Below the pieces are notes generated by a model. That model searched no databases, had not been told where the DNA came from, and saw nothing but the letters and a program-made list of their open reading frames with translations. Positions 1 through 64,000 of a stretch of 64,000 bases of DNA are shown here, piece by piece. Source of the DNA: Verrucomicrobiales bacterium (GTDB taxonomy: Bacteria; Verrucomicrobiota; Verrucomicrobiia; Verrucomicrobiales; DEV007); the NCBI GenBank assembly GCA_029213065.1, contig JARGPH010000001.1:62001-126000 (forward strand), given 5' to 3'. Within the stretch, counting starts at the first letter, position 1. Each line of letters begins with the position of its first letter. The position numbers and the translations under genes are program-made.

Positions 1-704
1 GTAATGAGCGATGCGTCCAACTCGATCCCGTAGCGGGCCGCAGAACTGAGACATTCCGAATCCATCTGCGTATTGAGATCGTTCAGGTTTTTCCGGAGAT
101 CATTGATCGAAATCCCCTCAAGCGGCACCGAATCGCCCTCGATGAGCGCTTCCTCAAGATCACCGAGCGGAAGTGCCGACTCTTTCGGAGCTTCAAAGTT
201 GGCAATGCGCTCCCGGAGAATCGAAACGAAGTAACCCATAATGTGGGTCACGGGATGTTTCACACCGAATATATAGGCGTATAAATTTTGCTCTGAAACT
301 TTATATCGAAGCTGGCCGGTCACATCGATGTTGAGCTGATCTTTCGTCACTGCCTCAAGCACGGTGCCGCCGTTATTGACCGTGGAATCCTCGGGATCGT
401 AGGCAATACTGGCAGTCTCGATCGCCACGCTCACTTTATGCACCTTCTGCCAGGGCATTTTCACGTAGGGGCCACCCGGCTGCTTGACCCGCACGAGAGG
501 AAAATTGTATCTCGATTTGTGATCATCAGTGAGATGCTCCGCAATCGGGAGATCCAATGATGTTTTGCCCTTTACCCTCTGGGCCCGCCCCAAAGTAGTG
601 ACCACGGCCCTCTCATTCTGCTCGACGGTATAGAATCCGGTAAAAACGCAACGAACGAAGAACCAGACAATTCCTCCGACTATTAGACCAATAATGAAGC
701 TCAT
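1..704 (-). CDS. SPFH/band-7 domain membrane protein (3' part outside window)
   Basis: This reading frame runs leftwards from an ATG at 704 to the window edge without a stop, giving 234 residues. It starts with a hydrophobic segment (about residues 3-22, FIIGLIVGGIVWFFVRC) followed by FYTVEQNERAVVTTLGRAQR, a typical entry into an SPFH (stomatin/prohibitin/HflK) domain. Further in come an integral beta-rich segment and a coiled-coil-like start (LRKNLNDLNTQM). SPFH proteins form membrane-anchored oligomers that organise microdomains or control membrane proteases. The specific partner cannot be told here. An AAGGTGG stretch 7-8 nt upstream of the ATG could serve as ribosome binding site. It is divergent from the CNNM gene. 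Confidence 0.8.
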   Translation of the reverse strand, partial: MSFIIGLIVGGIVWFFVRCVFTGFYTVEQNERAVVTTLGRAQRVKGKTSLDLPIAEHLTDDHKSRYNFPLVRVKQPGGPYVKMPWQKVHKVSVAIETASIAYDPEDSTVNNGGTVLEAVTKDQLNIDVTGQLRYKVSEQNLYAYIFGVKHPVTHIMGYFVSILRERIANFEAPKESALPLGDLEEALIEGDSVPLEGISINDLRKNLNDLNTQMDSECLSSAARYGIELDASLI

Positions 705-839
705 TTCGAAGACCACCTTGGACGTTGTTAATTCCTCCGCCAAGCTATTTCGTGCGGAATAAAGCAACAATCACGCCACTCGTATCATACAAGGTTTCGA
801 CTTGAAGGAGTCCCACTTTGACCGCACAATTCCCCAACC

Positions 840-1976
840 ATGTTCCACACTTACGTCGCGGCGGTTGCCTCCGGAAAAATTGATCCCAACGCAACCGGTT
901 CACTGACCCTCCTCATCGTCTATTTCGTTCTCGCGATCGGGGTTTCGTTTTTCTGCTCTGTCTGGGAGGCAGTCATTCTCAGTGTCACCAACCCCTATGT
1001 GGCCAACCTCAAGAACAAACGCCCCAAGGTGGGCTTGCGCCTCGAGGAGCTGAAAAATCACATCGGGAGACCACTCACTTCGATTCTGACGCTGAATACG
1101 ATCGCGCACACCGTAGGTGCCATGGGAGTGGCTTCACAGGTGACCGCTCTGGGCGGTGGAAAATGGGATGCCATCGCCGGGGCACTGATGACTTTTGCGA
1201 TTTTGATTCTTTCGGAGATCATTCCGAAAAACCTCGGAGCGCGTCACTGGCGCACCTGGGCTCCCTGGGTCAGCTTCTGCCTTACGATCCTGGCAAAGAT
1301 CATGACACCGGTGGTCTGGTTCATCGAATTGTTCAGCAAAGGCCATCACGGAGAAGCCGCCTTCTCACGGGAGGAGCTCCGGGTCATGGCAGAAGTAGGC
1401 TCCCGACAGGGAAAACTCCATGAAGACGAATCCCGCATTCTCGAAAACCTTCTCACCCTCGGCGAAATCTCCGTAAAAGAGGTCATGACGCCGCGGGTCG
1501 TGGTCTTCGCGCTCCCCGAGGAAACCACCGTTCAGCTCTATCTGGATCGTCACAACAGTTCACCCTTTTCCCGTATCCCGATCTACAGCGAAAACCGGGA
1601 CGACATTAAAGGGTTTGTTCTCAAACACGATATCCTCCTCGCCGCTGCTCAGGACCGGTTCGACGTCACCCTGAAAGAACTGGCCCGCGAAATCGCCGCG
1701 ATGCCGCAGATCACGAAACTCACCGACGCGTTCCAGCACCTCGTTGCGAACCGTCACCACGTCGCCATCGTCCTCGACGAATACGGCGGCATGGGAGGAC
1801 TCGTCACGATGGAAGACGTCGTCGAAACACTTCTCGGTCTCGAGATCGTCGACGAAGCGGACACCCGCGAAGACATGCAGGAATTTGCACGTAATCTCTG
1901 GAAAACCCGCGCGAAGAAGATGGGGCTGGAAATGGAACCGGCACCTTCAGATGATGTCGTTCAGCCGGCGGAGTGA
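840..1976 (+). CDS. CNNM/CBS-pair membrane protein (CorC/HlyC-type, lacking the CorC_HlyC domain)
   Basis: 378 residues. The N-terminal half (about residues 20-175) is a CNNM/DUF21 transmembrane domain with the characteristic SEIIPKNLG motif. A CBS pair follows (about 215-340), with VMTPR at its start and VLDEYGGMGGLVTMEDVVE in the second CBS. The chain stops about 35 residues after the CBS pair, so the usual C-terminal CorC_HlyC (transporter-associated) domain is missing, as in shorter family members. Relatives are implicated in Mg2+/Co2+ efflux or in sensing at the inner membrane. Substrate is not deducible. It is monocistronic, convergent with the next gene 15 nt downstream. Confidence 0.85.
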   Translation: MFHTYVAAVASGKIDPNATGSLTLLIVYFVLAIGVSFFCSVWEAVILSVTNPYVANLKNKRPKVGLRLEELKNHIGRPLTSILTLNTIAHTVGAMGVASQVTALGGGKWDAIAGALMTFAILILSEIIPKNLGARHWRTWAPWVSFCLTILAKIMTPVVWFIELFSKGHHGEAAFSREELRVMAEVGSRQGKLHEDESRILENLLTLGEISVKEVMTPRVVVFALPEETTVQLYLDRHNSSPFSRIPIYSENRDDIKGFVLKHDILLAAAQDRFDVTLKELAREIAAMPQITKLTDAFQHLVANRHHVAIVLDEYGGMGGLVTMEDVVETLLGLEIVDEADTREDMQEFARNLWKTRAKKMGLEMEPAPSDDVVQPAE

Positions 1977-1991
1977 AGTCCTAACTCATTC

Positions 1992-2669
1992 TCAATCACA
2001 TTCCCCGAGCAGGTCCCTTCCCCCGATCTCGCCCAGCATCCCGATCTCTCCTGCGAGGACTTTGAAAGCAGGCTCTCCTCCACCGCAGGTTCTTCCGCAG
2101 TGCGTCTTGGGAACGAATCCATCGTAATCATCGAAGCGCTGCGGATCGTTTTCGTTACTATAAAGTGTAAGTCTTTTCTGACCGTCAGGTCCGCTGACGA
2201 TGCTCAGGGGATGCAGCCAGCAGGTGGACGGTTTGTAAAACCAGGGATGAAGGCCACGCTTTACCGCGAGCGCCTGCAAACCGCATCGGGCATCCGGCAT
2301 TAGAAAGACGCAGTTCGTGTCTGCGAAATGTTCAGGGTAATCAGAAACCGTCTCGTGCATCGGCTCGGGACGTGTCGCCGTCTTCGGTCCCGACGTCACA
2401 TCGCGCCAGCGCCCGTAGACGACCACTTGATCAGGCAGGTCGAGCCCGAGCGTCTCGAACTCCTCCCGCGACTCGCCGACGAGCGACCTGACCACATTGG
2501 CCTCCTCCGAATTCAGGTAGACGCCATCATGACAACAGGTCCCGCGACATTTCGATAAATCGCACAGTTTCAAGGGCCTTTGAAGGGCCTCTTTGTCGAC
2601 AACCAGCCCGCGAATCATCGCAGCGAGACGCTCCATCGACTCAGTGAACGCCGTGATCGCGCGATTCAT
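1992..2669 (-). CDS. DUF3109/YkgJ-like cysteine-cluster protein
   Basis: 225 residues from the ATG at 2669; an in-frame ATG at 2729 would add 20 poorly structured residues. I prefer the shorter form because MNRAITAFTESMERLAAMI looks like the beginning of the folded part. Cysteines are grouped as LCDLSKCRGTCCHDGVYL near the N-terminus, TCWLHPL in the middle and HCGRTCGGG near the C-terminus, the pattern of the YkgJ/DUF3109 families, which are presumed Zn or Fe-S binding. No function is established. It is divergently transcribed from the PSCyt gene, with 82 nt between the chosen starts. Confidence 0.7.
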   Translation of the reverse strand: MNRAITAFTESMERLAAMIRGLVVDKEALQRPLKLCDLSKCRGTCCHDGVYLNSEEANVVRSLVGESREEFETLGLDLPDQVVVYGRWRDVTSGPKTATRPEPMHETVSDYPEHFADTNCVFLMPDARCGLQALAVKRGLHPWFYKPSTCWLHPLSIVSGPDGQKRLTLYSNENDPQRFDDYDGFVPKTHCGRTCGGGEPAFKVLAGEIGMLGEIGGRDLLGECD

Positions 2670-2751
2670 CGTTTTATATTTCTTCGTGAGATCATTTGAT
2701 TCCGCTACGTTTCCCCCTGCCCCCTGCATGCAAAGCGATCAGTCCAGCATA

Positions 2752-5700
2752 ATGCGTTTTTACCTCCCCATAGCAATCATCTTTCTAACCGTTTTCGCGA
2801 ACGGCAGGGAAATCGATTTCAATCGTGACGTTCGTCCTATCCTCTCGGACAAGTGCTTCAAATGCCACGGTCCCGACGCGACAAACCAGAAGTCGGAGTT
2901 CCGCATCGATACGCTGGAACACGCCACCGCTGATCTGGGCGACTATTTCGGCGTTGTCCCCGGTGATCTCAAAAACAGCGAAACCCACTGGAGAATTCAC
3001 TCTGATGATCCCACGGACATCATGCCCCCACCCGAGGCAAAGATGCAGCTCACAGCTAAGGAAATCGCAATCCTTGATCAATGGATTGAGGAAGGCGCCA
3101 AATACGCTGACCACTGGGCCTTCGTTCCCGTTCCGGAATCGATCCCTGTTCCCAAACTGGATTCGGATGAGGCAAGCAGCCCCATCGACGCCTTCATCCG
3201 GAAAAAACTCAGCGAAGAGGGCTTCGTTCCCTCCAAAGAAACGACACGGGAGAAATGGCTCCGCCGCGTCACTTTCGATCTCACCGGGTTACCTCCGACA
3301 GTGGACGAGCTCGAGGCGTTTCTCGCCGACCAATCCCCCAACGCTTACGAAAAAATCGTAGACGAGCTCTTCACCCGTGACAGCTACGCCGAACGCATGA
3401 CCGCTGAATGGATGGATGTCGCCCGCTACTCTGACTCCTACGGATTTCAGGTCGATCGTGATCGCACCGTCTGGCAGTGGCGCGACTGGGTCATTCAGTC
3501 ATTCAAAAACAATCTCCCTTACGACGATTTCATCACCTGGCAGCTTGCGGGCGATCTCCTCCCCAACGCGACGAGAGACCAAATTCTCGCAACCACCTTC
3601 AACCGCCTCCATCCGCAGAAAGTTGAAGGGGGCAGCGTTCCCGAAGAATTCCGGGTTGAGTATGTCTCCGACAGACTCCACACCTACGGAACCGCGTTCC
3701 TCGGCCTCACCATGGAATGTTGCCGCTGCCACGATCACAAATACGATCCCACCACGGCGAAGGACTACTACCAGCTCTCCGCTTTCTTCTCGAACATCGA
3801 CGAAGCCGGCCTTTACTCATTTTTTACTCCGGCAGTTCCGACGCCGACCCTCTGGCTGCCGGACGAAAAACAATCAGAGGAGCTTACCACCCTTGAAAGG
3901 AACATCGCGGAATCCAATGCCTCATTGAAAAAGATCGCCACGAACGCGAAGGCGGACTTTACAGCGTGGGCGGCAACAAACCCGACCATCGACGCCAGAA
4001 AGCCGATCGCCTCATTCTCCTTCGACACCCGCGAAAAAGACATCTTTCCCAACGCATCCGATCCTGACAAGCCCGCTAAATCACCGGCCAAAAATACTAC
4101 GGTCGAAGGCAAGTTCGGAAAGGCCGTCAAACTCACCGGAGACGACGCGATCACTCTGCCTGTCGGAAATTTCACCCGCGATGATGAGTTCTCCGTCAGC
4201 CTCTGGGTCAAGACGCCCGACACCAAAGAGCGCGCCGTGATTTTCAGCCGTTCCAAAGCCTGGACGGATGCCGCGAGCCGCGGCTACGAGCTGCTTCTCG
4301 AAGAAGGAAAACTGAGCGCAGCCCTGATCCACTTTTACCCCGGCAATGCAATACGCGTGAGAGCTAAAGAACCACTCACGCCCGACGAATGGAGACACGT
4401 TTCGATGACCTACGACGGATCGAGCGAAGCAAGCGGGCTGAAGCTTTACGTCGACGGAGCCCTCATCGAAACTGAAGTCGTTCGCGACGAACTCACCCGT
4501 GAGATCACCGGCGGCGGGAGTGATACGATCGTGATCGGCGAGCGCATGCGCGACAACGGATTTAAGAACGGCCTCGTCGATGAATTCAAAGTGTTCAACC
4601 ACCAACTGAGCCCTGCTGAAGCCAATGCCATCGCGGGCAGTAAAGACACCTTCTCCCCGGATATCGAGTTTTACCTCAGTTCGACAAACAAAGAGTCCGT
4701 CGCAGTTAAAGCAGCTCTATCAAAACACCGCAAAGCCCGATCCGAACTCGTCAAGAAGGTTCCCGAGATCATGGTGATGCGGGAGAGCGAATCGCCCCGA
4801 CAGAACTATCTCCTCGACCGCGGACTTTACTCCAACCGCGGAGAACCCGTCTCACCGGACACGCCTCACTTTCTCCCTCCCGGCCCTGACAAGGCCAACA
4901 AGAACCGGCTCGACCTTGCGAAGTGGACTGTGGCTGACAACAACCCTCTCACCGCCCGCGTCACTGTGAATCGCTACTGGCAGATGCTCTTTGGTCGTGG
5001 CCTCGTTTCCACCAGCGAAGACTTCGGAAGCCAGGGAAAAATCCCCTCCCACCCCGAACTACTCGACTGGCTCGCCCGCGACTTCATGGAACACGGATGG
5101 GATGTGCGGGGCCTCCTCAGGCAAATCGTTCTTTCAGCGACTTACCGCCAGGAGTCCGAAATCCGGTCAGGCGAACTTGTCGCAAAGGACCCGACGAACA
5201 CACTCCTCTATCGCTTCCCCGCGCCGCGCCTCTCCGCTGAAATGATTCGCGACAACGCTCTCGCAGTCAGCGGGCTGCTCGCGGAAAAAACAGGTGGTCC
5301 GTCCGTCAAACCCTATGACATCGAAGTGTCGTTCAAGCCCTCCAAAATCGGAACGGGCGACGACCTCTACCGGAGGAGCCTCTACACCTATTGGAAACAG
5401 ACAGCACCGGCTCCGCTCATGACAACCCTCAACGCCTCCAAACGCGATGTCTGCCGGGTGAGACTTGAAAAGACCGACACCCCGCTGCAGGGGCTCGTCA
5501 TGCTGAACTCGCCGCAATTCGTGGAAGCGGCCCGCCACCTCGCCACGATCCTTGTGTCGAAACACGGTGAGGATCAAAACGCGATCATCACCGAAGCCTT
5601 CCAGACCCTCACAACACGAGCGCCGGACGAAACCGAATTCCAAATCCTGACAGATCTCTTCACTGAGCAAGAATCCCATTTCGAATCGGACATCCCCGCT

Positions 5701-5826
5701 GCGCAGCAACTCATCGCAGCCGGAAACAGTCCTCCACCCTCCGACGGGCAGGCTGCGAACATCGCCGCTGCCACCACCCTCGTGACGACACTGATGAACT
5801 TCGACGAGTGCATCACGAAACGCTAA
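2752..5826 (+). CDS. Secreted PSCyt1-DUF1549-LamG-DUF1553 protein
   Basis: 1024 residues from the ATG at 2752, which begins a signal peptide (MRFYLPIAIIFLTVFANG); upstream in-frame codons are not signal-like. Domain order: planctomycete cytochrome C domain with CFKCH at residues 35-39; DUF1549 (about 130-340) with LTGLPPT and a second CxxCH-type motif CCRCHDHKYDP; a LamG/concanavalin-like insert (about 420-615, ending GLVDEFKVFN); and DUF1553 (about 720-990) with ARVTVNRYW and SHPELLDWLA. The LamG insert makes it longer than the copy at 24501. Proteins of this family are exported, presumed haem-binding, and of unknown reaction; they are common in Planctomycetes and Verrucomicrobia beside sulfatases. 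The partner DUF1501 gene follows after 12 nt. Confidence 0.9.
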   Translation: MRFYLPIAIIFLTVFANGREIDFNRDVRPILSDKCFKCHGPDATNQKSEFRIDTLEHATADLGDYFGVVPGDLKNSETHWRIHSDDPTDIMPPPEAKMQLTAKEIAILDQWIEEGAKYADHWAFVPVPESIPVPKLDSDEASSPIDAFIRKKLSEEGFVPSKETTREKWLRRVTFDLTGLPPTVDELEAFLADQSPNAYEKIVDELFTRDSYAERMTAEWMDVARYSDSYGFQVDRDRTVWQWRDWVIQSFKNNLPYDDFITWQLAGDLLPNATRDQILATTFNRLHPQKVEGGSVPEEFRVEYVSDRLHTYGTAFLGLTMECCRCHDHKYDPTTAKDYYQLSAFFSNIDEAGLYSFFTPAVPTPTLWLPDEKQSEELTTLERNIAESNASLKKIATNAKADFTAWAATNPTIDARKPIASFSFDTREKDIFPNASDPDKPAKSPAKNTTVEGKFGKAVKLTGDDAITLPVGNFTRDDEFSVSLWVKTPDTKERAVIFSRSKAWTDAASRGYELLLEEGKLSAALIHFYPGNAIRVRAKEPLTPDEWRHVSMTYDGSSEASGLKLYVDGALIETEVVRDELTREITGGGSDTIVIGERMRDNGFKNGLVDEFKVFNHQLSPAEANAIAGSKDTFSPDIEFYLSSTNKESVAVKAALSKHRKARSELVKKVPEIMVMRESESPRQNYLLDRGLYSNRGEPVSPDTPHFLPPGPDKANKNRLDLAKWTVADNNPLTARVTVNRYWQMLFGRGLVSTSEDFGSQGKIPSHPELLDWLARDFMEHGWDVRGLLRQIVLSATYRQESEIRSGELVAKDPTNTLLYRFPAPRLSAEMIRDNALAVSGLLAEKTGGPSVKPYDIEVSFKPSKIGTGDDLYRRSLYTYWKQTAPAPLMTTLNASKRDVCRVRLEKTDTPLQGLVMLNSPQFVEAARHLATILVSKHGEDQNAIITEAFQTLTTRAPDETEFQILTDLFTEQESHFESDIPAAQQLIAAGNSPPPSDGQAANIAAATTLVTTLMNFDECITKR

Positions 5827-5838
5827 CCCCACCTCACT

Positions 5839-7278
5839 ATGCAAAATTCACCCTGCACCGGATTTGACTCCCCCTTCGGCATGAGCCGGAGATCCGCCCT
5901 CGCCTCATTCGGCGGCGGCCTCGGAAGCGCAGCACTCACCCAACTGATGGGATCAGCTCAGGCATCGAACCAGACACCTGCCTTTCTCTCAGGAGCCCCC
6001 AAAGCCAAGCGGGTCATCTTTCTCTTCCAGGCGGGAGGCCCCTCGCAAATGGATCTCCTCGACTACAAACCGAAGCTTCGGGAGGAACAGGGAAAAGAAC
6101 TTCCTGACTCAGTCCGAAAGGGGCAGCGACTTACCGGAATGTCAGGCAACCAGGCGAGCCTTCCGCTCGTGGGATCACCCTTTGAATTTGCACAGCACGG
6201 AAAAGCCGGCACCTGGATGTGCGACCAGCTTCCCTACACAGCCAAAATCGCCGACGACATCACCGTGGTAAATTCCATGTATACCGAAGCGATTAACCAC
6301 GGCCCCGGAGTCACCTTCATGCAGAGCGGCTCTCAGCTTGCGGGCCGTCCCAGCATTGGATCGTGGATGTCGTATGGTCTTGGATCACTGAATGAAAACC
6401 TTCCTTCCTTTGTCGTTCTCGTGACGAAAGACAAAAAGGGCCAGCCTCTCGTGAGCCGGCTCTGGGGAAGCGGATTTCTTCCCGGCAAGCACGACGGGGT
6501 TCGCTTCCGCCCTGACAAAGATGCCGTTCTCTACCTGAACAATCCCAAGGGCCTCGATCAAAAGTCACGCCGCAAGATGCTCGATCATCTCGAGGCACTG
6601 CACCAGCACCAGCTCGCCAAAAACGGGGATGACGCGCTTGAAACCCGCATTGCCCAGTACGAGATGGGCTTCCGCATGCAGACGTCCATTCCCGAAGTGA
6701 CCGATCTCACGACCGAATCCGACGCTACTTTTGAGCTCTACGGCGAAGACGCGCGAACTCCCGGCACCTTCGCGGCAAACTGCCTGCTCGCGCGTCGACT
6801 CGCCGAGCAGGGAGTTCAGTTCATCCAGCTCTATCATCAGGGCTGGGATCACCACGGCGGCATCCCAAGCGGAATCAAACGCCAATGCAAAGAAACCGAT
6901 CAACCATCCGCAGCCCTCATCACCGATCTGAAACAACGCGGTTTGCTCGATGACACCCTCGTCGTCTGGGGCGGCGAATTTGGAAGAACCAACTACTGCC
7001 AGGGTAAATTCAACGCCGCCAGCTTCGGACGCGACCATCACCCGCGTTGCTTTTCAATGTGGATGGCAGGCGGCGGCGTCAAAGCCGGCTACACCCACGG
7101 CCAAACGGATGAGTATGGTTACAATGTCGTCGATGGTGGCGTTCACGTGCACGACTTCCACGCGACGATGCTGCACCTTCTCGGAATCGACCACGAGCGG
7201 CTCACCTACCAATATCAGGGCAGGCATTTCCGCCTCACCGATGTCCACGGCCACGTCGTGAAAGACATTCTCGCCTAG
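5839..7278 (+). CDS. DUF1501 Tat-exported protein
   Basis: 479 residues. The N-terminus carries a twin-arginine-like signal, MSRRSALASFGGGLGSAAL, as expected for DUF1501. Conserved family segments are visible: IFLFQAGGPSQMDLLDYKP, a central QLYHQGWDHHGG, and near the end GRDHHPRCFSMWMAGGGVK and DFHATMLHLLGIDHERLTY. The fold belongs to the alkaline-phosphatase/sulfatase superfamily, but no reaction is established. It lies 12 nt after the PSCyt/DUF1553 gene, the normal pairing, and is probably translated from the same mRNA. Confidence 0.9.
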   Translation: MQNSPCTGFDSPFGMSRRSALASFGGGLGSAALTQLMGSAQASNQTPAFLSGAPKAKRVIFLFQAGGPSQMDLLDYKPKLREEQGKELPDSVRKGQRLTGMSGNQASLPLVGSPFEFAQHGKAGTWMCDQLPYTAKIADDITVVNSMYTEAINHGPGVTFMQSGSQLAGRPSIGSWMSYGLGSLNENLPSFVVLVTKDKKGQPLVSRLWGSGFLPGKHDGVRFRPDKDAVLYLNNPKGLDQKSRRKMLDHLEALHQHQLAKNGDDALETRIAQYEMGFRMQTSIPEVTDLTTESDATFELYGEDARTPGTFAANCLLARRLAEQGVQFIQLYHQGWDHHGGIPSGIKRQCKETDQPSAALITDLKQRGLLDDTLVVWGGEFGRTNYCQGKFNAASFGRDHHPRCFSMWMAGGGVKAGYTHGQTDEYGYNVVDGGVHVHDFHATMLHLLGIDHERLTYQYQGRHFRLTDVHGHVVKDILA

Positions 7279-7300
7279 GGCGCCTTAATAACGGCGCCTT
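7279..7300. repeat. Small GGCGCC hairpin after the DUF1501 gene
   Basis: Just after the stop codon, two GGCGCC boxes flank an 8-nt loop (TTAATAAC). No T-tract follows, so this is either a weak terminator or simply a palindrome that ends the upstream operon. Confidence 0.35.
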
Positions 7301-7455
7301 GTAGATACGTCACCTCTGTGTAAATCCTTATCATCCGTTTTCCCATCTGTATAAGAAATATCAAGAGCACAGATTCAGCTTCACTTTCAGAGAGGCACTC
7401 AGATTGACACAAACCCGTTTTGCTTGAGAATATCGTTGAGCAAACCGCAGCAAAG

Positions 7456-7920
7456 ATGAACGAAGAGATCGCACCCGCCGATATGCCGACCTGGGCAATC
7501 CTCCTCATTCCCGTTGCATTTGCTATTATCTTCCCCTGCTTCTGGTGCTTCATCATGTGGATCAACAGCCACGTGAGCGGCTGGAATCGTCTCGCGAAGC
7601 ACTACCGGAGTGAGGAAACGCCATCCGGAAAAACCTGGACCGGAGTTCAAGGTATGATCGGCGTCGTTTCCTACAAAGGAGTCCTCACCTGCACGACGAA
7701 CGAAACGGGTCTCTTTATTCAACCGGGGCTGCTGTTCAAATTTGGGCATCCCCTCCTCTTTATTCCCTGGTCTGAATTTCGCGAGGCGAGAAAATCGACG
7801 GTGCTATGGTTTCAATATGTCACCGCCCGCATCGGTAATCCAAGCCGGGGCCGACTCAGACTCGCTGCCAACGTGATCGAAGATTCCCAAGGTAGAAAAG
7901 TCTTGCCCCAAAATTCCTAA
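7456..7920 (+). CDS. Hypothetical membrane-anchored protein
   Basis: I do not recognise this 154-residue protein. The ATG at 7456 is preferred over a TTG at 7420. A single strong transmembrane segment (about residues 14-37, AILLIPVAFAIIFPCFWCFI) is followed by a soluble part rich in beta-prone sequence. The segment GLFIQPGLLFKFGHPLLFIPWSEF resembles small PH-like or DUF domains seen in bacterial membrane proteins. It stands alone between the DUF1501 gene and the convergent BlaR1-like gene (14 nt away). No signal points to a function. Confidence 0.6.
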   Translation: MNEEIAPADMPTWAILLIPVAFAIIFPCFWCFIMWINSHVSGWNRLAKHYRSEETPSGKTWTGVQGMIGVVSYKGVLTCTTNETGLFIQPGLLFKFGHPLLFIPWSEFREARKSTVLWFQYVTARIGNPSRGRLRLAANVIEDSQGRKVLPQNS

Positions 7921-7934
7921 CTCATTAGCACCCC

Positions 7935-9965
7935 CTAATCTCCAGGAATAACGACGGTGACTCCCCCAGCTCCAATTTCGAGGGAACCTCCGGCAGAAGT
8001 CGCAGTATATTTCAAAACATCACGCAACGTAACATTGGTGAGTTTGAGAGAAATGCGGATGTCATCGAGTTCCTCACTGTCCCCACTGTAATTGAGAATG
8101 ATGTTAATCCCTGAATTATCAGTTGAGAGCTCAGCGGATCTCTGCCTGATAAAACTCAATGCACCAGGCAGAGGAGTATTACTGAACTCAAGAGAGGGAA
8201 CAACGATCTCATCCAATTTCGCCTGAAGCGCCTTTAGATTCTCTTTATCGTCCTCCCGTACAAGCAGATTAAAGTTTCCTTTTTCACCATCTTTCGGAAA
8301 GAATAGCCTCACTGCATGTTCCTCGATGTTCATGCTCGCACGAGCCAACTGCGCCACGTAAAAGAACGCTTGGCCAATAGGCACGTTCGTTAACCTCATC
8401 GTAATTAGGGCATCAGTATCTCCGCCCTCCGGGTCGAGAATCACATTCACCCCCTTCTTAGAGGGGTCTTTGGTTGTCGTGTCGAGCTCGACCGATCTTG
8501 CATGAAGAAAAGCAAGGGCATCCTTCAACGGAGTGTCACGAAACTCGACTGAAGGCAGCCTGATCTCCTTCAACTTCTCCTTATTGCTCTCCAGCGACGG
8601 ACTCTGCCCCACCGGATCCATCTTTACCTTTTCAACCACGACCGCGCCATCCTTGATCGAAAATCCCAACTGCGCCAGTGAGGTCGTGTAGCGAAGCACC
8701 TCCTCCATCGGAACATTGCTCAGCTTCAGCGTGATACGGGTATCGTGGAAATCATCCCCCCTCTTTCGTGTATCGAGAATGACAACACCCTTTCTCTCCG
8801 GATCGAGTTCAACACTTCTCTGCTGGAGAAACCTCAAAGCGTCCGAAAGCGGCGTGTCATTGAATTCGACCTTCGGAAGGATCGTGGACTCCAATCGTTC
8901 TTTGGTCTCAGCATCCCGGTCATCTCCCTTTGCGCCTTCAGCCCACCCTGCCATTCCAATAAGGAGGACTATCAACATCATCGCTGCGGGCAGCACTTTG
9001 TTCACGGAGGAAGGGGCATCCTTCCCGTTATCGGTTTCGGTTTTGGGGTTCAGTATCATTTTTATTCGTTTTTCTATGGTTCCGGTTTCTGCGACCGACG
9101 TTGCCGAGGTGCGCCAAAGGGGTGAAGCAGGCGACGAGGCCTGACGAAACAACATTTCCGCATAATTCCGCCGGGGATACCCGGATCGCAAGACGCGGCG
9201 GTCACAGGCTTCCTCTCTCAGTTGAACCGCTTTCCGAACCGCGATCCAGGCAAGGGGATTCACCCAGTTCAGGGCGAGGAAAATTCGGGAAAGACAAACC
9301 GCAAGGGCGTCCCTTCGACGAACATGTTCAAGCTCGTGCATCAAAACCATTTCCAAATCGACCGCCAACCAATCACAGGCTGCCTCGGGTATCACAATTC
9401 GCGGGCGAAAGATTCCCCAGGTAAAAGCGGATCTTACCGACGAAGACACCAGTAGCGCGACATTGCTCTGTGGAGAAATCCCGGCCCGCAATTCAAGAAA
9501 CCTCCGCCCGACATTCCCGGTCGCGGGGCGCGCTTCTTTCTCCAGCCTCCTCAACAATCGTGCGGCAATCAAGGATCGTCCCACAAACACGATCAATCCC
9601 AAACTCCACCCTGCCAGTATCCACTCAGCCCAACCCACTTGAAGCGAACTTTCCACCGCAACGAGAGGCGTCGCCTCACTCGAAAGAACCGGAGTCAGCG
9701 GTTCGGAGAAAACGGCCCCGGTTCCAATTGGAATTACCTCCTCTTCGGCGGCAACGCCAATCGCCGGAATCACTTCCCACCGCGGGAACAACATCCACAG
9801 CAATGGAATCACGAGCCCGACGGCAAAGATTCGCAGCAAAAGAGTGTGCTTCACCGCAGGTGAAAGCCTGGCAAACACGTGCACGAAACCAATCCCCAAC
9901 GCAATGAGAAGGGCCGACTTCCCGAGATATTCGGCGAGAAACCATAGAGCGTTTGAATCGATCAT
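7935..9965 (-). CDS. BlaR1-type M56 peptidase sensor with three C-terminal STN-like repeats
   Basis: 676 residues. The N-terminal part is a polytopic M56 domain with the zinc motif HELEH at 210-214 and the downstream EEACDRRVL. A further membrane segment lies near 324-342. The C-terminus is not a penicillin-binding domain. Instead three related units occur (about 362-447, 470-556 and 589-675), each with a core like VEFNDTPLSDALRFL / VEFRDTPLKDALAFL / LEFSNTPLPGALSFI, a VILD-type strand and a LxLTNVxxxxxL segment. This resembles the short N-domains of secretins and TonB receptors (STN). By analogy with BlaR1 it would sense a periplasmic signal and cause cleavage of the repressor encoded just upstream, which it overlaps by 4 nt. 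Confidence 0.85.
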   Translation of the reverse strand: MIDSNALWFLAEYLGKSALLIALGIGFVHVFARLSPAVKHTLLLRIFAVGLVIPLLWMLFPRWEVIPAIGVAAEEEVIPIGTGAVFSEPLTPVLSSEATPLVAVESSLQVGWAEWILAGWSLGLIVFVGRSLIAARLLRRLEKEARPATGNVGRRFLELRAGISPQSNVALLVSSSVRSAFTWGIFRPRIVIPEAACDWLAVDLEMVLMHELEHVRRRDALAVCLSRIFLALNWVNPLAWIAVRKAVQLREEACDRRVLRSGYPRRNYAEMLFRQASSPASPLWRTSATSVAETGTIEKRIKMILNPKTETDNGKDAPSSVNKVLPAAMMLIVLLIGMAGWAEGAKGDDRDAETKERLESTILPKVEFNDTPLSDALRFLQQRSVELDPERKGVVILDTRKRGDDFHDTRITLKLSNVPMEEVLRYTTSLAQLGFSIKDGAVVVEKVKMDPVGQSPSLESNKEKLKEIRLPSVEFRDTPLKDALAFLHARSVELDTTTKDPSKKGVNVILDPEGGDTDALITMRLTNVPIGQAFFYVAQLARASMNIEEHAVRLFFPKDGEKGNFNLLVREDDKENLKALQAKLDEIVVPSLEFSNTPLPGALSFIRQRSAELSTDNSGINIILNYSGDSEELDDIRISLKLTNVTLRDVLKYTATSAGGSLEIGAGGVTVVIPGD

Positions 9966-10375
9966 GAGGGCTCCTCCTCCCTGTTCCTGCGAGCGTCCTC
10001 AATCATCCTCGAAATTCGCTCGAGCTCTTCTGAAGAAATTTTCTCCCCCGTGTCCCCCAGCAAACTCGAAACGGCACCGGCGACCGACCCCTGAAAAAAG
10101 GTATCAACGAGACGACTCAGCGCCGAAGTCGCCGCGACCTCGCGCTCGACTCGCGGCGAGTAGAGGAAAGTCGCGCCTTCGACCCGGTGGGTAACGTGAC
10201 CTTTCTCTTCGAGAATGCTGAGCTGCTTTCTCACCGTTGAATAGGTCCGGGACTCACCAAGAGCACTCCAGACATCACGGGCCGTCGCATTCTCCTTTCG
10301 AAAGAGCACCTCCATCACCTCCCGTTCCCGGCGACTCAGGGAAGGGTCCTCAAAATCTGCGTTCTTCTTAGGCAT
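9962..10375 (-). CDS. BlaI/MecI/CopY-family repressor
   Basis: 137 residues, normal size for the family. The N-terminal winged helix is evident (LSRREREVMEVLFRKENATARDVWSAL, then SRTYSTVRKQLSILEEKGHVTH), followed by a dimerisation tail. The last codons overlap the M56 sensor start by 4 nt, so the two are translationally coupled, as in blaI-blaR1. Its likely operators are two dyads at 10374-10391 and 10419-10436. They lie between this gene and the divergent esterase, and one overlaps its own start codon, which fits autorepression. Confidence 0.9.
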   Translation of the reverse strand: MPKKNADFEDPSLSRREREVMEVLFRKENATARDVWSALGESRTYSTVRKQLSILEEKGHVTHRVEGATFLYSPRVEREVAATSALSRLVDTFFQGSVAGAVSSLLGDTGEKISSEELERISRMIEDARRNREEEPS

Positions 10376-10391
10376 GCGACTTTTTTCGCAC
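10374..10391. promoter_or_regulatory. Putative BlaI-type operator 1 (TGCGA-n6-TCGCA)
   Basis: Inverted repeat TGCGA, six-nt spacer, TCGCA, overlapping the start codon of the BlaI-like gene. It is nearly identical to the second dyad 45 bp away. A BlaI-like dimer bound here would block its own transcription or translation start. Assignment rests on symmetry and position only. Confidence 0.6.
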
Positions 10392-10418
10392 TTTCGGCAA
10401 AAAAGGTCAATACAAAAC

Positions 10419-10436
10419 GTGCGATTTTTTTCGCAC
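10419..10436. promoter_or_regulatory. Putative BlaI-type operator 2 (GTGCGA-n6-TCGCAC)
   Basis: Perfect 6+6 dyad GTGCGA / TCGCAC around six Ts. Between the two dyads, on the minus strand, lies TTGTATTGACC, which contains plausible promoter hexamers for the repressor gene. The esterase gene starts 86 bp to the right, so it could be under the same control. Confidence 0.6.
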
Positions 10437-10522
10437 CCTTGTTACAGAAAAAACTGAGCATCCCGCAATCAGTCCGAATTGATTGGTTTCCTGCGACCTC
10501 ATTATCGGCTCTAATTCTCCCA

Positions 10523-11722
10523 ATGAAATTTCTTCCGGCTCTCATTCTCCTGTCACTCGCTCTCCCTCTTTTCGCTCAGGAGAAGAAGTGGACTCCGCCG
10601 CCTGCGATCGAGCTGAGCAAGCTCATCGGAAAGGACAACGAACTCGCTGCCAAAAAAATCAAAGCGAGCTGGGGAGAGAAAGGACTCAAGAGCGGCAAGC
10701 ATAAGTGGATAGAGGAAACCACCCTGCTCCTCGGCGTCATCTCGGACGAACCTGTCACGGCCGTTAAAAAAGACGGCACCAAAATCGGTGACCTCACCCG
10801 CCTCAACGACGAAGGCCTCTACGCTCTCGCCACCGACGTCGGCAACATTCAGGACTTCGCCTACGAATTAAAAACCACCTCCGGTAAAGTGTTAGGCAAC
10901 GGTCAGGTCAAAATCGAATATTACCCTGCTCCCCCCGAAGTCTTCCGCAAAGAGGGCATTCCCGAAGGCGCCTTACACGAGCACAGCTGGACAGACTCCA
11001 AAATTTTCCCGAACACGGAGCGGGACTTCCTCGTCTACATCCCCAAACAATATGATGGAAGCGAGCCCGCCTCTCTCCTCGTCTTTCAGGACGGACTGCG
11101 CCACGCTGATCGCGACCTCGATGGAGGACTTCGCGCCCCCACCGTTTTTGACCACCTCATCGCCTCGGGGGAAATGCCGGTAACGATCGGCATCTTCATC
11201 AATCCGGGGCGTCTCAAGGATCAACCCGCCGGCGGAAGGGCAAAAAACCGCAGTCTCGAATACGACGGACTCGGAGCCGACTACGTCACCTTTCTCCTCG
11301 AAGAGATCATCCCCTTCGTAACAAAAGAGCATGATCTCAAGCTAAGCGACAATCCCGCGGACCGCGCCATCGCCGGCGGGTCGAGCGGTTGCGCCGCTGC
11401 CTGGACCGCCGCGTGGGAACGTCCCGACCAGTTCGGGAAAGTACTCGGCTGGGTTGGCACCTTCACCGATATCCGCGGGGCCAATGCCTACCCGTCACTG
11501 ATTCGTAAAACCGAGCGCAAGCCGATCCGTGCGGCCCTGCTCGGCGAGCGCAACGATGTCGACAATCAGTTCGGGAGCTGGCCTCTCGCCAACAAACAAA
11601 TGGAGACCGCCCTGAAGTTCGCTGATTACGATTACCGCTATTGGTGGGGCGACGGCTTCCACGGAAGCCGACATGCCGCCGTGATGCTTCCGGAAATGCT
11701 TCGCTGGCTCTGGTCTGAATAG
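10523..11722 (+). CDS. Secreted esterase of the Fes/EsteraseD (CE1-like) family
   Basis: 399 residues from the ATG at 10523, which opens a clear signal peptide (MKFLPALILLSLALPLFAQ). Residues about 60-135 form a beta-rich N-terminal domain, and about 160-395 the esterase domain. The nucleophile motif is GGSSG with Ser287; LLVFQDG near 186-191 and GFHGSRH near the C-terminus complete the expected oxyanion and catalytic-His regions. Family members hydrolyse feruloyl, acetyl or siderophore esters; given the adjoining sulfatases a carbohydrate ester is likely but unproven. Two hairpins separate it from the next gene. Confidence 0.85.
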   Translation: MKFLPALILLSLALPLFAQEKKWTPPPAIELSKLIGKDNELAAKKIKASWGEKGLKSGKHKWIEETTLLLGVISDEPVTAVKKDGTKIGDLTRLNDEGLYALATDVGNIQDFAYELKTTSGKVLGNGQVKIEYYPAPPEVFRKEGIPEGALHEHSWTDSKIFPNTERDFLVYIPKQYDGSEPASLLVFQDGLRHADRDLDGGLRAPTVFDHLIASGEMPVTIGIFINPGRLKDQPAGGRAKNRSLEYDGLGADYVTFLLEEIIPFVTKEHDLKLSDNPADRAIAGGSSGCAAAWTAAWERPDQFGKVLGWVGTFTDIRGANAYPSLIRKTERKPIRAALLGERNDVDNQFGSWPLANKQMETALKFADYDYRYWWGDGFHGSRHAAVMLPEMLRWLWSE

Positions 11723-11787
11723 GGTTGGCTCCTCGATCCAACCCTGTTAAAACCAATCCAACAGGGTTGAGTCATAAACCCAACCCT
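11721..11787. repeat. Two tandem AGGGTTG hairpins between esterase and sulfatase
   Basis: AGGGTTGG (11721-11728) pairs with CCAACCCT (11738-11745), and AGGGTTG (11763-11769) pairs with CAACCCT (11781-11787). The left arm of the first overlaps the esterase stop codon. There is no T-run, so these may be 3'-end stabilising hairpins, an attenuator or a REP-like element rather than a classical terminator. Confidence 0.5.
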
Positions 11788-11816
11788 CTTCACTTTTCCG
11801 ATTCGCTTTTCCACCC

Positions 11817-13346
11817 ATGAAGTTTCTCAAATTCACCCTCTTCGCTGCCTGCCTCAGCACCCTGTCCGCCACTCTTGCAAGCGGAGCGCAAAAAAACATC
11901 GTTCTCTTCTTTGTCGATGACATGGGATGGACCGACCTCGCCTGCACCGGCAGCGACTTTTACGAAACTCCTAACATTGACGCACTCGCTGAAAAAGGAG
12001 TTCGCTTCACGAGCGGTTACGCCGCTTGCACGGTCTGTTCACCGAGCCGGGCAGCGCTCATGACGGGGCAGTCCCCCGCCCGCCTCCATGTCACCGACTT
12101 CATCCCCGGTCATCCCTTCGTGAATACGCCGCTGACCATCCCCGAGTGGACGCAGGCACTGGAGCACGAGCACAGCACGATTCCGGAACTGCTGAAGGAA
12201 CATGGCTATGTTAGTGCCCATCTCGGGAAGTGGCATCTCTCGCATCGCGACGGTTACAAGACCGGCAAAGAAGACGCCCCCGACCCTGACTTTTACCCGC
12301 AACCTCACGGCTTCGATGTCAACATCGGCGGCTGCGAAAAAGGGGCACCGCCGAGCTACTTCTGGCCCTACGGAAAAGGCAAAGATCTCGAAACGAAAAA
12401 GAAGAATACGATCTTTGAAACCCTGCCGAAAGACGACCAGGACAGAGAGGGCGAATACCTCACCGACCGACTCGCCGACGAAGCCGTCTCGCTGATCGAT
12501 CAGTTCACCGAAGAGAAGAAGCCTTTCTTTATCAACTTCTCCTTCTACAACGTTCACACCCCGCTCATGGGGCGGCCCGACCTCGTCTCCAAATACGAAG
12601 CCAAGCTGAAAGCGAATCCGAATACCACCCACACCAACGTCAAATACGCCGCCATGGTCGAAAGCGTTGACGAGGCGGTCGGCAAAGTCATCGCGAAGCT
12701 CGAAGCGACCGGGCAACGCGACGAGACACTTATCATCTTCACCTCGGACAACGGAGGCCTCAAGCCGGCCGCGACCGACAACACACCGCTGCGTCAGGGC
12801 AAGGGCGGAATCTACGAGGGCGGAGTTCGTGTCCCGCTCATCATTGATCTCCCCGGCGACGGAGCCTCCCGTGCGCTTTGCCACGAACCGGCGATCACGA
12901 TGGACATTCTCCCCACCATTTTTGAGGCAATCGGGAAACCACTTCCCGAAGCCGTCACAGGCGTGCTCGACGGACACTCCCTCATTCCTCTTTTAAAAGA
13001 TCCCAAAGCCAAGCTCGAACGGAAGAGCCTTTTCTGGCACTACCCGCATTACCATTCCATGGGTGCTCAACCCTACAGCGCGATTCGCTCGGGGAACTGG
13101 AAACTGATCGAAGTGATCGGACAGAACAAAATCGAGCTCTACGATCTCTCCAGCGACATCCACGAAAACAACGATCTCGCCCGAACCTATCTGGATAAAA
13201 CGAAAGAACTCTATTTCGAACTCGCAAACTGGCGGAAATCCATCGGAGCACAGATGCCTTCGGCAAACCCTGACTTTGATCCCGAAAAGCCGACCGGGGT
13301 TTCCCGCAAGGGAAATATTAAAGCGGCGGCACCACTTCGCGACTAG
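11817..13346 (+). CDS. Secreted sulfatase (CSPSR type)
   Basis: 509 residues with an N-terminal signal peptide ending near ASGA (residue 24). The metal-binding start is NIVLFFVDDMGWTD. The formylglycine motif is CTVCSPSR with the convertible Cys at residue 74, followed by AALMTGQ. LGKWHLS and TSDNGG (second metal/Ca ligands) and the C-terminal subdomain are present, so the enzyme looks intact. It needs a formylglycine-generating enzyme, which is not in this window. The substrate is not deducible. It is 20 nt upstream of a second sulfatase, probably co-transcribed. Confidence 0.92.
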   Translation: MKFLKFTLFAACLSTLSATLASGAQKNIVLFFVDDMGWTDLACTGSDFYETPNIDALAEKGVRFTSGYAACTVCSPSRAALMTGQSPARLHVTDFIPGHPFVNTPLTIPEWTQALEHEHSTIPELLKEHGYVSAHLGKWHLSHRDGYKTGKEDAPDPDFYPQPHGFDVNIGGCEKGAPPSYFWPYGKGKDLETKKKNTIFETLPKDDQDREGEYLTDRLADEAVSLIDQFTEEKKPFFINFSFYNVHTPLMGRPDLVSKYEAKLKANPNTTHTNVKYAAMVESVDEAVGKVIAKLEATGQRDETLIIFTSDNGGLKPAATDNTPLRQGKGGIYEGGVRVPLIIDLPGDGASRALCHEPAITMDILPTIFEAIGKPLPEAVTGVLDGHSLIPLLKDPKAKLERKSLFWHYPHYHSMGAQPYSAIRSGNWKLIEVIGQNKIELYDLSSDIHENNDLARTYLDKTKELYFELANWRKSIGAQMPSANPDFDPEKPTGVSRKGNIKAAAPLRD

Positions 13347-13366
13347 CAAAGGCTCATTCCGTCTCC

Positions 13367-14899
13367 ATGAAGAAACTTCCCCTGACACTTCTCCTCGCTT
13401 TCTGCACGGCCAGCCTCAGCGCGGCAGAGAATCCGAATATCCTCGTGATCTACACGGACGATCAGGGATACGGAGATGTTTCCTGCCTCAATCCTGAGTC
13501 CAAATTCCAAACACCGGCGATCGATCGACTCGCAGCGGAAGGGATGACTTTTACCGACGGTCACTCCGGTGACACCGTCTGCACTCCCAGTCGCTACATG
13601 CTACTGACAGGGCGCTACTCCTGGAGGACCCGCCTCAAATCCGGAGTCTTCGGAGCCGAGACCCCATGCCTCATCGAGGGTGACCGCATCACCCTGGCAT
13701 CCCTAACAAAGCAACACGGATATGACACCGCGATGATAGGAAAGTGGCATCTCGGGATGGAGTTCCACGGAGAACGCGGGTCGAGGGACTGGACCCAACC
13801 CGTGACTGACATGCCGCTCGACAAAGGGTTCGAATACTTCTTCGGCATCCCCGCCTCGCTGAATTACGGGATCCTCGCGTGGTTTCAGGGACGGCACGCC
13901 CCGGTTCCGCCAACCCTTTTCACCGCCAAGAAACCCAATCAACTCGCGATCAGTGATTACCGGATCATGCCTCCGTATGACGGTCCGCCCGCCAAGTTCT
14001 CCCAACCAAATGAGATCGGCCTTTTCAAAGGGCCCATCGAGGTCGCCTCTGACTTTGTGGACAGCGAGTGTCTCACCCGATTCACCGATGAGACACTCGA
14101 TTGGCTGAAGAAGCGCGATTCAGAGAAGCCTTTCTTCATCTATCTCCCCTACACCTCGCCTCACAAACCCGTCATTCCGATTGAACCGTTTCGCGGAAAA
14201 AGCGCCGCCGGAGCCTATGGCGATTTCATGATGGAAACCGACTGGCACATCGGTCGCATTCTCGACTATCTCGATGAGAATAATCTCACGGATAACACGC
14301 TTGTATTCTTCTCCAGCGACAACGGCCCCGAAACGACCTGGCCGGAACGGAAGAAGCGATATGACCACGCCAGCAACGGGATTTTCCGCGAAGGAAAGCG
14401 CTCCATCTACGAAGGTGGCCACCGCGTTCCCTACTTCGTTCGCTGGCCCGCGAAAGTGGCTGCAGGCAGCCAGTGGAACCAACCGGTAACCCAGGGCGAT
14501 CTCCTTGCCACTGTCGCCCAGATTCTCGAGACGGAACTACCCGCCAACGCGGGAGAGGACAGCGTGAGTCTCCTTCCCGCACTGACTGGAGACGCCGCCA
14601 ATCAGACGAGCATTCCGATCATTCACCACGGTGTCAGCGGGCGCTTTGCAATCCGCGACGGCGACTGGAAACTGGTGATGGAATCGCGCAATAAAAAGGA
14701 CAAGCGTGAGCTCTATAATCTCGCAGAGGATCCCGGCGAGACCACGAGCGTGCTCAAAGACCATCCCGCAATCGCTGAGAAGCTCCTCGCCGAGCTGACC
14801 CGAATCACCGCCTCGGGACGCACCACTCCGGGCGGAGCCTCACCGAACGACACCGATTGGTGGAGCAACCTGCACTGGATGGAGCCGTGGAAGAACTGA
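13367..14899 (+). CDS. Secreted arylsulfatase-like sulfatase (CTPSR type)
   Basis: 510 residues, with a signal peptide MKKLPLTLLLAFCTASLSAA. Active-site parts: NILVIYTDDQGYGD (metal), DTVCTPSRYMLLTGRYSWR with the modified Cys at residue 72, MIGKWHLG, and FSSDNGPE. The layout is that of arylsulfatase-A-like enzymes of family S1, common in Planctomycetes and Verrucomicrobia. It follows the previous sulfatase by 20 nt and precedes the 129-bp triple repeat. The substrate is unknown, but the paired sulfatases suggest a multiply sulfated glycan. Confidence 0.92.
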   Translation: MKKLPLTLLLAFCTASLSAAENPNILVIYTDDQGYGDVSCLNPESKFQTPAIDRLAAEGMTFTDGHSGDTVCTPSRYMLLTGRYSWRTRLKSGVFGAETPCLIEGDRITLASLTKQHGYDTAMIGKWHLGMEFHGERGSRDWTQPVTDMPLDKGFEYFFGIPASLNYGILAWFQGRHAPVPPTLFTAKKPNQLAISDYRIMPPYDGPPAKFSQPNEIGLFKGPIEVASDFVDSECLTRFTDETLDWLKKRDSEKPFFIYLPYTSPHKPVIPIEPFRGKSAAGAYGDFMMETDWHIGRILDYLDENNLTDNTLVFFSSDNGPETTWPERKKRYDHASNGIFREGKRSIYEGGHRVPYFVRWPAKVAAGSQWNQPVTQGDLLATVAQILETELPANAGEDSVSLLPALTGDAANQTSIPIIHHGVSGRFAIRDGDWKLVMESRNKKDKRELYNLAEDPGETTSVLKDHPAIAEKLLAELTRITASGRTTPGGASPNDTDWWSNLHWMEPWKN

Positions 14900-14901
14900 G
14901 T

Positions 14902-15258
14902 CCCCTCCCGTAGCGGAGTCGAACCGATTCCGAAACCGCTCTATCATCCACCGCGCACTTCCCACACCCTCCGGAATGAGCCTCATTCCGCTACGCCTCC
15001 CTTCGTCGGACGTTTACCTATAAAAGAACTCCCCTCCCGTAGCGGAATCGAACCGATTCCGAAACCGCTCTATCACCCACTGCGCTCTTCCTGCACCCTC
15101 CGGAATGAGCCTCATTCCGCTACGCCTCGCTTCGGCGGACGTTTTCCAAATAAAGAACTCCCCTCCCGTAGCGGAATCGAACCGATTCCGTAGCCGCTCT
15201 ATCATCCACCGCGCATCTCCTGCGCCCTCCGGAATGAGCCTCATTCCGCTACGCTTCC
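14902..15258. repeat. 129-bp triple tandem repeat of REP-like palindromes
   Basis: Three copies begin at 14902, 15031 and 15160; the third is cut short after about 99 bp. Each unit contains GGAATCGAACCGATTCC (a hairpin in itself) and, about 70 bp on, CGGAATGAGCCTCATTCCG. Outer arms GTAGCGG and CCGCTAC pair across the unit. The copies differ by a few substitutions. The stretch to the next start (15349) carries nothing else I can support. Confidence 0.85.
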
Positions 15259-15348
15259 GGGCACCTCGCTCTGCAGCCGGAAACGCAAACCCGTCACCAA
15301 TTCACCTTGGTTGAAAGCTGACCCTTTGGCATGGTTCCGCATTCAATC

Positions 15349-17415
15349 ATGATGCGAACAGCCTTATCCACTTTACTGATTCTATGCCTGCTTTCCGCCA
15401 CTGCCCGGGGAGACGGACCGGCCGATAACATTGCCACCGACGTCCGACCGATTCCACCGCTTGGGATCGAGGTTCCCCCTGAAAAGGTTCAATCACTGCA
15501 GACAGGCTTGAAGAGTCTTCGCGCTCAACTCGATGCGCTGGAACCGTCCCCAACCGTCTCCGACTACCTGCCGGATGCCGAAGTGTGTTACAAGGCGGTT
15601 CACGACGCGCTCGAGTACGGTGAGTTTTTCAAACCCGGTGAGATTGACTTTGCGGCTGAGCTTCTGAAACTTGGCGAAGCACGGGCCAAACACCTCGCCG
15701 AAGGCAAGGCGCCATGGACGCGGGAAACCGGCAATGTTTTCCGCGGCTACCGCTCAGAGATTGACGGGTCGATTCAACCCTACGGACTGGAGATCCCTTC
15801 CGGCTACGACTTCGACAGTCCCAGTGCTATGCGACTGGATTTCTGGTTTCACGGCCGCGGCGAAACACTCAGCGAAGTTTCCTTTCTCCAGCAGCGTCAT
15901 TCCGGAAGAGGCGGAAAAATCAGTCCTGACAACACCATCGTCCTTCACCCCTACGCCCGCTACTCCAACGCCAATAAGTTTGCGGGAGAGGTCGACCTGT
16001 TCGAGGCCTACCGCCATGCCGCCCGTGATTACCGGTTCGATCCCAACCGTATTCTCGTGCGCGGTTTTTCAATGGGAGGCGCCGCCTGCTGGCAGTTCGG
16101 CGTCCACCATTCCGGCAACTGGGCAGCAGTCCAGCCCGGCGCCGGGTTTTCAGAGACGCCTGACTTCCTCAAAACCTTTCAAGGCGAGACGCTCACCCCC
16201 GCCCCCTGGGAGGAGAAGCTCTGGCGCTGGTATGACGCAACGCATTGGGCCTCCAATCTGACGAACACTGCCACGATCGCCTACAGCGGGGAAATTGACA
16301 AACAGAAGCAGGCCGCCGTCATGATGGTGGCCGCAGCGAAGGAGGAGGGTTTCGACCTCCTTCACATCATCGGCCCTGACACGGCACACAAATTCCATCC
16401 CGATTCACTCGCGGAGATCGAGTCACGCCTTTCAGGCATCGTCGCTAATCAGACCGCTGCGACCCCACCATCACTCCGCTTCGTGACCTACACCCTCCGC
16501 TACAACCGGATGCACTGGGCAAGAGTCGATCGCATCACTGAACACTGGGAGGAAAGCCGGATCGAGGCATCTCTCGTGCCCCCACACGGAATCGAAGTGA
16601 AGACCAACGGAGTCGAAGCCTTTTCCCTCATTTTTGAAAGTGGTCAATGGCCCTTCGACCTCACAGCTGAACCGGTCATCACGGTCGACGGAATCGAACT
16701 GCGGCTCCACCGCCCCAAGTCGGACCGTTCCTGGGAGGCCTCCTTTGCGAAAGGTGACAAAGGATCATGGAAGTCGAATCCGACGATTCCCGGTGAGAGA
16801 AAACTGCTCACCGATTGGGGTTCGCCCGCGTCACCCACAGCGGCACCAAACACACTCACGAAGCGGCACGGCCTTCACGGTCCGATCGATGACGCCTTTA
16901 TGGAGCCGTTCATCTTCGTAGCGCCCGACGCAGAATCCTCACATGCCTCCGTCGCCGCCTGGACCACTGCCGAATTCTCACGCGCAAAAACACATTGGCG
17001 AAAGCACTTTCGCGGCGAAGCCCGGGTCAGAAAATCGGGAGTGGAACCACCCGCTGAAACGAAGAATCAAAACCAGGTTCTCTGGGGCGACCCCGAAAGC
17101 AATTCTGAGATTGCCAGACTGATGCCGAAGCTCCCCGTGAGCTGGGACGAAAAGAACATTACCGTAGGTGATCAGAGTTTCGATGCGAAAAACCACACTC
17201 TCGCCCTGATCTATCCGGATCCGGAGAATCCGAATCGCTACGTGGTTCTCAACAGCGGCTTCACCTACCGTGACTACGATTACCTCAACAACGCCCGGCA
17301 AACACCCAAGCTGCCGGACTGGGCAGTGATCAATCTCGACGAGGCACCCAACGCCCGCTATCCCGGCAAAATCGTGGCCGCGGGATTCTTCGACGAAAAC
17401 TGGAAACTGAAATAG
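15349..17415 (+). CDS. Large secreted alpha/beta hydrolase (prolyl-oligopeptidase-like)
   Basis: 688 residues from the second of two nearby ATGs, chosen because MMRTALSTLLILCLLSATARG is a signal peptide. The N-terminal helical region (about 40-125) is followed by an alpha/beta-hydrolase core with the nucleophile elbow RGFSMGGAACWQ, LDFWFHGRGE (oxyanion strand) and a candidate catalytic His in DTAHKFHP. The last 300 residues form a further region not assigned to a family. Peptide or carbohydrate-ester hydrolysis is possible. The next sulfatase starts 2 nt after its stop, so the two are tightly coupled. Confidence 0.75.
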   Translation: MMRTALSTLLILCLLSATARGDGPADNIATDVRPIPPLGIEVPPEKVQSLQTGLKSLRAQLDALEPSPTVSDYLPDAEVCYKAVHDALEYGEFFKPGEIDFAAELLKLGEARAKHLAEGKAPWTRETGNVFRGYRSEIDGSIQPYGLEIPSGYDFDSPSAMRLDFWFHGRGETLSEVSFLQQRHSGRGGKISPDNTIVLHPYARYSNANKFAGEVDLFEAYRHAARDYRFDPNRILVRGFSMGGAACWQFGVHHSGNWAAVQPGAGFSETPDFLKTFQGETLTPAPWEEKLWRWYDATHWASNLTNTATIAYSGEIDKQKQAAVMMVAAAKEEGFDLLHIIGPDTAHKFHPDSLAEIESRLSGIVANQTAATPPSLRFVTYTLRYNRMHWARVDRITEHWEESRIEASLVPPHGIEVKTNGVEAFSLIFESGQWPFDLTAEPVITVDGIELRLHRPKSDRSWEASFAKGDKGSWKSNPTIPGERKLLTDWGSPASPTAAPNTLTKRHGLHGPIDDAFMEPFIFVAPDAESSHASVAAWTTAEFSRAKTHWRKHFRGEARVRKSGVEPPAETKNQNQVLWGDPESNSEIARLMPKLPVSWDEKNITVGDQSFDAKNHTLALIYPDPENPNRYVVLNSGFTYRDYDYLNNARQTPKLPDWAVINLDEAPNARYPGKIVAAGFFDENWKLK

Positions 17416-17416
17416 A

Positions 17417-18850
17417 ATGGCAAAACGACTCCCCCTAAATCTCCCGGCCCTCGCAGGCCTCCTCTTCTCTCTTTTTTGCAGTGCCGGAGAAGCGGCGGAG
17501 TCGCGACCAAACATCCTTTTTCTCCTCGCCGATGACATGCGACCGGATGCCGTTTCGGCATTCGGTAACAACCGCATCGATACGCCTAACATTGACCGAC
17601 TCGTTACTGAAGGAATCAGCTTCACCCGGGCAACCTGCTCCAATCCCATCTGCGTCGTGAGCCGCGCCGAGATCCTGACAGGACGTCATGGATGGGAGAA
17701 CGGAATCAAAGGCTTTCGCGGCAACAAGCTGGAGCCCGACAACCGTTACTGGGCATCAACGCTTCAGGAAGCCGGTTACGAAACTTCCTACGTGGGAAAG
17801 TGGCACACGAGCGGCCGTCCTCTCAATGCGGGATATAGCCAAGTCGCGGGGCTCTTTTCCGGTGGGGGCTCGAAATACTGGAAAGAGGGACAGACCGACT
17901 GGAAAGGGTTTCCTGTGACCGGCTACCGCGGCTGGATTTTTCAAAATGCCGACGGCAGGATCAAGTATCCGGAAATGGGTGTGGGGGTCACCCCGGACAT
18001 CAGCTCAAAATTTGCCGATGCCGCTATTTCCGTAATTGAGCAGGATCACGGGAAGCCCTGGTTTTGTCATGTCAATTTCACCGCGCCCCACGATCCGCTC
18101 TTCATTCCTCCCGGTCTCGATGACAAATACTCCGGGGCTGACATGGAGGTCCCCGGGAATTTCATGCCGGCGCACCCGTTCGATCATGGAAACTTTGACG
18201 GACGGGACGAAGAGCTTCTCGCGTGGCCGCGGACCGAAGCAGCGGTCCGCGATTTACTTCGCGTTTACTACTCCGTGATCGATGACATGGACGCGCAGAT
18301 TGGACGGATCCTCGCGGCACTTCAAGAGTCCGGCCAGTATGAGAACACGATCATCATTTTCGCGAGTGATCACGGAATGTCATGCGGATCACACGGACTG
18401 CGTGGAAAACAAAATCAGTATGAGCACACCATCAATGTCCCGCTCATAGTCAAAGGCCCCGGCATCGCCGCGAACACCTCGAGCGATGCCCAGGTTTATC
18501 TGCGCGAACTCTACCCGACGACCTGCGATCTCGTCGGTGCCCCGATTCCTGCGGCGGTGACAGCGAAAAGCTTTGCACCCGTTCTTAGAGGCGAAACCGG
18601 CAAACACCACGATGACATCTTCGGTTATTTCACCGACACGCAACGCATGGTTCGCGACGACAGCGGATGGAAACTGATCCGCTACCCACAGATTGATCAT
18701 TGGCAACTCTTTGATCTCAATGAGGACCCACTCGAACTGAGAAACCTCGCCGATTCCAACGAGCCGGCTCACCGCAAACGTTTCACCCACTTAAAAGGCA
18801 AACTGGAAAACTGGAGAAACGAGACGGGCGATCCGCTCACCCTTCCCTGA
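17417..18850 (+). CDS. Secreted sulfatase with an atypical CVVSR active-site motif
   Basis: 477 residues, signal peptide to about residue 27. Metal-binding NILFLLADDMRPDAV and IIIFASDHGMSCGSHG are typical of choline- or iduronate-sulfatase-like S1 enzymes. The formylglycine site reads NPICVVSRAEILTGR, with the candidate Cys at residue 79: Cys, Ser and Arg are in register, but Val replaces the usual Pro/Ala before Ser. WHTSG replaces the commoner KWHLG region. The enzyme may be active or have altered maturation. Translationally coupled to the upstream hydrolase (ATG 2 nt after its stop). Confidence 0.85.
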   Translation: MAKRLPLNLPALAGLLFSLFCSAGEAAESRPNILFLLADDMRPDAVSAFGNNRIDTPNIDRLVTEGISFTRATCSNPICVVSRAEILTGRHGWENGIKGFRGNKLEPDNRYWASTLQEAGYETSYVGKWHTSGRPLNAGYSQVAGLFSGGGSKYWKEGQTDWKGFPVTGYRGWIFQNADGRIKYPEMGVGVTPDISSKFADAAISVIEQDHGKPWFCHVNFTAPHDPLFIPPGLDDKYSGADMEVPGNFMPAHPFDHGNFDGRDEELLAWPRTEAAVRDLLRVYYSVIDDMDAQIGRILAALQESGQYENTIIIFASDHGMSCGSHGLRGKQNQYEHTINVPLIVKGPGIAANTSSDAQVYLRELYPTTCDLVGAPIPAAVTAKSFAPVLRGETGKHHDDIFGYFTDTQRMVRDDSGWKLIRYPQIDHWQLFDLNEDPLELRNLADSNEPAHRKRFTHLKGKLENWRNETGDPLTLP

Positions 18851-18879
18851 ACCTCAAAATTATCAGACGGTCAGGCTGC

Positions 18880-18950
18880 GATGAGAAAGGCTCACGCCGT
18901 CTCCCTCCGTCAGAGAAGGTAGAGGAATCCGTGAGGATTTCTTCCGTCGA
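18880..18950. repeat. Dispersed repeat, copy 1 (other copy 52347-52421)
   Basis: A stretch ending in GTAGAGGAATCCGTGAGGAT (18919-18938) and TTCTT is shared with 52347-52421, including a preceding GCTCACGC segment. GGAATCC/GGATTTC can form a small hairpin. It sits between the convergent sulfatase and XylR-like genes, in a 143-bp gap with no other feature. Confidence 0.7.
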
Positions 18951-18993
18951 GTGAGCGCTCTTTCACAGACAGCCGTAGACAAACCGTCCCGCC

Positions 18994-20148
18994 CTACCTC
19001 TCACCGGGAGAGCGCCGGAACTCGCCCGGGGTGATACCTGTTTCACGGCGAAAGCGAACGATCAACTGCGAGGCATCGGAACAACCGCATTGATCCGCGA
19101 TAGCGGCCAGTGTCAGATCCGGATCGGCAAGAAGGACTTTCGCCCGCTCAACTCGAAGGGTTTGCAGAACGGCCAGAGGCGAGCGCTCCATCGCAACTTT
19201 GAATTTCCGTTCAAGAAGTCTGCGACTCACACCGACACCTCTCGCAACATCACCGGCGTTAATGGATTTCGAAAGATGATCCCGCATGAAGCGGATCGCC
19301 CGGTTGACGCATTCGTCGGAAGTTTCAGGCGAGCGGGTTGAGTCCCGTGTCACAATCCCGACGGGGCTGAGCAGCGTTGATCTTGAATCACCTCTCTCGC
19401 CTCTGAGCACTTCATCAAGAAGCTGCGACGCCTCAAATCCCACCTGCCGCGACGGAACCGCGACGCTGGAAATGGTCGGCCACGCGAGTTCGCAAATCAG
19501 CTCGTCGTTGTCCACTCCCAGTATCGCAATGTCCTCCGGAATTCGAATCCCCATGCCGCGACAAAGAGTCGACAACCAAAGAGCGCACTCATCATGGGTC
19601 GCGAACAACGCGCACGGCTTCGGCAGTTCCCGCAAAAACCCGGCAACCTCCATTTCCTCCTGCCGCCGCGAATGCCAGCCCTTGAGGAGGTGCGACTTCA
19701 CCACCGGGCTGCGACTTGAAAGCCTCGACGCAAAGGCTTTCCCCCGTCGCTCCGAAAAGCCGGAGTCCTTCACCCCGATGAAGGCAAAACTCCCCCTGCC
19801 GAGACCTTCCAGATAGTCAGCCGCCATCGACCCGATTTTCGCATTGTCCATTCCCACAAAAGAACTCCGTCCCTGAGACTCACCGACATCGGAAACATGA
19901 ATCGCCTTTTCCGCGAATTGCTTCACAGCTCGCAGAGCGCCCCGCGTCAGCCCTGCCGATTGATAAAGAACACCATCCGGTTTCCACTCACTGAGGAACT
20001 CTGCGGTATCATTACGCGGAGGCTCCAGCCGGATGAGCCACTCCCCCCGGTCGGTAGAGTATTCACGGATCCCCCTCAACACCTCACGCTCGTACTCAAC
20101 CCGACCATCCATGATCACGGCTACCCGGTAGAGCTTGTTGGAAGACAT
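18994..20148 (-). CDS. XylR-like regulator: LacI-type sensor plus AraC DNA-binding domain
   Basis: 384 residues. The first about 270 residues have the alternating pattern of a periplasmic-binding-protein-like sensor (IMDGRVEYEREVLRGIREY, then CALFATHDECALWLSTLCRG and AILGVDNDELICELAWPTISSV), as in XylR and LacI repressors. The C-terminal 105 residues hold two helix-turn-helix motifs of AraC type (VARGVGVSRRLLERKFK and LAAIADQCGCSDASQLIVRF). These regulators usually activate sugar catabolism genes in response to a monosaccharide. It is divergent from the TauD-like gene, the closest candidate target. Confidence 0.9.
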   Translation of the reverse strand: MSSNKLYRVAVIMDGRVEYEREVLRGIREYSTDRGEWLIRLEPPRNDTAEFLSEWKPDGVLYQSAGLTRGALRAVKQFAEKAIHVSDVGESQGRSSFVGMDNAKIGSMAADYLEGLGRGSFAFIGVKDSGFSERRGKAFASRLSSRSPVVKSHLLKGWHSRRQEEMEVAGFLRELPKPCALFATHDECALWLSTLCRGMGIRIPEDIAILGVDNDELICELAWPTISSVAVPSRQVGFEASQLLDEVLRGERGDSRSTLLSPVGIVTRDSTRSPETSDECVNRAIRFMRDHLSKSINAGDVARGVGVSRRLLERKFKVAMERSPLAVLQTLRVERAKVLLADPDLTLAAIADQCGCSDASQLIVRFRRETGITPGEFRRSPGER

Positions 20149-20181
20149 TTCTCATCATGAACCACCTGTCGCATTTTGACA

Positions 20182-20187
20182 ATTATA
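20182..20187 (-). promoter_or_regulatory. Candidate -10 box (TATAAT) of the XylR-like gene
   Basis: On the minus strand a consensus TATAAT ends 33 nt before the start codon. No good -35 hexamer stands at 17 nt, which would fit an activator-dependent promoter. Based on sequence match only. Confidence 0.3.
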
Positions 20188-20256
20188 TATCCGTCTTTTG
20201 CGCATAGACATTATTTCCAATTTCGCTGATGCTTTATCTCCAAACCAAAATCCCTC

Positions 20257-21246
20257 ATGAAAACAGCCACTCTCCAGGTAGAAGAACTCAAAATCGAATC
20301 TCAGCAAAATTACGACGGGGATTGCTTCCCGCTCATCCTCGAGAACAAGTCTTCCGAAGCCTCGCTTGAGGAAGCCCTTGCCTGGGTAAACGAAAACCGG
20401 GCCGACCTTGACGCGAAGGCAGCGAAACACGGAAGCGTCCTTTTTCGCAATTTTCCCACGAAGACAGACCTCGACTTTGACGCCTTCATCCGGGCACTCG
20501 ATCTCCCCAACTTTGAGTATAAGGATTCGCTATCGAACGCGGTGCGCACCAATCGCACCGAGCGGGTCTTTACGGCCAATGAGGCGCCACCCGAAGTGAC
20601 GATTTTTCTCCATCACGAGATGGCCCAAACGCCCATCTACCCGAGCAAACTCCTCTTCTTCTGCGAGAAAGCAGCCGAAGAAGGCGGAGCGACCCCGCTT
20701 TGTCGTTCCGACGTGCTCATGGAAAAGCTCTACGAAGAGCTCCCCGAATTTTCAAGAAACTGTGAAGAGAAGGGTTTGCTCTATTCGACCGTGATGCCAT
20801 CGCTCGATGATGCTGCTTCCGGGATGGGCCGCAGCTGGCAGAGCACCTTCAGCGTCACCACGCAGAAGAAAGCGGAAGCGCGCATGAAGGAACTGAACTA
20901 CACCTGGGAATGGCTCGACGACGGCTGCCTTCGCGCGACCACTCCGGTTCTCATGGCAGTTCGTGAACTTGGCGACGGAAGAAAGTCATTTTTCAACCAG
21001 CTCATTGCCGCGTTCAAAGGCTGGAAAGACAGCCGGAATGATCCATCCAAGGCGATCACTTTCGGGGACGGCTCACCGCTCGATGCCGAAGACGCCATGA
21101 AAGCGGCCGATATCGCTGAAGCGCTTACCTTCGACGTGCCATGGCAGGACGGCGACATTGCCCTCGTCGACAACTACGTGGCGATGCATGGCCGGCGCAC
21201 CTTCACGGGAACCCGTAAAGTGCTGGCATCACTTGTCGCGTCATAA
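20257..21246 (+). CDS. TauD/TfdA-like Fe(II)/2-oxoglutarate dioxygenase
   Basis: 329 residues. The iron ligands are visible as an HxE motif (H119-H120-E121 in FLHHEMAQTP) and a distal His (H311) in VDNYVAMHGRRTF, with R313/R314 near the position of the 2-oxoglutarate-binding Arg. Segments LFRNFP and FFCEKAAEEGGATPLCRSD match TauD/clavaminate-synthase-like proteins; Glu replacing Asp in the facial triad is a known variant. No signal peptide: cytoplasmic. The substrate is unknown. The divergent XylR-like regulator may control it. Confidence 0.85.
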   Translation: MKTATLQVEELKIESQQNYDGDCFPLILENKSSEASLEEALAWVNENRADLDAKAAKHGSVLFRNFPTKTDLDFDAFIRALDLPNFEYKDSLSNAVRTNRTERVFTANEAPPEVTIFLHHEMAQTPIYPSKLLFFCEKAAEEGGATPLCRSDVLMEKLYEELPEFSRNCEEKGLLYSTVMPSLDDAASGMGRSWQSTFSVTTQKKAEARMKELNYTWEWLDDGCLRATTPVLMAVRELGDGRKSFFNQLIAAFKGWKDSRNDPSKAITFGDGSPLDAEDAMKAADIAEALTFDVPWQDGDIALVDNYVAMHGRRTFTGTRKVLASLVAS

Positions 21247-21338
21247 CAGTCTCTATCATTACTAAAATGTAGGTGGTTGGTAAATAGACATTTGGAAATA
21301 TTACTTCCCAATTCTGTTTTCTTCCATAGGATGATTCC

Positions 21339-22088
21339 ATGAGGAGAAACACGAACTCTTTCAGGAAGCAGTTAAAGGTAATTATTTTACTGATAACTAT
21401 TGGCCATGCAGTCGTCTCTCCTCCTACTGCTGCGGGGCGGGAGTTCACTTCAACCGACGGAAAGAAAATTGAGGCGCAAGTCCTCAAAGTCACGCCGGAC
21501 GCGGTAGTCCTCGAGCGGGGCGGAAGCAATTTTACGGTCCCTCTCGAACGGCTCACCAAAGCGGATCAGACCTATCTTAAAAAGTGGGCGGAGAATGAGA
21601 GAAAGAATCGAATCCCGAAGGTTGATATCAAAATCAATTCCAATAAGCGGGACCGCCGCGAGCAGAATGCCTACGAGGATCGCGTCGGCGAGTTCAAATT
21701 CGAGATCTTCATCGATAATGAAGAGCGTGCTTTCGATATCAAAAAAGCGAGCGGCACCCTGATCGTCCTTGGCAAATACCTATATGAGAAAGGTGAAGGC
21801 ATCGTCATGGAACGAAAGGAATTCAAAGACATCACGATTCCAGATGGTGAAGCGATCAAACTGGAAGGGAACCTCATCAAATTTGAATATGACAAAAGTG
21901 GCTACACCCATGGTCAAAAATACGATGGCTACCTCTTTGTGCTCAGGACCGGCAACGGAAAAGTGATCAAAACGATCGGATCGACCTCGCGTGTCGAGAA
22001 TGCCTCTGCTCTCATCCAGAAGCTCAAAAATGGCGACCGGTTTAATGAGCGGACCTTTGCAAAAAGCAACAGTGAAACAAGAAGGTAA
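21339..22088 (+). CDS. SHD1-domain exported protein
   Basis: 249 residues. A hydrophobic N-terminal segment (about 10-26) suggests export. Residues about 31-86 read REFTSTDGKKIEAQVLKV through VPLERLTKADQTYLKKW, a typical SLA1 homology domain 1 (SHD1) as found by the dozen in Planctomycetes and Verrucomicrobia. The C-terminal 150 residues are charged and beta-rich with no family I recognise. SHD1 domains bind short peptide motifs in eukaryotes; their bacterial role is unknown. It stands alone. Confidence 0.75.
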   Translation: MRRNTNSFRKQLKVIILLITIGHAVVSPPTAAGREFTSTDGKKIEAQVLKVTPDAVVLERGGSNFTVPLERLTKADQTYLKKWAENERKNRIPKVDIKINSNKRDRREQNAYEDRVGEFKFEIFIDNEERAFDIKKASGTLIVLGKYLYEKGEGIVMERKEFKDITIPDGEAIKLEGNLIKFEYDKSGYTHGQKYDGYLFVLRTGNGKVIKTIGSTSRVENASALIQKLKNGDRFNERTFAKSNSETRR

Positions 22089-22195
22089 TCCCCCTCCGCT
22101 CCCGGCCCTCTTCATGATGCGGCGCGGGTTCGAAGCCCCCCCCCGGACAGCTATTTCCTTTTTTTCGGCGTTAGGTTCCGATGCCGGCGGAAGTG

Positions 22196-22215
22196 TTATC
22201 GTGATAAGGTATCAC
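22196..22215. promoter_or_regulatory. Nested dyads upstream of the first ECF sigma gene
   Basis: GTGATA (22201-22206) and TATCAC (22210-22215) form a perfect dyad ending 10 nt before the sigma ATG. TTATC-GT-GATAA (22196-22207) overlaps it. Such dyads in a sigma leader could be an operator or an RNA hairpin at the ribosome binding region. Confidence 0.4.
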
Positions 22216-22225
22216 CTCCATCCGC

Positions 22226-22777
22226 ATGGCCCATTCAACTGAAGACGACTCACACTACGAGTTATTTGTTCGTCGTTTCACGCATCACGAACCCGATCTC
22301 CGACGGTTTCTGCGCTCGATGTTGCCGACCCACACCGATACGGATGAGGTTTTGCAGCAGACCGCTATCGTGATTTGGAAAAAATTCGACCAATACGATC
22401 CGGATACGCAGTTCATGAAATGGGCCTGTGTCATCGCCCGCTTTGAAGCCCTCGCCTACCGGCGGAAAATGGCGCGTGATCGTCACGTTTTCAGAGAAGA
22501 CATTTTGTCGCTCATCGCCGATGAAAGCCTCGAGGAGATCGATCAACAAAATCTCGAAGAGGAAGCCCTCGAACACTGCCTCAGTCAATTACCCGAAGGC
22601 CAACGGAAACTGGTCGAGCTGGCCTACACGCCGGGAATTAAAGTGAAAGATCTCGCCGCCGAAGCAGGCTCCAGCCCCGAAGCCTTTTACATGCGGTTGA
22701 ACCGCATCCGCCGGAATCTCATGAAGTGCATCGAGGCAAAAACGGTGCAACTTTCCGCAGAAGGAGGTCCGGCATGA
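22226..22777 (+). CDS. ECF-type sigma-70 factor (Verrucomicrobia/Planctomycetes subfamily)
   Basis: 183 residues. Region 2 (about 15-90) contains LRRFLRSMLPTHTDTDEVLQQ and FMKWACVIARFEALAYRR; region 4 (about 115-170) contains CLSQLPEGQRKLVELAYTPG and AAEAGSSPEAFYMRLNRIRR. Region 3 is absent, as in ECF factors. The stop codon overlaps the ATG of the FecR-like gene by 4 nt, so sigma and presumed anti-sigma are made together. It opens a module ending with the PSCyt/DUF1553 and DUF1501 genes. Confidence 0.92.
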   Translation: MAHSTEDDSHYELFVRRFTHHEPDLRRFLRSMLPTHTDTDEVLQQTAIVIWKKFDQYDPDTQFMKWACVIARFEALAYRRKMARDRHVFREDILSLIADESLEEIDQQNLEEEALEHCLSQLPEGQRKLVELAYTPGIKVKDLAAEAGSSPEAFYMRLNRIRRNLMKCIEAKTVQLSAEGGPA

Positions 22778-24429
22778 AACCACACCAAACGCGCTTTGAA
22801 GATCTCACCGGAGAGGAGCAGGGATGGATCGAATCCTACGTCAACGGCACCCTATCCGAACCGGATTTTGAAACGATGGAAAACCGGGTCGCTTCGGATC
22901 CCGCCTTTCGCGCCGTCTTTCGCCGCTACCTCGCGATGGACAGCCATCTCCTCGCGAATCCGGAAAGCGGGGGTATTGAACACTCGGGAACCGGGGCATG
23001 GCTCGAGGAGGAACGCCCCGTATCCGCGAGTTCCCCGACCTCACTTCTGAAACCGCTCGCGGTTGCCGCCGCGCTCGCCTTTTTCTCCGGGCTCGCCTTT
23101 ATGTACTGGCTCGTCCCCGGCGAGCCCGCTATCACAGGCGAAGAGAAAGGAGCCTCCGCTGAGGGATTCGCCGTGATCGGGAATCTTTCCACTCCGGTCT
23201 GGAAAGAGGGAACCTCTCCGAGGCGTGCCGGCGATACCCTTTCGAATGAGTCCTTTCAACTGGCATCCGGCACTGCCGAAATTCAGTTTTTCTCCGGGGC
23301 TACCATGATTGTCGCCGGCCCCGCGGAGATTTCACTGACGTCCGCATGGGAGGCCACCTGTCTCGAAGGGCGCGTTCGCATGCGGGTTCCCCCTGCAGCG
23401 AGGGGATTCAAGCTCCACGCCCCCTCCACCGAAATCGTCGATCTCGGAACCGAATTCGGTCTCGAGGTGAACGGTGATGAAGCACACGTCGAAGTCTTCG
23501 AAGGGGAAATCGAATTCCAACACCGCGACGGTGAAAAGCGGCTCGTTGAGAGCGGCTCGGCGTGGAAACTTCCCCTCGGCGAAAGTGAAAGCCCTCTCCA
23601 AACAGGTCAGGCCGATATTCCGAACACGAGTGATTTCGAGTCGGAAGCCTCCCGGTTAAACCGTGACGATTTCGAGCGCTGGGCGAGGCATCGTGACCGC
23701 TTGAGGCGCGACCCCCGACTCATCGCCTACTACACCTTCGACCAAAAAGGAGGTCTCGTTCCCGACCTTACAACCGGCTCCACCGAAAACCACGATGGAG
23801 CAATCGTTCTCGCCGAACCGGTCGATGGTCGCTGGCCCGGCTTGAAATCAGCTCTCGAGTTCCGCCGTCCCGGTGCCCGTGTCAGGGTCAATATCCCCGG
23901 TGAATTTGAAGCATTCACCTTCTCCGCCTGGGTGCGCATCGACAGCCTCGACCGGCAATACAGCGGCCTCTTTCTCGGAGACGGATACGAGACCGGCGAG
24001 CCGCATTGGCAGATCAATGACGAAGGCCAAATGATGCTCTCCGTCATGGTGGATGACAGCCGGCCCAATCCCCGGGCGAAAAATGGAAGAGGCTTTCATC
24101 GTGTCTATTTTTCCCCGCCGATGTGGGATCGATCCATGAGCGGCCAGTGGATTCATCTTGCCTCCATTTTTGATCCGGCGAACGCCCGGGTCTCACACTT
24201 TGTGAATGGCGAAAAGATCCACAGCCAAACCATCGAGAAGGAATATTTAATCAAGCAGCTCCGCATCGGCAATGGCGAGGTCGGAAACTGGGGGCTCCCC
24301 TTCAGTGAAGATCCCACCTGGGCGATCCGGAATCTCAATGGCCGTATTGACGAATTTGCCATTTTTCAACAAGCTCTCAGTGAGACTGAGATCGCAGAGC
24401 TGTTCGAGAACAGCAGGGTTGGTCGCTGA
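22774..24429 (+). CDS. FecR-like anti-sigma/sensor with C-terminal LamG domain
   Basis: 551 residues from the ATG at 22774 that overlaps the sigma stop. A cytoplasmic N-terminal part (about 1-75, WIESYVNGTLSEPDFETMENRV, an anti-sigma-like segment) is followed by one transmembrane helix (about 78-102). Next comes a FecR domain (about 150-250; STEIVDLGTEFGLEVNGDEAHVEVFEGEI). A LamG/concanavalin domain ends the chain (about 315-545; FEAFTFSAWVRIDSLDRQY and GRIDEFAIFQQALSETEI). By analogy it would hold the sigma factor until a periplasmic signal, perhaps a glycan bound by LamG, is sensed. Confidence 0.88.
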   Translation: MKPHQTRFEDLTGEEQGWIESYVNGTLSEPDFETMENRVASDPAFRAVFRRYLAMDSHLLANPESGGIEHSGTGAWLEEERPVSASSPTSLLKPLAVAAALAFFSGLAFMYWLVPGEPAITGEEKGASAEGFAVIGNLSTPVWKEGTSPRRAGDTLSNESFQLASGTAEIQFFSGATMIVAGPAEISLTSAWEATCLEGRVRMRVPPAARGFKLHAPSTEIVDLGTEFGLEVNGDEAHVEVFEGEIEFQHRDGEKRLVESGSAWKLPLGESESPLQTGQADIPNTSDFESEASRLNRDDFERWARHRDRLRRDPRLIAYYTFDQKGGLVPDLTTGSTENHDGAIVLAEPVDGRWPGLKSALEFRRPGARVRVNIPGEFEAFTFSAWVRIDSLDRQYSGLFLGDGYETGEPHWQINDEGQMMLSVMVDDSRPNPRAKNGRGFHRVYFSPPMWDRSMSGQWIHLASIFDPANARVSHFVNGEKIHSQTIEKEYLIKQLRIGNGEVGNWGLPFSEDPTWAIRNLNGRIDEFAIFQQALSETEIAELFENSRVGR

Positions 24430-24500
24430 TCCGCCGCCTTTGCCTTTTCACAAAATCTCAGAAAATCCGGTTAGGTTTTTCCACGGGTGACAGTGTTACT

Positions 24501-27239
24501 ATGATGACTTCTAACGACCTCATTCGACTCGCTTTCGCGATGACCCTTTCCTTCCTGTCGAGCAATCGCTCTGCCTCGGCCGTCGACTACGCAAAAGACA
24601 TTGCTCCGATCTTTGAAGAAAGCTGCATTGACTGTCACGGTCCCGACAAAGAGAAATCCGGACTCAGGCTCGACCAGCGGGCGCTCATGCTGAAGGGCGG
24701 CGACACCGGAATCGCGACGATCGTTCCCGGCGACTGGGAAGGCAGTTATCTCATGGAGGTCGTCACCCATCTTGATGAGGAGATGGCTATGCCACCGAAA
24801 AGAGATCCCCTCAGCAAAGAGCAGATCAAGCTCCTCGAAGAATGGGTAAACGCCGGCGCCGAATGGCCGGGACAGATGAACACCGAACACAAAGTGGAGA
24901 CCGACCACTGGTCCTTCCAACCGGTGGTCCGCCCCGAAGTTCCTGCAGGCGAAGCGAGCGCGGTTGATTACTTTCTGAACCGTAAACTCGAAGCAGCAGG
25001 CATCGAAGCCAACGCCGCCGCAGATCCGCGATCTCTGATTCGCCGCCTCTCCGTGATTCTGACAGGGTTGCCTCCACTGCCTGAGAGGGTCGAGAGATTC
25101 GTGGAAGCCTACCCCGTTGATCCTGACGCGGTCTACGCGGAGCTGGTGGACGAACTTCTCGCTTCTCCTCATTTCGGAGAGCGGTGGGCGCAACACTGGC
25201 TCGACGTGATCCGCTGGGCGGAAACGAACGGCTCTGAGGCCAACCTCTACCGCAAGAACGCCTGGATCTACCGCGACTACGTCATTCGCGCTTTCAACGA
25301 AGACATTCCCTACAATCAGTTCATCACCGAGCAGCTCGCCGGAGATCAACTCGGAGTCGGCGAGGCAACCGGGTTCCTCGTCGCGGGGCCTCATGTTCCC
25401 GCTGCCACCGTCGGTCGCGAACCCACTGCAATTCGACAGGCACGCGCCGACCGGGTCGACGAAATTATGCAAACAATAGGGGCGTCTATCCTCGGAGTGA
25501 CAGTCAGCTGCGCCCGTTGCCACAATCACAAATTTGATCCCATCTCGATTCAGGATTACTACTCACTCACCGCCGTCTTTCAGGGCGTTGAATTCGGAGG
25601 ACGCTACCCGGAATTCAACGACGAGCACCCCCGGATCGTCCGGGCAAAGGAGATTCGAAGCGAGATCGGAAAAGAACGCAATCTCCTCGAGAAAGAGATC
25701 GGATACTGGGAGGAGGATTTTGGAGGTTTTGTGCAAATGCATTTCCCTGAAATGAAAACGAGAGCACTCCGGGTCGAATTCGACAAACCATCTGTTTTTA
25801 TCGATGAGCTCCAGGTTTACCCCTCAAGGTTCGGCAACGAAAATATCGCTCTCGCCTCTCACGGAACCACCCTCGTCGGCGATGAGAAGATGCTCGACCC
25901 GGGAAGTCCTCCGGCACGCGCCAATGATGGCAAGTTCGGAACCATGGTCTGGAAATCCCGGGCCCCGAAAGGAAGCAAAGACAAGCCCTTCGTTGAGATC
26001 CGTTTCAAAGAGGAGGAGATCACGAACCGGTTCCGTTTTTCGAATAATCGCGAATACTATTTCGAGACCGACTACCTCGACAAGAAGTCAGGCGCATTGC
26101 CAGGCTACCGAATCCTGGCCCTGACAGAAACAGGAGAATGGGAGGAAATCGCCAACACGAAACGCTATCGCGAAACGATTGCGAAAAACGCGAAGCTGAA
26201 AGAGTCAGCACATAGACTCAGCGAACTTATCTACACCCTTGGTGAAGAAGGCCCCCAGCACGCTTTTGTCGGAAGTTTCCACCGCCCCGAACCGACCCGC
26301 GTGCTTCACCGCGGCAGCCCCGAGAATCCACGCGACGAAGTCGTCCCCGCCGGCTTTGAAGTTCTCGACGGGGATCTCGGACTCGACAACCGGACACCGG
26401 AAGCGGACCGCCGCCTCCAGTATGCCGAATGGCTCACGCAACCGGACCACCCTCTCACCGCCCGGGTCATGATGAACCGCGTCTGGCACCATACCTTCGG
26501 CTCGGGAATTGTTCCAACCGCCAGTGATTTTGGACTCGCCGGAGCGCCCCCTTCCCATCCCGAATTACTCGATTGGCTCGCCAGTGAATTCGTCGCCAAC
26601 GAGTGGTCAGTGAAAACGATGATTCGCGAGATGGTGATGAGCGATGCCTTCCGACGCTCCAGCGCCCCGAAGACTGCGAGCCTCGAAAACGACGCCGGAT
26701 CAAGTTTGCTGTGGCGCTACCCTCCGCAACGCGTTTCTGCGGAAGTGATCCGCGACGGCATCCTTCAGGCATCAGGAAAGCTCAACAAGGAAATCGGCGG
26801 ACGCAGTTTCCGAATCCACAATGTTAAAAAGACCTACGCGCAGTGGGAAGTGATCGACAACCATGGAGCCGACACCTGGCGCCGCATGATCTATCAGGAA
26901 CGAATGCGCCGGGTCGACGACCAGATTTTCACCGCCTTTGATTTTCCTGATTGTGGTCAAGTCAGGGCCAAACGCCCCGTCTCGACCACCCCGCTTCAGG
27001 CTCTCAATCTCATGAACAGCCCCTTTGTCGTCGAGCAATCTTCGTTCATCGCGGAAAGAGCTCTCAAAGAAGCCGGTCAGAAACTCCCTGCCGCGATCGA
27101 TCGGATATTCCAGTTACTCCTCGAGCGATCCCCCACCGAAGACGAACGACAAGCCTGCCTCTCCATCGCTGAAAGCAACGGGCTCGAAATCGTCTCGCGA
27201 ACCCTGATCAACTCCAACGAATTCGCCTTTTTGCCTTGA
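24501..27239 (+). CDS. Secreted PSCyt1-DUF1549-DUF1553 protein with a discoidin-like insert
   Basis: 912 residues with a signal peptide to about residue 27. CIDCH at 42-46 lies in the PSCyt1 domain; DUF1549 carries LTGLPPL and a CxxCH-type CARCHNHKFDP; DUF1553 carries ARVMMNRVWHHTFGSGIVPT and HPELLDWLAS. In place of the LamG insert seen in the copy at 2752, the middle (about 410-560) has a beta-rich F5/8-type-like stretch with VEIRFKEEEITNRFRFSN. Exported, presumed dihaem; reaction unknown. It follows the FecR-LamG gene by 71 nt and probably belongs to the sigma factor's regulon. Confidence 0.9.
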   Translation: MMTSNDLIRLAFAMTLSFLSSNRSASAVDYAKDIAPIFEESCIDCHGPDKEKSGLRLDQRALMLKGGDTGIATIVPGDWEGSYLMEVVTHLDEEMAMPPKRDPLSKEQIKLLEEWVNAGAEWPGQMNTEHKVETDHWSFQPVVRPEVPAGEASAVDYFLNRKLEAAGIEANAAADPRSLIRRLSVILTGLPPLPERVERFVEAYPVDPDAVYAELVDELLASPHFGERWAQHWLDVIRWAETNGSEANLYRKNAWIYRDYVIRAFNEDIPYNQFITEQLAGDQLGVGEATGFLVAGPHVPAATVGREPTAIRQARADRVDEIMQTIGASILGVTVSCARCHNHKFDPISIQDYYSLTAVFQGVEFGGRYPEFNDEHPRIVRAKEIRSEIGKERNLLEKEIGYWEEDFGGFVQMHFPEMKTRALRVEFDKPSVFIDELQVYPSRFGNENIALASHGTTLVGDEKMLDPGSPPARANDGKFGTMVWKSRAPKGSKDKPFVEIRFKEEEITNRFRFSNNREYYFETDYLDKKSGALPGYRILALTETGEWEEIANTKRYRETIAKNAKLKESAHRLSELIYTLGEEGPQHAFVGSFHRPEPTRVLHRGSPENPRDEVVPAGFEVLDGDLGLDNRTPEADRRLQYAEWLTQPDHPLTARVMMNRVWHHTFGSGIVPTASDFGLAGAPPSHPELLDWLASEFVANEWSVKTMIREMVMSDAFRRSSAPKTASLENDAGSSLLWRYPPQRVSAEVIRDGILQASGKLNKEIGGRSFRIHNVKKTYAQWEVIDNHGADTWRRMIYQERMRRVDDQIFTAFDFPDCGQVRAKRPVSTTPLQALNLMNSPFVVEQSSFIAERALKEAGQKLPAAIDRIFQLLLERSPTEDERQACLSIAESNGLEIVSRTLINSNEFAFLP

Positions 27240-27248
27240 AGAAAGCAT

Positions 27249-27392
27249 CACGCAGAGACGCTGAGGCGCAGAGATCTAATGGAAACTTTCAACTTCGGCG
27301 CCCCTCTCCTTAAAAACGGAATTCACCGAATCGCCAACCACTTCAAAGAATCCAATACCTGAAAAACCTCTGCGTCTCCGCGCCTTTGCGTG
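27249..27392. repeat. CGCAGAGACGC-type inverted repeat, 95-bp loop
   Basis: Arm CACGCAGAGACGCTGAGGCG (continuing CAGAG, 27249-27273) is repeated in inverted form at 27368-27392, with four mismatches over 25 bp. This kind of GCAGAG/GCAAAG palindrome is frequent between genes in Verrucomicrobia and other phyla. It fills the gap between the DUF1553 and DUF1501 genes, which are only 12 nt apart in the other copy of the pair. Confidence 0.7.
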
Positions 27393-27410
27393 AGACCTCA
27401 TTCAAAAGCC

Positions 27411-28901
27411 ATGAACGAAGCCGAAAATGTATCACTGAAAGGACGACAGCTCCTCGATCGCCGCAATTTCCTGAAAAACACCGGGGCCACTCTCGGCGGC
27501 CTTGGCCTCGCCTCACTCCTCTCTGCTGAAGATGACCCGGCGGCGTTCAGCGGCAAAGCGCCTCTCCGGCCCCTCATCGATCCGAAGAATCCCTACTCCG
27601 CCCGCCCCGCTCATTTCGATGCGGCCGCGAAGCAAGTCCTCATCATCTATTGCCCCGGTGCCGTAAGTCACGTCGACACCTTCGACTACAAACCGGATCT
27701 CTATAAATTTCACGGTGAAAAACCTCCCGGCATGCCCGCGGTGACCTTTGAAGGCCCCACCGGCAATATTGCCAAACCATTCTGGGATTTCAAACCGAAG
27801 GGGCAGAGTGGCAAAATGATTTCTGATTTGCTCCCCAATCTGGGTGGGCTCGCCGACGATTTCTGCTTCATCCATTCCCTTCACACCCAGACAAGCGCGC
27901 ACCCTCAGGGCGAAAACTTCATGAACACCGGCTTCACGATGGAGGGATTCCCTTCCTTCGGTGCCTGGGCCACCTACGCCCTTGGATCAGCCTGCAAAGA
28001 ACTTCCCGCCTTTGTTGCGATCAATGACCCGCGAGGCCTCGCCCGGTCCGGAAAAAACAATTTCGGAAACGGCTTTCTACCGGCTGCCTTTCAGGGAACC
28101 GATTTCAATGCGAAGAACCCGCCCTCAAATCTAAAGCGCCCCGATTCATTCTCCGCGCTCGATGATAAAAGCACCGTCGATCTCCTCAAACACCTCAACG
28201 GCAACCATCTCGAAAAATTTCCGGGAGATGCCGACCTCGCCGCACGCATCGCGAGCTACGAACTCGCAGGTGAGATGCAGATGTCAGTGCCCGAGATGAT
28301 GGATCTCGCCAGCGAGCCGGAGTCCATTCACAAAGAATACGGGACCGATACCGGAACCCCTCTCAAACGCGAGTATGCCAAAAACTGCATCCTTGCGCGT
28401 AAGCTCATCGAAAAGGGCGTTCGCGTCGTTCAACTTTTCAACGGCAGCGATCCCTCGGGCGGCAACGGAATCACGAACTGGGACTCACATTCCGACATTG
28501 CCGAAACCCATGCGATGCAGGCGGAGATCATGGACCAACCCACCGCAGCAATGATCAATGACATGAAGCGCCGGGGATTGCTCGAGGACACCCTCATCGT
28601 CTGGGCAACCGAGTTCGGGCGCATGCCTTTCCTCCAGGGCAACGGGACCGGACGCGACCACAACCCGGAGGCCTTCACCTGTTTCCTCGCCGGGGCCGGA
28701 GTCAAAAAAGGTTTCAGCTACGGAGAAAGCGACGAATTCGGCTTCAAAACCGCCGTCGATCCCGTCGAAGTCTATGACTTCAATGCGACGATTCTTCACC
28801 TCATGGGACTCGACCACGAACGACTCAGCTATTACCACAACGGCCTCGAACGCCGCCTCACCAACGTGCACGGCCACGTCATCAAGGACGTTCTCGCTTG
28901 A
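27411..28901 (+). CDS. DUF1501 Tat-exported protein
   Basis: 496 residues from the ATG at 27411; a GTG at 27390 lies inside the repeat arm and is less likely. The Tat-type signal is LDRRNFLKNTGATLGGLGLA. Family segments: IIYCPGAVSHVDTFDYKPDL, VVQLFNGSDPSGGNGITNWD, GRDHNPEAFTCFLAGAGVKK and DFNATILHLMGLDHERLSYY. Longer than the copy at 5839, with an extra segment after the Tat signal. Role unknown; partner of the PSCyt/DUF1553 protein upstream. Confidence 0.9.
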   Translation: MNEAENVSLKGRQLLDRRNFLKNTGATLGGLGLASLLSAEDDPAAFSGKAPLRPLIDPKNPYSARPAHFDAAAKQVLIIYCPGAVSHVDTFDYKPDLYKFHGEKPPGMPAVTFEGPTGNIAKPFWDFKPKGQSGKMISDLLPNLGGLADDFCFIHSLHTQTSAHPQGENFMNTGFTMEGFPSFGAWATYALGSACKELPAFVAINDPRGLARSGKNNFGNGFLPAAFQGTDFNAKNPPSNLKRPDSFSALDDKSTVDLLKHLNGNHLEKFPGDADLAARIASYELAGEMQMSVPEMMDLASEPESIHKEYGTDTGTPLKREYAKNCILARKLIEKGVRVVQLFNGSDPSGGNGITNWDSHSDIAETHAMQAEIMDQPTAAMINDMKRRGLLEDTLIVWATEFGRMPFLQGNGTGRDHNPEAFTCFLAGAGVKKGFSYGESDEFGFKTAVDPVEVYDFNATILHLMGLDHERLSYYHNGLERRLTNVHGHVIKDVLA

Positions 28902-28986
28902 ATCGCACGGCCTTCCAGCGGCACGAGGTTTCTAAATTAGCGCAAAAAAGATCGGCAAAAGGCCTCGTTTTCCGGAGTATTCCGGT

Positions 28987-29523
28987 GTGAGTGACTTTGA
29001 TTCAGCCAAACACGACTCTTTCCTGCGACTGCATGCCACGCATGAGCCCGCCCTGCGTGGCTTTGTGAGATCACTTGTCCCCACGCGGAACGACGCTTCC
29101 GATGTCATGCAGGAGGTCGCGATCGTTCTCTGGCGAAAGTTCGAAGAGCTCGACTCGCCCGACAATTTCCGCCCGTGGGCTTTCAGTGTAGCCCGCTATG
29201 AAGTCCTCGCCTGGCGAAGGAACAAAGCGAGAGACAAACATATCTTCAGCGAAGACTTTTCGAGTCTCCTCGCCGATGAAGCCGAAACGATGAGCCATGA
29301 GTCAGAAGACCAGCGCCGCGCTCTCGAATTCTGCCTCCAGAAACTCCCCGAAGAGCGGGCCCAGCTGATGCGCAGAGCCTACGACGGGGAAACCCGCATC
29401 GACCAACTCGCCGCGGAAATGAACCGGACCGCGATGTCACTCTACAAAGTGCTGCACCGCTTGCGGATGAAACTGGTCGCCTGCACCGAAAACTTTCTCG
29501 GGAAGGAGCGCGCCGCGTCATGA
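28987..29523 (+). CDS. ECF-type sigma-70 factor
   Basis: 178 residues from a GTG start. Region 2 is LRGFVRSLVPTRNDASDVMQ with FRPWAFSVARYEVLAWRR; region 4 is CLQKLPEERAQLMRRAYDGE and LAAEMNRTAMSLYKVLHRLR. It is a clear paralogue of the factor at 22226. It also overlaps its downstream FecR gene by 4 nt. It opens the second module, followed by the GMC oxidoreductase genes. Confidence 0.92.
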   Translation: MSDFDSAKHDSFLRLHATHEPALRGFVRSLVPTRNDASDVMQEVAIVLWRKFEELDSPDNFRPWAFSVARYEVLAWRRNKARDKHIFSEDFSSLLADEAETMSHESEDQRRALEFCLQKLPEERAQLMRRAYDGETRIDQLAAEMNRTAMSLYKVLHRLRMKLVACTENFLGKERAAS

Positions 29524-30899
29524 CTTTAGACGAATCCAATCCGCACTGGAATCTCGTGCAACGCTACGTCGACGGCATCGCCTCCGAAAAAGAGGTCACG
29601 GCACTCGAAGACGCCCTCGCTGCCGATGTCGAATTCCGCGAGGCATTCCTCAGCTACCTCAGCCTCGATGCGGCGCTTGAAGAGGTGCTTCCGGAGGGCG
29701 ACCTCAATCAGAAGCCGGCAGTGCAACCGGAGAAAACCAAACTCCGCCTCCTTCCTCTCTGGGGGCTCCTCGGAGTCGTCGCCCTCCTCGCGATCGCAAC
29801 CGCCTCTTTCACTGAGAGAAGATACGTCGCCCAAATCGGTGCCACTTCTCAAAATTTGCGCTGGCGTTCCGCCTCTCACGTCAAAGGCGAGAAGTTGCGA
29901 AAGGGCACCCGCCTCGAACTGGCCGCCGGCGATGTCGACATCGAATTTGGAACTGGAGCTCTCACCCGCATCCACGGTCCGGCTCTTTTTGAAATCAAAT
30001 CAGACAACAGCGGATTTCTCTCCTACGGAGAAGCCTACTCCCTTGCCGAGAACGTGGCATCCAAAGGCTTTACGATTCAGACGCACTCAGGTGATTTTGT
30101 CGATCAGGGAACCGAATTCCTAACCGCTGCGAGCCCCGACGGATCGAGCCAACTCCACGTCAATTCGGGCGCTGTCGATGTCGCCGTCCCCGGCATGGAA
30201 ATGCAACGGCTCCGCACCGGAAGCGGCTTTGGCATCGAGCCCGGGGAGATCCCCGTCGTCGTGCGGATCGAACAGGGGGATGAAACCGCCGCGTTCAACT
30301 TTCCCACGATCCCCGCTCCTTCCCCATTTGATTTTGCAGATGGGAGAAAAGGCGAAGCCAGAATCGAATGGTGGCCGTCGGACCTGAGCGACGAGGAGAA
30401 TCACCCCTCCATCAAGAGTGGCCCGCTCGAACTTCTCATCGATGGATCGGGTCAGGCAACCGAAGACAGCCCCTCTGAATCCGTTTTCTTCCAGGATGGT
30501 GCCGACGGCCTTTTCCTAATCGATCTGGGCTCAGAAATTTCTGTCGCGAAGATCAATACCTACTCCTGGCACCGGAACCGGGACGATCCCGATCTTCGCC
30601 GTCGCGCCGTGCAGCGCTTCACTCTCTGGGGCTGTGGCCACGAGCGACCATCCACCCTCCCCTCAAACGAGGAGAGCACCGAATGGACGCGAATCGCGAG
30701 AGTCAATACCGACGCCTTTTTCCGGGTCAAAAACGAGCCTGACCGCCCCCCGCAACAGGCCTGCTCCATTTTCTCGGGAAAGGAGTCTCTTGGGAAATTC
30801 CGCTACCTTCTCTTCAAAGTATCCCCCACTCCGATGCCCGACGGCCTCAAACCCCGTCACACGTTCTTCGGAGAGATCGACGTCATCACAGCCCCCTGA
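29520..30899 (+). CDS. FecR-like anti-sigma/sensor protein
   Basis: 459 residues. An N-terminal anti-sigma-like part (WNLVQRYVDGIASEKEVTAL) is followed by a transmembrane helix (about 76-96, LLPLWGLLGVVALLAIATASF). A FecR domain covers about 105-245 (GFTIQTHSGDFVDQGTEFL). The last 190 residues are beta-rich (FLIDLGSEISVAKINTYSW, discoidin-like) rather than LamG, so the sensing end differs from the paralogue at 22774. Its ATG overlaps the sigma stop. Likely membrane-bound regulator of that sigma factor. Confidence 0.85.
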   Translation: MTLDESNPHWNLVQRYVDGIASEKEVTALEDALAADVEFREAFLSYLSLDAALEEVLPEGDLNQKPAVQPEKTKLRLLPLWGLLGVVALLAIATASFTERRYVAQIGATSQNLRWRSASHVKGEKLRKGTRLELAAGDVDIEFGTGALTRIHGPALFEIKSDNSGFLSYGEAYSLAENVASKGFTIQTHSGDFVDQGTEFLTAASPDGSSQLHVNSGAVDVAVPGMEMQRLRTGSGFGIEPGEIPVVVRIEQGDETAAFNFPTIPAPSPFDFADGRKGEARIEWWPSDLSDEENHPSIKSGPLELLIDGSGQATEDSPSESVFFQDGADGLFLIDLGSEISVAKINTYSWHRNRDDPDLRRRAVQRFTLWGCGHERPSTLPSNEESTEWTRIARVNTDAFFRVKNEPDRPPQQACSIFSGKESLGKFRYLLFKVSPTPMPDGLKPRHTFFGEIDVITAP

Positions 30900-30923
30900 C
30901 AGAATCTTTTTAAAAATCCTATC

Positions 30924-32714
30924 ATGCCCACCATTCCCATTTCAGAAGCGAAGCCCGAATACGATGTCGTCATCGTCGGCTCCGGAGCCGGCGGAGGCCA
31001 AATGGCCTACGCCCTGACACTCGCCGGACTCAAATGCGTCATGCTTGAAGCAGGACGTTCCTACGATCCCGTCACCGAAACAGCGATGTTCCAGCGGGGA
31101 GATCAGGCACCGCTGGGAGGCTCCTCCACCCCGGAGAAAGACTTCGGTTTCTTCGACGCCACAATTGACGGTGGCTGGACCGTCCCAAACGAGCCCTACA
31201 CTCAGGCGAGCGACAAACCCGAGCAGGAATTTAAATGGTGGCGGGCCCGCATGCTCGGAGGACGCACCAATCACTGGGGACGAATCTCCCTGCGGAACGG
31301 TCCCTACGATTTCAAACCCTGCAGCCGCGATGGCCTCGGATTCGACTGGCCCATCTCCTACGAAACCCTCGAACCCTATTACACTCGCGTCGAAAGGCTC
31401 ATCGGTGTCTACGGATCGAACGAAGGACTCGAAAACACGCCTGACTCTCCCGCAGGCGTTCTCCAGCCGCCACCGAAAGGGCGGGTCGGAGATCTCATGA
31501 CACAGAAGGCCGGGAAGAAACTCGGCGTCCCCGTGGTCCCGATTCACCGTGCGGTCCTCACCAAAGCACTCGACGGCAAGAAACTCGCAGCCAAGCTTCA
31601 CCCCGGTGACAAAAAGGCGCAGAAAATCGTCGCCGACTCGATGACACAGCGCGCGCCCTGCTTCTGGGCAACGGCCTGCGGACGTGGTTGCAGCATCAAA
31701 GCAAACTACCAGAGCACGACGGTGCATCTTCCCCCTGCACTCGCGACCGGTAATCTCGACATCATTCCCAACGCCCACGCTCGCGAAGTCATCGTGGGAA
31801 AAGACGGCAAAGCGAAGGGCATCCTCTTCATCGACAAGACGACCGGGAAAGAGGAACGCGTTAAAGGAAAAGCAGTCGTCCTCGCCGCCAGCAGCGGGGA
31901 GACCGTGCGCATCCTTCTCAATTCACAGGGCGGTGAAGGCGTTGCCAACTCCAGCGGACTCGTCGGGAAATACATCATGGACACGGTTGGCTCCAACCTG
32001 CGCGGCCAGATCCCGGCACTCGAAAGCATCGCCCCTCACAATGACGACGGTGCCGGCGGGAGCCACTTCTACAGCCCCTGGTGGGAGTACGAAGCGCAGA
32101 AGAAAGGGCAGCTCGACTTTGCCCGCGGCTACCACATCGAAATCGGCGGCACGCGGAGTATGCCACGCGGCAACAGCCCCGTTCCCGGCAACTTTACGAA
32201 AGGGCTCTACGGCAAAAAACTCAAAGAGGAAGCGCGCCGCTACTACGGCTCGTTCATCGGCCTGGCCTGTCGCGGGGAGATGATTCCCAACGAGAACTCC
32301 TTTGCCGAACTCGATCCCGACGTCAAAGACAAGTGGGGTATTCCGGTGATGAAATGGCATTGGAAATGGAGCGATCACGAACTCAACATGGCAGCCCATG
32401 CGCAGAAAAAATTCACCGAAATGATCGAAGCAATGGGTGGCACCGCGATGCCGAATCCAAACAAACCGGGATCCAAGTCAATTCTCAGAGGAGGCGAAGT
32501 CATTCACGAAGTGGGCGGCGCCCTCATGGGTGCTGATCCCGCTAAATCCGTCGTCAACGAATGGAATCAATCATGGGACATCGACAATCTCTTTCTCTGC
32601 GACGGATCCCCTTTCCCCTCGAACGCAGACAAAAATCCGACCCTTACGATCATGGCCCTCGCGTGGCGTGCCGCAGATCACATCATCGAAGAGGCCCGCA
32701 AAGGAAACATCTAA
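30924..32714 (+). CDS. GMC-family FAD oxidoreductase
   Basis: 596 residues. The FAD-binding Rossmann motif is VVIVGSGAGGGQMAYALTLA near the N-terminus, with MLEAGR closing the fold. The flavin-contacting GRTNHWG and the C-terminal HEVGGALMG (catalytic His) and NPTLTIMALAWRAADHI are in place. It resembles the large subunit of gluconate 2-dehydrogenase/sorbitol-type dehydrogenases that oxidise a sugar alcohol or sugar and pass electrons to the respiratory chain. No Tat signal of its own; it may be exported together with the Tat-signal-bearing small subunit encoded 12 nt downstream. Controlled probably by the ECF factor upstream. Confidence 0.9.
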   Translation: MPTIPISEAKPEYDVVIVGSGAGGGQMAYALTLAGLKCVMLEAGRSYDPVTETAMFQRGDQAPLGGSSTPEKDFGFFDATIDGGWTVPNEPYTQASDKPEQEFKWWRARMLGGRTNHWGRISLRNGPYDFKPCSRDGLGFDWPISYETLEPYYTRVERLIGVYGSNEGLENTPDSPAGVLQPPPKGRVGDLMTQKAGKKLGVPVVPIHRAVLTKALDGKKLAAKLHPGDKKAQKIVADSMTQRAPCFWATACGRGCSIKANYQSTTVHLPPALATGNLDIIPNAHAREVIVGKDGKAKGILFIDKTTGKEERVKGKAVVLAASSGETVRILLNSQGGEGVANSSGLVGKYIMDTVGSNLRGQIPALESIAPHNDDGAGGSHFYSPWWEYEAQKKGQLDFARGYHIEIGGTRSMPRGNSPVPGNFTKGLYGKKLKEEARRYYGSFIGLACRGEMIPNENSFAELDPDVKDKWGIPVMKWHWKWSDHELNMAAHAQKKFTEMIEAMGGTAMPNPNKPGSKSILRGGEVIHEVGGALMGADPAKSVVNEWNQSWDIDNLFLCDGSPFPSNADKNPTLTIMALAWRAADHIIEEARKGNI

Positions 32715-32726
32715 CATTCCCACAAC

Positions 32727-33380
32727 ATGGATAATCAAAATTCTACTACGAGACTCCCGAGACGGAAAGTGCTTCAATGGTTTGCCACTGTCGCAGCGGT
32801 CGACCTCACGACGATACCGGGCTTCGCGCAAGCTCCGCACGAGGCAACCGGCTACGGAACCGACCCCGACCTCACCATCACTTACTCGCCGGGCGATGTC
32901 TGGGATCTCACCCTGAGTGATGCTGAACGCAAAGCAGCCACCGCACTGGCCGATGTCATTCTTCCGGCTGACGACCTCGGCCCCGCCGCGAGCGAAGTGC
33001 ACCTTATCGACTTTATCGACGAATGGGTCAGCGCACCCTACCCGAGGCAGAAAGGTGATCGCAATGTCGTCATCCCCGGACTCAAGTGGATCGACGAAGA
33101 ATCGAAGACACGATTTCAAAAGGACTTCGCCGACCTCACCGAAGCACAGCAGGAGGCAATCTGTGATGACTTGTGTGCGGAAAAGCCGAAAACTCCCGAG
33201 CTGGCCAAAAACGCCAGATTCTTCGACCGGTTTTCCAGCATCTGTCAGGGGGCTTACTACAGCACTCCTGAAGGCTGGGCTGCGATCGGCTACGTGGGCA
33301 ACACGCCCAGCGGTGTCTTCAACGGTCCGCCTCAGGAGGTTTTGGATCAACTCGGACTTGAGCAAACCGTCAAGGATTGA
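32727..33380 (+). CDS. Gluconate 2-dehydrogenase subunit 3-like protein
   Basis: 217 residues. A Tat-type signal (LPRRKVLQWFATVAAVDLT) is followed by a helical protein with LSDAERKAATALADVILPAD, characteristic of gluconate 2-dehydrogenase subunit 3. This small subunit usually partners a GMC flavoprotein, here encoded immediately upstream. Together they would form a periplasmic sugar (or sugar-acid) dehydrogenase; the cytochrome subunit is not encoded nearby. Confidence 0.88.
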   Translation: MDNQNSTTRLPRRKVLQWFATVAAVDLTTIPGFAQAPHEATGYGTDPDLTITYSPGDVWDLTLSDAERKAATALADVILPADDLGPAASEVHLIDFIDEWVSAPYPRQKGDRNVVIPGLKWIDEESKTRFQKDFADLTEAQQEAICDDLCAEKPKTPELAKNARFFDRFSSICQGAYYSTPEGWAAIGYVGNTPSGVFNGPPQEVLDQLGLEQTVKD

Positions 33381-33444
33381 GCAAACTCAAGAGACCTGAA
33401 TTCAAAAAAAAGGCCAACAAAACTCCGATTACCGGAAGACTTCT

Positions 33445-33580
33445 TCAGGTAGGGAGAGGCGTCCCTGCCGATCCGCGTCGTCCTATAGAACATTCGAATC
33501 CACCCCACAGCTTCGCAGCGGAGCGACGGGGTGGAATTTCAATGAACCGGACCACGCGGCTCATCGGGACGATTCGCCCC
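33445..33580. repeat. REP-like intergenic palindromes
   Basis: The 278-bp gap before the GH71/99-like gene holds GGTAGGGAGAGGCGTCCCTG (with CCGATCC after it), and then AATCCACCCC (33497-33506) pairing with GGGGTGGAATT (33528-33538). Both are of a style dispersed in this phylum. No coding sequence is supported here. Confidence 0.6.
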
Positions 33581-33658
33581 ACCTCACAACCCTTTACCGC
33601 ATATCTATATCAGCAGACTCGGTTACATCCCCATTCACTGACCGCCCCCGGCTACACG

Positions 33659-34897
33659 ATGAGACAGTCCTATCTGATTTTTTCAATCTTCGCTCTCGGC
33701 CTCTGTGCCTCTCCGGGAGCCGATCCCGTCGCCGTCGATGCTTCGACCCTGACCGGGAAAATCATGTGCGGCTATCAGGGCTGGTTCAACTGCGAGGGAG
33801 ACGGAGCCGAGCTCGGGTGGACGCACTGGGCACGTCACGGACGAAGAATGTTCGGACCGGGAAATGTCACTGTCGACCTTTGGCCGGACGTGTCAGAATT
33901 CGGAGCCGACGAACTCTTTCCGACCGGCTTCAAAATGGCAGATGGCTCGCCGGCCCCTGTCTTCAGTTCTCACAACCGGAAAACAGTGCTCCGGCATTTT
34001 AGATGGATGGAGGAATACGGAATCGACGGCGCGTTCCTGCAGCGATTCGCGAACGGGCTCCAAGGCAACGCCCTGACCGATCACAAAGACGCGGTGCTCT
34101 CTCATGTTCGTGAAGGCTCGCAACAATCGGGGAGAGCCTATGCAATCATGTATGATCTCTCCGGCCTCAAGAAAGGTGGCACTTCGGTAGTGAAGGATGA
34201 CTGGCTGAAATTAAAGAGGGAGTCGATCACGGGCGATTCCAGCTACCTTCATCACGAGGGAAAGCCTCTCGTCTCAATCTGGGGAGTGGGCTTCAACGAC
34301 AACCGGAAATACACCCTCACCGAATGCCGCGAACTGATCGAGTTTCTCAAAGCGGATGGATGTGCCGTCATGCTCGGTGTCCCCTTCTGGTGGCGGGACG
34401 GAGGACGGGATTCGACGGAAGATCTCGAGCGTCTCAAGATCCTCGCCCTCGCCGATGTCGTCAGTCCCTGGACGGTGGGACGCTATCACAATCCCAAACA
34501 GGTTGAGGAACTTGCCGACAAGGTGCTTCGTCACGATCTGATCTGGTGTCAGGAACGCGGGATCGATTTCCTCCCTGTTGTCTTCCCCGGTTTCAGCTGG
34601 TTCAATCTGCAAGGAGACGAAATGAACAAAATCCCGCGTCTCAAGGGGGAGTTTTTCTGGTCGCAAATCGTCGCTGCAAAATCGATCGGCTGCGAAATGA
34701 TCTACGTCGCGATGTTCGACGAGGTTGACGAAGGCACCGCGATCTTTAAATGCAGCAATGACGTTCCCGTCGGCGAAGGGGTATCCTTTCTCGGCCTCGA
34801 AGGGCTTCCTTCGGACTACTATCTGCGACTCACCGGCGAAGGAGGAAAACTACTTCGAGGTGAAATCCCGGCGAACTCCGAACGCCCTGCTCCCTGA
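33659..34897 (+). CDS. Glycoside hydrolase family 71/99-like secreted protein
   Basis: 412 residues from the ATG at 33659, chosen because MRQSYLIFSIFALGLCASPG is a signal peptide; codons further upstream read through the repeat. Conserved parts are KIMCGYQGWFNCEGDG, WARHGRRMFGPGNVTVDLWP and RHFRWMEEYGIDGAFLQRF, typical of the bacterial GH71/GH99-like group, whose characterised relatives are endo-acting alpha-mannanases/mannosidases and alpha-1,3-glucanases. The exact specificity is open. It ends 6 nt before a convergent sulfatase. Confidence 0.8.
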   Translation: MRQSYLIFSIFALGLCASPGADPVAVDASTLTGKIMCGYQGWFNCEGDGAELGWTHWARHGRRMFGPGNVTVDLWPDVSEFGADELFPTGFKMADGSPAPVFSSHNRKTVLRHFRWMEEYGIDGAFLQRFANGLQGNALTDHKDAVLSHVREGSQQSGRAYAIMYDLSGLKKGGTSVVKDDWLKLKRESITGDSSYLHHEGKPLVSIWGVGFNDNRKYTLTECRELIEFLKADGCAVMLGVPFWWRDGGRDSTEDLERLKILALADVVSPWTVGRYHNPKQVEELADKVLRHDLIWCQERGIDFLPVVFPGFSWFNLQGDEMNKIPRLKGEFFWSQIVAAKSIGCEMIYVAMFDEVDEGTAIFKCSNDVPVGEGVSFLGLEGLPSDYYLRLTGEGGKLLRGEIPANSERPAP

Positions 34898-34903
34898 GGC
34901 TCT

Positions 34904-36337
34904 CTACGGAGCGATCACTCCGGCGCGCACCTGCTCGCGCGTCGCGAGAGGCTTCACCTCCGGTGTCGGATTTTTCGGGATCCATCGGTAGAGATCTGCT
35001 TTCACTTCGGCACTGGTCGGGGCATTGGCAAGATTGACCTGCTCGTCGGGATCAACACGATGATCGTAAAGCTCCTCCGCTCCGTTTGCATAGCGAATGT
35101 AACGCCAGTCGCGCGAGCGAACCGCGTAGTTTCCGAAGTAGCTGGCTGAAACTGCCGGCACTTCCCGCGCGGCATTGGCCTCTTTTATTTGAGGCACAAG
35201 ACTGACTCCTTCGAGCCGCTCATTCTCCTCCAGTCCACACCACTCGATCAGAGTCGGGTAAATATCGACGAGACTGACGGGTTCGACACATCGCTTCCCT
35301 TTCGAAATACCCGGGCCTGCGAAAATGAGCGGCACCCGGGTCGATTCCTCCCAGAGAGTTCGTTTCGCGATGTGCTGCTTCTCGCCAAGATGAAACCCAT
35401 GATCGCTCCAGAGAACCACGAGGGTATTGTCGCGGTTCGGCCCGTGATTCAACCCCTCCATGACCGTGCCGACGCAATGATCGACAAAGGCGGTATTGGC
35501 GAGATAAGCCTCGACCATGCTCTTCCATTTTCCACCGGCCTCGATCTCAGCGAAAGTAGGCGCGACTCCCATCTTGTATTGAAAATTCCGGGGAATATCC
35601 GCCATGTCTTCAGCCGCCGCACCGGGAAGGACGATGTTCTCTTCATCAAACAAATCGAACCACTTCGGCGGAGCAAACATGGGAACATGAGGTCTGAAGA
35701 ATCCCACCGAGAGGAAGAACGGCTTCTCCTGCTTTTCAGAAAGCACCTCGGCAGCGGCGCCGGCAAGTTGATAGTCATACATCTCGTCGTCGCCCGGGGG
35801 AAATGCACCCCAGTCCCAGGCTTTGCCACCCGGCCAGTTCATCACCTTCTTCGGGCGGGGCCCTCCCTTTCGTTTTGAGATATTGATATCGATGTCGTCT
35901 TCGAGGCGACCTCCAAAATCATGATGCAATACCTTACCTCCTGCCATCGTCGTGTAGCCGCGATCTTTGAACCAGCGCTGCATCGTTGGAACCTCGTTGA
36001 GTTTTTCAATGTCCTCGTAGGCAGGGCCCAATTCATAACTTCCGTGCGACGAAGCGAACAAACCCGACATGATACTGATCCGGGACGGCGAACAAACCGT
36101 CACCGCGCAATGTGCGTTCGTGAAGAGACGCCCCTGATCGGCCAGCGCATCGATGTGAGGCGTCATCGCTTCAGGATGGCCATCGAGACAGCCCACCCAG
36201 TCATTCAGATCATCGATACAAATCATAAGAATGTTCGGTGGCCCGTCCCCGGCGGCGTCCGTTGAAAAAATCGCATTCACTGCGATCAGGCACGAAACAA
36301 TCAGGAGTAATCTCCCTGAAAAAAGTGGCAATTGCAT
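34904..36337 (-). CDS. Iduronate-2-sulfatase-like secreted sulfatase (CSPSR type)
   Basis: 477 residues from the ATG at 36337, chosen because MQLPLFSGRLLLIVSCLIAV starts a signal peptide. Active-site parts: NILMICIDDLNDWVGCLDGH, VTVCSPSRISIMSG with the modified Cys at residue 82, and LWSDHGFHLGEKQHIAKRTL. This spacing is characteristic of iduronate-2-sulfatase-like enzymes, abundant in Planctomycetes and Verrucomicrobia. Whether the substrate is a uronate sulfate cannot be read from sequence. Transcribed alone. Confidence 0.92.
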   Translation of the reverse strand: MQLPLFSGRLLLIVSCLIAVNAIFSTDAAGDGPPNILMICIDDLNDWVGCLDGHPEAMTPHIDALADQGRLFTNAHCAVTVCSPSRISIMSGLFASSHGSYELGPAYEDIEKLNEVPTMQRWFKDRGYTTMAGGKVLHHDFGGRLEDDIDINISKRKGGPRPKKVMNWPGGKAWDWGAFPPGDDEMYDYQLAGAAAEVLSEKQEKPFFLSVGFFRPHVPMFAPPKWFDLFDEENIVLPGAAAEDMADIPRNFQYKMGVAPTFAEIEAGGKWKSMVEAYLANTAFVDHCVGTVMEGLNHGPNRDNTLVVLWSDHGFHLGEKQHIAKRTLWEESTRVPLIFAGPGISKGKRCVEPVSLVDIYPTLIEWCGLEENERLEGVSLVPQIKEANAAREVPAVSASYFGNYAVRSRDWRYIRYANGAEELYDHRVDPDEQVNLANAPTSAEVKADLYRWIPKNPTPEVKPLATREQVRAGVIAP

Positions 36338-36507
36338 GATTGGAGAAAACCAGAAATCAGCGACTGCCGAAAGAAAACTATTATCCGGATCGTGCAAATC
36401 GCCGCAAATCCCGCGCTTTCCTCTCTACTCTCTATATTTTCCTGTCCTCATCGGATACAGCCCGCAAAAATCATGGGTTTTCGACGTGCAGTATGGCCCA
36501 GTTTGGA

Positions 36508-36513
36508 TATGAT
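36508..36513 (+). promoter_or_regulatory. Possible -10 (TATGAT) of the LsrF-like gene
   Basis: TATGAT stands 75 nt upstream of the aldolase start in a 251-bp non-coding gap. No clear -35 at the right distance; listed as a weak candidate because the gene looks highly expressed. Confidence 0.2.
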
Positions 36514-36588
36514 CCAGCGGGCGGTTTCATGTTTCACCCGGGACCGATCGATTTCAAAAACACCTAAAAATCCTAACTAAGACAAAAA

Positions 36589-37464
36589 ATGGCTGATTTA
36601 GACGACATCAGAGACGGAGACAACTTCGGACTCAACACACCTGCTGACACCAGCAAGTTTTACCTCAAAGGACTCAACAACACGGACTGGGGCATCAAAA
36701 ACCGCATGGCTCGTATCTTCAATCGCAAGTCCGGTCGCACCGTGATGCTTGCTTTTGACCATGGGTTCCTCATGGGGCCAACCTCAGGCCTTGAGCGCAT
36801 CGACATCAATATCGATCCTCTCGCTGAACACGCTGACTGTCTCATGGGTTGCCGCGGTTCGATCCGTTCCAGCATTTCCCCTGAGAACACGAAGCCTATC
36901 TGTCTTCGTACCGACACAGGAACAACAATCCTCACGGAAATGAACCACAACGTTCTTCTCGGCGAAGAAGAGGCCATCAGCCTCAACCCTGCTGCGATGG
37001 CTGCAATGATTTCGGTCGGTGACGCTGCTACAGAAGCGACCACGATCGCGAACTTCAGCCGTCTCGTTGACATCGGTAACAAGTACAGCATCCCGGTCAT
37101 GGGTGTTACCGCTGTTGGAAAAGACATGGCGCGTGACGCACGTTACTTCAGCCTCGCTTCACGCGTCTGCGCTGAAAACGGTGCCAGCATCGTGAAGACG
37201 TATTACACCGAAGGATTCGAGAACGTGGTTGCTTGCACACCTGTTCCAGTGGTCATCGCCGGTGGTAAGAAGCTTCCTGAGCTCGAAGCTCTTGAGCTCG
37301 CTTACAACGCAATCCAGTGTGGCGCTGCCGGTGTCGACATGGGCCGTAACGTTTTCCAGTCCGAGTTCCCACTCGCGATGATCAAAGCCGTTGCCGGTGT
37401 TGTTCACGACAACCTCAAGCCTCAGGAAGCATTCGAGCTTTTCGAGGAAGAGAGCAAAGGGTAA
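36589..37464 (+). CDS. lsrF: LsrF/DhnA-type class I aldolase
   Basis: 291 residues, the same length as E. coli LsrF, and from memory similar throughout (MADLDDIRDG start, TVMLAFDHGF, GLERIDINI, VGKDMARDARYFSLASR, VVIAGGKKLPE, GASGVDMGRN-like GAAGVDMGRNVFQSEFP). The Schiff-base lysine is in IVKTYYTEGF at residue 203. LsrF is the thiolase for phospho-AI-2 breakdown; DhnA relatives are fructose-bisphosphate aldolases. No lsr genes are near. Codon use is skewed to GCT, CGT and GGT, unlike neighbours, suggesting strong expression, so a central metabolic aldolase role is quite possible. It ends in a rho-independent terminator. Confidence 0.85.
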   Translation: MADLDDIRDGDNFGLNTPADTSKFYLKGLNNTDWGIKNRMARIFNRKSGRTVMLAFDHGFLMGPTSGLERIDINIDPLAEHADCLMGCRGSIRSSISPENTKPICLRTDTGTTILTEMNHNVLLGEEEAISLNPAAMAAMISVGDAATEATTIANFSRLVDIGNKYSIPVMGVTAVGKDMARDARYFSLASRVCAENGASIVKTYYTEGFENVVACTPVPVVIAGGKKLPELEALELAYNAIQCGAAGVDMGRNVFQSEFPLAMIKAVAGVVHDNLKPQEAFELFEEESKG

Positions 37465-37498
37465 TCCCCTCTTTTTCAGGAAACTGAATTTTCAAAAG

Positions 37499-37532
37499 AT
37501 CCGATCCCGGGAAACCGGGGTCGGATTTTTTT
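37499..37532 (+). terminator. Rho-independent terminator of the LsrF-like gene
   Basis: A 12-bp stem (ATCCGATCCCGG with CCGGGGTCGGAT, one G-U pair) closed by a GAAA tetraloop is followed by a run of seven Ts. It starts 35 nt after the stop codon. This is the clearest terminator in the window. Confidence 0.92.
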
Positions 37533-37583
37533 ATGCCCGTCGCATGAACAGGGAACCTGTTTCTTCAGCACGAGACCGTGGTC

Positions 37584-40500
37584 TTATTCTGATTTCTTCA
37601 CTTCGATACGATCCACCCCAACCATATAACGCGGCGTCGCCACTTCATTCATTCCGATGATGTGAATATCGATCTGCAGGGGTTCGCCCGGGCTGACGTT
37701 CACACTCTTGAAGTGAAGCGTCTTCCCCGGCTCAACCTTCTCCGAATAGAGATCAGCCTCTTGCAGCCGCCCGTTGATGGCCACTTTGATCGTCGCGTAA
37801 TCATGAGCAGCGGTTGTGAAGAAATCGAGATCATGAGTCCCCGGCGCAATGCCATCCAGTTTCAGCGTGAGAATGTCGCCCGGTTTTCCGCCCGTCCACC
37901 AGAGGTGTTCATTGTCCGACCACGAGGGCCCGAAACCTGACATCATCTGCGCGCGCACCTGCCCTCCACCGGGCTTGAACTTGCCGACCAGCGATTCCGC
38001 TTCGACCCGAATCACACCTTCGACGGCCGGAGGAACCCGGCTCGCTCTCGCAGTCAATTTCCTTTCACCCGGCAACGGCACCTGACTCGGGCTCGCGAGA
38101 TACTTCACCAAGTCGGCAACCTGATCCAATGGCATCACTTCGAAGAGTCCCGGCGGCATGAGAGACTGAGCCAATTGCTGACGCTCTTTGATATCAGTGA
38201 CTTTGACATCCGTCTGCGTACCTCCCGGCATCGCAACCGTGATGAACTCAGGAGTCTCCGCCTTTACCATTCCGCTGATCGTGGATCCGTCCTTCATCGA
38301 GAAAATGTTCAGCATGTATTCCTTCCCGACGACCGCACTCGGGGCAAGAGCGTTCTCCAGCACGTATGCCAAGTCTGCGCGGTTCGAGCCAGTTAAATCC
38401 GGCCCAAGAGCGATCCCCTCTCCGAACAACTGATGACAAGTTCCGCAGGTCGTGGTGTAGACCTGCCTTCCCCGGGAAGCGTCTCCTTTCGCCATCACCT
38501 TCGGATTCAACCTCTTCTTCCACTCACTGATTTTCTCAGTGAGCTTCGCAATGTCTACGCCATCGCCGCCCCGCACCCAGTTCCGCTCAATGATCGCATT
38601 GATTTTCTTATCATCGAAACGCTCAAATTGATCGAGTAGCACCGGCGAAATCAAAGACGACTGCAACCTCTTCTCATCAACCGCAGTGAGAAGCACCTGC
38701 GCCATGTCGGGACGTACCGCGAGGAGATTGATCGCCTCGTTTCGCATTTTTAACGGCAAATCGCCAAGGACCTCCACGAGCGCTTCCGCTGTCTCTCTGC
38801 CCGGATGCTGCCGAAGGGCGACAATCGCAGCAGGCCTGAGAGGTGGAGACTTCAACGCCTCTCGCGCCAGCGCCCCCAGCTCCGGATCGTTGCCTATCGT
38901 AAGAAGCTGCAACGCTTCAATACGTTGAGGCGCCTTTGCTGAAGGATCACGCATCGTTTTTCGCCACTCCGGAAAAAACTCCGGATCACCAAAGCGCGCC
39001 CCGAGCCGGGTGATGTACATGTCCCAGCCATGACCGACACTGACGGCACCCGCCCTTGCTTTCACGGCATCCCATCCTTCAGGCATCTCGACCGGAGGCA
39101 GCTCAGCGAGTGACTCCAGCAATAGCTCGACTTGATCGAAAAAATCCGTCGACGTCGTTTCTGAAAGCGATCGCATCAGTGCGTTTCGTCCCGCCGGAAA
39201 TACGGCAGCTCGACGGGTGATGTAATCTTTCAATTGAGGCCATCCGGTCTTCTTAACGAGTTGCAAAGCACGCGCAGGATCGGCCTCCACAAGCGGTGAA
39301 ATCCCATACCAACAGAGAAAAGGGATGTTTCGATCATGATTACTGCGGCGATCACGAATGAGCCCTTTGGCAATCTCCCACCGTTGCTCCAATGGAATCG
39401 CCTGCAACTTCGAGGCAAGATAGCGTCGCACGACAAGAGATGATTCATCGTTCGCCATTGCTACCAATCGTGTCAGAGTCGATTCATTGAGCTCCGCGAT
39501 CTGAACAGCCCACCCGCGAATGTATTCGTCTCGATCGGAAAGTGCCGACGCCAGAAAGTTCCCATCAATCGTTCCGGTAACATGTCGGGTCCACAGCGCC
39601 CGCAATCGCAACGGAACATCGCCGGAGTGAGTGACTTCGAACCGGGTCAGAGCAGCTTCAATAACCTCACGATCCATCGTGCCGGCCACGGCACGTTCCT
39701 GCAAAAGCCGCTGAGCCTGCCTCGCAATGAAGGCATTCGCCGATCCCAACGCTGCGACGAGAGCCTCATCGTCGCGGTCAGGCAAATCCAGTTTCGTTGT
39801 TTTGATGTCGCCATAGCGCGCCCGAAAGAGGCGCCCGTTACTTCGATCCCAGACTTCGACATCGCGATGGTGACAGGTTTGGCTGTCGACCCAATCTGAA
39901 TAGTAAATCGCCCCGTCCGGCCCCTGCATAATACCAACGCCGACCGTATCGTGGTTGTTGGTCAGGATAAAATCCGGACGATGCCGGGCAATGTATCCGG
40001 AGCCGTCCCCGCCGAGTTCCTCCCTTAGGATGCGATGCCCGTGGAGATTGTGAAAGTACATCTGATGACGGAACTCATCGGGAAACTCAGGCGCGTCATA
40101 GTAGACGAGACCGCAATGAGCATGCCCACCTCCGACAGAGTTGGTGAAATCCTTTTCGTCGCCGGAAGCGTTGGCCCTGCCCCGCCATTCAGCCCAAAGC
40201 GCTCGACGGTCACCGGCGTAGTGATCATGATCGGCAATCGTTTTGATGTCATCAAAAGTGAAGGGATCGAAATGCTGGCCCGCCTGTCGAAAATACCGAC
40301 CTCCGTGACTCAGGTGATAGAAATGCGGGATGACACAGGCGCTGATAAAAAAGTCGCCATACTCGTTGAAGTCGACACCCCAGGGATTACTCGAACCTTG
40401 AGCGTAGACCTCAAACTTTTTTGAAACGGGATGAAATCGCCACACGCCCGCATTGATCGGAATGCGCGCCTCTTTAACGGCCCCCGGCTTACCGACGAGA

Positions 40501-42215
40501 GAATGAGTAAAAACGCCGTGACAACCGTAGAGCCATCCGTCCGGTCCCCACGTAAAAGCGTTCAGTGTCTCGTGAGTGTCCTGAAAACCCCAGCCATCGA
40601 GGAGAATCTCAGGCTCGCCGTCAGGCTCGTCATTTTGATCTTTGTCAGGATAGAAAAGCAGGTACGGAGCTGCACCGACATAAACGCCGCCGAACCCGAT
40701 CTCGATCCCGCTCGCGAGATTGATATTCTCAGCAAAGACTTTCCGCGTTTCAAAACTCCCGTCAGCATCACTGTCTTCGAAGATGAGGATGCGGTCTTTT
40801 CCTTCGTTGTAGCTTCCTTCATCGCGAACAGGATAAGTGTGCCCTTCGATTACCCAGATACGGCCGCGCGCGTCAAAAGTCATTGCAATCGGCTGAGTAA
40901 GATCGGGCTCGGCTGCGATCAGATCGATAGAAAAACCTTCCGGCAGTGCGGCCTGCTTGCGCGCTTCCTCAGGCGAAAGATTATTGCGATATTGGTCCTG
41001 AGGCAGATGCCCGCCGTGATTCCATTTTTGAACCGCAGCGTGCTTTGCTCCTTCGACCTGAGTGTGAACAATGAGCCCCTTTTTATTGCTCGTCACAATG
41101 TCAGGCTTTTTATCCCCGTTAAGATCAACGACCGCTACTTCAACTCCGACGCCTGAGTTATCATCAATCAAGTGAGGCACAAACTCGACACCCTCTTTAG
41201 TTCCGGTATTGCGAAACCAATAGAGAACCGGATCCTGCAATCCACCCGGGTCCTTTCCCTGATGAGCGAAGTAACGTTTCCCCGTAACAAAATCATTCCG
41301 CCCGTCGCCATCGATGTCAGCAAGGCAGAGAGCGTGTGGCTGGGAAAAGACGACCCCGTAGGGCGTCTCAGTGGAACTTTGTCCGACGATATCATGCCGC
41401 CCGAATTTCCCGGGCGCGCGCTGCTCGAACCAGGCAATACCGTAGCCGTGCGCGTTAAGCGATGAGATAATATCATTGTCCCCGTCTCCATCGACGTCAT
41501 CGATCAGGATTTGAGCACCGCCACCGCCGTAGGGAACCATAGCCCATTTGTGCTTTTTCCAGGCACCTTCTCCAGCCTCGGCCGGTTGCTCATACCAGTG
41601 CATCTTCTCCACGACATCGGCACGGCCATCGCCGTTAATATCACCAATCCCAAGCCCGTGCCCGAAGGGAGTCGCTGCTTCATTTTCGCCCGAAATCCGG
41701 TGCCATACCCATGGCTTCGTGGCATCCGATCCGGCTTCGTAATAGCCATACGCCTTGTCTCTCGCACAGACGATTTCAGGAAACCCTCCGGGAATGAGAT
41801 CGACGAGAGCTGGAGACTCGTTGGCGACTTGATCCGCCACTTCGATCATCTCCCATCGCTCCGCATCACTGTTCAAATAGAGACGCGCCGACTTCCCGGG
41901 AAACCCGAACACCAGCACATCGCTCTTTCCATCCCCGTTAAAATCCCTGACAAAGCTGAAAAAGTTATCTGAGTATCCGGAGCCTCCGTCAAAAGGCTCC
42001 CCCTCAGCAAAGCGATGCTTCGTTTTGAAATCGGGCCCCTCAAACCAAAAGGGTCCGTAGGCGATATCAGTCTGGCCATCGCCGTTCAGATCTCCGACTC
42101 CGGCACCCTCGGCGTGGAAATCAGAGAGATGAGTTGTCGAATGCCATGCGGCATCCTGCGCGATTGCTGTAGTGAGCGAGATAGCAACAAAGGCCAACGA
42201 GAACTGCATTTTCAT
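37584..42215 (-). CDS. Multi-domain secreted PVC-type dehydrogenase with haem-binding domain
   Basis: 1543 residues from the ATG at 42215 (signal MKMQFSLAFVAISLTTAIAQ). Modules in order: FG-GAP/VCBS beta-propeller repeats (about 20-420; GVGDLNGDGQTDIAYGPF and similar units); a Pirellula/Verrucomicrobium-type membrane-bound dehydrogenase propeller (about 430-840; LPEGFSIDLIAAEPDLTQP); HEAT-like helical repeats (about 850-1230); a Pirellula/Verrucomicrobium-type haem-binding domain with CGTCH at 1257-1261 and GPDLTGSNRADLAYVLENAL; and a C-terminal jelly-roll-like region (about 1395-1543). The reaction is unknown; periplasmic sugar oxidation is likely. It follows a sulfatase gene by 28 nt on the same strand. 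Confidence 0.88.
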   Translation of the reverse strand: MKMQFSLAFVAISLTTAIAQDAAWHSTTHLSDFHAEGAGVGDLNGDGQTDIAYGPFWFEGPDFKTKHRFAEGEPFDGGSGYSDNFFSFVRDFNGDGKSDVLVFGFPGKSARLYLNSDAERWEMIEVADQVANESPALVDLIPGGFPEIVCARDKAYGYYEAGSDATKPWVWHRISGENEAATPFGHGLGIGDINGDGRADVVEKMHWYEQPAEAGEGAWKKHKWAMVPYGGGGAQILIDDVDGDGDNDIISSLNAHGYGIAWFEQRAPGKFGRHDIVGQSSTETPYGVVFSQPHALCLADIDGDGRNDFVTGKRYFAHQGKDPGGLQDPVLYWFRNTGTKEGVEFVPHLIDDNSGVGVEVAVVDLNGDKKPDIVTSNKKGLIVHTQVEGAKHAAVQKWNHGGHLPQDQYRNNLSPEEARKQAALPEGFSIDLIAAEPDLTQPIAMTFDARGRIWVIEGHTYPVRDEGSYNEGKDRILIFEDSDADGSFETRKVFAENINLASGIEIGFGGVYVGAAPYLLFYPDKDQNDEPDGEPEILLDGWGFQDTHETLNAFTWGPDGWLYGCHGVFTHSLVGKPGAVKEARIPINAGVWRFHPVSKKFEVYAQGSSNPWGVDFNEYGDFFISACVIPHFYHLSHGGRYFRQAGQHFDPFTFDDIKTIADHDHYAGDRRALWAEWRGRANASGDEKDFTNSVGGGHAHCGLVYYDAPEFPDEFRHQMYFHNLHGHRILREELGGDGSGYIARHRPDFILTNNHDTVGVGIMQGPDGAIYYSDWVDSQTCHHRDVEVWDRSNGRLFRARYGDIKTTKLDLPDRDDEALVAALGSANAFIARQAQRLLQERAVAGTMDREVIEAALTRFEVTHSGDVPLRLRALWTRHVTGTIDGNFLASALSDRDEYIRGWAVQIAELNESTLTRLVAMANDESSLVVRRYLASKLQAIPLEQRWEIAKGLIRDRRSNHDRNIPFLCWYGISPLVEADPARALQLVKKTGWPQLKDYITRRAAVFPAGRNALMRSLSETTSTDFFDQVELLLESLAELPPVEMPEGWDAVKARAGAVSVGHGWDMYITRLGARFGDPEFFPEWRKTMRDPSAKAPQRIEALQLLTIGNDPELGALAREALKSPPLRPAAIVALRQHPGRETAEALVEVLGDLPLKMRNEAINLLAVRPDMAQVLLTAVDEKRLQSSLISPVLLDQFERFDDKKINAIIERNWVRGGDGVDIAKLTEKISEWKKRLNPKVMAKGDASRGRQVYTTTCGTCHQLFGEGIALGPDLTGSNRADLAYVLENALAPSAVVGKEYMLNIFSMKDGSTISGMVKAETPEFITVAMPGGTQTDVKVTDIKERQQLAQSLMPPGLFEVMPLDQVADLVKYLASPSQVPLPGERKLTARASRVPPAVEGVIRVEAESLVGKFKPGGGQVRAQMMSGFGPSWSDNEHLWWTGGKPGDILTLKLDGIAPGTHDLDFFTTAAHDYATIKVAINGRLQEADLYSEKVEPGKTLHFKSVNVSPGEPLQIDIHIIGMNEVATPRYMVGVDRIEVKKSE

Positions 42216-42243
42216 GTTTCGGGATAAAGCGAATTTCGAGGTT

Positions 42244-43665
42244 CTATTTCCTCTTCCCTTTTGTTTTTTTCCTGGGCCCGGGAACGTAATTCTCACCGTT
42301 ATCAGCCGGCATCTCCTCGTTCCAGTCGATGAGTTGGAATATCAATTCCTCTACAACAACGGGATTCATCTCCGCGACATTGTTGGTTTCCCCCCGGTCC
42401 GATTCCATATCGTAAAGCTCCACCCCGCCGGCATTGTATTCACAAAGAAGCTTCCACTTACCCGCCCTCACCGCGAGGTCCGGAAGATTCTCAACATCGT
42501 AAAAGGAATTGCGATCCGGAGGACGCCGGAAGAAAATCGGGGCCTTCCGTGAACCTCCTTCCCCCAGAATCGTGCCGACGAGACTTTCCCCGTCGAACAA
42601 AACACCTTCAGGAAACGGGGTGTTTGTCAGGGTCAATAAGGTTGGAGCGAGATCGATCGCGGAAAAAACCGAATCTTTATCAACGTGATTCGACTTCTTC
42701 AACAATCCAGGTCCCCATGCCACGAGAGAAGAACGAATCCCCCCTTCGTAAAGATGCGTTTTGTAACCGCGAAACGGACCCGCCTCGCCCGCCCCCGGTT
42801 CGGGGCCGTTGTCGGAACAGACCAGAATCAGAGTGTTATCTCTCAACGCTTCGTCATCGGCGACACGTTTGAAAAGCTTCCCGAGCTGCTGGTCCATTTC
42901 TTCGAGCACTGAGAGGTAAAGACGACGCTTCGAGCCGTCCCCCCAATTCGCGACCGAGGGCCACCACGGACCATGGACATCATCGGGCCAGAGGTTGATG
43001 TAGAATGGCTTCTCTGCCGCAACCGCTTTATCAATGAACGGCAGCGCCGCATCGACGAACCCACCGGTGATTTCCGAACGCTGCATCCAGCGAAATCCTT
43101 CACCGAGGTTTTCAGCCTGCTCCCAGATCCGGCCGGGTTCAGTGTCACCGGGCTTCAGCGTGAGAGGCAACAACTTCGGCCCCATCCCTTCGAAGTTCGT
43201 GAGCGACTCGTCGAAACCGTAATCGGTAATTGGAGGCGCGTCATCCACATCGCGCTGTCCACCCATGTGCCACTTCCCGAAGTGCCCTGTCGCATAACCG
43301 GCGTCCTGCAGGGAGCGCGCCAGCATCGGCGCCTTCGGATCGAGCCACTGAGCCATGCCACGCTCTTCGTTGTTCCGGCGATTGTTCAGGAACGAGGTGA
43401 TCTTCCATCGCTGCGGATACTGCCCCGTTGAAATCGCGGTGCGCGAAGGAGAACAGATCGGAGAGTTCACATAGAACTGCTCGAAACGAATTCCCTCCGC
43501 AGCCAGCTTATCGATATTCGGCGTCGTCGCATCGTCGTTGCCGAAGCAGGAAAAATCCCCCCACCCCATATCGTCGATGAAGACGAGGATGATATTGGTA
43601 CGTTCATTTGCAAACGCCGGACTCAACGAAACCAGGCAACTTAACAGGATCAGAATATTTCTCAT
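42244..43665 (-). CDS. Secreted sulfatase (CSPSR type), operon with the haem dehydrogenase
   Basis: 473 residues from the ATG at 43665 (signal MRNILILLSCLVSLSPAFA). Active-site elements: NIILVFIDDMGWGDFSC, NSPICSPSRTAISTGQYPQR with the modified Cys at residue 71, GKWHMGG, and CSDNGPEPGAG. The chain ends in a basic tail (GPRKKTKGKRK). The dehydrogenase gene begins 28 nt downstream, so desulfation and oxidation of one glycan may be linked. The substrate is unknown. Confidence 0.9.
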   Translation of the reverse strand: MRNILILLSCLVSLSPAFANERTNIILVFIDDMGWGDFSCFGNDDATTPNIDKLAAEGIRFEQFYVNSPICSPSRTAISTGQYPQRWKITSFLNNRRNNEERGMAQWLDPKAPMLARSLQDAGYATGHFGKWHMGGQRDVDDAPPITDYGFDESLTNFEGMGPKLLPLTLKPGDTEPGRIWEQAENLGEGFRWMQRSEITGGFVDAALPFIDKAVAAEKPFYINLWPDDVHGPWWPSVANWGDGSKRRLYLSVLEEMDQQLGKLFKRVADDEALRDNTLILVCSDNGPEPGAGEAGPFRGYKTHLYEGGIRSSLVAWGPGLLKKSNHVDKDSVFSAIDLAPTLLTLTNTPFPEGVLFDGESLVGTILGEGGSRKAPIFFRRPPDRNSFYDVENLPDLAVRAGKWKLLCEYNAGGVELYDMESDRGETNNVAEMNPVVVEELIFQLIDWNEEMPADNGENYVPGPRKKTKGKRK

Positions 43666-43740
43666 TTCGGTAATCTCTCGGGACTGAATTGGATCTAACA
43701 GGGTTATGCCGACGCCTCGACCCTTTTGAATCACGCCAGT

Positions 43741-44880
43741 CTATGATGAAAGACTCCATTCCGGCAATCGCACGATCTCGCCCCCTTTTTGTGCGCTTTC
43801 GTGGGAAAGAATCCCTGTCAGGGTGATATTCGCGGACTGAACCGCATTGGGATAGCCCTCGCCATTCCCCCGCAACAACTCGACAAACTGATGCACAAGG
43901 TGTGGATGGGACCCTCCGTGTCCCGCGCCCTGGGTGAAACTGAGGTGATCCTCCCCTTCCTCACCGCCGTAGACGCCACCCGTCGTGAAAGGCGCGATTT
44001 CCTCAGGGAGAAGGTGCCCGTAATCGGGACAAGTCACCTTCTCAGGGATCTCGGGCTCCGGCTTTTTCGCTGTGTGCACCACGAGCGGGTCCCCTTCAAT
44101 GAGCGGCCACTCGACCCCCTTTTTCGTCCCGTAAACTTCAAAACTCTCCCGATACTGACGCGCAACATCAAAGAGCGAGCGATAGACCTGCGCGCTGAGA
44201 TCATTGTTCGCGAACTTGATATGGGTGGTCTCCACCGCGTAGGGAGAACCATAACATTCGTGCATTTCCTCGCTGATGGTTCCGCTCGGAAAACAGCTCA
44301 CATATTCAGCTTCATCACGGGCAAGTCCGAGGACCGGGCCCACACAATGCGTCGCGTAGTGCATCGGCGGAAGCCCGGGCCAGTAACCGGGCCACCCCTC
44401 CATATCCTGCTGATGACTCGCTTTGAGAAACTGCAGCTTTCCGAGTTCCCCCTTGTCGTAGAGCTCTTTCATAAAGAGAAACTCACGCGCGTAGACGACC
44501 GTCTCCATCATCATATAGCTGAGCCCCGTCTCCGCGCAAAGCTCCACAATCGCTTTACAATCCGCTTCACTCGTCGCCATCGGCACGGTGCAGGCGACGT
44601 GCTTGCCGGCCCGAAGCGCTGCGAGGGTGTGCTCAGCGTGATCGGGAATCGGAGTATTGATATGAACCGCATCGATCCCGGGATCGGCGAGTAATTCCGC
44701 GTAATCGGTGTAGCGCTTTTCAATTCCGAACTTGTCGCCAATCTCGTTCAAGGTCTCAGCATTGCGCTGACAGATCGCGACGAGGTCGGCATTTGGATGA
44801 CGTTGATAAATGGGGATGAACTCAGCTCCAAAGCCAAGGCCGACAATGGCAACGCGAGGATTTTCGATTGAATCAGGCAT
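43741..44880 (-). CDS. Gfo/Idh/MocA-family oxidoreductase
   Basis: 379 residues from the ATG at 44880; one at 44898 would add six residues. The NAD(P)-binding Rossmann motif is VAIVGLGFGAEFIPIY; AGKHVACTVPMATS carries the family's EKP-like region (here TVPMA), and the C-terminal alpha/beta domain follows. Such enzymes oxidise or reduce sugars and inositols. The usual catalytic Lys of EKP is replaced by the VP sequence, as in some sub-families. Cytoplasmic. Divergent from a PAS-AraC regulator that probably controls it. Confidence 0.88.
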   Translation of the reverse strand: MPDSIENPRVAIVGLGFGAEFIPIYQRHPNADLVAICQRNAETLNEIGDKFGIEKRYTDYAELLADPGIDAVHINTPIPDHAEHTLAALRAGKHVACTVPMATSEADCKAIVELCAETGLSYMMMETVVYAREFLFMKELYDKGELGKLQFLKASHQQDMEGWPGYWPGLPPMHYATHCVGPVLGLARDEAEYVSCFPSGTISEEMHECYGSPYAVETTHIKFANNDLSAQVYRSLFDVARQYRESFEVYGTKKGVEWPLIEGDPLVVHTAKKPEPEIPEKVTCPDYGHLLPEEIAPFTTGGVYGGEEGEDHLSFTQGAGHGGSHPHLVHQFVELLRGNGEGYPNAVQSANITLTGILSHESAQKGGEIVRLPEWSLSS

Positions 44881-44922
44881 GCTGAAATGATGGCGCATTT
44901 AATGGATTGCGTATTGAGTGCG

Positions 44923-44949
44923 CTGGCCTTGATTTATTAAAATCTGGCC
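44923..44949. promoter_or_regulatory. CTGGCC direct repeats, 21 bp apart (AraC-type site?)
   Basis: CTGGCC at 44923-44928 and again at 44944-44949, a spacing of two helical turns, in the 72-bp region between the Gfo/Idh gene and the PAS-AraC gene. Paired half-sites at this distance are typical of AraC-family dimers. Prediction by spacing only. Confidence 0.4.
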
Positions 44950-44952
44950 AAA

Positions 44953-45723
44953 ATGCCGTGTTCCTCTCCCAGCCCCCTGCAAAGCGCTTTGATTCGTGAA
45001 ATCGGAGGTCATGCCGGATTTCCCGCCCTCTTTGACAATCTGGATCGCGTCGCTTTCTTTCTCAAAAACAGGGACTTTCAAATCGTGTTCGCGAATCGCT
45101 TTTTCTATGAGCGCCTCGGCTTCACAGAGGAGTCGGAGATTATCGGGAAAGACGATCTTGAACTGTTCCCGAAACCACTCGCGACGAAGTTCAGAGAGGA
45201 CGACAAACGAGTTCTCGAAACCGGAGAAAGCATGCCGCGAATGGTTGAACTTTTTCTCAGTCGCCAGGGCCTTCCCGACTGGTTCATTACCAACAAAATG
45301 CCTGTCATCGGCCTCAACGGCGATACCGTCGGGATCATGGGGACGGTGCAACGATACGATCAGGCGAGGTCGCTTCGCTCTCCTGACCGGGCCATAGCCA
45401 AAGCGGTCCAGCTGATGTTGGAGCGTCCCGGTGAAATTGAATCACTGGCACGGCTCGCCAAAGAGCTGGGCCTCTCACACCGACATTTTGATCGCCGCTT
45501 CAAAGAAGACACAGGGCTCACGCCGAAACAGTTTCTGGGGAGAAGTCGTGTTCAGTCCGGTTGCAAACTGCTTCAGAATACCGATGCGAGCATTTCCGAC
45601 ATCGCACTCGATTTGGGCTACTGCGATCAAAGCGCCTTCACCTCGCAGTTCCGCACCCGAATGGGTTTCACTCCCGCAAAGTATCGTCGACAAATGAGAT
45701 CGAACGCAGAAGCCGTTGTTTGA
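44953..45723 (+). CDS. PAS-domain AraC-family transcriptional regulator
   Basis: 256 residues. A PAS domain (about 25-130; DNLDRVAFFLKNRDFQIVFA, NRFFYERLGFTEESEIIGKD) replaces the sugar-binding cupin of classical AraC. The DNA-binding part (about 155-250) has ARLAKELGLSHRHFDRRFKE and SDIALDLGYCDQSAFTSQFR. A ligand or redox cue would be read by PAS. Divergent from the Gfo/Idh gene; CTGGCC repeats between them are candidate sites. Confidence 0.9.
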   Translation: MPCSSPSPLQSALIREIGGHAGFPALFDNLDRVAFFLKNRDFQIVFANRFFYERLGFTEESEIIGKDDLELFPKPLATKFREDDKRVLETGESMPRMVELFLSRQGLPDWFITNKMPVIGLNGDTVGIMGTVQRYDQARSLRSPDRAIAKAVQLMLERPGEIESLARLAKELGLSHRHFDRRFKEDTGLTPKQFLGRSRVQSGCKLLQNTDASISDIALDLGYCDQSAFTSQFRTRMGFTPAKYRRQMRSNAEAVV

Positions 45724-45730
45724 GAAGCCG

Positions 45731-45871
45731 GAGTCTCCGATAGGCAGCAGGATGCAGTCGCTCCTTGAACACGCTCATACCCAGTCCCCATATCGCGAAG
45801 CAGTCACCTCACGGAGTGGCGCGCTTCCAGCCGCCAGCACTACCTCCGCCCGGAGCCTCCGCAGGCAGCAG
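45731..45871. repeat. Dispersed GGCAGCAGGATGCAG repeat, copy 1
   Basis: Shares with 48936-49096 a run beginning GGCAGCAGGATGCAG and containing GAACACGCTCATAC, CCCCATATCGCGAAG, TCACCTCACGGAGTGGCG and GCTTCCAGCCGCCAGCAC; the two arms can pair. It starts just past the regulator stop and fills most of the 224-bp gap before treZ. Confidence 0.8.
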
Positions 45872-45947
45872 AACGAACTCCCTCCCTGGCAACGAACTCT
45901 CGACAATCCCATTGTCGCAGTATCCCGTTTTCGGGCTACCCTCTGAG

Positions 45948-47747
45948 ATGCCCGACCGAATCGGCCCTTCTTTCCTCGCTCCCAACCTTGTCGAGTTCCG
46001 CGTTTTTGCTCCGAAAGCAAAAACCCTGACATTGCACTTGGAGAACTCGCACGAGGCGATGCAGCCCGACGGGAACTCCGGTTTCTTTTCCATCAAGACA
46101 GAAGCCGCCCCGGGGATGCGATACGGCTTTCAAGTCGACGACGGCCCCTCCTATCCCGATCCGGCGAGCCGCTTTCAGCCGGACGGTGTTCATGAAAAAT
46201 CGGAACTCATTGACCTCAGCCTGATTGAACGCCGTTGCACCAACTGGAATGGAATCAAAGGCAGCGACCTCATTATCTACGAACTCCACCTCGGAACCTT
46301 CACCGATGACGGCACAACCCTCGCCGCGATCGACCGCCTCGACGAACTTGTCCGACTGGGCGTCACCGCGCTCGAACTTCTGCCTGTCGCTCAGGCGGCA
46401 GGCAACTGGAACTGGGGCTATGACGGCGTGAACCTCTTCGCCCCCGCCAATGCCTACGGGCGTCCCGAAGATCTCATCGCCCTGATCGACGCGGCCCATG
46501 CGCGGGGACTCGCGGTGATACTCGACGTCGTCTACAACCACTTCGGGCCCGAAGGCAACTACCTCTTTGCCTACGGCGGCTACCTCTCGAGAAAGCACAC
46601 CACCCCCTGGGGCGATGCGCCGAACTACGACGGGAAGAATGCAACGCCCCTGCGCGAGCTCATCCTCGAGAATGCCCGCTACTGGATTGAAGACTTCGGC
46701 TTCGACGGCCTTCGGGTCGATGCGACCCATTTCATCAAAGACACCTCATCCCCCCACATCGTCAGCGAGATAGGGGCATCTGTCAGGGCACTGGAAACCC
46801 GACTGGGACGAACCCTTCATCTCATCGGGGAAACCAATGTCTACGACCCCGAATTGATAACCGCGATCGAAGAGGGGGGCAGCGCCTTCAACAGTCTCTG
46901 GTGCGATGAATTTCTCCACGCTCACTTCGCTCAGTTAAAACCCGGTGAGCACATGGCCTCCCGCGAGTATCTCCCCGGCTCGGACCTCGGCCTAGTGCTC
47001 AGCCGGGGGTATGCCTTTCACGGAACCCTGACTCAATCACAATCAAGGCACTGCCCGATCGAGTTTCCCGGAACGGTGGCAAAGGAGCCGCTCGTCGCTT
47101 CGATCCAGAATCACGACTTTATCGGCAATCATCCCTCCGGCCTCCGACTGCATCAGATCACGAGTGATTCGGCGCACCGTGCCGCCGCGGCACTTCTCAT
47201 CCTGATGCCGTCGACCCCGATGCTGTTCATGGGTGAGGAATTCGCAAGCGACTCACCCTTTTACTTCTTCGTCGATTTCAAAGACGCGCATCTTCGCCGC
47301 GCCGTGGAACGGGGGAGAAAATCCGATCATCCCCAACACGACTGGGATTCGGGTCCCTCCCCCACTTCTCCCGAAGCCTTTTTCCAATCAAAAATCGGAT
47401 CCGCTGCCAACGGGAACGCGGAAACGCTCAGCTGGTATAAGGAACTCATCGCCCTTCGAAAAGAATGGCGAAAAGCGGGACTGCTCACCTCGGAAGCGTT
47501 GAAAGCGAGTTGGAATGACGAACATCAATTCGCCCAGCTCACTTATTCCGGGGACGGAGAGGATCGCTTTCTAATCGTGCGCCTTCATCCCGTTGACACC
47601 GTTGCTGAATCCGTTTCAATCGTTGTTGAAGGAGAAGTCTCACTCTCCCGGAACGCCACGATTCTCGAAGCAGAGAAAGGGGCACTGCAGATTTCGGCGG
47701 AGCCCTTCGCTGTTCTTGCGGGAAGAGGGCGCGCCGCGATGGCATAA
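45948..47747 (+). CDS. treZ: Malto-oligosyltrehalose trehalohydrolase TreZ
   Basis: 599 residues from the ATG at 45948; upstream in-frame codons run through repeat DNA. The protein has a CBM48-like N-terminus (VEFRVFAPKAKTLTLHL), then a GH13 barrel with nucleophile D258 (GFDGLRVDATHF), acid/base E295 (HLIGETN) and D390 (QNHDFIGNH). The segment NWGYDGVNLFAPANAYG is typical of TreZ. It releases trehalose from maltooligosyltrehalose made from glycogen by TreY; no treY is in this window. Cytoplasmic. It provides compatible solute or carbon recycling. Confidence 0.88.
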   Translation: MPDRIGPSFLAPNLVEFRVFAPKAKTLTLHLENSHEAMQPDGNSGFFSIKTEAAPGMRYGFQVDDGPSYPDPASRFQPDGVHEKSELIDLSLIERRCTNWNGIKGSDLIIYELHLGTFTDDGTTLAAIDRLDELVRLGVTALELLPVAQAAGNWNWGYDGVNLFAPANAYGRPEDLIALIDAAHARGLAVILDVVYNHFGPEGNYLFAYGGYLSRKHTTPWGDAPNYDGKNATPLRELILENARYWIEDFGFDGLRVDATHFIKDTSSPHIVSEIGASVRALETRLGRTLHLIGETNVYDPELITAIEEGGSAFNSLWCDEFLHAHFAQLKPGEHMASREYLPGSDLGLVLSRGYAFHGTLTQSQSRHCPIEFPGTVAKEPLVASIQNHDFIGNHPSGLRLHQITSDSAHRAAAALLILMPSTPMLFMGEEFASDSPFYFFVDFKDAHLRRAVERGRKSDHPQHDWDSGPSPTSPEAFFQSKIGSAANGNAETLSWYKELIALRKEWRKAGLLTSEALKASWNDEHQFAQLTYSGDGEDRFLIVRLHPVDTVAESVSIVVEGEVSLSRNATILEAEKGALQISAEPFAVLAGRGRAAMA

Positions 47748-47802
47748 AAAGAGGCAAAACTCCGTGCATCACCCACCTGCAGGCTTTAAGTAAGGCGCCT
47801 CT

Positions 47803-48156
47803 ATGAGTGATATACCTAATTGCCCGAAATGCGATTCCGAGTTTGCCTACAGTGACGGCACTCTTTTGAATTGCCCAGACTGTGGTCATGAATGGACACC
47901 CGGCGCTGAAGAAGCCGTTGGTGAAGCTGAAGATCCCAATGCTATCAAAGACGCCCACGGGAATGTCCTTGAGAGCGGAGACAACGTTCAGCTCACCAAA
48001 GACCTCAAGGTGAAAGGCACGTCCTCGACCCTGAAAGTCGGCACGAAGGTGAAAAACATCCGTCTCGTCGAAAGCAACGATGGTCACAACATCGCCTGCA
48101 AGGTCGACGGGATAGGACAAATGAACCTGAAGTCCGAATTCGTTAAGAAGATCTAA
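47803..48156 (+). CDS. phnA: PhnA/YjdM zinc-ribbon protein
   Basis: 117 residues. An N-terminal zinc ribbon uses C7, C10, C24 and C27 ([10 protein letters not shown] ... [10 protein letters not shown]). The C-terminal part has the PhnA hallmark [20 protein letters not shown] and [20 protein letters not shown]. Despite the name, a role in phosphonate use is doubtful for this family; the function is unknown. It lies 55 nt after treZ. A strong hairpin follows the stop. Confidence 0.9.
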
Positions 48157-48162
48157 CGTTTA

Positions 48163-48214
48163 ACAGGCATTCACGCGGGGACAGGTGACCTGTTTCCGCG
48201 TGAATGTCAGGCGT
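48163..48214. terminator. Strong hairpin after phnA
   Basis: CATTCACGCGG (48168-48178) pairs with CCGCGTGAATG (48196-48206), extended by AAC/GTT ends, with an inner dyad ACAGGT/ACCTGT. No T-tract; likely a bidirectional or 3'-end hairpin rather than a textbook terminator. Confidence 0.5.
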
Positions 48215-48322
48215 TATTCTCGGGCTGGCAGCTTTTACTACAAGCCTGCAGATATCCTGCTGCCCCCATCATAAAAAAGGGAATCCTTCGCCCTCACCGG
48301 CTCGCGAAGCGTAACCTTTCAT

Positions 48323-48901
48323 ATGATGAAACCAGCCAATCAACTCAAGGGAATCGCCACAGCCTCGATTGCGATTGCAATAGCCCTCACCGCCCCAAGC
48401 GCTGTCTCCGAAGAGCAGGCTGAAGAGGATGTTCGCGGTAAAATCGAGGAAGCGCTCGATGCTCAGGAGAAGTCGATCATTTCTGCCACGGAGGCTTCCC
48501 CGAAGACGGAGAACGCTGTGGAAAAGACCAATCAAGCAGAGTCTGATGCGAAAAAAGAAGAGGAGCTTTCCCCGCGGGACCTGGCTCTGAAAGACCATCA
48601 CGAACAGCTGAAGATATACGATCTGGACTTGAATGGGAAGATTTCCGAAGAGGAATGGAAGGCGGCGAACAAGAAAAATCCTGACCGAAACGGAAAATTC
48701 AATCTCGTCGACAAAGATAAAGACGGAGAAATCAACGACGACGAAGCGATTAAGTTTCTGATGCAACGCATCAGCGTGGAAAGCACCTACGTGGGTGAAT
48801 CCGACGACAACGGTACCGAAAACGTGATCGAAGACGGCATCGAGGAGAACGCCCCGTCCGAGCTTCGCTTCACCCTTTTCTCGATCCCTCTGGGGGACTG
48901 A
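48323..48901 (+). CDS. EF-hand calcium-binding exported protein
   Basis: 192 residues with a signal peptide ending near APSAVSE (residue about 30). Two EF-hand or dockerin-like loops are visible: DLDLNGKISEEEW and DKDKDGEINDDEA. The rest is low-complexity acidic sequence (coiled or disordered, about 31-95). Ca2+ binding outside the cytoplasm is likely; no partner is evident. Single gene. A dispersed repeat follows 35 nt after its stop. Confidence 0.75.
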   Translation: MMKPANQLKGIATASIAIAIALTAPSAVSEEQAEEDVRGKIEEALDAQEKSIISATEASPKTENAVEKTNQAESDAKKEEELSPRDLALKDHHEQLKIYDLDLNGKISEEEWKAANKKNPDRNGKFNLVDKDKDGEINDDEAIKFLMQRISVESTYVGESDDNGTENVIEDGIEENAPSELRFTLFSIPLGD

Positions 48902-48935
48902 CCGGCCCGGCTTTCGGAGAGCCACGAAACGAGCC

Positions 48936-49096
48936 GGGCTTCCGCTGGCAGCAAGGATGCAGCCACTCCTTGAGCACGCTCATACACATTCCCCATATCG
49001 CGAAGGATTCACCTCACGGAGTGGCGTGCTTCCAGCCGCCAGCACTGGCCCTGCACCGAAGCCTCCGCTGGCAGAGGATGCAGCCTCTCCATGGGG
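48936..49096. repeat. Dispersed GGCAGCAGGATGCAG repeat, copy 2
   Basis: Closely matches 45731-45871 over most of its length. It ends in a run of eight Gs at 49093-49100, just at the stop of the redoxin gene. A possible third, re-arranged copy is at 53622-53711. Confidence 0.8.
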
Positions 49097-49100
49097 GGGG

Positions 49101-49937
49101 CTAACGCGACGATTCAGGAGCGTTACTCGCCACCTCGTTTTCCGGGAATCGTGTTTCGAGGAACTCCTCCAAAGTTCCCGGGCTGAATTCACGATCATGC
49201 TCTGTGATTTCACCGCTTCCGTGCTGAAATCCCCGATAAGGACGATACCCCCATGGCCCCTGCGCGCTGGCAAAGCCCACTTTCCCATCAGTATCAACAA
49301 CGAAAGTGCGAACCGGTAAGGCTGCCCATCGCGTAGCCACAGAATCCATCATCGTGTCGACGAGCATCAGAAACGGCAACCGGAGCTGTTCACGGCAGCG
49401 ACGCGCATGGAGCATTCGCTCTTCAATTGTCTTTGCATCATTGACCCGGCCCAGGTTTCCCGCAAACCCATCGAGCGGATGAACTTCGCGGCAATATACC
49501 ATTACAAAATGTGCCTCTTCGGCATAGCGGGAGTGTAACTCCTGCAATCCGCTAAGTGACTCACGGAAAATATCGCACCCCCAACTGGAGAGGATAAGGA
49601 CGACCGGCTTGGAAGAAGCCAATTCAGACAAGCTCACGGCCCTGTCCCCATCAGCGGTAAGCAGCCTGAAATCGGGGGCAAGGGCTCCGGGACGGGGCGC
49701 GTTACGTTTCCTCAGGGCGAGCACACTGTAGGCCATCTCGCGCGTGGTAAAGGTTCGTCCGCAGAACATATCGACGGTCGGTCCCCCCGAATCGAGTCTC
49801 AAAGGCGGATGAGCCCCCGAAACATCAGCCGCCTCAATGCGAGAATCCTGACTCTGAGCGAAAATCGGTGACGTCCCCCAAATCATCATTGCGACCAGCA
49901 AAATCGCGATTGCTCCAAACAGGGAAGAACTCTTCAT
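49101..49937 (-). CDS. Iodothyronine-deiodinase-like thioredoxin-fold protein
   Basis: 278 residues from the ATG at 49937 (a TTG at 49955 is less likely). A membrane anchor or signal (about 7-22) is followed by a linker and a thioredoxin-like domain (about 85-265; APDFRLLTADGDRAVSLSEL). The motif SSWGCDIF at 118-125 aligns with the deiodinase selenocysteine site, with Cys121 at the Sec position. YCREVHPLDGF (148-158) matches the family signature with Glu151, His153 and Asp156. Such proteins in bacteria may reduce small organic compounds or peroxides; the substrate is unknown. Encoded 57 nt downstream of the histidine kinase gene and preceded by a box shared with the regulator gene. Confidence 0.8.
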   Translation of the reverse strand: MKSSSLFGAIAILLVAMMIWGTSPIFAQSQDSRIEAADVSGAHPPLRLDSGGPTVDMFCGRTFTTREMAYSVLALRKRNAPRPGALAPDFRLLTADGDRAVSLSELASSKPVVLILSSWGCDIFRESLSGLQELHSRYAEEAHFVMVYCREVHPLDGFAGNLGRVNDAKTIEERMLHARRCREQLRLPFLMLVDTMMDSVATRWAALPVRTFVVDTDGKVGFASAQGPWGYRPYRGFQHGSGEITEHDREFSPGTLEEFLETRFPENEVASNAPESSR

Positions 49938-49958
49938 TCTCCGAGCATAAAACAAATA

Positions 49959-49977
49959 GATGAATGTAAGATGAATG
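49959..49977. promoter_or_regulatory. Direct-repeat box upstream of the redoxin gene
   Basis: GATGAATG, three nt, GATGAATG, on an 11-bp period, 22 nt upstream of the redoxin start. On the minus strand it reads CATTCATC-TTA-CATTCATC. The same design precedes the response regulator gene (52112-52130), so this is the best candidate for its binding site. A TATGCT nine nt after the box could be the -10 element. Confidence 0.6.
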
Positions 49978-49994
49978 CTCCGAAGTTTTCTTAT

Positions 49995-51413
49995 TCAATC
50001 AGCCAGTTGCATTGGCCCGACGGAAAACGTGAGGACGGAATCGCTCGCCTCATAAGCAATCGTCAGCTTCCACCCCATCCGCGTAGCACAAGCCTCCACG
50101 ATGGAGAGGCCCAACCCGCAGTGAACGTTATCACTTCGTGATTTATCAGCCCTCCAGAATCGCTTTGTGAGGTTTGAAATCTCAGATTCATCGAAACACT
50201 TGATCGAATTTGAAATACTCAGCACGGGATGAAGCCCATCTGTATTGGCAATCCGGATCACGCTGTTCTCATCAGCGTAGCTGACTGCATTCGAAATCAA
50301 ATTCGCGACGATCAATCGGAACAAAGCCGGATCCGCATTGATCTCCAGCGAATCAGAAAGAGAACAGGCGTATTCCAGATTCTTCTTTGCTGCGAGAGCA
50401 CTCTCGTTCTCCCGGCACTGTCGCACGACCTCTTCGATTTTCACGCGCTCGTCCCGGGAACCCGGGGATGCGCCCGACTCCCAACTGGCGAGCAATAACA
50501 AGCTTTCAATGATGCCCTCCATTTGATTGGCCATCTCCAGAATCTGTTCATGTCTTTCCAAGGTGGTTTCTTCAGGCCACTTCAACAGCAATTCCGCCGC
50601 CGATTTCAGCCCTGTGATGGGAGTTCGTATCTCATGGGCCAGATCCGAACTGAAGCGTCGTTCACGAATGAACCCCGATTCGATTCTCCGCAGCAAATCG
50701 TTGAGCCGCCTCGAAATCGGCTGCAACTCAATCGGCAAATCATTTTCCTCAAACCGCACGTCGAGATTGGAAACATCAATCGCCTGAGCCTTCTCGCTCA
50801 TTTGCCGCAACGAGAAAAGCCCCTGCCTTACCGCGTGTTTCACTAATTTCGCCGTCGCCAGCGAAGCTCCCACCCCCGTTACGAAAACAAAGACGGCGAG
50901 CCACAGTAGATTCTCGTCGAGTTCTCTCCGCGAGCGAGTCACGAGGACATCCTTCGACTGACTCGAACTCCGCCGGAACATCCCGTTTCTAAATGACCGG
51001 GCGACCGTGGCGACTCCCCGCAGCGGTTCACCGTCGGGCCCCTCCAGATTAAACTTCACATATTCAGCCGTTTCCTCCCTGCTCGCCCAGGCTTTCTCAA
51101 AGTCGGCATACGATAATTCAGCCTCTCCAAGACCTTCCGATTTTACCTGAACGTTTTGCTCCTCGTCCCATGACTGAAAATGCCACCCCTCCTCTCCAGT
51201 CAGAAAACGCGGCCAACGATTCCTGACCTCGTTCTCCAGCGTTGAATTTCGCACGTGAAAACGCAGAGCTGCCGCCACGAACTTCTGATTGTTATCGAAC
51301 TCAGAGTAAAGCCGGGACCGTTGCGAATGCCACACAGAGAGCGCCGCAATCGTCCATAAAATCCCCTGTCCGAAAAGGAGCCGCCGGACGATGTGACTTT
51401 CGATCGATTTCAT
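49995..51413 (-). CDS. Membrane sensor histidine kinase
   Basis: 472 residues. Two transmembrane segments (about 12-28 and 168-190) enclose a periplasmic domain of about 140 residues. A HAMP-like linker leads to the phospho-acceptor site LAHEIRTPITGLKSAAELL with His260, and the ATP-binding domain with N375 (NLISNAVSYA) and GLGLSIVEA. Typical partner of an OmpR-type regulator. Its start overlaps the regulator stop by 1 nt. Confidence 0.92.
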   Translation of the reverse strand: MKSIESHIVRRLLFGQGILWTIAALSVWHSQRSRLYSEFDNNQKFVAAALRFHVRNSTLENEVRNRWPRFLTGEEGWHFQSWDEEQNVQVKSEGLGEAELSYADFEKAWASREETAEYVKFNLEGPDGEPLRGVATVARSFRNGMFRRSSSQSKDVLVTRSRRELDENLLWLAVFVFVTGVGASLATAKLVKHAVRQGLFSLRQMSEKAQAIDVSNLDVRFEENDLPIELQPISRRLNDLLRRIESGFIRERRFSSDLAHEIRTPITGLKSAAELLLKWPEETTLERHEQILEMANQMEGIIESLLLLASWESGASPGSRDERVKIEEVVRQCRENESALAAKKNLEYACSLSDSLEINADPALFRLIVANLISNAVSYADENSVIRIANTDGLHPVLSISNSIKCFDESEISNLTKRFWRADKSRSDNVHCGLGLSIVEACATRMGWKLTIAYEASDSVLTFSVGPMQLAD

Positions 51414-52087
51414 TACTCAGCTTGCAAGACATACCCCAATCCACGTCTCGTATGAATCATCTCGGGCTTGCTGCGGTTTAGCGAGATTTTCTTGCGAATC
51501 GAGCAAATCACCACGTCGATAACATTGCTCATCGGCAGCCCCGAATTTTCGTAAAAATGTTGATCAATCACGGATCGGGAAACGACCGTCCCCGCCTTGC
51601 GCATCAATATTTCCAGCACAGCAAGCTCATGAGCACTGAGTTTCACCAACTCACCAGCGCGCTTGACCGTTTTAGCGGACGTATCCACTTCGAGATCACT
51701 GATCCGAAGCACACTCGACGGATTCTTAAAACCGCGGCGGCTCAACGCCCGAATCCGGGAAATCAGTTCATCGAGGGCAAACGGTTTCACCATATAATCA
51801 TCTGCCCCCGAATCCAAACCCGCGACGCGATCCTCCAGCTCACCCTTTGCGGTCAATAAAAGCACCGGTGTGTAGCGCGCAACCCTTCGGATTTCCTTCA
51901 TCAATGCGAGTCCGTCAAACTTCGGGAGCATCACGTCGAGGACCGCGACATCATACTGATAATTCTCGAATAGAAACAACCCCTCCTCGCCGTCTTCCGC
52001 AACATCCACCGCAAACCCCGACTTACGCAAGGCCAGCGCCACCGTATCGCGGAGCGGAAAAGCATCTTCTACATACAATACTCGCAT
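51413..52087 (-). CDS. OmpR/PhoB-family response regulator
   Basis: 224 residues. The receiver domain has the acidic patch VEDAFPLRD, phosphoacceptor D51 (VAVLDVMLPKFDG) and the conserved Lys101 (DDYMVKPFALDEL). The winged-helix effector domain is C-terminal (KLSAHELAVLEILMRKAG, VIDVVICSIRKKI, HTRRGLGYVLQ). The kinase gene follows with a 1-nt overlap, and the redoxin after that, so the three form a likely operon or regulon. A direct-repeat box lies 25 nt upstream of the start. Confidence 0.95.
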   Translation of the reverse strand: MRVLYVEDAFPLRDTVALALRKSGFAVDVAEDGEEGLFLFENYQYDVAVLDVMLPKFDGLALMKEIRRVARYTPVLLLTAKGELEDRVAGLDSGADDYMVKPFALDELISRIRALSRRGFKNPSSVLRISDLEVDTSAKTVKRAGELVKLSAHELAVLEILMRKAGTVVSRSVIDQHFYENSGLPMSNVIDVVICSIRKKISLNRSKPEMIHTRRGLGYVLQAE

Positions 52088-52111
52088 TCAGGATAAAGGT
52101 AAGGTCGCAAA

Positions 52112-52130
52112 CATGAATGAAACATGAATG
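52112..52130. promoter_or_regulatory. Direct-repeat box upstream of the response regulator gene
   Basis: CATGAATG, AAA, CATGAATG, 11-bp period, 25 nt before the regulator start; minus-strand reading CATTCATG-TTT-CATTCATG. Tandem half-sites on an 11-bp period are what OmpR/PhoB-type dimers bind. The matching box at 49959-49977 precedes the redoxin gene, at almost the same distance. Confidence 0.65.
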
Positions 52131-52150
52131 GAGAACCTAAAACCCCGGTT

Positions 52151-52317
52151 TTGTCTCAGTGATGCTAAATAGAGACAATTAGTTGGTGCCTCGCAGCGCG
52201 TTTGTCAGGGTTTTTCACCTTCCCGGTGGCTTTGGCAGGCTTCGATGCCCCGATGGGAATTCATCTGAAGGGCCCCACCATGCCGGGATTGCGGCAATCT
52301 GACCAATTTTGCGAGGC
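52151..52317. other. Non-coding stretch with short inverted repeats
   Basis: Within the 343-bp gap upstream of the regulator gene, TTGTCTC (52151-52157) and GAGACAA (52172-52178) form a perfect dyad, and GCCTCGCA (52188-52195) pairs with TGCGAGGC (52310-52317). No open frame is supported; purpose unknown. The first dyad could be another regulatory site. Confidence 0.35.
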
Positions 52318-52346
52318 AGCGGAAACGAGGCAAAATCACACGGCCA

Positions 52347-52421
52347 CTGCGGAGAAATGCTCACGCAGTTTCTCTACAGACTCCAAAAGTAGAGGAATCC
52401 GTGAGGATTTCTTTCCCTCGA
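52347..52421. repeat. Dispersed repeat, copy 2 (other copy 18880-18950)
   Basis: Contains GTAGAGGAATCCGTGAGGAT followed by TTCTTT, identical over 25 bp to 18919-18943, with a similar GCTCACGC segment upstream. It lies just past the end of the DUF393 gene. Confidence 0.7.
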
Positions 52422-52430
52422 CTCCCTCCC

Positions 52431-52829
52431 CTACTCAATCACCCGCGCCTCGAAATCTGGATCGGGCAGGACGCAGAAATCCTTTTTCTTCGAGAACAAA
52501 TACCGGTTCCTCGCGACCCATTTGTAAGCGGCATCACGAATGAATCGTGGAATCAGGAACGCGGGAAGAAAAATCAGCCAGGCTCCGCCGAAGACCCGTG
52601 CGAGCTGGATCGCGGCGTCACTGCGCAGAAGAACGCGCCCGTCCTCTTCCCGCATCAGAACCATCGTTCCGGTGGCCTCGTCGGAAAACGCTGTGAATCC
52701 TTTCTCCGCCGCCAGCTTTCCCTGCAGCGGCGAAAACTTGAGGCGACGATGCTTATCAAACTTCATTGCCCGCCGGACTCCGGCAGAGCAGAAGGCACAG
52801 TCGCCATCGAAAAATAAAATCCACCCCAT
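52431..52829 (-). CDS. DUF393 (DCC) thiol-disulfide oxidoreductase-like protein
   Basis: 132 residues from the ATG at 52829; a further-upstream ATG at 52889 would add a 20-residue extension unlike the family. The start MGWILFFDGDCAFCSAGVRR shows the DGDCxxC motif (C11, C14) of the DCC family, and FSPLQGKLAAEKG is conserved. A redox role is presumed, substrate unknown. Divergent from the CoA-binding protein gene. Confidence 0.85.
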   Translation of the reverse strand: MGWILFFDGDCAFCSAGVRRAMKFDKHRRLKFSPLQGKLAAEKGFTAFSDEATGTMVLMREEDGRVLLRSDAAIQLARVFGGAWLIFLPAFLIPRFIRDAAYKWVARNRYLFSKKKDFCVLPDPDFEARVIE

Positions 52830-52917
52830 GCTGAAACGATAGCATATTTCCCGACAGGGGGTGATCTGAATCATGATGAGGTTGGACAAATCGCCCTCCG
52901 CCGCGCATCATCTCGAA

Positions 52918-53292
52918 ATGAACGAAAGATCAGAGAGAGTCGTCATCCTCGGTGCGAGCAACCGCCCCGATCGCTATGCCTACAAGGCCTTTGCGACCCT
53001 CCGCAAATACGGGCATGAGCCGGTCCCCGTTCATCCTGCGCTGAGCGAAATTGCAGGGGTGCCGGTGGTGCCGGACCTTCCTTCGGTGAAAGGTGAGATC
53101 GACACGGTGACGCTCTATGTGAATCCGAAGATTTCGGAGCCTCTCGTCGACGCGATGATCGCGCTGAATCCGCGCCGGGTCATCTTCAACCCCGGCACGG
53201 AGTCAGCTCTACTGGCGGAACGGCTCGAAGCGGCCGGTATTATTGCGCAAGTGGCCTGCACCCTTGTGCTTTTGGAGACGGGGCAGTTTTAG
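52918..53292 (+). CDS. CoA-binding-domain protein (YccU-like)
   Basis: 124 residues from the ATG at 52918; another ATG at 52873 would add 15 residues. The whole chain is a Rossmann-like CoA_binding_2 domain with VVILGASNRPDRYAYKAF, VPVHPALSEIAGVPVVPDL and RRVIFNPGTES. The function of such stand-alone proteins is unknown. A long repeat-filled gap follows. Confidence 0.85.
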   Translation: MNERSERVVILGASNRPDRYAYKAFATLRKYGHEPVPVHPALSEIAGVPVVPDLPSVKGEIDTVTLYVNPKISEPLVDAMIALNPRRVIFNPGTESALLAERLEAAGIIAQVACTLVLLETGQF

Positions 53293-53369
53293 AGAGCGGT
53301 GGTTTAGACGGTGGTGATGACAGGGAATGAGTTCGCACCAATTGCGTCATGATAAGGACAGATTGAAAT

Positions 53370-53565
53370 GGGCTGAAGGCCCTACCGCCCATAGCCCGGG
53401 ACTTCAGTCCCGGGTGAGTTCAAGTAGCCCTGAGCGACCTGAAGGGACGCTCGAAACTCCTCCCCGTTCATACACTGTGCGAGCGACCTTTCAGGTCGCG
53501 TTTTCGGGATACCCTATACCCCGGGCTGAAGCCCGGGGCTCTGTGCGATCAGGCTTTCAGCCTGT
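53370..53565. repeat. Cluster of hairpins with TTCAG/CTGAA loops
   Basis: At least five palindromes are stacked: GGGCTGAAGGCCC, CCCGGGACTTCAGTCCCGGG (53395-53414), GAGCG...CGCTC (53432-53452), GCGACCTTTCAGGTCGC (53483-53499) followed by GTTTT, CCCCGGGCTGAAGCCCGGGG (53519-53538), and CAGGCTTTCAGCCTG (53549-53563). All share a TTCAG or CTGAA centre. Typical REP-like intergenic elements; may act as 3'-end stabilisers or terminators. Confidence 0.75.
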
Positions 53566-53588
53566 TGATACGATCTCATTACCTGACG

Positions 53589-53760
53589 CAAATGAATTCT
53601 CATTCCTCTACGGACAAAATAAGTGGCGTGCTTCCAGCCGCCGGATAAGACTTACGCGGCGGGCCTGAGCACGGGCAGGGCTTCCGCTGGCAGCAGGATG
53701 CAGCCACTCCGTGGGTCGCTTTTGCTCTGATGGAATGAATTCTCATTCCTCTACGGCCTC
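53589..53760. repeat. Re-arranged dispersed repeat and ATTCTCATTCCTCTACGG motifs
   Basis: AATGAATTCTCATTCCTCTA (continuing CGG) occurs near 53590 and again near 53735, and the arms AGTGGCGTGCTTCCAGCCGC (53622-53641) and GGCAGCAGGATGCAGCCACT (53690-53709) form a divergent version of the family at 45731 and 48936. No gene is supported in this interval. Confidence 0.65.
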
Positions 53761-53775
53761 AAGGAGATTTAGACC

Positions 53776-53900
53776 GTCATCTGTGCCAATCCGGGTCATC
53801 CGTTCTAAATCTGTGCTTAAATTCATAGCCACTGATTTTTTTACACAGATCTCATTGGCTCTGAAGGAGATTAAGAAAAAGAGCAGGAAAAAGAAAAAGA
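53776..53900. other. Non-coding stretch with ATCTGTGCC/CACAGATC-like motifs
   Basis: ATCTGTGCC and AATCTGTGC repeats on one side and ACACAGATCTC on the other resemble the short dispersed ATCTGTG-type repeats seen between genes in this phylum. A purine-rich run (GAGATTAAGAAAAAGAGCAG) follows. Nothing codes here. Confidence 0.35.
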
Positions 53901-53977
53901 GGTTTTCGCAGGGACTCTTTAGAGGTCTGTAAGACTTTTTCCCCGATGATGGGGTTGAAGTGGCTTCGAACAAGTAG

Positions 53978-53996
53978 TGGCACACCCGTAGGGATT
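53978..53996 (-). repeat. Duplicated tRNA-Arg 3' end (possible att remnant)
   Basis: TGGCACACCCGTAGGGATT is identical to the terminal 19 bases of the tRNA-Arg gene (54121-54139), including its CCA end. The interval between the copies is about 124 bp and carries TCCGGCTGAGCCGGA, a hairpin. This looks like the scar of a tRNA-targeted integration, or the remains of a second tRNA gene. Confidence 0.7.
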
Positions 53997-54120
53997 GGCT
54001 GCCGCCTGCGCGGGATCTACTCGCTACCGCTCGTAATAATATAATCCGGCTGAGCCGGAGAATGGCGCTCGAACCGTGTTCGAAACCCAACAGCTGCGAC
54101 TTTTACTCCTTCGTCGCAAA

Positions 54121-54197
54121 TGGCACACCCGTAGGGATTCGAACCCCAAACCTCCTGATCCGTAGTCAAGCGCTCTATCCAGTTGAGCTACGGGTGC
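54121..54197 (-). tRNA. tRNA-Arg (anticodon ACG)
   Basis: 77-nt cloverleaf on the minus strand with an encoded CCA. The acceptor GCACCCG pairs with CGGGTGT (the first pair G-U). D-arm GCTCAACTGGATAGAGC; anticodon loop CTACGGA (anticodon ACG) between CTTGA and TCAGG; T-arm GGGGTTCGAATCCC. Fits a bacterial tRNA-Arg that reads CGN codons. A 19-bp duplication of its 3' end lies 143 bp away. Confidence 0.95.
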
Positions 54198-54326
54198 GTT
54201 TTCCACTTGTTCAACCGAATGGCTGAAGCGGACGGCAATGTGCGCAGATTCTGAGCTTTGACAAGCGAAAATTATGGGAGTTTTCAGTTTCAAGTTTTCA
54301 GTTTCCAGACAAGCTTGACTGAACTG

Positions 54327-54761
54327 ATGAAAGCCGGCCCCACCAAGATCACTCTCCACGTCATTTGCGCGATCCTATTCGGACTCTTTGCCTGGTTTCA
54401 GCGCAATGACATTGACCCCGAAATCTACCACAATCCCTCCAGCCTCGACGCGGCGCTCTGGCTGCTGTTCTACGGCTTGATCGCGATTCTTTTCGTTGTT
54501 TCCCTGTTCAAGCGTATTCCCCGCTGGATTCTCATTATTGCGCTCATCGCCTGTGTCATTGAAATGGCGACGACCGGCCCCGGTTTGGTGCAAAACCTCT
54601 TTGGCGAGGAGGATTTCACGATGACGCAGGTGAGCATGTCAGCGGAAGACCCGCGAGTCGAGCTGACCCGCGAATTCTTCGGTGCCGTCATAGCTCTCCT
54701 CGGTGTGATCGGGCTCTGGTTCAGCGAAAGCCGGAGAAAATCGGCTACTGAGCCGGTGTGA
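54327..54761 (+). CDS. TMEM220-family membrane protein
   Basis: 144 residues from the ATG at 54327; upstream codons are not part of the family. Four hydrophobic segments (about 10-24, 44-60, 67-83, 117-133) and FAWFQRNDIDPEIY and REFFGAVIALLG are typical of TMEM220-like proteins. The function is unknown. Its 3' end overlaps the convergent sugar-dehydrogenase gene by 17 nt. Confidence 0.75.
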   Translation: MKAGPTKITLHVICAILFGLFAWFQRNDIDPEIYHNPSSLDAALWLLFYGLIAILFVVSLFKRIPRWILIIALIACVIEMATTGPGLVQNLFGEEDFTMTQVSMSAEDPRVELTREFFGAVIALLGVIGLWFSESRRKSATEPV

Positions 54762-55962
54762 TCCGGAAGATATTCCCCTTCCACCCGAGGACGATGGCCT
54801 CGCCATTTTCGTCGGGGTAGAATCCGGTCGGCTGAACCGTTGGCGCGGATAAATCAGCGGGCTTCTCAATGTGGTAATTCGCATCCATTTTTTTCGAGTC
54901 AGCGTCGTAGTGCAGCGCCCAGAGATTGCCGAAGCGCCAGTCTCCGTAGAGAAAGTGGCCCGCTAGCGCAGGAATCGCCTTCCCGCGGTAGACAAAGCCC
55001 CCGGTGATGCTGAGTCCGTCGGAGCGGTCATACTGGTGGATCGGCTCTTCAAGATCGAGGTCAGCGGGGACGTCCGGCTTTTTACCGAGAGGCGCCATCA
55101 TCGCAGCGCGGAGAGGAAACGCGGTATTTCCCTCACGATATTCCCATCCGTAGTTGCCGGCCTTTTTGATGATGTTGATTTCCTCGTAAAGATCCTGACC
55201 AACGTCGGCGAGAAAGAAAAGTCCGGTCTCGGGGTCGATCGCACTGCCCCACGGATTCCGCAGGCCCAATGCCCAGATCTCAGGGCAGGCAATGGGATCA
55301 TTGATGAAAGGGTTGTCCTCAGGGATGCCATAAGGGAGATCTCCGGTGCGCCCGTCCACATCGATGCGGAGGACCTTGCCGTTCCAGCGGGTAAGTTTCT
55401 GCGAGAGCATGAAAACGCCGTTTTTCATCCCCCCGTCGCCGACCGTCAGATAGAGCAATCCGTCTTTCGGATCAAAAAGGATATTGCCGGAATTGTGATT
55501 CCACTCGGGCTGCTGCACCTCGATAAGAACTCGCTCGCTCGCAGGGTCGGCCTTGTTCGGATCATCTTTGGAAACCTGAAACTCAGAGAGGACGAGTCGT
55601 TTCGGTCCCTGCTTCGAATAGGTAAGAAAAAAGCGTCCGTTGTTTTTAAAATTGGGGTGAAAAACCATTCCGAGGAGTCCCTCTTCGAAATCTTTTTCGA
55701 CACCCATTCGGTCGGTGACATCGAAAAAGAGGCTCGCCTCGCCTGCTTTTTCGTCTGCGGATAGAAGTTTAATCTTACCCGTCTGCTCAGCGAGAAAGCG
55801 GCGATTCGTTCCATCATCGGGAATCTGGAGAGAAAGCGGTCGCTCAAACTCAAGGTGTGAGTAGATCGGTGTGAGCGATATTTGGGGGTCCGCAGCGTGA
55901 GCCGAAAAGGCGATCAACGCGAGCGCAGCTGCGAAAAAGAGAGTGGCGGGTGACTTCTGCAT
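54745..55962 (-). CDS. PQQ-type sorbosone/glucose-dehydrogenase-like secreted protein
   Basis: 405 residues with signal peptide MQKSPATLFFAAALALIAFSAHA. A six-bladed beta-propeller of the soluble glucose/sorbosone dehydrogenase family: NRRFLAEQTGKIKLL, GLLGMVFHPNFKNNGRFFLT, WNHNSGNILFDPKDGLLYLT (with the typical active-site His), VGDGG and PEIWALGLRNPWG. PQQ would be needed; PQQ biosynthesis is not encoded here. Periplasmic sugar oxidation is likely, the substrate unknown. Confidence 0.88.
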   Translation of the reverse strand: MQKSPATLFFAAALALIAFSAHAADPQISLTPIYSHLEFERPLSLQIPDDGTNRRFLAEQTGKIKLLSADEKAGEASLFFDVTDRMGVEKDFEEGLLGMVFHPNFKNNGRFFLTYSKQGPKRLVLSEFQVSKDDPNKADPASERVLIEVQQPEWNHNSGNILFDPKDGLLYLTVGDGGMKNGVFMLSQKLTRWNGKVLRIDVDGRTGDLPYGIPEDNPFINDPIACPEIWALGLRNPWGSAIDPETGLFFLADVGQDLYEEINIIKKAGNYGWEYREGNTAFPLRAAMMAPLGKKPDVPADLDLEEPIHQYDRSDGLSITGGFVYRGKAIPALAGHFLYGDWRFGNLWALHYDADSKKMDANYHIEKPADLSAPTVQPTGFYPDENGEAIVLGWKGNIFRITPAQ

Positions 55963-56067
55963 GGGAGAACGATAGGGAGTTTCAACGTTTTAGGCAACTC
56001 TTGTGAAGGTCACGAAAGTGCCATACGATTCTGCGGTTTTAAAACCGGCGATGACCAGCCTTCTTTT

Positions 56068-57645
56068 ATGATTTCAGATTCTCTCCAGCGCCAACTGGCG
56101 GCCCGGTCCCGCGACCGGAGTTTTCTCATCCGCAGCTCGCTCATTATCGTTGCCGTCGCCGTCGTGATTTCGTTTATCACCTCGCACTTTTTCTATTCTC
56201 AGTCGAAACGCGCCGGCGGGGATGGAACGGGAGTGCAGTTGCAGGTAACAGAGGAGCAATTGATTTCATTCATCCGATTCGGCGTCCCTTTCCTGTCGGG
56301 CGGGAACGAACTCAATTGCCTCTACCTCAAGGATGACTGGAACCGGAGCGGCCATCTCGACGTCATCTCGGGACAGCTCAAAGCAGCGGAGGCCTCGGAT
56401 AACACGGAGTCGATTCAGCTCTGGATGCAGGGACTCAACTCGGAGACTCCTGACATTTTCATCCAGACGCTTGAAGGCCTGCCTGCCGATTTGAAATGGC
56501 GGGACGAATTTATCGGCGATCTTTTCATTCAGGAAGAGAATCATGACAGGGCGCTGGAATACTATCTTGCCGCGACGGACAAAGAGAACCACTCCAACTA
56601 CTCGCTCCGATCAGCGGTCGCTCTGGCGCATTACAACGAGGACGCTCCGCTCCTGCGGGAACTCCTCGGGGATGCCAAATTCAGAAACGCTCTCAGTCCC
56701 GAAGCGCGCATCGATTACTACAGCTATCTGCGCGACTACCCGCAGCTCGGCCTCGCTATTCTGCAATCGGATGCGAGTTCCTGGTTTTCGCCCTATCTGA
56801 TCCCTGCTTTGTTCACCGCCCTGATCTGGGGCCTGATTCTGAACAGCTTCTGGGTGCCGTCACGGGAGCGAATCGTCATGAGCTGCCTCGCTTTCCTCCT
56901 CGGAGTTTTGAGCGCCACCCTGACACTGTTCGCCGTGGTGATTCAGGAAGACATTCGCGGATTCACCTGGTCCCGGACCGACACCGATATTTCACAATTC
57001 CTCTACTTCCTCGTCGGCGTTGCCCTGAGAGAGGAAACGGTCAAACTGCTCTGTTTTATTCCTTTGATAGGGTGGCTGCGCAAAAGGAACGAGCCGGTCG
57101 AAGCACTGATTCTTGCCGGCATGGTCGGACTCGGTTTTGCAGTGAATGAGAACATTGGCTATTTCCAGCGCAGCCCCGGTGACTCACTCGTCAGCTGGAT
57201 TCGACTCCTCACCGCGAACCCTCTCCACTTCGCGCTCACCGGTGTCGCGGGCTTCTACCTCGCCCGTATGGTTCAGCGGAAAGGCCACGGGATGGAGGAA
57301 TTTCTCATCGCATTCATTGCCGTCGTCTTTGCTCATGGCGTCTACAATTCGGTTATCTCAATTGACGCTTTCATTGAGTATGCGCCGCTCAGCACCATTC
57401 TCGTGGCAGTGATCGCGTATCAGTATTTCGACCGGCTCCGGGATTCGATGCACACCGATCGAATCCACCGTCGTATTTCCCCGCTCGGTGTCTTCGTTTT
57501 GGGCTCTGCTGTCCTGACCTGCCTCGCGATGCTGACCTCGGCGGCGAGCCAACCGATGAGCATTGCTTTCCGGGATTTCGCATTGGGGGTAGCGACGATG
57601 ATTCCGCTCGCCTTCGCCTTTATCAATCGTTTCCGAGATCTGTAA
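56068..57645 (+). CDS. PrsW-like intramembrane protease with a helical N-terminal region
   Basis: 525 residues. Residues about 25-45 form one membrane helix, then a soluble repeat-like region of about 170 residues (DLFIQEENHDRALEYYLAAT, tetratricopeptide-like). The rest is polytopic with the PrsW signature: REETVKLLCFIPL, NENIGYF, HFALTGVAGFYL and FAHGVYNSVI. PrsW is a glutamic intramembrane protease that cleaves anti-sigma factor RsiW in Bacillus, so a target among the FecR-like proteins in this organism is possible but unproven. Convergent with the PIG-L gene (23-nt overlap). Confidence 0.82.
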   Translation: MISDSLQRQLAARSRDRSFLIRSSLIIVAVAVVISFITSHFFYSQSKRAGGDGTGVQLQVTEEQLISFIRFGVPFLSGGNELNCLYLKDDWNRSGHLDVISGQLKAAEASDNTESIQLWMQGLNSETPDIFIQTLEGLPADLKWRDEFIGDLFIQEENHDRALEYYLAATDKENHSNYSLRSAVALAHYNEDAPLLRELLGDAKFRNALSPEARIDYYSYLRDYPQLGLAILQSDASSWFSPYLIPALFTALIWGLILNSFWVPSRERIVMSCLAFLLGVLSATLTLFAVVIQEDIRGFTWSRTDTDISQFLYFLVGVALREETVKLLCFIPLIGWLRKRNEPVEALILAGMVGLGFAVNENIGYFQRSPGDSLVSWIRLLTANPLHFALTGVAGFYLARMVQRKGHGMEEFLIAFIAVVFAHGVYNSVISIDAFIEYAPLSTILVAVIAYQYFDRLRDSMHTDRIHRRISPLGVFVLGSAVLTCLAMLTSAASQPMSIAFRDFALGVATMIPLAFAFINRFRDL

Positions 57646-58453
57646 TCGCATCGATATTGCCAGCCTGAAGGCAATAGGATTCCACCGAAGTAGATTGCAC
57701 GAAGTCATCGGTTTCCCCTCCCGCGAACCGCCGGAAAAGGCTCCTCTGGGTCGCATGAGAATCGAGAGCGGCGAGTCGTTTCGCATGGAATCCCGAGGCA
57801 TCGAATCGCAGAGCCGCCTCGTCATCTTCGTTGATGAGATGAGGCAAAAGATGGTCCTCGTCGCGGGCGAGAAAGGTAATCCAGGCAGTCGCTTCGGTGC
57901 CGTCTCCCCCGAGCACTTTACGCACTGCGGAATGTGCGAGCAGATGCGCGGCGTGCCAGTATTCCCCGCTGCTTCCGTGTGAAATCACAAGATCGACCTC
58001 CAGGAAGTACGGCCGGATTTCGTCAGCGAGTTGATCAACACTTACCTCCGGGGCAAACACCCGGTAGGCTCCGCCGAGCGGGTCTACATGATCGAGAAAA
58101 ACGAGGCGATCAACCTCGAGCGCATCGCAGGCGGCCTTCATTTCTTTTTCACGAATTCTACCGAGATCCTCGCGCTTCGCGCCACCGGTCGGTCCTCCCT
58201 CTCCACGGGTCATACAAATCACGGTGACCTCCGATCCATTCGCCTTCAAGGCGCTGATCAGGCCCGAGCAAAAGGTTTCATCATCGGGGTGCGCCACGAA
58301 CACCAGCGCTTTTGCAACGCTCTTAACATCATCCTGACTGATCTCTTTCGGCGAATCCCTGAACTGACGGAGTATTCTCAACAGGTTGCGAGAATGCTTC
58401 AGATAGAACACAGGATCGGAAAGACGATGTGCAACTTTTGTGGCGAACCCCAT
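57623..58453 (-). CDS. PIG-L/LmbE-family N-acetylglucosaminyl deacetylase
   Basis: 276 residues from the ATG at 58453, 10 nt after the glycosyltransferase stop; an ATG at 58495 would overlap that gene. Zinc motif AHPDDE in ALVFVAHPDDETFCSGL and the third ligand in SGEYWHAAHLLAH define the PIG-L family, which removes acetyl groups from N-acetylated sugars. Last gene of the exopolysaccharide cluster, so it probably edits a polysaccharide or its lipid-linked precursor. Confidence 0.88.
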   Translation of the reverse strand: MGFATKVAHRLSDPVFYLKHSRNLLRILRQFRDSPKEISQDDVKSVAKALVFVAHPDDETFCSGLISALKANGSEVTVICMTRGEGGPTGGAKREDLGRIREKEMKAACDALEVDRLVFLDHVDPLGGAYRVFAPEVSVDQLADEIRPYFLEVDLVISHGSSGEYWHAAHLLAHSAVRKVLGGDGTEATAWITFLARDEDHLLPHLINEDDEAALRFDASGFHAKRLAALDSHATQRSLFRRFAGGETDDFVQSTSVESYCLQAGNIDAITDLGND

Positions 58454-58463
58454 AGCTGAACAC

Positions 58464-59633
58464 TCAACATCGTGATGCCGCAAAAGCCAGCACATGTTCC
58501 CGCAACTCTCTCATGAAGACATCGGGACCGAACTGCCCGACACGGGCGAGCAACTCACCCCGGAGTGCCTCCACCTTTCCGGGATGCTCAATCAGGTCGA
58601 GCAGCTTGGAAACGGCTTCCTCGTCGGTCTCGTATTGAAGTTCGGAATGAGGAACAATCTCCACGGCGCCGCCGGTCGCAGGGACAATGGGAACACATCC
58701 CATTGAGGCCATCTCCGCGACGGCTATTCCAAAAGCTTCGATCCGGCAGGCATGAATCGCGAAGGTTTGCTCCGAAAGAATCCGCTGCTTCTCCTCCAAT
58801 TCCAGGAAACCGACCGGCTCAATCCAATCCCCGTGTCGCTCCAGCACTTGTGCGAGATGCCGACTGTATTCCGAGTCGTCGAGGTTGCCGATCAACTTAA
58901 GAGTCGCCGGATACCCCTTCTCCCGCAGTGCCGCAAGAATGCGGATGATGCGCTCAATCTCTTTCTCCGGAACAACTCGCCCGAGACAGACAAATCCTAA
59001 CGGATCACGCTCAGTGTCGAATGCGGCCGCAGGAAGAATCACCGGAGGGTAGATCACAGCGGATTTCCCGATACCAAAATAGCGCCCTAACTGATCCACA
59101 CACCACTGTGAGTTTGAAAGAACGAGGTCGCCCCGTTCCCTCAGAGGGGGCCGCTTCACCCCGAATAGATTCCCGACCGCGAGGTAGACCTTCCGGACGA
59201 GCGATTCTTTGTGTTTAAAATTCGACTCGCCGTAGATATAGAGTCGCTTCCGCATGTCCTCACTGAAACTGAAATCGCCGAGCAACTGAATCCCCGGTTT
59301 TCCAAAAAACACCGGGTTGTAAGCGCTCAGGCAGAGGTCGTAATCTCCGGCGATGCGATTGCAGAATTTTTCAAAGTAGCGATTTTGCCAGAGGACCAGC
59401 TTTAAAGGGCCATCCACCGTCGGCACAACCGGGGCCTTGATGACTTTCACTTTGAGAGGGTCGACATGACTGCCGTAGGCACCGTTCAGTTCTTCCCAAT
59501 CCAACGGGGAAGCGGTAACAAAGGTGACTTCGTAATCATCCTGAAGCGCCTCAAGAGTCCACATCGCGGTGGCCTCGGAGCCACCCCTCCCCATCCAGGG
59601 ATGAGACACGAGAATGCTGCGTTTTTGACTCAT
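58464..59633 (-). CDS. Glycosyltransferase family 4
   Basis: 389 residues. GT-B fold: N-terminal SHPWMGRGGSEATAMWTLEA and the nucleotide-sugar-binding C-terminal half with FVCLGRVVPEKEIERIIRIL and the E-x7-E region IEAFGIAVAEMASMGCVPIV. Retaining transferases of this kind add hexoses in exopolysaccharide assembly. The start overlaps the GT2 stop by 4 nt, so it is in the same operon. Confidence 0.92.
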   Translation of the reverse strand: MSQKRSILVSHPWMGRGGSEATAMWTLEALQDDYEVTFVTASPLDWEELNGAYGSHVDPLKVKVIKAPVVPTVDGPLKLVLWQNRYFEKFCNRIAGDYDLCLSAYNPVFFGKPGIQLLGDFSFSEDMRKRLYIYGESNFKHKESLVRKVYLAVGNLFGVKRPPLRERGDLVLSNSQWCVDQLGRYFGIGKSAVIYPPVILPAAAFDTERDPLGFVCLGRVVPEKEIERIIRILAALREKGYPATLKLIGNLDDSEYSRHLAQVLERHGDWIEPVGFLELEEKQRILSEQTFAIHACRIEAFGIAVAEMASMGCVPIVPATGGAVEIVPHSELQYETDEEAVSKLLDLIEHPGKVEALRGELLARVGQFGPDVFMRELREHVLAFAASRC

Positions 59634-60916
59634 GACTCGATGGGGTTCAACGCCTCGTCATTTCCGGAACCTTCACGCCGTGCGCCTTCACGCCGTGCGC
59701 CTTCACGCCGAGTAGGCTCCCAGACGCTGTTCTGAACGCCTTTCGAGTAGGCGATCCATCCAAGAAAAAGAGCTGCGTTCATTGCGTAGAAGTATCGGAT
59801 GAACCGGAAAAGCTTCACGTGTTTTCCGTCATCTTTTTGACTCTGCCATTTATCAAAACCGGCAACGGCAAAAGTGATTAGAAATCCGGCAGGCAATATC
59901 GCGAAGAGAGGCGCAAGAACCGTGAGAATGAGACTCGAAAGAAACGCTCCCGCAATGAGGAAGGGCCCATACCACCGCAGCCCCTTGTGTGACCAGAAAG
60001 CGAACCAGGCGGCAAATCCCCCGCCCCACGGTTGGAAATAATTTTGAAAGTGGCGTCGATTCTGAAAGTTGCCCGTGGCGATGCGACGCTTACGACGAAA
60101 TTCTTCGCTGATGTCGGAAGAGACCGCTTCGTAGCAAACCGCCTCGAGATCGACGATCCCCTTTTTGCCTTTGGCGAGACAGCCCACCGTCAGATAGTAG
60201 TCATCAACGATGAAGTTTTCCGGCACGGATTCAAAGAGGTTCGCCCGCATCGCATAGCAGGCACCGAATGCCCCGATGACCTGTCCCCAAAGAACCCCTT
60301 CCTGAAACTTGATAAGATTTTCCCGCCCGACGTAGGCTTCCTCCTCGTCGCCGATCCCATCACGGTCCCGCGTCTCATCTTTGACGCTCGCACCGACAAA
60401 ACCAATCTCCTCCCGCGAAAAGTGACGCGCGAGCTGATGAATCAACCGCGGAGTCCAGGCGACATTCGCGTCGCAAAGGAAAAATAGAGCCGTGTCAGGA
60501 TTTTTAAATTCACTCACTGCCTCTTCCGCCAACCGGTTGACAATCCGAATCTTCCCGTTTCGACCGGCGAAGATTTTCAGGCTCAGGTTAGGATGATCCT
60601 TCCGGAAGGATTCGATGATTTCGTGGCTGCGGTCCGTCGATCCGTCGGAACCGATCCAGACACTCACCTTCTCAACCGGGTAATCGGTTTCGAGTATCGA
60701 CTGGAGAGTTTTTTCCAGAACGGCCTCTTCGTTGTATACCGCCATGAGCACGGCAACCTCCGGCAAATCAGCGGCATCAGCAAACCCGGCCTCGGGGAGC
60801 TTCTTTCCCCTTGCGAGCAGGCTCAGCAGAATCGGATAAATCGCGTAGGTATGACCAAGAAGACCAACGCACCCGAGGAAGAGAACAAACAGTAGTATCG
60901 TGGCGACGCTCATCAT
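59630..60916 (-). CDS. Membrane glycosyltransferase family 2 with repeat tail
   Basis: 428 residues. A first membrane helix (about 5-26) and two or three C-terminal ones (about 310-395) enclose the GT2 domain: VAVLMAVYNEEAVLEKTLQS, IGSDGSTDRSHEIIE, FLCDANVAWTPRL (DxD-like) and RRKRRIATGNFQN (QxxRW-like). The C-terminal tail has an REGAR repeat encoded by 15-bp tandem repeats. Likely transfers a hexose to the lipid-linked chain. Its ATG is immediately after the ligase stop. Confidence 0.9.
   Translation of the reverse strand: MMSVATILLFVLFLGCVGLLGHTYAIYPILLSLLARGKKLPEAGFADAADLPEVAVLMAVYNEEAVLEKTLQSILETDYPVEKVSVWIGSDGSTDRSHEIIESFRKDHPNLSLKIFAGRNGKIRIVNRLAEEAVSEFKNPDTALFFLCDANVAWTPRLIHQLARHFSREEIGFVGASVKDETRDRDGIGDEEEAYVGRENLIKFQEGVLWGQVIGAFGACYAMRANLFESVPENFIVDDYYLTVGCLAKGKKGIVDLEAVCYEAVSSDISEEFRRKRRIATGNFQNRRHFQNYFQPWGGGFAAWFAFWSHKGLRWYGPFLIAGAFLSSLILTVLAPLFAILPAGFLITFAVAGFDKWQSQKDDGKHVKLFRFIRYFYAMNAALFLGWIAYSKGVQNSVWEPTRREGARREGARREGSGNDEALNPIES
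59671..59710. repeat. 15-bp tandem repeat in the GT2 gene tail
   Basis: CTTCACGCCGTGCGC occurs at 59671-59685 and 59686-59700, then CTTCACGCCG to 59710 (2.7 copies). It encodes REGAR units in the C-terminal tail. In-frame length variation by slippage is possible. Confidence 0.85.
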
Positions 60917-62503
60917 TCAGCCCATCGGATTGCGCGACGGAGGCTCTTCCGGGGGATCCCGGAATTCATAGCTGCACCCGACAAGGTGATGCCCGCTTCC
61001 GCCGGACGGCTGAGTGCGACCGGGTTGCATCGTCTCGTCATCTGCCATGAGATCATCGAGTATCTCCTCATCAATCACAATCTGAGTGGACGCTTCACCG
61101 GCAGCCTCGCGATAACGGAGGTAAACGGCCCGGTTGTAGAAAAATTGCGGAAGCGCAATCATGAAGCCGAAGAGCACGCCGGTAAATCGCTCATCAAATG
61201 GATTCCGCGTGATGCTCTCGCTGAGCGTTGCCCACATCGCGACAAAGGGCAGGAAAATAAGAAAGGAATCCCACGCTCGGGGCCCCATCACCGTTTTGGA
61301 ATTCAGATAGGCGGCGTGCAAGCTCATCCCCATGGGAATAAAAAAGGCGAACAGAGTGAATCCAACGCCGATCCATCCGGTCGAAAAAAGCGTGTAGGTC
61401 CAGATACTGTGCCCCGCGCTGTAGATCTCATCGGGAAACTGATGACGGTCAGCCGGATAAACGAGAAACAGTTCAGGAAAATAAGATTCATCCCAGTAGT
61501 AGGAAGCGCCCAGGCCGCGCCCGTAGATGAAACTGTGAGGCTCTTTCGCGAGAATATCCCACATCGATTTTGCTTCGGCTTTCCGCATCAGGGTGGAGAG
61601 ATCCTCGGTGACGGCACCCGACTCGCCCTTGTTGTCAGTGAGTCGCTGAGTCCACCGGTCGACGAGATTCGGCTGGGCGAGGGCAACGCCGACGATCACG
61701 AAGATCATCGCGAATCCCATCGCAATAAGCGGCCCGATCTTCTTGAGAGGAAAGCTGAGATCATACATTTTCCACATCATCGCGAGGACAAGGCAGAACC
61801 CTGCGGTGATGAAAGAAACGACGATGGGCAGGGCCATGCTTCGCGTGATCGAGATGGCAGCGACGGCGAGAGGCAATCCGAAAATGACGAAACTCCACCA
61901 GGTAAATTTTCTCCTGAGGAGAAAGGCACACCCGACCCAGGCAAAAAGGAAACGCATCGACGGGCTCAACACTTCCATCCGGATCGACGAAAGCGGAATC
62001 CCCGAAAAGAAGGCGCCGAAGAAAAACCGCCAGGCGACATTGACCATTCCGGCGAACAGGAACCACCGAACCACTTCACCGGGCCGCATTCCATTGGCGG
62101 CGACGATCAGAGTCGTGTTGATCGCAAAACCCACGAGAATCAACGGGATCGCGAGACGGAGGATCCGGCCGGTTTCGTTCCCCCAGAAAAAGGCAACCGC
62201 AAGTGCCATGGCGACATACCCCCACCAGAACAGCACCATGTAGACGCCGGGCCGGACGAGGAGTCCCTTCGCTCCCAGCACCGTGGCGAGCCCACCCGTG
62301 AGCATGGCGAGCCCGAGGAAGCCATACTGAAAAACAGATCCCCCGGTGGCGGCGTCACCGAATCCCAGATCCGGGCTCTTGTAGTCAAAGACAAACGAGA
62401 AAAGGAATCCCACAAAGAGAATCCTGAAGAGCATCAGGGAAGGCGAAGCCGGCGCATCCAGCTCCACTTGATCATTCGAGGTCGCTTTCTCGAGCCACTT
62501 CAT
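60917..62503 (-). CDS. O-antigen ligase/Wzy-like polysaccharide membrane protein
   Basis: 528 residues. About 11 hydrophobic segments with a large extracytoplasmic loop (about 275-375, containing FIYGRGLGASYYWDESYFPE, the typical G-x-G loop of O-antigen ligases), and a C-terminal soluble tail of about 60 residues. Members polymerise or ligate polysaccharide repeat units outside the membrane. No strict motif pins down ligase versus polymerase. It lies 5 nt after the sugar-1-phosphate transferase gene and directly before GT2. Confidence 0.8.
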   Translation of the reverse strand: MKWLEKATSNDQVELDAPASPSLMLFRILFVGFLFSFVFDYKSPDLGFGDAATGGSVFQYGFLGLAMLTGGLATVLGAKGLLVRPGVYMVLFWWGYVAMALAVAFFWGNETGRILRLAIPLILVGFAINTTLIVAANGMRPGEVVRWFLFAGMVNVAWRFFFGAFFSGIPLSSIRMEVLSPSMRFLFAWVGCAFLLRRKFTWWSFVIFGLPLAVAAISITRSMALPIVVSFITAGFCLVLAMMWKMYDLSFPLKKIGPLIAMGFAMIFVIVGVALAQPNLVDRWTQRLTDNKGESGAVTEDLSTLMRKAEAKSMWDILAKEPHSFIYGRGLGASYYWDESYFPELFLVYPADRHQFPDEIYSAGHSIWTYTLFSTGWIGVGFTLFAFFIPMGMSLHAAYLNSKTVMGPRAWDSFLIFLPFVAMWATLSESITRNPFDERFTGVLFGFMIALPQFFYNRAVYLRYREAAGEASTQIVIDEEILDDLMADDETMQPGRTQPSGGSGHHLVGCSYEFRDPPEEPPSRNPMG

Positions 62504-62508
62504 CGCGA

Positions 62509-63981
62509 TTAGCAGGCACCCTCCCTCTTCACGAAGGTTAGGAACATGATCTGAAAATCGAGAATTACATTCCAGTTCTCGATGTAGTGAAGGTCAAACT
62601 GAACCCGGTCGGAGAGCGAAGTGTCACCGCGAAGCCCGTTCACCTGCGCCCATCCCGTGATTCCGGGTTTGATGTTATGGCGGGCGTTGTAGTGCGGAAT
62701 TTCCTCCTTGAACTGGAGGATTAATTCAGGGCGCTCGGGACGTGGACCAACCAGGCTCATGTCCCCTTTCAGCACGTTCCAGAACTGCGGAATCTCATCA
62801 ATATTCCACTTTCGCATGAAGGCTCCTACACGAAGGCATCGTGGATCGTCTTTCACGGTCCAGCCGACTCCGTTCGTCTCCGCATCAAGCTTCATGCTGC
62901 GGAGTTTGATCATGTCGAAGACTTGACCGTTCGCCCCGAGACGACGCTGACGATAGAAGATCGAACCGGGGCTCTCCCGGTGGATGAGGAACCCGAAAAC
63001 CGCAATAATAGGCCCTGACAAAGCCAGACCAACAAGAGCACCGAAGATGTCGATGCAACGCTTGATATAGCGATTCAGAGTCGAATGCAGAGGCAGTCGC
63101 GAGATTCCGAGAATGGGAATTCCACCGACCGACTCGAGGTGAAGCCCGCTGAGCAAAACCTGAAAGCAGGTCGGCACGAGCTTGAACTCAACCATCTCTT
63201 TTTCGCACACCGCGGCAATGTGCATCAGGTTTCCCGAGCGGAGTGCATCGTCGGCAACGACAACGACCTGACAAACACGCAATTGAAGCAATGCCTCCAG
63301 CGAATCGTAGCTGCCCATCACCGGCATTTGCTCCGGGACCGGCGTTTTGAAATCACCTTCCAGCGGAGGAATCACACCGACGATTTCAAAGGGACGGTCC
63401 GAGGCGTTGGAAAACTTTTCGACCGCGTGGGCAAAATCCTCGTTCCACCCAACCACGAGAGCGCGCTGCCTGAGGCTCTGCGCGTTCGTATCTGAACTGA
63501 TAACCCGCCAGAGGATTCCGCGCCATATCGGGAGAATCGTCAGGATCAAAGCGAGCCCCAATCCACAATAAACCCGTGAGATCGGCGGGTAGAATTTGAA
63601 AATGAGAGTGAGCGCGAGGTAGGAAAGCAGCCAGATAAACGACGCTTTAAAAATGATACGGAGTGAGTTCGTATAGGAGAGAAGGTTCGCCCGGGTATAG
63701 AAACGAAAATTGCCCAGAATCATCATCATGAGGACCGCCCCCACCGCGATGTGCTGGAGGTAGTCAAAGGCGGAGAATTCACCCGAGTAGGCGACACCGA
63801 ATTGCGAGAGTTTCGTCTCAAATCGCAACCAGAGGGCCAGTGTCAAAGCCAGCGTAATCGCGACAAAATCGGCCACGAACGCGCCGGCCACGAGCCTGTG
63901 ATACCGAGCACGGGACGTCTCAGCGGTCTGCCGAATCGGCATCGTGCTCGCTCCCATTTTTCCGGAATCTATACTACTCAT
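62509..63981 (-). CDS. Polyprenyl-phosphate sugar-1-phosphate transferase (WcaJ-like)
   Basis: 490 residues. Four N-terminal membrane helices (about 28-165) and a CoA-binding-like Rossmann region (about 175-290, RALVVGWNEDFAHAV) precede a fifth helix (about 311-333) and the catalytic Bac_transf domain. That carries FYRQRRLGANGQVFDMIKLR, RKWNIDEIPQFWNVLKGDMS, VGPRPERPEL and KPGITGWAQVNG. It attaches the first sugar phosphate, in WcaJ glucose-1-phosphate, to the polyprenyl carrier and thus starts exopolysaccharide synthesis. First gene of a five-gene minus-strand operon in the window. Confidence 0.92.
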   Translation of the reverse strand: MSSIDSGKMGASTMPIRQTAETSRARYHRLVAGAFVADFVAITLALTLALWLRFETKLSQFGVAYSGEFSAFDYLQHIAVGAVLMMMILGNFRFYTRANLLSYTNSLRIIFKASFIWLLSYLALTLIFKFYPPISRVYCGLGLALILTILPIWRGILWRVISSDTNAQSLRQRALVVGWNEDFAHAVEKFSNASDRPFEIVGVIPPLEGDFKTPVPEQMPVMGSYDSLEALLQLRVCQVVVVADDALRSGNLMHIAAVCEKEMVEFKLVPTCFQVLLSGLHLESVGGIPILGISRLPLHSTLNRYIKRCIDIFGALVGLALSGPIIAVFGFLIHRESPGSIFYRQRRLGANGQVFDMIKLRSMKLDAETNGVGWTVKDDPRCLRVGAFMRKWNIDEIPQFWNVLKGDMSLVGPRPERPELILQFKEEIPHYNARHNIKPGITGWAQVNGLRGDTSLSDRVQFDLHYIENWNVILDFQIMFLTFVKREGAC

Positions 63982-64000
63982 TGCGGTGCGTATTAAAACT

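Follow-up and report, generated by a model that had tools for sequence, protein, structure and literature searches.

The gene at positions 7935-9965 of the window (the whole stretch of 64,000 nucleotides that was analysed) encodes a BlaR1-type membrane protease whose C-terminal half is occupied by three STN units, and in sequence the closest counterpart of these units is the N0 domain in the verrucomicrobial type IV pilus secretin. Proteases of the BlaR1 type are familiar chiefly as sensors of beta-lactams. The architecture of an M56 protease followed by one to three STN units is well supported as a recurring one in Verrucomicrobiales. The favoured reading, to which a probability of roughly 0.4 is assigned, is a BlaI/BlaR1 switch whose sensor, built from N0 domains like those of the pilus secretin, reacts to the secretin complex of the pilus or to the state of the envelope. 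The features of the sensor gene are the following.

7935..9965, minus strand: blaR1-like gene, open reading frame uninterrupted between ATG and stop codon (676 aa); encodes an M56 membrane protease that ends in three STN units
9054..9647, minus strand: Peptidase_M56 match, residues 107-304 (Pfam; zinc motif)
8931..9017, minus strand: last hydrophobic (membrane) helix, residues 317-345 (hydropathy; helix 320-337 in the model)
8622..8906, minus strand: STN unit 1, residues ~354-448 (model pLDDT 92.7; fold and secretin matches)
8295..8585, minus strand: STN unit 2, residues ~461-557 (profile match)
7941..8228, minus strand: STN unit 3, residues ~580-675 (profile match)

The description of the protein as a BlaR1-type sensor in the initial annotation agreed with the intact 676-residue frame, the hydrophobic stretch at about residues 317-345 and the match of Peptidase_M56 (PF05569), which was determined with an E value of 6.9e-29 and a score of 101.4 bits against the cut-off of 31. 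The zinc motif HELEH is located at residues 210-214 (window 9324-9338) and REEACD at residues 250-255; H210, E211, H214, E251 and D255 were invariant across 11 aligned sequences. The sensor model (residues 6-298) aligned with S. aureus BlaR1 (8exs) over 249 residues with a Z score of 20.9 and an rmsd of 4.3. By Pfam, motifs and model alignment, residues 1-345 are a BlaR1-type membrane protease. The pTM of the full-length model was just 0.44. With the generic BlaR1 model of NCBIfam (NF000326), the sensor scored 82.2 bits, under the cut-off of 400. The absence of a penicillin-binding domain had also been claimed, and no penicillin-binding or transpeptidase family was found in the sensor at E values up to 1; the three units account for residues 354-675. 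By analogy with the topology of BlaR1, the last helix would place these units outside the inner membrane. The window sensor was the sole M56 match reported in the source genome, whose assembly is 96% complete.

The three units of about 90 residues are, on their sequences, plainly paralogous. They were found within a few residues of the positions claimed earlier, as determined with the unit-profile matches at residues 358-444, 465-553 and 584-671 and with the shuffle test, in which 0 of 1000 shuffles was as high as the observed score for each of the unit pairs. The unit pairs shared 42/93, 35/89 and 37/97 identities in the alignment columns. The EFxxTPL motif quoted in the initial annotation is real: 26 of 96 columns of the unit alignment were invariant, including those of E-F-x-x-T-P-L-x-x-A-L-x-F-x-x-x-R-S-x-E-L, and the conserved core was seen over 26 aligned units. 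The match of Pfam STN (PF07660) in the window sensor (E 2.7e-4, 21.1 bits) was below the gathering score of 28.4; the relatives L062, which is 69% identical, and L064 were above it with 34.0 and 37.9 bits, respectively. When single units were scanned with Pfam at E values up to 0.01, STN was matched in 12 of the 26 units, and unit 1 of the window, scanned by itself, had no Pfam match. The Pfam STN model gave two weak matches and no more in the whole source genome, which means that Pfam by itself would miss most units.

To unit 1, a model with a mean pLDDT of 92.7 was assigned from the alignment of the 26 units. Foldseek resulted in no match at an E value of 0.001 or better. The top match was the C-terminal domain of a FecR-type anti-sigma factor (4m0n; E 1.2e-3, TM 0.65), followed by a phage baseplate protein and PilQ and, lower, by other secretin N0 and TonB-transducer signalling domains; 6ovk was also among the fold matches. 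In the VIA-align comparison, Z scores of 10.1 with 4m0n (74 residues, 1.9 A), 9.9 with PilQ 4av2 (76 residues, 2.0 A), 9.9 with EscC and 9.6 with PupR CCSSD (73 residues) were determined. Phage tail proteins of similar arrangement scored as high (9m7n, Z 10.4; 3d37, Z 10.3), therefore, the fold by itself cannot pick the relative of the unit, whereas the sequence does. The predicted fold is of the secretin N0/TonB signalling type with two beta-alpha-beta motifs. The earlier assignment of the units to STN or secretin N-domains was thus upheld by the model, the fold matches and the PilQ profile matches, and was refined to pilus-secretin-like N0.

Sequence comparisons support pilus-secretin N0 as the closest match to the units. 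The 26-row unit profile was compared with PDB sequences, and the best six matches were all PilQ with E values of 3.2e-4 to 0.15, the first two of the six having E<0.001. The best NCBIfam match of the sensor was the Amuc_1098 pilus secretin (NF042912), with an E value of 2e-56 in three stretches; the score of 191.5 bits is far below the full-length equivalog cut-off of 750. In the genome-wide scan, each of the three stretches was located on positions ~243-356 of the Amuc_1098 model. The source genome has two Amuc_1098-type secretins above the model cut-off. The secretin on contig C1 adjoins genes matching the Amuc_1099, Amuc_1100 and PilM-like Amuc_1101 families, and of these matches, those to Amuc_1099 and Amuc_1100 exceed the respective cut-offs and that to Amuc_1101 falls short (605 vs 650). 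The sensor gene is not adjacent to the pilus genes on C1, which counts against the pilus-secretin reading.

In alignments with the C1 pilus secretin of the source genome, unit 1 had 57 identities in 129 columns (score 217), unit 2 had 53 in 126 (score 222) and unit 3 had 44 in 131 (score 131). The corresponding scores between the units were 179 (1-2), 167 (1-3) and 143 (2-3). By these scores, units 1 and 2 lie closer to the secretin N0 than to either of the other units, whereas unit 3 resembles unit 1 more than it does the secretin, which speaks against the pilus-secretin reading. The relative L066 was co-linear with secretin N0-N1, with 112 identities in 250 columns, gaps included, and the Amuc_1098 model matched the M56 relatives L066, L067 and L064 with E values of 5.5e-89, 9.3e-64 and 9.6e-67, respectively. 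In the unit tree, built on 91 columns and with 40 of its 64 inner branches left open, the five secretin rows formed a clade of their own and the BlaR units were scattered, mostly without firm placement, and for this reason the tree settles neither descent from the secretin nor the direction of transfer.

Like units were present in other exported proteins of the source genome, which indicates that the unit may be a general contact module and argues against a pilus-specific reading. Proteins of the VWA/YfbK_C type with a part of the Amuc_1098 N region were observed in the source genome (L085 7412-10905, contig C34) and in another genome (L080 4011-7979, G025). In the source genome, this gene comes immediately after one for an ECF sigma factor, and so pilus-secretin parts also lie beside sigma-factor signalling. 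On contig C33 of the source genome (L082), a small protein with a signal peptide recognised by eye and two STN units is encoded at 3748-4452, and at 9573-11303 a protein of 576 aa that combines Amuc_1098-like segments with LysM and an STN unit; a histidine kinase gene lies between the two.

Among 70 loci of M56 relatives on GTDB contigs, the units were present in 10, all of them in Verrucomicrobia. With our unit profile, which is tuned to its own family and would miss distant STN domains, no units were found in the other 60 (Planctomycetes, Clostridia and others, Bacteroidetes groups, Gemmatimonadetes, Persicirhabdus and more). M56 and a unit shared one open frame in at least 16 of 112 sampled genomes of the order, across three families, as hand-picked among the matches listed. 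The initial annotation had called the triplication unusual. This was borne out only in part: of the 21 distinct M56 proteins with units that were examined, the unit profile found three units in 6, two in 12 and one in 3, so that the triplication is one state within a recurring architecture of variable copy number. The window units were 90%, 65% and 57% identical to the same-numbered units of genome G022, and two of the three pairings were well supported in the tree. The triplication is therefore probably older than that species split. In a further relative (L076 6802-8985, G001), the M56 protein has a secretin-domain match (31.3 vs the Pfam cut-off of 27.5) followed by two STN units. A search of open-access literature by title and abstract revealed no account of the architecture of M56 with STN units.

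The sensor gene overlaps by 4 bp with a gene for a BlaI-like repressor, which bears out the BlaI-BlaR1 pairing noticed earlier. The features of this side of the locus are listed below.

9962..10375, minus strand: blaI-like repressor gene, 137 aa (Penicillinase_R E 2.6e-24, 86.2 bits vs cut-off 22.6)
10375..10390, minus strand: putative operator 2, TGCGAAAAAAGTCGCA, palindrome overlapping the blaI start codon (CGC-ATG)
10420..10435, minus strand: putative operator 1, TGCGAAAAAAATCGCA, palindrome upstream of blaI
10523..11722, plus strand: divergent gene, putative esterase (PF00756; Esterase E 2e-15; signal peptide by eye)

The starts of the putative operators are separated by 45 bp, and the -35-like element TTGACC stands in between. 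With a 17-bp spacing the -10 element would fall within operator 2 and the transcription start approximately at the ATG, and the message of the blaI operon may be leaderless. The dual palindrome arrangement was found in 14 of 288 genomes of the order, compared to 1 with the read-backwards control. At each of the 14 loci, blaI and then an M56 gene come after it. Ten of these M56 genes encode STN units, three encode Amidase_3 and one (L068) runs off the contig end. The between-site element, read on the blaI strand in the 14 matched strings, was TTGAC in 12, TTGCC in 1 and TTAAC in 1. The three Amidase_3 loci (L211, L212, L215) encode an M56 protein ending in that domain, with no STN unit detected.

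Four M56 proteins ending in Amidase_3 were located: L211 3660-6218, L212 5932-8013, L215 3722-6181 and L220 3568-5934 (genomes G160, G120 and G117). The first three stand after the dual palindrome and blaI and the fourth after a single exact site, as a swapped-sensor version of the switch; the sensors of L211 and L212 also had a weak secretin-domain match (E 0.01-0.02). The L068 contig (G005 C496) is short and carries a second blaI-M56 pair at 415-798 and 2-403. This second blaI is without the exact pattern and has the half-site TTAGCA for TTCGCA; the pair may be an insulated paralogue whose specificity has shifted.

When the cut bond of S. aureus BlaI, Asn101-Phe102, was aligned through MecI, Asn-Phe was not kept in the BlaI rows; the segment at the aligned cut was GSVxGAVSSLLG in 7 of the 14 rows reaching there, and the rest vary around the same. 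The loss of this bond counts against the favoured reading. The divergent esterase gene, the start of which (ATG 10523) was chosen by the analyst, shares the operator-bearing intergenic region with blaI, and in G022 a similar gene likewise points away from the operon (by eye). The esterase is a possible second target of the BlaI-like repressor. On the other side, a convergent 166-aa ORF at window 7420-7920 (plus strand) had no Pfam family above the cut-off; a similar ORF adjoins the sensor gene in G022 (L062 10250-10714, by eye).

The palindrome had two exact matches in the window, both being the operators of the operon itself. With one mismatch allowed, 6 matches were found vs 3.8 expected, and 19 of 100 shuffles reached as many, thus the one-mismatch matches are uninformative. 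In the source genome, exact GTGCGA-N6-TCGCA occurred at 8 distinct sites, the two operators and six others, and the read-backwards control gave 2 rows. Of the six, five are within long ORFs. The sixth is a perfect palindrome on contig C41, within a doubtful 87-aa ORF and ~75 bp upstream of an AlkZ-like gene, and may be either chance or a second target. In eight relatives, the full palindrome was found beyond the blaI promoters at two sites, both within long ORFs. The exact pattern GTGCGAA-N4-TTCGCA gave 25 distinct sites in the 14 dual-palindrome genomes, of which 24 were at blaI-M56 promoters and one inside a gene; it was found neither in the source genome nor in G022, whose sites are an A/G variant. 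One of the 24 belongs to a second pair in G117, with a blaI recognised by eye and an M56 protein that ends in Amidase_3. At the exact-match level, the near-restriction of the sites to blaI-M56 promoters suggests that the circuit is mainly autoregulatory; targets with degenerate sites may exist in addition.

In the mechanism proposed for the favoured reading, the topology, repressor binding, direct cleavage, the partner and the direction of the signal are modelled on BlaR1 and FecR/PupR biology and are joined to the observed protein anatomy, fold, secretin kinship and conserved dual palindrome, almost confined to blaI-M56 promoters. The BlaI-like repressor would bind the dual palindrome around the -35-like element, overlapping the -10 region and the start codon of its own operon, and would keep the operon off. 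The M56 protein would reside in the inner membrane with the zinc protease on the cytoplasmic side and the chain of three STN units in the periplasm. There, the chain would most likely contact the secretin, inner-membrane partners of the Amuc_1099/1100/1101 type or small exported proteins of the STN type. A change in this contact, with the secretin complex missing, mis-assembled or overloaded, would activate the protease, which would cut the repressor and derepress the blaI operon. The sensor may in this way read a secretion or outer-membrane signal. According to the BlaR1 study, the protease cuts BlaI directly, and its authors propose that the sensor moves the protease between occupied and accessible states (PMC9834060). 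The regulator PupR is reported to have a C-terminal STN subdomain which is part of the signalling contact (PMC7186176), and the work on FoxR describes STN domains as binding one another and inner-membrane proteins (PMC11637429).

A narrower proposal, held to be unlikely, is that the Verrucomicrobiales protease is a sensor of type IV pilus assembly, the STN chain of which mimics secretin N0 and competes for its partners. The repressor would then be cut if the secretin were absent or if unbound partners accumulated. The N0-type or neighbouring secretin parts carried by M56 sensors, by the VWA protein encoded next to the ECF sigma factor and by small exported proteins could, according to this proposal, represent a shared envelope-signalling code derived from pilus parts.

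Sibling sensors under the shared palindromes bear an amidase domain, and the main rival of the favoured reading is therefore a general sensor of envelope or peptidoglycan stress, in which the STN chain would touch the wall or wall-bound proteins and report on the state of the cell wall, as classical BlaR1 does, with no binding of beta-lactams. M56 is combined with Amidase_3 under the shared dual palindrome in L211, L212 and L215 (the amidase match of L212 being partial), behind the single exact site in the second G117 pair and, with no operator pattern seen, in L075; a protein of the source genome with LysM next to an STN unit and a weak ExbD/TolR-like match in the relative L108 (E 0.012) point in the same direction. 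However, no wall-binding domain was detected in the window sensor and its C-terminus is occupied by secretin-type N0 units. Wall sensing is considered a tentative alternative, less likely than the favoured reading. It is improbable that the STN chain serves for dimerisation or spacing, with proteolysis or the membrane state as the stimulus. Such a role would be consistent with the variation of the unit copy number among relatives and with the like units in other exported proteins, but the one-to-one conservation of the units with G022 and the conserved core over the 26 units argue against it.

The FecR-type anti-sigma domain as the best Foldseek match, together with the Z score with PupR CCSSD, could be taken to indicate FecR-like cell-surface signalling, in which the units would pair with the STN of a TonB-dependent transducer. 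In contrast, the four Plug proteins of the source genome consist of Plug and barrel, with no STN at E values up to 0.01. Due to this the TonB-transducer partner was downgraded and the explanation is regarded as quite improbable; with an assembly completeness of 96%, an STN-bearing TonB receptor could be missing from the assembly. Beta-lactam sensing of the BlaR1/MecR1 kind is hardly to be expected despite the BlaI-M56 pairing and the BlaR1-like membrane and protease part: the operator sites found by exact match are almost solely at blaI-M56 promoters, the C-terminus consists of STN units, and the reading was set aside because no penicillin-binding domain was found.

A recurring version with pilus-secretin-like N0 units would point to the M56/BlaI switch as a general chassis for signalling whose sensors can be exchanged, and an N0-type M56 sensor would suggest a route for Verrucomicrobiales to monitor the pilus machine. 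Akkermansia is a member of this order. The Amuc_1098-1102 proteins of Akkermansia were reported to be highly abundant (PMC5332112). The near-private operator raises the question of what the circuit controls besides itself.

In comparison with BlaR1/MecR1-BlaI/MecI of S. aureus and B. licheniformis, the window system shares the inner-membrane M56 zinc protease with HExxH, a C-terminal extracytoplasmic sensor, the adjoining BlaI-type repressor gene and palindromes at its own promoter. The sensor is BlaR1-like in its membrane half; by the domain that defines a beta-lactam sensor it differs, having three STN domains and no detected penicillin-binding domain. The exact operator sites of the window system are almost solely at blaI-M56 promoters, and its BlaI does not keep the Asn-Phe scissile pair.

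With the anti-sigma factors FecR, PupR and FoxR, the common features are an inner-membrane signalling protein and an STN at the C-terminal end, presumably on the periplasmic side. In contrast to these, the N-terminal part is M56, the cytoplasmic output is a protease with a repressor and no anti-sigma domain, no STN-bearing TonB receptor was found in the 96% complete genome, and the STN units are three in tandem. The Amuc_1098 pilus secretin (NF042912) and PilQ N0 share both the sequence and the fold of the unit, and the N0-N1 order is shared in the relative L066. Unlike the secretin, the window protein has no detected TPR region or secretin channel, and the M56 helices would anchor it in the inner membrane.
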